A model generated the notes under the pieces. The model saw only the letters and a list, made by a program, of their open reading frames with translations. It made no database searches and had not been told where the DNA came from. Below, piece by piece: positions 1-24,809 of a DNA stretch of 24,809 nucleotides (the stretch's first letter is position 1; each line of letters opens with the position of its first letter). Location of the stretch: positions 1-24,809 of IMG/VR virus record IMGVR_UViG_3300007538_005839. One strand, 5' to 3'. The stretch comes from a virus. Both the position numbers and the translations under genes were made by a program.

Positions 1-1
1 A

Positions 2-1000
2 TATGTTGGAACTGAGGCGGATGTTGCCGAATATAATGACCTCTTTATGAGGGGTGAGATGGGACTGGATACTGACGGACAATGGCCAGCAACTATTAAT
101 GTAGCTCGTAAGAACTACGCACTTTTAACCGATAAAGGAAAAGTAAAACTAACTGGTAACACCATTAAATCTAAAAAACTTCAGACATATGTTGCCGAGT
201 TTTTGGATGCAGGATTACGATTGTTACTTGATGGTAAGGGTAGTGAATTTTTGGAATCTTACTATCAGTATGTGGATGACTTATTTAATCAAAAAATACC
301 AATTGCTAAAATTGCAAACAAAGCTCGTGTAAAACAGAGTATTGATGATTATAAAGTACACACAAAGAAAAGAACTAAATCAGGTTCTTTGATGTCTCGT
401 CAAGCACATATGGAATTAGTATTAAAAGAAAACATTCCTGTTGGTTTGGGTGATACAATATATTACATAAATAATGGTACTCGTAAATCACACGGAGACG
501 TACAAAAGAAAGGTGATGAAGTTATCTTGAATTGTTACTTGGTAAACGAAAAAGATATTACAGAAAACCCTGATATGTTGGGTGAATACAATGTTCCTCG
601 TTATATCTCTGCATTTAACAAACGTATTGAACCTTTGTTGGTTGTGTTCTCACCTGAAATTCGTGATGAAATTTTGATTGAAGACCCTAAAGACAGACCA
701 TTCTTTACAAAGACGCAAACTGAATTGGTTCGTGGATATCCTCGTAGAGATGGTGACCAAGATACTTTGGAAGAAGTATTAACTTTATCGGATTCTGAAA
801 TTGCGTTTTGGAGACACGTAGGTATTGACCCGTATTACATGTACTTGGACGGCACTATTGATTTGGTGGATAAAGAATGTGTTAACAGAAATAAGGTATT
901 AATGGATGATATGTCGTATCAACCTAAAACTGTAATACCAAAAGATGAATTGTACGAAATGGATGAGGAAGGTAATTATCTTTACTCTATGGATTATTAA
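2..1000 (+). CDS. DNA polymerase, family B (T4 gp43-like), C-terminal part
   Basis: The reading frame is open to the left edge, so this is only the last ~332 residues of a replicative DNA polymerase; the first in-window ATG (47) is internal. What is visible matches the C-terminal palm and thumb of T4-type family B polymerases: a basic K-V-K-L-T-G-N-T-I-K-S-K-K stretch near window residue 55, corresponding to the conserved DNA-contacting KxxG/KK region, then a thumb-like segment (IANKARVKQSIDDY) and a conserved GDTIYYINNG patch. The exonuclease domain and the catalytic D-T-D motif lie outside the window. In T4 the polymerase works with the sliding clamp through its extreme C-terminus; here the tail ends in an aromatic peptide (NYLYSMDY) that could play that part, which is inference. 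The stop codon overlaps the stop of the convergent 102-aa gene by four bases. Confidence 0.8.
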   Translation, partial: YVGTEADVAEYNDLFMRGEMGLDTDGQWPATINVARKNYALLTDKGKVKLTGNTIKSKKLQTYVAEFLDAGLRLLLDGKGSEFLESYYQYVDDLFNQKIPIAKIANKARVKQSIDDYKVHTKKRTKSGSLMSRQAHMELVLKENIPVGLGDTIYYINNGTRKSHGDVQKKGDEVILNCYLVNEKDITENPDMLGEYNVPRYISAFNKRIEPLLVVFSPEIRDEILIEDPKDRPFFTKTQTELVRGYPRRDGDQDTLEEVLTLSDSEIAFWRHVGIDPYYMYLDGTIDLVDKECVNRNKVLMDDMSYQPKTVIPKDELYEMDEEGNYLYSMDY

Positions 1001-1305
1001 GAATTCTTTAATCCATCTGATGAAAGTATATACCAAACATCACCAACATTTTTCAATTCAATACTTGCAAATTTGTTAAGTACGATTTCATCAAATTCTA
1101 AATCAAACGAATGTGGTGATTCAATCACACAATCCGTTAATGATTTAATTGTGATGTGTTTGTTAACATTGTGGTTTAACGTTACTTTTACTGTTTCACC
1201 ACTTTGTTGACCTTCATAAGCTCTAACAATTAAGTATTTTTCTTCTTTTGTTGTGTAATCACGAAGAGTAATAACTGCACTATCTTTTGTTCTAAAAACT
1301 GACAT
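997..1305 (-). CDS. Protein of unknown function, 102 aa, possibly virion-associated
   Basis: I do not recognise a family. The protein is mostly alternating hydrophobic/polar residues expected to form beta strands, with no cysteine-rich, coiled-coil or membrane segment. Its end (VWYILSSDGLKNS) resembles the W-Y-I-L/I-S endings of beta-rich phage fibre and decoration proteins, a weak hint. The ATG lies two bases after the stop of the gp13-like neck gene on the same strand, so the two are almost certainly co-transcribed and perhaps translationally coupled, which supports a virion role. Its stop overlaps the polymerase stop on the other strand. No ribosome binding site of its own is visible. Confidence 0.7.
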   Translation of the reverse strand: MSVFRTKDSAVITLRDYTTKEEKYLIVRAYEGQQSGETVKVTLNHNVNKHITIKSLTDCVIESPHSFDLEFDEIVLNKFASIELKNVGDVWYILSSDGLKNS

Positions 1306-1307
1306 AA

Positions 1308-2429
1308 TTAAATTACATAAAATTGTCTTGGGAACGCTCTGTATTGGAGCGATTTATTTAATTGTTCTGCAACATTAGCCTCTCTTTCCATCATTTTTTC
1401 AGGACGTAATCTTTCTAATCTCGCAGTTAATTCTTCCATTAATTTAGATTTTTCATCTTTTGCTTCTGTTAACAATGAATCATATTCTAAAGTGACTTCT
1501 GAATCTGGCGTTTTTAAATTACCACTAAATTTACCTCTAACCCTACCTAAAGTTTCTTTAACGTAAGCAGTAAACCATCTACGTACCCATGTTTGTGCGG
1601 GTGAGTTTAGTTCTGTCCACGACATTTCATCGATTGGAATATCAGAAGGTAATTTTACAACATCAGGGTTTGCCGCTAAACAAGCTTCTCTATCATCTGT
1701 ATCGTAATACCAATACCAACATCTATACTCGTTATATTGAATATTTCCAAAATCAAATTTACCACCAGGTACGTTCATTAAATGAAGTGCTTTTTTACCA
1801 TCAGGTAATGCGGTAATTCTATATGTTAATTCACCTGAAATAATTCTTCTTTTAATATTGATGTCTTGCATTCTTAACAAGATATCAAATGCTGGTGTAA
1901 TAAAATAGTTACCCATAGTTCCCATTTGAGAGAAACCGGCTGCGCCACCTAATCCAATTCCACCAAATCCACCAAATCCACCCATAAATGGGTCAAAGAA
2001 TGCGGCATCTAATTCAGACCTTGAAAACCATAAAAGTTCGTTAACTTCACGACCTGCAGGTATTTCATAAATTTGTTGTCCTGGTACTAAATCAACATAA
2101 TCTTTTTTCAGAACCCAATCACCACCAGCTTGTAGTCCAACAATTTTAGAATATGCGTAAGTATATTGAGTTTCCCAATCTAAAGAACGAGTAGTAAATG
2201 CTCTTGTTAGTGATTGTTCATCAAGATTCATTCCGTACAAGGAAGTCCACTGATTTTCAATCAACCAATCATTAACATATTGTGCGTAGTCCTGAATTGA
2301 TAATTCCAAAAGGGAATCCATCATTTCGTCTTCAATTTCTACACTTCTAATTGGTGCACCCAAAAGGTGTCTAATACGAGTGTATAATTTACTTCTATCC
2401 GGTTCTTTGATGATATTAGTTACAGCCAT
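1308..2429 (-). CDS. Putative gp13-like neck protein (head-tail connector)
   Basis: 373 residues. The N-terminus has the pattern of T4 gp13-type neck proteins: a short basic helix, then LLGAP (22-26) and VEIEDE (30-35) leading into an amphipathic helix (MMDSLLELSIQDYAQY). In T4, gp13 and gp14 form the collar complex that closes the filled head and docks the tail. A Gly/Phe-rich loop (about 149-170, GGFGGFGGIGLGG) interrupts the middle; the C-terminal third is charged and likely helical (about 320-360). The gene sits two bases upstream of the 102-aa gene and 38 bases after the SOD fusion gene. The late-promoter-like octamer precedes it at 2441-2448. T4 gp13 is about 309 residues, so this version is longer. 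The gp13 assignment rests on the N-terminal motif and neighbourhood; a generic connector is the alternative. Confidence 0.55.
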   Translation of the reverse strand: MAVTNIIKEPDRSKLYTRIRHLLGAPIRSVEIEDEMMDSLLELSIQDYAQYVNDWLIENQWTSLYGMNLDEQSLTRAFTTRSLDWETQYTYAYSKIVGLQAGGDWVLKKDYVDLVPGQQIYEIPAGREVNELLWFSRSELDAAFFDPFMGGFGGFGGIGLGGAAGFSQMGTMGNYFITPAFDILLRMQDINIKRRIISGELTYRITALPDGKKALHLMNVPGGKFDFGNIQYNEYRCWYWYYDTDDREACLAANPDVVKLPSDIPIDEMSWTELNSPAQTWVRRWFTAYVKETLGRVRGKFSGNLKTPDSEVTLEYDSLLTEAKDEKSKLMEELTARLERLRPEKMMEREANVAEQLNKSLQYRAFPRQFYVI

Positions 2430-2440
2430 GAACTTTTATT

Positions 2441-2448
2441 TATAAATA
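2441..2448 (-). promoter_or_regulatory. Candidate late promoter octamer before gp13-like gene
   Basis: Minus-strand reading TATTTATA followed by AATAAAA, 11 bases before the ATG. It is one of a set of near-identical octamers before virion genes here. The neighbouring sequence also contains TATAAATA, the T4 late promoter octamer, on the same strand because the site is partly palindromic. Confidence 0.45.
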
Positions 2449-2467
2449 TCATTCAAATACAATTTCT

Positions 2468-4030
2468 TTAATTGATTCTATCATCAACACTGAACACGTA
2501 CCTTCCATCAACAATTTCGGCGTTGTTTTTGAACACAACTGTACCATCTTTATCATTATGAAATACTAAATAATCTGTTTTGTATGGTTTAACATTACCA
2601 CTACCAAATACAGTTACTTTGCCATCTTCTTCTTTAATATCATTAAATGGTTTAATCTGCATTGTTTTTTTACCTTCAGGAGTTTCAACATATGCGTCAA
2701 TACCACCTAACATATCATCAACACCACCTAATTCTCCTACTTTAAAAACTTCTTGAGTTCCAAAAATATCTTTTAGGTTTACTACTGCATTTATTTCTCT
2801 CTTATCTCCAAATTTATTGGACCTATCTAATCCTGACATAATTGTTTGGAATGTACTTGATTCAGGATTAAAAATCCTATATCGTAATTCCGTCATGTAC
2901 CTAATCAATCTATCTGTTTCGGATAACTGTTGTTGTTCGTTTTGACCAATATAATTGATTGGATTTATACCAACTTTTTTTAAGTATTGGTTTATATCAT
3001 TAGTTAATGTACAAAATGCAGTGTAATTAGTGTTTAACTTATTAATTACAGAACGACCTGGTTGTTCATAGTCGTATATTCCTGACATTTGACCTGATGC
3101 ATATTCATTCTTTTCAAACCAATAATCGGCAAATACTTCTTTTAATATATCCATAATTGCAAACATAAATTTCTTTTTAACCTGTGGATTTCGGTTAAAT
3201 ATCATTCTATATGTGTTAACTTGTTTTGCATTACATCCTGCAGAAACACCCTCATTAATTACTTGTTGAATAAACTTTCCTTCTTTAACTTTGTCTTTTG
3301 TTCTACCTAAATAAAGTTTATTAACAAAAGGCCAGTTAATTACTTTCCAAAAATTCTCAACGTATTCGTCTCTTCGATTCCTGTATTTCAAGTAATATGC
3401 GTGCTCCCAAAGGTCTAAACCAAGTATAGGGTAACCGCCAAACTTTACTGTGTTCATCAACGGGTTGTCTTGATTGGATGTGGTCATAATCTTTAACTTA
3501 TCGTTGTTAGTTACCACTAACCAAACCCATCCAGAGCCAAATTTAGATTTAGCTTTCTTTTCAAATTCTTTTTTAAAATCCTCGTATGTACCAAATTCTT
3601 CTTTAATTTTTCTAAGTATAGGACCATATACACGAGTATTTTTTGGTGTTAACATCTTCCAAAACAGTGCGTGGTTAAATGCACCGCCAGCATTATCTTT
3701 AATACTATTATTAAATCTACTTATACCTTTTACAATTTGTTCTAAGTCCAAATCAGGACCTTTTCTTTTTTCAATTGCCTTATTTAACTTGTCTACATAC
3801 CCCTTGTAATGTTTATTGTAATGTACATACATTGTCTCTTTGTCGATGAATGTATCTAAGGCAGAATAGGAGTATGGTAATTTTTCAATACCAATTTTTT
3901 TCATTTCTAATAAAATTTCTTTGCGTGATTTTTCCGTTACAGATTCTTTAATCGTATTGTTATCTGCAACATTTTTGTTGATTTGTTCTTCGAGTTCTTT
4001 AACTCTTTGTTTTAGTTTTTTGAAACCCAT
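2468..4030 (-). CDS. Mn-type superoxide dismutase fused to PD-(D/E)XK-like domain
   Basis: 520 residues in three parts. (1) 1-45: charged, coiled-coil-like leader. (2) About 46-240: complete iron/manganese superoxide dismutase domain, which converts superoxide to peroxide and oxygen. All four metal ligands are recognisable: His70 (YVHYNKHYKGY), His120 (FNHALFWKML), Asp206 and His210 (PILGLDLWEHAYYLKY). DNAGG (112-116) and Gln187 (NQDNPL) are the Mn-type choices at positions that separate Mn from Fe enzymes. (3) About 241-520: extra C-terminal region, helical first, then GGIDAYV (Asp445), TMQIK (Gln458, Lys460) and an upstream Glu412, the D...(E/Q)xK layout of PD-(D/E)XK nucleases. Standalone Fe/Mn SODs are about 200 residues, so the fusion more than doubles the length. 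It lies between helicase and neck genes with its own octamer at 4044-4051, which suggests late expression. SOD identity is near certain; the nuclease-like call is moderate. Confidence 0.9.
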   Translation of the reverse strand: MGFKKLKQRVKELEEQINKNVADNNTIKESVTEKSRKEILLEMKKIGIEKLPYSYSALDTFIDKETMYVHYNKHYKGYVDKLNKAIEKRKGPDLDLEQIVKGISRFNNSIKDNAGGAFNHALFWKMLTPKNTRVYGPILRKIKEEFGTYEDFKKEFEKKAKSKFGSGWVWLVVTNNDKLKIMTTSNQDNPLMNTVKFGGYPILGLDLWEHAYYLKYRNRRDEYVENFWKVINWPFVNKLYLGRTKDKVKEGKFIQQVINEGVSAGCNAKQVNTYRMIFNRNPQVKKKFMFAIMDILKEVFADYWFEKNEYASGQMSGIYDYEQPGRSVINKLNTNYTAFCTLTNDINQYLKKVGINPINYIGQNEQQQLSETDRLIRYMTELRYRIFNPESSTFQTIMSGLDRSNKFGDKREINAVVNLKDIFGTQEVFKVGELGGVDDMLGGIDAYVETPEGKKTMQIKPFNDIKEEDGKVTVFGSGNVKPYKTDYLVFHNDKDGTVVFKNNAEIVDGRYVFSVDDRIN

Positions 4031-4043
4031 CTAAAGTTTTATT

Positions 4044-4051
4044 AATAAATA
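4044..4051 (-). promoter_or_regulatory. Candidate late promoter octamer before SOD fusion gene
   Basis: Minus-strand TATTTATT followed by AATAAAA, 13 bases before the ATG, in the 40-base gap after the helicase gene. It closely matches the element before the gp13-like gene (same octamer core and same A-rich downstream flank). Confidence 0.4.
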
Positions 4052-4070
4052 ATCTCTAGATGTAAAAAGG

Positions 4071-5837
4071 TTATTTTCTTCTTTGTGAAATCTCATTTAA
4101 TATTTCTTCTAGAGTATCACCTTTACCTTCGTTGTCACCCATTACAGTTTCAAAAATATTCTTCTTCTTTGATAGGATATCATAGATAACACCTTCGATT
4201 GTGTTTTCAAATATTGGGTAGAATATAGATACGTTTGATTTTTGTCCATATCTATAGGCTCGGTCTTCTGCTTGTGCGTGGTCAGAAGGTACAAATGATA
4301 AGTCGTTCATAATGGCAGCTTCTGCAGATGTTAAGGTGATACCAACACCCGCAGCTTTTAAGTTACCAACGAACACTTTTATTTTATCGTTCTCTTGGAA
4401 TTGGTCAACCGAATGTTGACGGGCAGGTTTAGACATACTACCATCTAAAGTTACTGCGGCTTTCCCAAAATGTTCTTTTATCATATTCAGTGTGTTTGTA
4501 AAGTTTGTGAATATGATAACTTTTTTACCTTGTTCAATTATGTTTTCTGCAAGTTCACAAGTTTCTTTTACCTTATTTTCGGCAATTACTTGTCTAACTT
4601 TCATTAACTTTGAAAATTGAACGGTCAATGATGATGATTCATCTGATTGTTCATACCAGTCATAATATTCACCCATTAGTTGTTCATAATCGCGAGATTT
4701 TAATCTCAAATAAACAGGTGTAATAATTTTGTCAGGTAAATCTAATATGTCTTCTTTTAATCTTCTAAGTACATGAGTTTTGGTACGGTCTCTTAGTTCT
4801 TCAAGATTGTCAGCCCCTTGAACGTTCCATACTTTTCGTTTACCAACAGTGAACTGATATCCATTACAATATCTTTTTACATATGCCATCCAATTGTAAG
4901 CGACGGGACTATCAACAAGATTAAGAAGGTTGTAGTAGTTCATCGGTCTTGATGTCATCGGAGTACCTGTTAGTAACCATACCCGACCAATTTTCTTACA
5001 AACATCATTAACAATCTTTGTTCTTTGTGCTTGTGCGTTTTGAATGTAGTGAGCTTCATCGACAACAACCAAATCAAAACCTTCATTTAAAATTTTTGAT
5101 TCGTCAGGTAGTTTTGAATCGTGAAAGTTTTTAAGGATATCATAGTTGATAATCATATAGTCGGCACTTTCCCAATTTTTACCTTCGATGATTGAAATTG
5201 TTTTATCTGTGTAATTTTGTATTTCCCTCATCCAGTTAATCTTAAGTGATGCGGGACAAATAATTAAAACTTTTTCGGATTTTGATTCTAATGTACCTAT
5301 AACGGTTGATGTTGTTTTACCCAAACCCATGTCATCTGCAAGGATGTATTTGTCATTAGCCACCAACTTTTCAATTGCTTCTTTTTGGTGTTCCAACGGA
5401 GGTCGATTAGAATACTTTGAATAATCTATTTCAACTTTATTTTCTTTCTTTCCTATAATTGCGGCTTTTGGTAACCAAAAATCATAAAATTCTTCGGATT
5501 CAAATAGTCGACCCCAAATATGAAATGCTTTATCTTTTTCAACTAAAAGTTTTTCAATATAAATCTTTTCAGGTTCTTTTGTTAATAGTTTGTCTTCCAT
5601 CATTCTTTTTGAAAAATAAGAATCCAATGGAACCCATCTTCTTGCTAGTTTTGGAACAACATCTTTATAGTTGTTTATGTAGTCAGCTTGTGCTCTTGTA
5701 ATCTTGAAATTTTTGGAATTTTCTTTCTTCTTTTTTATTGCAAGAATATAGTTATTAAAACCTTCGTATTCTTCAAGAACACGCATGGCTTTAATTTCAG
5801 GTATGTTAGAAATTGTATTGTTGTTTTCTTGCATCAT
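4071..5837 (-). CDS. SNF2-family DNA helicase/translocase
   Basis: 588 residues from the chosen start. Superfamily 2 motifs are clear (numbered from this start): Walker A DDMGLGKT (168-175), DEAH box (260-263), motif III LTGTP (289-293), motif V region GVGITLTSAEAA, and motif VI QAEDRAYRYGQ with its arginines (526-532). The D-D-M-G-L-G-K-T and A-x-R-x-x-R-x-G-Q versions are typical of SNF2 proteins, nearest in style to the SMARCAL1-like branch, which remodels or anneals DNA rather than unwinding it processively. The ~140 residues before the core match nothing I recognise. In T4, UvsW (587 aa) is the SF2 enzyme for fork regression and recombination; this protein may fill that role. Start: an upstream in-frame TTG at 5861 would add eight residues, but two consecutive ATGs (5837, 5834) are more likely. 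It is divergent from the gp14-like gene. Confidence 0.88.
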   Translation of the reverse strand: MMQENNNTISNIPEIKAMRVLEEYEGFNNYILAIKKKKENSKNFKITRAQADYINNYKDVVPKLARRWVPLDSYFSKRMMEDKLLTKEPEKIYIEKLLVEKDKAFHIWGRLFESEEFYDFWLPKAAIIGKKENKVEIDYSKYSNRPPLEHQKEAIEKLVANDKYILADDMGLGKTTSTVIGTLESKSEKVLIICPASLKINWMREIQNYTDKTISIIEGKNWESADYMIINYDILKNFHDSKLPDESKILNEGFDLVVVDEAHYIQNAQAQRTKIVNDVCKKIGRVWLLTGTPMTSRPMNYYNLLNLVDSPVAYNWMAYVKRYCNGYQFTVGKRKVWNVQGADNLEELRDRTKTHVLRRLKEDILDLPDKIITPVYLRLKSRDYEQLMGEYYDWYEQSDESSSLTVQFSKLMKVRQVIAENKVKETCELAENIIEQGKKVIIFTNFTNTLNMIKEHFGKAAVTLDGSMSKPARQHSVDQFQENDKIKVFVGNLKAAGVGITLTSAEAAIMNDLSFVPSDHAQAEDRAYRYGQKSNVSIFYPIFENTIEGVIYDILSKKKNIFETVMGDNEGKGDTLEEILNEISQRRK

Positions 5838-5869
5838 AGAAATAAATTTAAATATAATCAAAAATCAAA

Positions 5870-5877
5870 TATTTATC
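5870..5877 (+). promoter_or_regulatory. Candidate late promoter octamer before gp14-like gene
   Basis: TATTTATC only five bases before the ATG at 5883, in the 45-base divergent gap with the helicase gene. If it acts at the distance of a T4 late octamer (start about six bases downstream), the transcript would be nearly leaderless. Confidence 0.35.
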
Positions 5878-5882
5878 AATAT

Positions 5883-6398
5883 ATGGCACAGAGAAGAGTA
5901 CCGATAACACGTTTGAATAAGTTTTTTGGGTCCGAGGACTTCAATCTCGAAATAGAAATGGGTCGAGAGTGGTTGAACGGAGACATGAACTTTACTCTTG
6001 TATTATATAGTGTTGACTCACAAAGAACAGTTAAGGATGATGTATATGGAGAGGTTAGTTCTGACGGTGTACAATTTTACCCACCTGTTGAGTTTAATGC
6101 TTTGGTAAGAATTGAAGCTCCAACAAATGATTTTATTAATGGAAGTAGATTATTACAAAACGAACCAGGTAATCTTATCTTTTCTGTTTATACAAAAGAA
6201 TTACAAGAAAAAGATATTGATATTAAGTTAGGTGACTATATAGGTTATTGGATTAGAGAGAATGAAATCAAATATTATTCAGTTATAGATGCGGCAACCC
6301 CTGACTATGACAATAAACACACATACGGTGGATACAGAAGTTTCTATTATACTTATACTGCAACACCTGTGTCAGAAAACGAATTTAGAGGAATATAA
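5883..6398 (+). CDS. Putative gp14-like neck protein
   Basis: 171 residues from ATG 5883 (MAQRRVPITRLNKFFG). The frame stays open further upstream, but that region is the 5' end of the helicase gene and an AT-rich spacer, so the longer version is rejected. The middle contains DDVYGE, and later a LGDYIGYWIRENEIKYYSVIDA stretch with the shape of the gp14 segment in which a G-D-x-I-x-F/Y strand leads to an E/K-I-x-x-V strand. T4 gp14 (256 aa) joins gp13 in the neck that caps the portal. The stop overlaps the next ATG by one base (TAATG), so it is in an operon with the gp15-like gene. The assignment comes from weak motif resemblance plus position before a tail terminator and sheath; a generic virion protein is the safe reading. 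Confidence 0.5.
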   Translation: MAQRRVPITRLNKFFGSEDFNLEIEMGREWLNGDMNFTLVLYSVDSQRTVKDDVYGEVSSDGVQFYPPVEFNALVRIEAPTNDFINGSRLLQNEPGNLIFSVYTKELQEKDIDIKLGDYIGYWIRENEIKYYSVIDAATPDYDNKHTYGGYRSFYYTYTATPVSENEFRGI

Positions 6399-7438
6399 TG
6401 GCATTACCTAAACAAATAAAAAAATATTTACCACTTACTCCTGAAAAACAACTTTTAGAGAGAAGAGAACAACTTTTGGAATATATCCAAAAGGACGGAA
6501 CTTATTTACCTAAGGGTATTTTACATGCCGATTTGGATAGGGGTATGTTGGATTTTGTTCGTGATGAATTGGAGTGTGTTGTTGACGGTAGTAAAGTTCA
6601 TAACATTGATTTAATTATTACTCTTCAGAATTGGGCTCAGTTTACACAAACATGGAACATTGAGGATTTGAATGGTAACGTTCAGTTACCTTTTATTACA
6701 ACGGTTAGACAACCTGAAGTTCCATATGGTTCAAATCCATCTTTACAATATACAATACCTAATAGAAAAGAGTTTCTATATGCTCAGGTTCCAACTTGGG
6801 ACGGTACAAGAAAGGGTATGGACATTTATAAGATTCCACAACCTGTTCCTGTTGATATCACATATGATGTTAAAATTGTTTGTAATAGAATGAGAGAACT
6901 TAATCAGTTTAACAAAATTGTTTTACAAAAGTTTAGTTCACGCCAAGCGTATACCTTTATTAAAGGACATTACATTCCAATCATATTGAATAATGTTTCT
7001 GATAATTCAGTAACAGAGGTTAACAAGAGAAAGTTTTATGTTCAAAACTATAACTTCACTATGTTAGGATTTTTAATGGATGAAGAAGAATTTCAAATTT
7101 CACCTGCAATTACAAGAGCACTAACAATGTTTGAAGTGGAAACAAAAAGGGGTGCAAGAAAAGCAAAAGCAGAGCCATCAAGACCTGACAACTTTAATTT
7201 GAATATTGCTTTTTCAGAATCTCAAACTGAAAAGAGTGAGACATTTAGATATACCGTAGATTTATTGGTTGAAACAACCACTAATGTCACATCATATGAT
7301 GTGTATATTAATGACTATTATGTTGGTGAGGATATAAGTACTATTCAAATAACTGACGGTGATTTAGTTAAGATTGTTATTACAAAATCAGATGGTTCAA
7401 AATCCGCATCAATTAACGGAGTTGCATACCTTAAGTAA
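6398..7438 (+). CDS. Putative gp15-like tail terminator / sheath stabiliser
   Basis: 346 residues. The layout resembles T4 gp15, which caps the tail tube and last sheath ring and binds the neck: an N-terminal helical part, VQLPFITTVRQPEV, then PVPVDITYDVKIVCNRMREL followed by LQKFSSRQAY and, near 220, NFTMLGFLMDEEEF, matching the gp15 order of P-x-x-I-x-Y-E-L-x-I-x-T-R, a long helix and a strand-rich finish. The last ~85 residues (about 260-346) look like a separate beta-sandwich/Ig-like module and go beyond the gp15 core. The ATG overlaps the upstream stop by one base, and AGAGGA about six bases before it is an acceptable Shine-Dalgarno. Position just before the sheath gene fits. T4 gp15 is 272 residues. 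Confidence 0.5.
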   Translation: MALPKQIKKYLPLTPEKQLLERREQLLEYIQKDGTYLPKGILHADLDRGMLDFVRDELECVVDGSKVHNIDLIITLQNWAQFTQTWNIEDLNGNVQLPFITTVRQPEVPYGSNPSLQYTIPNRKEFLYAQVPTWDGTRKGMDIYKIPQPVPVDITYDVKIVCNRMRELNQFNKIVLQKFSSRQAYTFIKGHYIPIILNNVSDNSVTEVNKRKFYVQNYNFTMLGFLMDEEEFQISPAITRALTMFEVETKRGARKAKAEPSRPDNFNLNIAFSESQTEKSETFRYTVDLLVETTTNVTSYDVYINDYYVGEDISTIQITDGDLVKIVITKSDGSKSASINGVAYLK

Positions 7439-7588
7439 TTATTCACCGTATATATCTTTTTTCTTCTTGCATTTTTCCATAATAAGTTTTTCTAAAAACT
7501 TATACATTTTTAAACCATTATCATCACAATAGGTTTTTAGGACCTGGTGAACTTCTTTTGATATTTTTAGGTTTTTAATCTCACTCAT
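7439..7588 (-). CDS. Small ribbon-helix-helix-like protein, 49 aa
   Basis: A leftward ORF begins at ATG 7588: MSEIKNLKISKEVHQVLKTY, continuing CDDNGLKMYKFLEKLIMEKC and a basic tail KKKKDIYGE. A short strand (NLKIS) followed by two helices (KEVHQVLKTYCDDNG, KMYKFLEKLIMEK) is the pattern of ribbon-helix-helix DNA-binding proteins of the Arc/ParD/CopG kind, which act as dimers and usually repress transcription. The stop lies directly beside the stop of the gp15-like gene (convergent). An octamer-like TATTTATT (7630-7637, minus) lies 41 bases before the ATG. It is the only leftward gene in the rightward tail block, which suggests a small regulatory insertion. The family is inferred from pattern only. 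Confidence 0.6.
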   Translation of the reverse strand: MSEIKNLKISKEVHQVLKTYCDDNGLKMYKFLEKLIMEKCKKKKDIYGE

Positions 7589-7629
7589 AATTTGTAGGTA
7601 GAAAAAAGGCAGAAAAAATTCTTACTGAT

Positions 7630-7637
7630 AATAAATA
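7630..7637 (-). promoter_or_regulatory. Candidate promoter octamer before RHH-like gene
   Basis: Minus-strand TATTTATT, 41 bases before ATG 7588. The downstream flank (ATCAGTAAG) is less A-rich than for the other copies, so this is a weaker case. Confidence 0.25.
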
Positions 7638-7674
7638 TTACCCTTAAGTAAATGTTTTTTGATATTTTTCTAAA

Positions 7675-7682
7675 TATTTATC
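7675..7682 (+). promoter_or_regulatory. Candidate late promoter octamer before tail sheath
   Basis: TATTTATC followed by ATAAAAATAAA, 33 bases before the sheath ATG (7716). The same octamer with the same spacing class precedes the tail tube gene. Confidence 0.45.
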
Positions 7683-7715
7683 ATAAAAATAAATCTAAAA
7701 GAAATAACAAGTTAA

Positions 7716-10700
7716 ATGGCAACATCAAACAAAGTATTCGTTTCTCCTGGTGTATATACCTCTGAAAGAGACCTAAGTTTCGTAGCTCAGAGCGTAGGTG
7801 TAACTACATTGGGTATTGTTGGAGAAACCCTTCAGGGTCCAGCATTCGAACCAATTTTCATCACAAACTTCGATGAATTTCAAACGTATTTCGGTCCTAC
7901 ATCACCGGAAAAATTTGTAAATACTCAGATTCCAAAATATGAGGCAGCTTACATCGCTAAAGCTTATTTACAACAGTCAAATCAATTATTCGTAACAAGA
8001 GTTTTGGGTCTTAATGGTTACGATGCGGGTCCATCGTGGTCCATAACAACAATAGCAAATGTTGACCAAACAACCGTTGGTGTAACAGGAAATACAGGAC
8101 CTGAAATTTTATTATTCTCAGGTAATACAAATGGAACATTTAGTTTTACAGTTCCTTCAACACTAACAACTAATTTTGCATTACCATATACAACATTTAA
8201 TGGAGGTACATCAAGTATTAGACAAGATTTTGTTACATACTTAACATCTGTATTAAATGCTCCACATAGCTCGGGTGGTACTGCATATTTTTGGGGTACT
8301 GTTAGTGATAGTTCATATACTGATATAACAAGTATTAATGGTGGTTATAGTGCTGACACTGAAACTTTTGGAGTTTCAGGTATTACTGAATCTACTGCGG
8401 ATTATACAAGTCCTAATGATGACCCTTGGTATTATGCATTATTTAATAACTACGGAGGTAATCACTACTATGGTTTCTCTTTTGGTGGTATGGTTAAAAC
8501 ATTAAATAATGATGGTGGTGGAGCGTTTTCAGGTTCTGTTAATCTTTACTATTCAAAATATTCAGGTACATCGTACACAGATTATGATGATGTTGTAGTT
8601 GCAACTCTTCGTTCACGTGGTGTTACAACTGACACTTCAGGTGGTCCTGTTTATACTGTTACAGGTACAAGTGATGTACAATTAGTCACAACAGGAGCAT
8701 ATTCAGGTATTAGTACAAACCCTAAATTAACATTCCAAGTTTCGGGTGTTACAAGTAGTGGTGATGACTTTACATTTGATACATCATTCGATAGTTCAGC
8801 AACAAATTATATCAGTAAGGTATTTGGAAAGGGTAACTTCTCTAAACCAAGAACTGAAGTTCCTATCTTCTTAGAAGAAGTTTTCCAAACAACTTTGAAT
8901 GATTCATATAATAATGGTTACATTAGAGGTATTAACTCGTCATTAATTGCTTTACCACAATCAAGAGGATTGGATACGACTTCAATTGGTTGGTATTTAA
9001 ATAATTATCAAACACCTGAAACACCATATGTAGTTTCAGAACTTCGTGGTAATACTGTTTACAGATTATTTAAGTTTATCTTAATCTCTGACGGTAGTGC
9101 AGCAAACAGACAAGTTAAAGTTTCTATAGCTAACATGCAGTTTAGTAATGAAACATTTGACATTATTGTTCGTGATTTCTTTGATACGGATTCAAATCCT
9201 GTAGTATTGGAGAAGTTTACAAACTGTACAATGAACCCAACACAAAACTCATATGTAGCACAAAGAGTAGGTACTGCTAATGGTGAGTATGAATTAAAAT
9301 CAAGATTTATAATGGTTGAAATGGATGAAGACCATCCTGATGACGCACTTCCTTGTGGATTTGAAGGTTATAACTTCAGAGAATACTCAGGTGCTAAAAA
9401 TCCATTCCCTGTTTATAAAACAAAATATAACAATCCTGGTGATATCATCTATAACCCACCATTTGGTACAACAACAGGTTCTGACAACGTAGTTAGAAGT
9501 GCTGGTGATAGAGTTAGAAAAACTTACTTAGGTTTCTCATCTACAGTTGGTATTGACCCTGATTTCTTTGAGTATAAAGGTAAACAAGTTCCAACATCTT
9601 CAGACGGTGAAGGTACAAATTGGCCAGTAATGACCAAAGGTTTCCACATGGACTCAGGAGCAACTGTTGTAACAATTTCAGGTGGATTTACATCTTCAGG
9701 TACATCAGCTTTTGATGTAGGTGATGCATCATTCCAATCTGACCCACAAAACAATACTAACCCATACTATTCATTAGCAGCTAGAAAGTTCACTTTATTA
9801 GCTCAAGGTGGTTTTGACGGATGGGATATCTACAGAGAATATCGTACAAACGGTGATTCATTCTCGTTAGGTAATACAGGTTTCTTGAAAGGTAACAGTT
9901 CAACTTCAATTACTTATCCAGGTTCTACAGGTTGGGGTTACTTTAAACCAATCACAGGTCCTGACCAACAACAATGGGCAAACACTGACTACTACGCATA
10001 CTTGTGGGGTCAAACAACATTCTCTAATCCTGAGTCAGTAAACATTAACGTGTTTACAACACCAGGTATTGATTTTGTTAATAACGCTTCGTTAGTAAAT
10101 GATGCAATTGATATTGTTGAGACAGACAGAGCAGATTCAATTTATGTATTGACTGCACCTGACTACGATATGTTCTCACCAAACACTGCGGATTTCGAAA
10201 CTCAGTTTATCTATCCTGAAGAGTTGGTTGACTTGTTAAATGATTCAGGAATTGACTCTAACTACAGTGCAACTTACTATCCTTGGATTTTGACAAGAGA
10301 TACTTCAAACAATACTCAAATCTACTTACCACCAACAGGTGAAGTAGTTAGAAACTTGGCATTGACTGATAACATTGCATTCCCTTGGTTCGCATCTGCG
10401 GGTTACACAAGAGGTATTGTAAATGCAGTTAAAGCACGTAAGAAGTTAACTCAAGATGATAGAGATACTCTTTACAAAGGTAGAATCAACCCAATCGCAA
10501 CATTCTCAGATGTAGGAACAGTAATTTGGGGTAACAAAACCCTTCAAATTAAAGAATCTGCACTTGACAGAATCAACGTTAGAAGATTGTTACTACAAGC
10601 TCGTAAGTTGATTTCAGCAGTTGCGGTTAGATTGTTGTTCGAACAAAACGATGAGAAAGTAAGACAACAGTTCTTGGATTCAGTTAACCCAATCTTGGAT

Positions 10701-10877
10701 TCAATCCGTAGAGATAGAGGTTTGATTGACTTCCGTGTAACAGTATCAAACACTCCTGAAGATTTAGATTCAAATACCCTAACAGGTAAGATTTATCTAA
10801 AACCAACAAGAGCTCTTGAATTCATCGATATCGAATTCTTGATTACTCCAACAGGAGCATCATTCGAAAATATCTAA
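7716..10877 (+). CDS. Tail sheath protein (gp18-like), enlarged
   Basis: 1053 residues. The start (FVSPGVYTSERDL, then GIVGETLQGPAFEP and a FDEFQTYFG segment) is the classic opening of contractile sheath proteins, where PGVY and the G-P-A-x-x-P loop form the inter-subunit strand network. The end (about 899-1053) contains GIVNAVKARKKLTQDDRDTLY, then RINPIATFSDVGTVIWGNKT, INVRRLLLQARKLI and a closing YLKPTRALEFIDIEFLI; this C-terminal domain faces the tube and carries contraction contacts. T4 gp18 is 659 residues; the extra ~400 lie in the Ser/Thr/Gly-rich middle (about 110-800), consistent with surface-exposed insertion domains. The octamer at 7675 and the terminator at 10896-10923 make it a self-contained high-output unit. 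Identity is secure. Confidence 0.95.
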   Translation: MATSNKVFVSPGVYTSERDLSFVAQSVGVTTLGIVGETLQGPAFEPIFITNFDEFQTYFGPTSPEKFVNTQIPKYEAAYIAKAYLQQSNQLFVTRVLGLNGYDAGPSWSITTIANVDQTTVGVTGNTGPEILLFSGNTNGTFSFTVPSTLTTNFALPYTTFNGGTSSIRQDFVTYLTSVLNAPHSSGGTAYFWGTVSDSSYTDITSINGGYSADTETFGVSGITESTADYTSPNDDPWYYALFNNYGGNHYYGFSFGGMVKTLNNDGGGAFSGSVNLYYSKYSGTSYTDYDDVVVATLRSRGVTTDTSGGPVYTVTGTSDVQLVTTGAYSGISTNPKLTFQVSGVTSSGDDFTFDTSFDSSATNYISKVFGKGNFSKPRTEVPIFLEEVFQTTLNDSYNNGYIRGINSSLIALPQSRGLDTTSIGWYLNNYQTPETPYVVSELRGNTVYRLFKFILISDGSAANRQVKVSIANMQFSNETFDIIVRDFFDTDSNPVVLEKFTNCTMNPTQNSYVAQRVGTANGEYELKSRFIMVEMDEDHPDDALPCGFEGYNFREYSGAKNPFPVYKTKYNNPGDIIYNPPFGTTTGSDNVVRSAGDRVRKTYLGFSSTVGIDPDFFEYKGKQVPTSSDGEGTNWPVMTKGFHMDSGATVVTISGGFTSSGTSAFDVGDASFQSDPQNNTNPYYSLAARKFTLLAQGGFDGWDIYREYRTNGDSFSLGNTGFLKGNSSTSITYPGSTGWGYFKPITGPDQQQWANTDYYAYLWGQTTFSNPESVNINVFTTPGIDFVNNASLVNDAIDIVETDRADSIYVLTAPDYDMFSPNTADFETQFIYPEELVDLLNDSGIDSNYSATYYPWILTRDTSNNTQIYLPPTGEVVRNLALTDNIAFPWFASAGYTRGIVNAVKARKKLTQDDRDTLYKGRINPIATFSDVGTVIWGNKTLQIKESALDRINVRRLLLQARKLISAVAVRLLFEQNDEKVRQQFLDSVNPILDSIRRDRGLIDFRVTVSNTPEDLDSNTLTGKIYLKPTRALEFIDIEFLITPTGASFENI

Positions 10878-10895
10878 TAGATAATAAACACAACA

Positions 10896-10923
10896 AAAGG
10901 GGGGTTCGCAAGTTCCCCCCTTT
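10896..10923 (+). terminator. Intrinsic terminator after tail sheath gene
   Basis: A nine-base perfect stem (AAAGGGGGG / CCCCCCTTT) with loop TTCGCAAGTT, 18 bases after the sheath stop. Six consecutive G-C pairs in such AT-rich DNA stand out. The terminal U tract is short (TTTAT), so read-through to the next two genes is possible. Confidence 0.75.
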
Positions 10924-10944
10924 ATAGCCTAAAAATAGAAACAA

Positions 10945-11091
10945 ATGGAATTTAATAAAAAAACATTAAGTGAAGCTTTAAACTTACAAAGTTCAGAAAA
11001 GAAAACATTTTCTGAAAAACCACAAAGTATTGTTGTTTCTGAAGAACAATTAGAAAGATTAATTTCAAAAGTATCTAAAGAGAAAAAATGA
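10945..11091 (+). CDS. 48-aa protein of unknown function, coupled to HAD gene
   Basis: ATG 10945 opens MEFNKKTLSEALNLQSSEKK, and the ORF ends SEEQLERLISKVSKEKK. It is highly charged and probably helical, with no recognised family. The stop TGA overlaps the next gene's ATG in ATGA (11088-11091), a standard arrangement for translational coupling, which is the main reason to call it real. It lies just after the sheath terminator with no clear promoter octamer of its own, so it may be read by read-through. Confidence 0.6.
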   Translation: MEFNKKTLSEALNLQSSEKKTFSEKPQSIVVSEEQLERLISKVSKEKK

Positions 11092-11939
11092 ATTTAAAAC
11101 GTATTATAAAGGAATTTGCTGAAGAAAAACAACTTCGTGAGGGGTTTGATGAAGCAGGTAATCCCGATATGAAGTATTATGCTTTTGACTGGGATGATAA
11201 CATTGTTACAATGCCAACACAGATTATTCTTATTGATGATAAGGATGAAGAAGTGGGTATGAGTACTGAAGATTTTGCTGAATACAGAGAACAAATAGGA
11301 AAAGAACCTTTTGATTATAAAGGACACAACGTTGTAGGTTATGCATCTGACCCTTATAGGAATTTTGGGGTTAAGGGTGACAAAGCATTTATCGTGGATG
11401 CTATGATGGCAAAAACGGGTCCTTCATGGAATGATTTTGTTGAGGCAATAAACGGGGGGTCTATTTTTGCGATAATCACTGCGAGGGGTCACAACCCTAA
11501 CACATTAAGAGAAGCGGTTTATAATATGATTGTAACCGACCACAATGGGATAAGTAAGTCATCATTATTGGACAACTTAAAAAAGTATCGTGAATATTTT
11601 GACGACACAAAAATGAGTGACAAAGAAATGATTGATTTTTATTTGGACTTAGCTAAATTCCATCCTGTAACTTACGGGGAGGGTAGTGCTGCCAATCCTG
11701 AGGAGGGTAAGATTGTTGCTTTAAGAAACTTTATACAATATGTTAAAGAGATGTCTGATACGGTTGGACAAAAAGCGTACCTTAAAAATGACATTAAAAA
11801 CAACTTTGTACCAAATATAGGATTTTCTGATGATGATTCTAGAAATATTGAGAAAATTAAAGATTTCCTAGATGCAGAAGATAAAGATAAACTAGTTAAA
11901 ACATATTTAACAAAAGGAGGAGAAAAACAAGAAGTTTAA
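11088..11939 (+). CDS. HAD-superfamily hydrolase (putative phosphatase)
   Basis: 283 residues. HAD motifs can be followed: motif I YAFDWDDNIV with nucleophile Asp34 and acid/base Asp36; motif II FAIITARGHNP with Thr131; candidate motif III Lys208 (EEGKIVALRNFI); motif IV IGFSDDDSRNIEKI with Asp248-Asp250. These residues bind magnesium and carry out aspartyl-phosphate chemistry on phosphate esters. The fourth residue after the nucleophile is Asn38 rather than the common Thr/Val. Inserts at about 40-120 and 150-205 supply a cap that would set the substrate. T4 Pnkp has a HAD 3'-phosphatase domain, but no kinase domain is seen here and the substrate cannot be told. It sits between sheath and tube genes, two virion proteins with which it has no known link, and is coupled to the 48-aa ORF. 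Confidence 0.75.
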   Translation: MNLKRIIKEFAEEKQLREGFDEAGNPDMKYYAFDWDDNIVTMPTQIILIDDKDEEVGMSTEDFAEYREQIGKEPFDYKGHNVVGYASDPYRNFGVKGDKAFIVDAMMAKTGPSWNDFVEAINGGSIFAIITARGHNPNTLREAVYNMIVTDHNGISKSSLLDNLKKYREYFDDTKMSDKEMIDFYLDLAKFHPVTYGEGSAANPEEGKIVALRNFIQYVKEMSDTVGQKAYLKNDIKNNFVPNIGFSDDDSRNIEKIKDFLDAEDKDKLVKTYLTKGGEKQEV

Positions 11940-12021
11940 TTTATATCAGTAAATCTGGGCACATTATATGTGTAATTGATTTCTAAAATAAAGTAAATAG
12001 AAAAATTTTTCGAGTTCGTAA

Positions 12022-12029
12022 TATTTATA
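12022..12029 (+). promoter_or_regulatory. Candidate late promoter octamer before tail tube
   Basis: TATTTATA followed by TGTAAATAAAC, 43 bases before the tube ATG, in the 133-base gap after the HAD gene. Nothing else recognisable lies in that gap besides a weak 5-bp hairpin. Confidence 0.45.
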
Positions 12030-12072
12030 TGTAAATAAACAAAATAAGAAAAAAAACTAAAACCAAAATACT

Positions 12073-12561
12073 ATGGCTGATTTATTAATGAAAATGCCCA
12101 CACCGTATGAACCAAAAAGAAAGAATCGATTCATTCTTACTTTTCCTTCATCTTTGGGTATCAACTCTTGGTACGTAGAATCAACTTCACGTCCACAGGT
12201 GACAATTGGAGCAACAGAGATTCCATTTTTGAACACATCAACATTCGTTGCAGGAAGATTTAACTGGAACACAATTAACGTAACATTCCGTGACCCAATC
12301 GGACCATCAGCGGCTCAAGCTCTTATGGAGTGGGTTCGCTTACACGCCGAATCAGTAACAGGTCGTATGGGTTATGCTGCGGGATATAAAAAAGACCTTG
12401 ATTTAGAGATGTTGGACCCAACAGGTGTTGCGGTTGAAAAATGGATTTTACAAGGAACATTCTTAACAGATGTTAACTTTGATTCATTAGGTTATAGTGA
12501 TGAAGGATTGGCAACAATTACCGCTACTCTTCGTCCTGATAGATGTATTTTGGTTTACTAA
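12073..12561 (+). CDS. Tail tube protein (gp19-like)
   Basis: 162 residues, practically the length of T4 gp19 (163). The opening MPTPYEPKRKNRFILTF, the SWYVESTSRPQV strand, and the finishing ATITATLRPDRCILVY are typical of the T4-type inner tube protein, whose hexameric rings stack to form the DNA conduit inside the sheath. WNTINVTFRDPIGPSA followed by an ALMEWVRLHAES helix matches the conserved centre. It is expressed as a unit of its own between the octamer at 12022 and the terminator at 12598-12630, consistent with the very high copy number needed. Confidence 0.93.
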   Translation: MADLLMKMPTPYEPKRKNRFILTFPSSLGINSWYVESTSRPQVTIGATEIPFLNTSTFVAGRFNWNTINVTFRDPIGPSAAQALMEWVRLHAESVTGRMGYAAGYKKDLDLEMLDPTGVAVEKWILQGTFLTDVNFDSLGYSDEGLATITATLRPDRCILVY

Positions 12562-12597
12562 TTTAATATTTACGAAAAAAAGTATTTTGTTATATTT

Positions 12598-12630
12598 AAC
12601 CATAGGGGAAACCCTATGGTTTTTTTATTT
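12598..12630 (+). terminator. Intrinsic terminator after tail tube gene
   Basis: A ten-base perfect stem (AACCATAGGG / CCCTATGGTT) closed by a GAAA tetraloop and running straight into TTTTTTATTT. It is a textbook rho-independent terminator, 36 bases after the tube stop and before the gp26-like ATG. Confidence 0.92.
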
Positions 12631-12638
12631 AAAGAAAT

Positions 12639-13394
12639 ATGGATACATCTACACAATATGGACAAATGGACATGAACTTACCACACGATGTGGTAAACTT
12701 ACCTTCGGGTGGTAAATTTTATAAAAACAAAAAAAGTTCACTTAAGGTTGGATATTTGACGGCAAATGACGAAAACATTCTTATGTCACCTAATATTATC
12801 CAATCAGAGGGTGTTATTAGAACTTTATTAAAACAAAAAATTTATGAACCAAATTTTAATGTAGATGAATTATTGGACGGAGATGTTCAAGCTATTTTAA
12901 TGTTTTTAAGAAACACCGCATTTGGTACGTCATATAATATTAAAGCAATTGACCCAGTTACTAATAAAGAATTTGAAACAAAAATTGAGTTAGATGAAAT
13001 CAATTTTTTAAAACCAGAAATTGAACCAAATGAAAGGGGACTTTTTCAATTTACATTACCGTCAAGTGGTAAAGTAGTGGAGTGTAAGTTATTGAATATT
13101 GGTGAACAAGAGGAAATTACAAAATTAACCTCACAATACCCTAAGGGTATGATTGCACCTATTACAACAAAGACATTAGAAAAACAAATTGTTACCTTAA
13201 ATGGTGACGATAATAAACAAAATATATCAGTGTTTATTTCACAAATGCCAATTGCGGATTCCAAATATATTAGAAAAGAACTTTCAAAATGTGAACCAAG
13301 ATTAGATTTGAATAAACAAATTACCGCCCCGTCAGGAGAAAAAGTGAATGTTGTTGTCACTTTCGGGGCGGAGTTTTTTCGACCTTTCTTCTGA
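12639..13394 (+). CDS. Baseplate hub subunit, gp26-like
   Basis: 251 residues. The opening MNLPHDVVNLPSGGKFY, followed by SLKVGYLTANDENILMS, ELLDGDVQAILMFLRNTAFGTSYNI and later KIELDEINFL, is the pattern of the T4-like gp26 family: LPSGG-x-F/Y near the N-terminus, a helix with L-L-x-G-D and an LR-x-x-x-x-G-x-x-Y segment. T4 gp26 (208 aa) takes part in hub assembly around the tape measure. It lies right after the tube terminator, and its last 47 bases overlap the next ORF in the +1 frame; the region carries a strong hairpin (13324-13371) followed by six T. A TATTTAAA element (12626-12633) ends five bases before the ATG but is a poor match to the octamer. A short-tail form ending EFFRPFF is produced if no frameshift occurs. 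Confidence 0.7.
   Translation: MDTSTQYGQMDMNLPHDVVNLPSGGKFYKNKKSSLKVGYLTANDENILMSPNIIQSEGVIRTLLKQKIYEPNFNVDELLDGDVQAILMFLRNTAFGTSYNIKAIDPVTNKEFETKIELDEINFLKPEIEPNERGLFQFTLPSSGKVVECKLLNIGEQEEITKLTSQYPKGMIAPITTKTLEKQIVTLNGDDNKQNISVFISQMPIADSKYIRKELSKCEPRLDLNKQITAPSGEKVNVVVTFGAEFFRPFF
13324..13371 (+). promoter_or_regulatory. Composite RNA hairpin over gp26/next-ORF overlap
   Basis: Outer stem CCGCCCCG (13324-13331) with CGGGGCGG (13364-13371), eight perfect pairs; inner stem AAAGTGA (13341-13347) with TCACTTT (13357-13363), seven perfect pairs; loop ATGTTGTTG. The single-stranded left bulge (13332-13340) carries AGGAG (13334-13338), and the loop starts with the ATG (13348) of the next ORF. Six T follow at 13374-13379. 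It could control internal initiation, stimulate frameshifting at TTT-TTT-C, or act as an attenuator. Confidence 0.6.
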
Positions 13395-13560
13395 TTATAA
13401 AAAATTACAACTAGACGAAATTTATTATTTGTGTAAGCATGCGAATTTTTCTTATTCGGATATATTAATTATGCCCGTATTTGAGAGAAAATATTTTATC
13501 AATAAGATTGTTGAAGATTTTGAAGCCAAACAAGAGATGTACGAAAAAAACAAAAAATAA
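13348..13560 (+). CDS. Small tail-assembly-chaperone-like protein (gp51 position)
   Basis: 70 residues if started at ATG 13348, which has AGGAG nine bases upstream, one of the best Shine-Dalgarno sequences in the window. The frame is +1 to the gp26-like gene and opens directly after an in-frame TGA (13345-13347). The C-terminal half (YYLCKHANFSYSDILIMPVF, then ERKYFINKIVEDFEA) has the M-P-V/I-x-E-R-x-x-F/Y-I ending common to tail hub assembly and tail chaperone proteins. Gene order gp26-like / this / tape measure parallels gp26-gp51-gp29 in T4 and G-GT-tape in siphophages. It might also be made as a fusion by +1 shifting at GAG-TTT-TTT-CGA (13371-13382), which would give ...AEFF followed by DLSSDYKK. 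T4 gp51 is far longer, so the link is by position and motif only. Confidence 0.65.
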   Translation: MLLSLSGRSFFDLSSDYKKLQLDEIYYLCKHANFSYSDILIMPVFERKYFINKIVEDFEAKQEMYEKNKK

Positions 13561-13562
13561 TC

Positions 13563-13570
13563 TATTTATA
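13563..13570 (+). promoter_or_regulatory. Candidate late promoter octamer before tape measure
   Basis: TATTTATA followed by CATAAAG, 14 bases before ATG 13585, in the 24-base gap after the chaperone-like ORF. Confidence 0.4.
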
Positions 13571-13584
13571 CATAAAGAATAGAT

Positions 13585-15534
13585 ATGTTTTTCCAAAACG
13601 AAGAAGCTGCTAGTTCACAAGGATTATTTGGTCAAGGAGGTGCAGATACCCAAGGTAGGTTTATTACAGACGCTTCTGTGGCATTTAAAAATGCGTTTAA
13701 TTTTGAAAAAGTACAAGAATCCTTTTTATCTATTGAAAATAGTGCTAAAGAAATGTCAAGAACGGTCTTTGGTACCACAGGAAAATATGCATCTTCTATT
13801 CAAAAAACTTTATTAGAATCTTACAAATCTACACTTGATATTGGTGGAACATTAAAAGACCAAGCGGATACATATAAGGCAATCTCATCAGCATTACAAA
13901 GACAAGTTTATTTACAAGATGAACAATTGGCTGCTGCTGTTAGATTACAAAAAACAACAGGTATTTCTGCTGAAGAGTTAGGGACATTAGTCGTTGGATA
14001 TCAAGATTTAGGTCAAAGTACAGGTAAAGCTTTAGAAAGTGTTGATGGTTTAGCTGCAAGTGCAAGAGGTTATGGTCTTAATGTTAATACTTTTCTTAAA
14101 AAGGTTGGTGAAAATATTAAGTTAGTCAATTCTTATGGATTTAAGGATGGTGTTGAAGGGTTGGGTAGAATGGTTGCCAGAGCTCAAGCTCTTCGTATGG
14201 ATTTCACCAAAGTTGTATCATTGGCTGCGGATTTACTTAATCCTGAGAAAGCGATAGAGTTAGCTGCGAGTTTTCAAACATTAGGTGGTGAAATTGGTGC
14301 ATTAGGTGACCCATTCAAATTGATGTACATGGCTGAGAATGACATGGAAGGTCTTCAAAATGCTATTGTTGATACTGCTAAATCTGCGGTAATGTTCAAC
14401 AAAGAAACCGGTGAATTTAAAATTACGGGTGTGGAAATGAGAAGGTTACGTGAACAAGCTCAAGCTTTAAATATGAGTTATGAAGACCTTGCAAATACTG
14501 CGGTTAAAGCTGCTAAAGAACAAGAGGTGATGTCACGTCTTGAGTTTACCGGATTAAATGAAAAACAAAAACAATTGGTTGCCAATTTAGCTGAGATAAA
14601 TAAAAACGGTGAGGTTGAATTAACATTCCCTGGATTAGATGGAGCTACAAAAACAATTACCGATTTTACAAATATATCTGCCGAAGACCAAAAAGCCATT
14701 GAACAATTCCAAAAAGATAATGCAAAAAGTGCAGAACAAATACAAACTGAACAATTAAGTTTGGCACGACAAAGAACTATTGCGTTAGAGAAAATATCAA
14801 CAAGAGGGTTAATTTCATCAGGTATAGTAGACCCAACACAAAAACTAAATAAAGATTTAACTGAACTAACAAAAGCTACCGTTGAAGGAACAACTAAAGG
14901 ATTTGTTGATAATATGTCAAGTTTCTTTAGTGAAGGTAACTTTAATAAAGTTTTTGGTTCATTTATTTCCGGTAGTGACCAATTTATTACAGATGCTGCT
15001 AATTTAGTTGGTACAACAACACAAATGTTACAGGATATTGCAGTTCAAATACCCAATAATATGAACACATTAATGTCAAGTACAAACCAATTTAATAGTG
15101 CTGTGGGAAGTATGACTAACACCGTAAACGCTATTAATACTTCGTTAGAAACTTTTTTTAGAGATTTTGGTGGTAGAGGTGGAGGTAACGGTGGTGGAGA
15201 AAATCCCGATATGGGTGATGATATTGTATCTACTGGTGGATATGGTAATCGTACCTTAAAGATGCCTAAAGGTAGTATCCAACTTAATGACTTAGATACT
15301 ATAGTTGCAGGAACTAATTTATTTGATAATAATAGTAGTAGTAGTACTTCAAAATCTGAACAAAATATAAGTTTTAGTAAACCTTTAGAAATAAGAATAG
15401 ATATTTCAGGTGTTAATAATAGAGAATTTGAAACAATGATGAAGAGTCCTGAATTTACTGCTGCTGTTAGAAAACAAATTATGGCGGGTATAGGTGCACC
15501 TTTAGGTAATACAACTGCAGGATATCTTGCTTAA
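13585..15534 (+). CDS. Tape measure protein (gp29-like)
   Basis: 649 residues, mostly long alpha-helices rich in Ala, Gln, Lys and Thr with repeated heptad-like stretches, as expected for the rod that sets tail length inside the tube; T4 gp29 is 590. A Gly-rich linker (about 527-540, GGRGGGNGGG) separates the helical rod from a small C-terminal module (MPKGSIQLNDLDTIVAGTNL, then a SFSKPLEIRIDISGV strand) that probably binds the hub. A segment near 215-245 (NPEKAIELAASFQTLGGEIG) resembles the hydrophobic stretches tape measures use at the host membrane, although no clear transmembrane helix is seen. It directly follows the gp26-like and chaperone-like genes. Identity is by composition, size and position rather than a single motif. 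Confidence 0.75.
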   Translation: MFFQNEEAASSQGLFGQGGADTQGRFITDASVAFKNAFNFEKVQESFLSIENSAKEMSRTVFGTTGKYASSIQKTLLESYKSTLDIGGTLKDQADTYKAISSALQRQVYLQDEQLAAAVRLQKTTGISAEELGTLVVGYQDLGQSTGKALESVDGLAASARGYGLNVNTFLKKVGENIKLVNSYGFKDGVEGLGRMVARAQALRMDFTKVVSLAADLLNPEKAIELAASFQTLGGEIGALGDPFKLMYMAENDMEGLQNAIVDTAKSAVMFNKETGEFKITGVEMRRLREQAQALNMSYEDLANTAVKAAKEQEVMSRLEFTGLNEKQKQLVANLAEINKNGEVELTFPGLDGATKTITDFTNISAEDQKAIEQFQKDNAKSAEQIQTEQLSLARQRTIALEKISTRGLISSGIVDPTQKLNKDLTELTKATVEGTTKGFVDNMSSFFSEGNFNKVFGSFISGSDQFITDAANLVGTTTQMLQDIAVQIPNNMNTLMSSTNQFNSAVGSMTNTVNAINTSLETFFRDFGGRGGGNGGGENPDMGDDIVSTGGYGNRTLKMPKGSIQLNDLDTIVAGTNLFDNNSSSSTSKSEQNISFSKPLEIRIDISGVNNREFETMMKSPEFTAAVRKQIMAGIGAPLGNTTAGYLA

Positions 15535-15551
15535 AAAAATAATCAAGCATC

Positions 15552-15559
15552 TATTTATG
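15552..15559 (+). promoter_or_regulatory. Candidate late promoter octamer before 1662-aa baseplate gene
   Basis: TATTTATG followed by TAAAAAG, 16 bases before ATG 15576. Spacing and flanks match the copy before the tape measure gene. Confidence 0.4.
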
Positions 15560-15575
15560 TAAAAAGATTAATTAG

Positions 15576-18500
15576 ATGCCAAGTCCATTATCATTTAATT
15601 CAACTGAAGGATTCAGAAAAAAACTACTTGTAAGGAATTTACAACCTTACTCGTATCCTGGTGTTTTCTCACCAAATTCACAACCAGCATTGGGTGATTT
15701 ATATATTGACGATTTGGCGGTATATGATACACCGTCATTAGTTGACATTGGTGATGACCAAGAAAAGTTATTATATGTAAAAAATGCGTATGGTCCTGAA
15801 AATGGATTCAACGGTTACGGTGATGTTGTCGATATTAATGTAGACCAAGGTACTCAATCTAATTTAGGTGAATATGATTATTATGCATCTGAACCTCCAA
15901 AGACAACTACAGAATCAATAAAAGATTCTTTTATTAAAAATACCTTTGGACCACAAGCTGGATGGGGAGCGCCTATTGAAGTTGAAGACAATCAAAAATC
16001 CCCTGTAATATCTCTTAATTTAGTTGCTGGTAGTCCAATAACGTATGTTTTAGACCCAAACCCTGTAAGAGACACTTATTATAAATTTATTGCGTCAACT
16101 TATTCTCCGTATCAATTATTAATATCTGATGACCCACAAGGTTCTGATGGTAGATTGACTGAGGATTCTGATTTGATGCAGATTGGTGCTAAATTACTAC
16201 AAAGAGATTGGGTTACAAGAACTGAAGGTAATGCTTATCAATACACGGTTGGTCGTGCAAACATCTTAGATGCGGTTAATGACCCATTTAGGGCTTTGGG
16301 TATAGCTGCCGGTAGAGTACCTATTATTGAACCTAATTGGAGTATATCAGTACCTGATTCTGTCATTGGTAAAGGTTTAGATTTTGTATCAAGAATTGCG
16401 GGTATCACTCCGCCATATTCATGGATACCTGGTGATTATTTTTCATTACCACAAAGAAGAGGATTTTTAGAACAAATCCAAAGAACAAGTGTGGTAAACC
16501 TAGCAGTTAATAGTGTTGGACAAGCGGCAGGTGCTTTAGGATTAGGTGGTGTTAAAAAAGCGGTTGAAAAATTAAATTTACCAAACAATAGAACATCTTC
16601 GGATATATTCTTAGCAAATACAGGACAAGGACAATCATCACAGTTATTTAACAATTTAAAATTTAATGATTATCGTCCTGATTATCGACTTAACTTTATA
16701 AATGATTTAAATATTGGTGCACCTCCAGGTAACTACTACATTGGTAAGAGAACATCTGAACCTACTGACCTTGTTTTCCCTGCAGATGCGATGCCATTAG
16801 ACCGATTTGGTTATGCAACCCAATCACCTGTTTACGGTTATGGAGAATTAGGTAAGGAGTATGAAGGTTCACAAAATGACTTTCAATTTGGATTAAATAC
16901 AAAATCAACCTATGACACAGGTGGTATTACAGGTGGATTTGTTTGGTCAAGTGATAAGAGTGTTGGTGGTTATGGAAAGAGACCTGGTCCAACAAATGAC
17001 AACCCCTCACAACCAACAGATAGTTCATGGACAGCAACTAAGAGTACGTTTGAATCTAAAACAAGTAATAATTCAATATATCAATATAAGGATGGGTCTA
17101 TATTAGATACCACACAAAAGTTAATTGATGCCGCAGATAAAAGTGACAAGAGGCTTGAACACGCAGGAAATGCGATTAACCAAGTAAGTAAAAAATTCTC
17201 TGATGGTTATAAGATATTAAGTAAAGGTTCGAGAGTGGTTAGGTATTCAAGTGAAAATAACTATTCTGAAGGTTATGAATATTGTCGTGTATTCACAAAA
17301 GATACTCCATTCTTTAATTTGGGTGACTTACAAAAAACAAGAGGAAATATAAGACAGTTTACATATTCTGTTTTAGACAAAACATATAATTTGAATATAG
17401 CACCTATGAAAGGTGAGGACTCAACAAACATGTTGGGTAATGACTTTTCTAATAATGGTCCTAAAAAATATATGTTCTCTTTGGAAAATTTAGCTTGGAG
17501 AACATCCAATAGAAAAGGAGTTACGTATGATGATTTGGCTAACTGTGAAAAGGGACCAAATGGGGGTCGTATCATGTGGTTCCCCCCATATGATTTAAGG
17601 GTGGATGAAAGTATAAGTACAAGATGGACCCCCAATGAATTTTTAGGTCGACCTGAACCTGTATATACCTATAATAACACAACAAGAACAGGTAACTTAT
17701 CGTGGAAGATTGTTGTTGACCATCCGTCAATCATGAACTTAATTATTGATAAGGAATTAAAAGGACAGAATGGTGAACAGGTTAATGCTATTGTTGATTC
17801 ATTTATTGCGGGTTGTTTAAATTATGACATTTATGAATTGGTAACAAAATACCCTCAGTTTTCATTAACAGATATATACGAGATAGTTAATAACATAACT
17901 TCAGTTGAAGATTATAAAATAGAAACTAAAGACGTTGCACCTGAACAACAAACAGAAAAACCTAATGAAAATAATAAGAAATTAGATGACTTCTTAGAAA
18001 AACAGTTGGTATTTTATTTTGATAATGATGTGCCCGGACCCAAAGGAACAAGGCCAAATTGGAATACAACAACAACGGTTTCATACGACACAACATATAA
18101 TACCTATATTGGTGATAAAACAACATATATTAATGACACACCTGAATCAGGAAAAACTGCTGTAACTGAATTTTTTACAACAATTGAAAATTCTTATAAT
18201 CTAAATAAAGAATTTGTTGCTCAATTAACTAAAAGTTTAAAACAAGGTAATTCAGTGAGTTTAACCTTATTAGGTAGTGCATCACCAAATAATAGTGATA
18301 GTTACAACAAAGCATTATCTTCAAGAAGAATAGAATCAGTAATTAATTGGTTAAAAGAAATCCCTATTGAGGGTGGTGGTAAAATAGATGATTATATTTC
18401 TGAAAAGAAATTAACATTTAAAAAAGACAGTCAAGGGGAAACTGGTACCGTATCAGACATTAATGGTAATACTGTTGATTGTACTAAAGTTGCTGATGAA

Positions 18501-20564
18501 GGTCCTGATGCTAAATATTCTATGGGTGCTATGGCATGTAGAAGAACTAGATTGGTTATAAATTCAGAAATAGTACCACCAACTAATACTAAAACTCAAG
18601 AACCGGCTGAACCAACAACAGATAGTCAAGGTGTAACCCAAGAAACGTCAAATATTAAAAACAGTACAACTGTAGAAACACAGGAGTCAAAAGTTAGACA
18701 GGATATTGCAAAAAGAGTTCTTAGAAGAACTTTGAGTGAGTGTAACTATTTCCAAATGTTACAAGATGATAGTCCTGCGGTTTATGAAAGTATTAAAGAA
18801 AAGTTTAAATACTTCCAACCATCTTTCCACTCTATAACACCTGAAGGGTTAAACTCACGATTAACGTTCTTACAACAATGTATGAGACCGGGTGACACAA
18901 TCCCAACTATTCAAAAAGATTCGACAGGTAGAATAACTAAAGTATATAACGATGCGTTTAATACTGCATTTGGTGCACCTCCTGTTTGTATATTAAGAAT
19001 TGGTGATTTTTATCACACCAAGATTGTTATCAATACTTTATCAATTAGATATGAACCATTATTGTTTGATTTAAATCCTGAAGGTATTGGTGTACAACCA
19101 ATGATTGCCGACATTAGTATGACATTTAACTTTATTGGTGGAGAAGGTTTAAAAGAACCTGTTGCTAAGTTACAAAACGCTTTGACATTTAACTATTATG
19201 CAAACACAGAAATGTATGATGATAGAGCTGATATCACCGATGATTCTGCATCACAATTTGATGCTCAAGTATTAGAAGGAATACAGTTATTAAACGGTAA
19301 TACTGACCCAAGACAAACGGTAGAAAACCAAAGATTGGGTGGAGTTACTATCGGTAATATCCAAACACAACAAACGACAGTAGAAACTGGTGCCATTTCA
19401 GGTACCTCTGATTATAGACAAATAATGAGAGATATAACCGCACATAATAAATCATATGCTGGAACTGTTTTATCTTCACTTGAAGAAATTAACAATAGTT
19501 ATTTATATGGTGGATTAAAATTGTTTGTTAAAGATAGAAATTACACTTCAGGAGTGGTTAACGGAAACGATACTCAGTTATTTGGGAAAAGTACGTATAT
19601 AGAAGAAAAAATTGACACAACATATAATTTCTGTACAAGTAGTGTAGACAATGGAACTAGTCCATTTATTGAGTATGGTAATTTTGGTTTATTTAAAAAC
19701 TCATTAATTGATAGTTATAAAAAATCTATCAAAAAAGTTATGGGTGAAATTAAGAATGATTTAATTCTTAATATGGAGACAACTACACAAAGAATAGCTT
19801 CTGATGAAACCACATTAATATTTGACATTGATAAGATAAATTATGTTACGACTCAATCTACAGGGGCTAACTCAGGTAGTGACGGATACCAAACTTCACA
19901 AGGTAGTACTGTAGTATTTTCAATAACGGGAACCACAGAAACTGACCCATCTTCAAACCCAACACCAACGGATACATTAGATGAATTGACAAATGATTTT
20001 GAAATTATTGGTACAGATATGAATGAGTTGAATTCAAAATTAATCTCATACTATTTGTTAACTACAAAAAGTAATGAGTGGAACCAAAACTTCACATATA
20101 GTGTTTACCCTGACGATACAACTCTTAAAAGTAAGGGTGCCTTTAGAAGAACATCTAAAGAAAAGAGAATAAACACACCTGCCGAGGTTAGTTTGTTTAC
20201 GTTCATGGGTAAAGAAATAAAGGATAATAAATCTACAATTGCCGATAGAATTATTTCAAATATGAAATTTGATAAAGACAACCAAAAAAGAAGATTTACT
20301 GAAGAATTGAATGAGGTTTTAGACGAATTAAAAATTTATTATGATTCTGCATATTCTGAATCTCTTAAGAACTTTAAGAAATTTAAAGACGAATATTATA
20401 ATAAGAAATACTCACAGTATTTACCTTATAACCAAGACAAAACAAGAAACTTTACTTTCTCAAAGATTACAGACAATACTTTGTCAAATAGTTTATTAAC
20501 ATTATATAATACACAAAACACAGGGTCTGATGATTCTTTTAATGGTAAAAAACAATTAAAATAA
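15576..20564 (+). CDS. Large baseplate/hub protein with OmpA-like domain
   Basis: 1662 residues. Visible parts: an N-terminal pair of repeats (VKNAYGPENGF at 68-78 and IKNTFGPQAGW at 120-130); a low-complexity linker (about 430-540); a tube-initiator-like block (about 630-725) with NLAWRTS, MWFPPYDLRVDESISTRW, FLGRPEPVY and IVVDHPS; an OmpA/MotB-like module (about 800-1000) starting LVFYFDND, with GSASPNNSDSYNKALSSRR (about 895-915) and MACRRTRLVI (about 985); then the second part of the tube-like block (about 1140-1216, RIGDFYHTKI...ISMTFNFIG); and a charged helical C-terminus (about 1560-1615). OmpA-like domains bind peptidoglycan, so the baseplate may hold the cell wall during infection. 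The acidic residue of the usual G-H-T-D position is replaced (GSAS), but the Arg of S-x-R-R is kept. The stop overlaps the next ATG (TAATG). I cannot assign a T4 gene number with confidence (gp48/gp54-type is possible). Confidence 0.75.
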   Translation: MPSPLSFNSTEGFRKKLLVRNLQPYSYPGVFSPNSQPALGDLYIDDLAVYDTPSLVDIGDDQEKLLYVKNAYGPENGFNGYGDVVDINVDQGTQSNLGEYDYYASEPPKTTTESIKDSFIKNTFGPQAGWGAPIEVEDNQKSPVISLNLVAGSPITYVLDPNPVRDTYYKFIASTYSPYQLLISDDPQGSDGRLTEDSDLMQIGAKLLQRDWVTRTEGNAYQYTVGRANILDAVNDPFRALGIAAGRVPIIEPNWSISVPDSVIGKGLDFVSRIAGITPPYSWIPGDYFSLPQRRGFLEQIQRTSVVNLAVNSVGQAAGALGLGGVKKAVEKLNLPNNRTSSDIFLANTGQGQSSQLFNNLKFNDYRPDYRLNFINDLNIGAPPGNYYIGKRTSEPTDLVFPADAMPLDRFGYATQSPVYGYGELGKEYEGSQNDFQFGLNTKSTYDTGGITGGFVWSSDKSVGGYGKRPGPTNDNPSQPTDSSWTATKSTFESKTSNNSIYQYKDGSILDTTQKLIDAADKSDKRLEHAGNAINQVSKKFSDGYKILSKGSRVVRYSSENNYSEGYEYCRVFTKDTPFFNLGDLQKTRGNIRQFTYSVLDKTYNLNIAPMKGEDSTNMLGNDFSNNGPKKYMFSLENLAWRTSNRKGVTYDDLANCEKGPNGGRIMWFPPYDLRVDESISTRWTPNEFLGRPEPVYTYNNTTRTGNLSWKIVVDHPSIMNLIIDKELKGQNGEQVNAIVDSFIAGCLNYDIYELVTKYPQFSLTDIYEIVNNITSVEDYKIETKDVAPEQQTEKPNENNKKLDDFLEKQLVFYFDNDVPGPKGTRPNWNTTTTVSYDTTYNTYIGDKTTYINDTPESGKTAVTEFFTTIENSYNLNKEFVAQLTKSLKQGNSVSLTLLGSASPNNSDSYNKALSSRRIESVINWLKEIPIEGGGKIDDYISEKKLTFKKDSQGETGTVSDINGNTVDCTKVADEGPDAKYSMGAMACRRTRLVINSEIVPPTNTKTQEPAEPTTDSQGVTQETSNIKNSTTVETQESKVRQDIAKRVLRRTLSECNYFQMLQDDSPAVYESIKEKFKYFQPSFHSITPEGLNSRLTFLQQCMRPGDTIPTIQKDSTGRITKVYNDAFNTAFGAPPVCILRIGDFYHTKIVINTLSIRYEPLLFDLNPEGIGVQPMIADISMTFNFIGGEGLKEPVAKLQNALTFNYYANTEMYDDRADITDDSASQFDAQVLEGIQLLNGNTDPRQTVENQRLGGVTIGNIQTQQTTVETGAISGTSDYRQIMRDITAHNKSYAGTVLSSLEEINNSYLYGGLKLFVKDRNYTSGVVNGNDTQLFGKSTYIEEKIDTTYNFCTSSVDNGTSPFIEYGNFGLFKNSLIDSYKKSIKKVMGEIKNDLILNMETTTQRIASDETTLIFDIDKINYVTTQSTGANSGSDGYQTSQGSTVVFSITGTTETDPSSNPTPTDTLDELTNDFEIIGTDMNELNSKLISYYLLTTKSNEWNQNFTYSVYPDDTTLKSKGAFRRTSKEKRINTPAEVSLFTFMGKEIKDNKSTIADRIISNMKFDKDNQKRRFTEELNEVLDELKIYYDSAYSESLKNFKKFKDEYYNKKYSQYLPYNQDKTRNFTFSKITDNTLSNSLLTLYNTQNTGSDDSFNGKKQLK

Positions 20565-20881
20565 TGCAGTACTATAACAGATATAAAGAGTTTTTAATTA
20601 ATGGACAACAAACCGTTGTTCCTTTTGTTAGAATACCTGCTAAGCCGACTGATAAGAAATACATCTATAAAGTCGGAAGAAGTAGATTAGACAAAATATC
20701 TCAGGAAATATATTCAACACCATATTTTGGTTGGTTGATTATGGTGGCTAACCCAAATTTTGGTGGTTTGGAAACAAATATTCCTGATTCTACAACATTG
20801 ATTATTCCATTTCCATTAATAACTTCTTTACAGGACTATAAATCAGCATTGGATAATCATTTCTTCTACTATGGCAGGTAA
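20564..20881 (+). CDS. Baseplate wedge protein, gp53-like (LysM-type)
   Basis: 105 residues. YIYKVGRSRLDKISQEIYSTPYFGWLIMVANPNFGG and a closing TTLIIPFPL match the LysM-like core of T4 gp53: Y-x-x-x-x-x-D-x-I-S-x-x-I-Y-x-x-P-x-x-x-W-L-I-x-x-A-N-P, then an I-P-F-P-L strand. gp53 staples neighbouring baseplate wedges. T4 gp53 is about 196 residues, so this is the short core version. It overlaps the upstream stop by one base and the downstream ATG (20871) by eleven, indicating tight translational coupling in a baseplate operon. Confidence 0.85.
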   Translation: MQYYNRYKEFLINGQQTVVPFVRIPAKPTDKKYIYKVGRSRLDKISQEIYSTPYFGWLIMVANPNFGGLETNIPDSTTLIIPFPLITSLQDYKSALDNHFFYYGR

Positions 20882-23800
20882 CAATAGACAAACAAAAAAC
20901 ATTTACGTTGAAAATGATTATGAAAACATTATTTTGGTTGACCCAAATAAAATAACGTTGCCTAATGGTGAAGTTGAAGAAAGATTGGTTGACCATGAGG
21001 ATTTAATTTTTTATGCCAATTTAGAAGCTAAAGTATTACCAAGAACAAAATTAGCGGTTGGTTCAGATTTAGATGATTCCGTAATTAATACATCCGTTGC
21101 AACATTAGGAGAACCAGGATTACAAGAAATAAATTTTTTGAGTCCAAGAGGTAAATTAGCGATGGATACGAGTTGGTCAGACCAACAAACAGGTAAAGGT
21201 TCAAGAGAAGGTAAGGGTATTAATCAAATACAAGAATATATAGTAGGACAAGAACCAAATAGAAAGGTAGTAAGAAAAACAATTAATGTTGAAGATACCC
21301 AAGGTCTTGGTATTACAAGTATTAAAATTGACAATAATCCCGCTTACATACCACAAGTTGTAATTGAAATGGTTGACGTTCAAGGAAGAACTCTTTTTGA
21401 ACAAGGAGACCAATCTCCATATTCGGCGTTTTTTCAACTACCATATCCAATTTTTTATTTAACAGTTAAAGGTTATTATGGTAAGGCAGTTAAATATGAG
21501 TTGATGTTAAAAAAATTCAACGCAAGATTTGACCCTTCAGATGGTAACTATAAAATTACTACAGAATTTATTGGTAGAACATCGGCAATACTTGAGGATA
21601 TTAATATTCAACATTTATTTACTGGGCCTAGAATGTATAGTAAACAAATTACAAGAAACGAAGATAGTACAGCGTCTTCAGCACAACAACAACAAGCCCA
21701 ATCAGGGAACGTACCATCTACAACCCCTGTTACGATACAGAATACAACTAAAGGTCGACAGATGTTAGGTGAAGTGTATAGTCAATATAAAGCTAAAGGA
21801 CTATTAGACCAAAACTTTGAAGAGTTAACATTAAGTGAATTTGTTTATAGAATTGAATCTTTAGAACGTTATATTAATGAACAGTTTGGACCACAGAATC
21901 TTGAAGTATTAAATGATATTAGTGAATATAGAAAACAATTAGGTAAATTTAGAAGAGAAATATTTTCAAGTGTTAGTGGTGCGTTTTACAATGATTATGT
22001 TGATGGTTCTTTTCCGATAGTTGAATCTAAAGATAGAGGTAATGGTTATGTTTATTATCCGTTAAAAAAAGACATACGTGAAGATTCACAAAAAACTCAG
22101 CAAGCAAATACAAAACTAAATGAAATTATTAAAAGATATGAGGAAATATTAACTCAAAATAATACATTTGGTAATAACGGAAGTTATACTTTAGAAAATC
22201 CTGATACAGGTAAAATAGAAACAGTTAACAGTCAAATTAATTTTACTGTTAATACAAATGTAATTAAAAAAAATGGTGTTGACTCTAACAAAATAGATTT
22301 TGAAAAAACTTTTATTTTAAGAAAAAATAGACAACCATCAGAACAAGAATTAACAACATTCAGGGCTGAATTATTAACTGAGTTAAATCTACAAGTACAA
22401 GTTTTAGTAAATGGTAATTTGGTTAGTGAAAAACAACCTTATTATGTTTTTGGTGATACTTTTGATGATGCAAACTTCCCACAGAATACCTTTTTGGATT
22501 TATTGGATAGAATGGAAAGACAGTTCAATAGAGAAGAGCAGAATATTGAGGTGGCACTTTCAAAATCATTGGCAAGAAAAATTACAAGACCGGCATCTGA
22601 AGGTGGATTAGGGTTTAACCCAACAATTAGAAATACCATAGGTGTAATCTGTGCAAATGCTGATGCATTTCTAAGATTAATGGATGACACTCACACAAGA
22701 GCGTACTCACAAAAAGATAACCCAATTAGATTAACTTCGATAATTGACCCCGACAAAAATTTTGGAACTGATACAAAAGACGCAGTTCAAAAAGTAACAG
22801 TTGATGGAAAATTAACTGAAGATAATATTGTATATCCATGGCCACAATATTTTGAAACAGAATTAGATAGTAATGGTAACTCAAACTATGTGATAAAATA
22901 TCCTGGTGACCCATCTTCATTGGCAAAAACTAAAGGTTATTTGTATAGTGTTTGGCCTGAGATACAATTTGTTGAAGAATATTTAAAAGGTTCAGTACAA
23001 AAAGATATTCAGCAAAGCCCAACAGGTCTTGCAAATCCGGGTGTTGAAATTGAATATATTGGTAACAGTGCGATTGAATTCCCAAATACAGACATACCAT
23101 ATACAGACCTAACAGAAACTAATTTCTTGTATGAGATTTTAGAAAGGTCAATGTTAGCTTCTGACTACACTAAACTGTTTAGACCCTCAAGTAATGGTAA
23201 TGAAGTTTATGCCTTATTGGGTGAATTTGAATATCACAATATATCAGAAGCGGTAAAGAAAAGTTTGTCACTTACTATTAAGTTAAAAAACTTTGCGTTT
23301 TCTTATGCAACATTTATTGAAGAATTAAGAAGCCAATCACTAAATGGTGAGGGTGAATTATGGACAGAACACAGAAAAGGAAATTTTGTTACACCATACA
23401 TTGAAACTTTGGTAAACAACCCAACACAAATATACGATATAACAGTTTTTAATACAACACCTGAAGTAACAAATGGTTCAACTTCTTCAGAAAACATTAA
23501 AGAATATTTAAAAAATACATCTTCAAATGATTTTACATATTATGATGTTTATCCATTCACAAACTTAGAATGGGAGAAGTTAAACTTGGCAAATGGAAAA
23601 ACTGTAAACAGTACAACAGAATCTAACGTAACAATTAATACGTTAGTGTTTAATGATGAAAAGAAAGTAATTTCTTCATTTGGACTTCAGGACAATACCT
23701 ATGATAAAACAGTATTAACTTCAACATATTGGAGAGGAAATACGGGTGAGGGGTCAACTCAAAACATTTTAAATTTTGATAATTTTGCACAAGGTGGTTC

Positions 23801-24809
23801 TACAACTGTTGGTCTTAATCAGATAACTAGAGAGGGTGCTAAGAAATTCTATGAGGATAAAAACTTTGAAAATCTTTGGATTACTGAATCTTTTCTAAAC
23901 TATGGTAATGAATATGGCACTTCTGGTTTAACAAACACTCAAACTACTTCATTATTAAACACACCTTATTTTGTTAATGCGATAAGTAAAGCTGCCGATG
24001 ATTTAAGAAATAGTACAAATCAAACTAACGTTAGTTTTAAATCTTTAGGTTATCTGTTGGTAAACTCATTACCATTAGCAACATTAAAAGAAAAATTTAA
24101 GAGTTTTAATGATGACGATGTTGAAACAGAGTTGGACTATATATGGTCAGTATTAAATAAATTTTCTGCGGTGCACAAATTACCATATGCGTGGATATTA
24201 AAATATGGTTCAATATGGCATAGATACAAAAACTATATTGAAAATAATGAAGATATCTTAGATGACGTTTGGACTGATTATAATTACTTACAAGGTTATG
24301 ACCCTGTAAACAGTGCTACGACAACTACGTATAATTATGCTAACTATACGGGTGGTACATCACAGTTCAATATGGAATCTAATATTCAGGTTCTACCGTC
24401 AACATTCTCTTTTATGAATGTTGGTTTTTATCCTAAAATGGTAAATGACACTTATTATTTCTTTACTGCAAAGGATTTATTGACAGGTATTACGCAAAAT
24501 GACTTAACTTCTGCATATAACAAAAAGTTTTATGTTGGTGAGATGAAGACAGCCAATACGAATTTTAATTTTGGGTTTGACCCTAATAACCCAACAAGAG
24601 GATTAGCTTTGAATAACTACTTCCAATATATAGAATTGGATGGAAATACAGATAGAGAAAATACTGCAATTAATGATAAGGATTATTTAGTTTTCCCATC
24701 TTGTGGATTTTTACCATTTAACCAATCAAAGTTTGAATGTACCAATAACGATGGTAAATTAATACTTGAGATGACAGGTAATACTTCTATTTATAATGGT
24801 TCGGTTAGA
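20871..24809 (+). CDS. Giant baseplate structural protein, 3' end outside window
   Basis: The frame from ATG 20871 (MAGNNRQTKNIYVEN) has no stop that I can find up to the right edge, giving at least 1313 residues. The N-terminal third contains LGITSIKIDNNPAYIPQVVI, then EQGDQSPYSAFFQLPYPIFY, LTVKGYYGKAVKYEL and ITTEFIGRTSAILEDI, a series of strands typical of large baseplate/hub proteins that carry a tube-like beta barrel and a neighbour-binding arm. Charged helices follow (about 330-440), then a long Asn/Thr-rich beta region. No catalytic motif, signal peptide or membrane segment is seen. The ATG overlaps the gp53-like stop by eleven bases, so it is in the same operon. I cannot name a T4 counterpart; gp6-, gp7- or hub-type proteins are the candidates. 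Confidence 0.8.
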   Translation, partial: MAGNNRQTKNIYVENDYENIILVDPNKITLPNGEVEERLVDHEDLIFYANLEAKVLPRTKLAVGSDLDDSVINTSVATLGEPGLQEINFLSPRGKLAMDTSWSDQQTGKGSREGKGINQIQEYIVGQEPNRKVVRKTINVEDTQGLGITSIKIDNNPAYIPQVVIEMVDVQGRTLFEQGDQSPYSAFFQLPYPIFYLTVKGYYGKAVKYELMLKKFNARFDPSDGNYKITTEFIGRTSAILEDINIQHLFTGPRMYSKQITRNEDSTASSAQQQQAQSGNVPSTTPVTIQNTTKGRQMLGEVYSQYKAKGLLDQNFEELTLSEFVYRIESLERYINEQFGPQNLEVLNDISEYRKQLGKFRREIFSSVSGAFYNDYVDGSFPIVESKDRGNGYVYYPLKKDIREDSQKTQQANTKLNEIIKRYEEILTQNNTFGNNGSYTLENPDTGKIETVNSQINFTVNTNVIKKNGVDSNKIDFEKTFILRKNRQPSEQELTTFRAELLTELNLQVQVLVNGNLVSEKQPYYVFGDTFDDANFPQNTFLDLLDRMERQFNREEQNIEVALSKSLARKITRPASEGGLGFNPTIRNTIGVICANADAFLRLMDDTHTRAYSQKDNPIRLTSIIDPDKNFGTDTKDAVQKVTVDGKLTEDNIVYPWPQYFETELDSNGNSNYVIKYPGDPSSLAKTKGYLYSVWPEIQFVEEYLKGSVQKDIQQSPTGLANPGVEIEYIGNSAIEFPNTDIPYTDLTETNFLYEILERSMLASDYTKLFRPSSNGNEVYALLGEFEYHNISEAVKKSLSLTIKLKNFAFSYATFIEELRSQSLNGEGELWTEHRKGNFVTPYIETLVNNPTQIYDITVFNTTPEVTNGSTSSENIKEYLKNTSSNDFTYYDVYPFTNLEWEKLNLANGKTVNSTTESNVTINTLVFNDEKKVISSFGLQDNTYDKTVLTSTYWRGNTGEGSTQNILNFDNFAQGGSTTVGLNQITREGAKKFYEDKNFENLWITESFLNYGNEYGTSGLTNTQTTSLLNTPYFVNAISKAADDLRNSTNQTNVSFKSLGYLLVNSLPLATLKEKFKSFNDDDVETELDYIWSVLNKFSAVHKLPYAWILKYGSIWHRYKNYIENNEDILDDVWTDYNYLQGYDPVNSATTTTYNYANYTGGTSQFNMESNIQVLPSTFSFMNVGFYPKMVNDTYYFFTAKDLLTGITQNDLTSAYNKKFYVGEMKTANTNFNFGFDPNNPTRGLALNNYFQYIELDGNTDRENTAINDKDYLVFPSCGFLPFNQSKFECTNNDGKLILEMTGNTSIYNGSVR

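Follow-up and report, generated by a model that had tools for sequence, protein, structure and literature searches.

Phages inject enzymes and anti-restriction proteins into their hosts. Among the closest described systems to the protein analysed here are the internal proteins IPI-III and Alt of phage T4, which carry a capsid-targeting propeptide, are cleaved by gp21 at L/I-X-E and are ejected. The prohead protease gp21 cuts after this motif (PMC9026906), and the packaging of processed proteins for ejection is known from giant phages as well as from T4 (PMC5694885, PMC3012670). Superoxide dismutases (SODs) of the Fe/Mn family are also encoded by phages. Stand-alone versions occur in PA5oct-like Pseudomonas phages and in Vibrio phage 2.275.O, and a study of Microcystis viruses names Fe/Mn SOD among the viral auxiliary genes (PMC12542629). 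In the literature, we found neither a report of an injected antioxidant nor one of an SOD-nuclease fusion.

The protein described here shares with the T4 internal proteins an N-terminal extension and [LI]xE motifs, and its relatives occur together with an S77 protease and a T4-like capsid. It differs from them in that the chain consists of two folded enzymes with candidate cleavage sites in between, as read from sequence alone. The carriers of this fusion are uncultured phages of the T4 superfamily. The gene lies on the minus strand of IMG/VR record IMGVR_UViG_3300007538_005839, of which the stretch analysed (the window) comprises positions 1 to 24,809. It spans 2471..4030 and encodes 520 amino acids, with the stop codon at 2468-2470; the open reading frame given in the earlier note (2468-4030) is exact. 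In the window, the gene is surrounded by tail and neck genes. As the earlier note had described, it sits between a helicase and a neck gene. Directly upstream is an SNF2/UvsW-type DNA helicase (4074..5861, minus; start codon uncertain), assigned by Pfam and PHROG searches. Directly downstream follows a neck or head-tail adaptor protein (1311..2429, minus; PHROG 211, 5e-12). A tblastn search of 50,697 phage records returned no relative of this neck protein, which places the lineage far from annotated phages. The octamer that had been taken as a sign of late expression, TATAAATA, does not serve this purpose. Its only copy near the gene (2437-2444, minus) lies downstream of the open reading frame, 8 bp from the start of the next gene, and the window holds no more copies than chance would give (6 seen, 4.7 expected).

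The SOD domain comprises residues 46-240 (3311..3895, minus) and is recognised by Pfam, by NCBIfam and by its predicted fold. Pfam places Sod_Fe_N (PF00081) at residues 48-127 (3e-21) and Sod_Fe_C (PF02777) at 137-238 (7e-40), both far above the cut-off, and the best NCBIfam match is SOD[Mn] at 2.6e-57, below the equivalog cut-off of that model. The best solved match to the predicted fold is the Sphingobacterium MnSOD 6gsc (Z 27.9, rmsd 1.9, 200 residues). The metal ligands His70, His120, Asp206 and His210, together with the C-terminal Gln187, are invariant in all 77 distinct homologues. Gly116 and Gln187 are consistent with the pattern of Mn-type SODs. Gly204, two residues before the Asp ligand, is a glycine in 69 of the 77. 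In the scheme of PMC10172142, the combination of Gln and Gly corresponds to SodFM1/5, which mostly prefer manganese. This suggests a Mn-type Fe/Mn SOD, in which Gln187 and Gly204 point to manganese and the metal itself is not certain from sequence; the complete domain with Mn-type markers reported in the earlier note is thus recovered. The full fold, the four ligands, the water-coordinating Gln and the Gly two positions before the Asp are shared with SodFM1-like cellular enzymes such as those of Sphingobacterium sp. T2 and E. coli (MnSOD; PMC10172142). In contrast to these, the phage protein adds a 42-residue N-terminal extension and a 280-residue extension of linker and nuclease region, and its gene is part of a structural-gene cluster. 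The stand-alone phage SODs of the PA5oct-like phages and of 2.275.O are only ~27% identical to the fused domain and leave the nuclease region unmatched.

The nuclease region (residues 263-520; 2471..3244, minus) has no family match in Pfam, PHROGs or NCBIfam. A sequence profile of the C-terminal region gave nothing significant against solved structures in the PDB, and PADLOC returned no defence-system match for the whole protein. Sub-threshold Pfam matches, among them SHE3, ArsA and AvrM_N, were discarded as coiled-coil or chance similarity. An AlphaFold2 model of the C-terminal region, built from a 44-sequence alignment, reached a pLDDT of 88.3 and a pTM of 0.82. The nuclease region consists of a helical part with an invariant N330-x2-N333-T334-N335 block, followed by a core at about residues 400-520 that contains E412, D439, D445, Q458 and K460. 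In the model, strands rather than a helix follow immediately after the QxK strand; PD-(D/E)XK nucleases have the order alpha-beta3-alpha-beta, in which the third strand is followed by a helix. Foldseek against the PDB ranked the homing endonuclease I-Ssp6803I first (E 4e-3, prob 0.99), followed by NhoI and Hjc. VIA-align placed archaeal Hjc at the top (Z 8.1 over 99 residues), with SPARDA DREN (7.3), I-Ssp6803I, HhaI and NhoI (6.9), DpnI and PvuII as further matches; nearly all of its best 30 rows are PD-(D/E)XK nucleases, the remainder being a few tRNA-splicing endonucleases. Each single fold score is modest. Because these scores agree, and because E412, D445, Q458 and K460 are invariant in the 77 distinct fused proteins and in paralogues at 20-25% identity, we assign the last ~110 residues, as modelled, to the PD-(D/E)XK nucleases, with an E412-D445-Q458xK460 site. 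The PD-(D/E)XK core proposed in the earlier note is therefore present in both structure prediction and fold search, and all eight residues named there, the four SOD ligands and these four, are correctly positioned and invariant.

A D...Q-x-K site is found in I-Ssp6803I. SPARDA DREN uses D41, Q60 and K62, which makes QxK a working variant of the nuclease site (PMC12205087). Both proteins match the last ~110 residues in fold and have this type of site in common with them. They differ in that the phage region has no sequence homology to them detectable in PDB profile searches, and in that the phage protein carries the extra helical domain and the fused SOD.

The fusion is widespread. We found 129 fused open reading frames, 77 of them distinct, in many metagenomes, all of which keep the metal ligands and the E, D, Q and K residues; this rules out an assembly error or a chance joining of two genes, the caveat that the earlier note had attached to its proposal. 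Relatives were present on 21 viral contigs when the whole protein was the query and on 37 when residues 241-520 were used, and the C-terminal profile search was examined for the best 80 of 409 related contigs. They are nearly all ~520 residues long with SOD and nuclease, and were recovered from many separate metagenomes, on contigs as long as 297 kb. The two parts are joined in 76 of 77 open reading frames in one set and in every full-length one of two others. Where looked at, the surroundings of helicase and neck genes are kept. Where measurable, dN/dS is about 0.02-0.18 in the SOD and nuclease domains, although dS approaches saturation in several of the comparisons, and the N-terminal extension is looser (0.29-0.69). 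Judged by these ratios, both domains are under purifying selection.

The statement in the earlier note that no such fusion is known holds for the names given to database entries. It does not hold for the entries themselves: a 501-residue protein of an uncultured Caudovirales phage in UniProt/BFVD (A0A6J5L953), named only "superoxide dismutase", matches the nuclease region with a TM of 0.87. A 1113-residue protein of an uncultured marine phage in BFVD (A0A8D9CCA0) carries the nuclease region as well (TM 0.79). Both are computed records, and neither name recognises the fusion. In cellular genomes, peptide-pattern scans, which detect close relatives only, found nothing related to the C-terminal region; the corresponding scan with the whole protein returned SOD-only matches in bacteria and archaea and no fusion.

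The nuclease region also occurs by itself. Nuclease-only paralogues are encoded elsewhere in the 198-kb and 297-kb relatives, several per genome. Three stand-alone copies (L137:9910-10983, L138:2604-3608 and L139:9534-10682) all retain D...QxK, and two of them belong to one 198-kb genome. A stand-alone, 290-residue relative with the E/D/Q/K site is found in a 735-kb uncultured phage (L058:14770-15639; LR756501.1), for which a peptide-pattern scan of IMG/VR gave no relatives. The C-terminal region would represent a nuclease family that is not yet listed and that some genomes carry in several copies. Conversely, at one homologous helicase-SOD-neck locus the SOD stands alone (L020:5923-6639). The protein breaks off within the linker motif (TQLKLNN), which suggests that the nuclease was lost here and that SOD alone is not the ancestral condition.

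The two domains are connected by a disordered linker (residues 241-262; 3245..3310, minus), of which residues 244-262 have a pLDDT below 50 in the predicted model. The model of the whole protein has a pTM of 0.48, so that the relative placement of the domains is uncertain. Within this otherwise highly variable linker, E250 and E260 are kept in 77 of 77 relatives. E260 lies in an [LI]-x-E context in all 42 non-redundant sequences, with eight different residues in the middle position, and E250 in an [LIV]-x-E context in 41 of the 42, again with a variable middle residue. Seven Glu columns of the alignment are well conserved, and these are two of them. A third [LI]xE-like glutamate, E371, is located within the folded nuclease region and is kept in 32 of 40 sequences. 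What is new here is that the two invariant linker glutamates lie in the cleavage motif of T4-type prohead proteases.

The N-terminal extension (residues 1-42; 3905..4030, minus), which ends in ILLE42, is absent from cellular SODs and forms low-confidence helices in the model. In most clades and most of the divergent relatives its last residues are [LI]xE, at a position that is not fixed in all clades, and it may be a propeptide or capsid-targeting sequence. Unrelated proteins of related phages begin with a common signal, for example MKKxIKLTESDLxxIIKRVLxE. N-termini of the form K-L-T-E-S-D-L-x2-I-I-K-R-V-I-x-E were seen at L138:1474-2211, L139:8258-8644, L139:12283-12564, L148:10653-10907, L146:1-1383 and others. 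We found no paper on an LTESDL N-terminal signal, and consider it a candidate capsid-targeting sequence. In 17 non-redundant SOD fusions the signal pattern matches the linker; outside the fusions it has only 5 matches in 536 open reading frames, of which 4 lie at residues 6-7 in unrelated proteins. As the pattern was composed after viewing both sets, these counts describe a likeness and are not a test.

How might these features fit together? The window is too short to contain the genes for the protease and the capsid protein, and both were read from relatives. An S77 prohead protease is present in 7 of 8 relative records and a Gp23 capsid protein in all 8. Near residue 60 of the N-terminus, the capsid proteins of the relatives contain LINE|A, which we read as a putative capsid cleavage site. 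We therefore favour a model, evenly balanced between right and wrong in our estimate, in which the protein is a head-targeted precursor that is cleaved into SOD and nuclease inside the capsid, both of which are ejected with the DNA. Here, the N-terminal extension would take the chain into the prohead. The gp21-type (S77) protease would then cleave behind [L/I]xE near residue 42 and, within the linker, at E260 and perhaps also at E250, leaving a free Mn-type SOD and a separate QxK-type PD-(D/E)XK nuclease in the capsid. At ejection, both products would leave the head together with the DNA. The SOD would remove superoxide near the incoming genome in a stressed host, and the early targets of the nuclease would be host DNA, competitor DNA or branched DNA. 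That the protein is packaged, cleaved and ejected is inferred, as are its enzymatic activity and its DNA target. The earlier suggestion of a virion or ejected protein gains support from the [L/I]xE sites in the linker and the N-terminal extension, and from the relatives that encode an S77 protease and a T4-like capsid. Its companion idea, that one product couples SOD activity to DNA processing, needs modifying: the two activities probably do not work as a single coupled enzyme, since the conserved linker motifs indicate that the chain is cut in two. Several points speak against the precursor model: [LI]xE is a short motif, the E371 glutamate inside the folded nuclease region resembles it too, the position of the N-terminal site is not the same in every clade, the linker and N-terminus pattern was composed with both sets in view, the relative placement of the domains is uncertain, and neck and helicase neighbours alone do not mark a head protein.

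The main rival to a head-targeted precursor is an uncut, bifunctional intracellular enzyme, a resolvase of Holliday junctions or branched DNA that would act beside the UvsW-type helicase in recombination and packaging, while the SOD protects replicating DNA. Hjc as the best VIA-align match and the adjacent SNF2/UvsW-type helicase gene speak for this scenario. So do searches of six relatives that found no RuvC, where the controls worked, and no endonuclease VII, where no control worked. The likeness to Hjc is, however, not specific to its family, as Hjc is near the minimal PD-(D/E)XK fold, and the phage site is QxK where Hjc has ExK. An uncut resolvase would also leave the two invariant [LI]xE glutamates of the disordered linker without explanation, and we consider it rather unlikely.

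Less probable still is a restriction- or homing-like nuclease directed against host or rival phage DNA, with the SOD simply attached and neither cleavage nor packaging of the protein involved. The Foldseek ranking of a homing (I-Ssp6803I) and a restriction enzyme (NhoI), a weak RE_MjaI match over the motif of one stand-alone paralogue (E 0.01) and the genomes with several paralogues fit such a nuclease. The intact fusion in nearly all relatives and its helicase-neck setting, maintained where looked at, do not, and no intron or methylase partner was seen within the window; the linker motifs, too, are not accounted for. If the nuclease fold were instead a non-catalytic module that binds DNA or the head and anchors the SOD on packaged DNA against superoxide, this would explain why the domain exceeds the catalytic core and contains the invariant helical N-x2-NTN block. 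A dead enzyme would not need E412, D445, Q458 and K460, whose invariance extends to the paralogues, and such an anchor is the least likely of these scenarios, with only a slim chance of being correct.

Returning to the head-targeted precursor, a more specific version is that each virion injects ready-made SOD and DNase, split from the precursor by the head protease, and that the linker is a second, built-in signal for capsid targeting and cleavage, a remnant of a fusion between two head-targeted proteins. We regard this version as tenable, at somewhat less than even confidence. If this holds, phages would be under selection from oxidative stress as their DNA enters the cell, and would counter it with proteins carried in the virion. 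With the [LI]xE sites and the N-terminal signal, head cargo could then be listed from sequence alone across a large group of uncultured T4-like phages.

Two further genes of the window are of note. The tail sheath (7716-10874, plus) is unusually long at 1053 residues, and known sheaths match mostly its C-terminal third. Its relatives hint weakly at phages of Flavobacterium or Microcystis. Between the sheath and tube genes, a 283-residue protein (11088-11936, plus) without a Pfam family above the cut-off contains the motif FDWDDNIV, which is HAD-like by eye. The motif is preceded by an N-terminal extension with IKE and LRE, and the protein may be another head-targeted enzyme.
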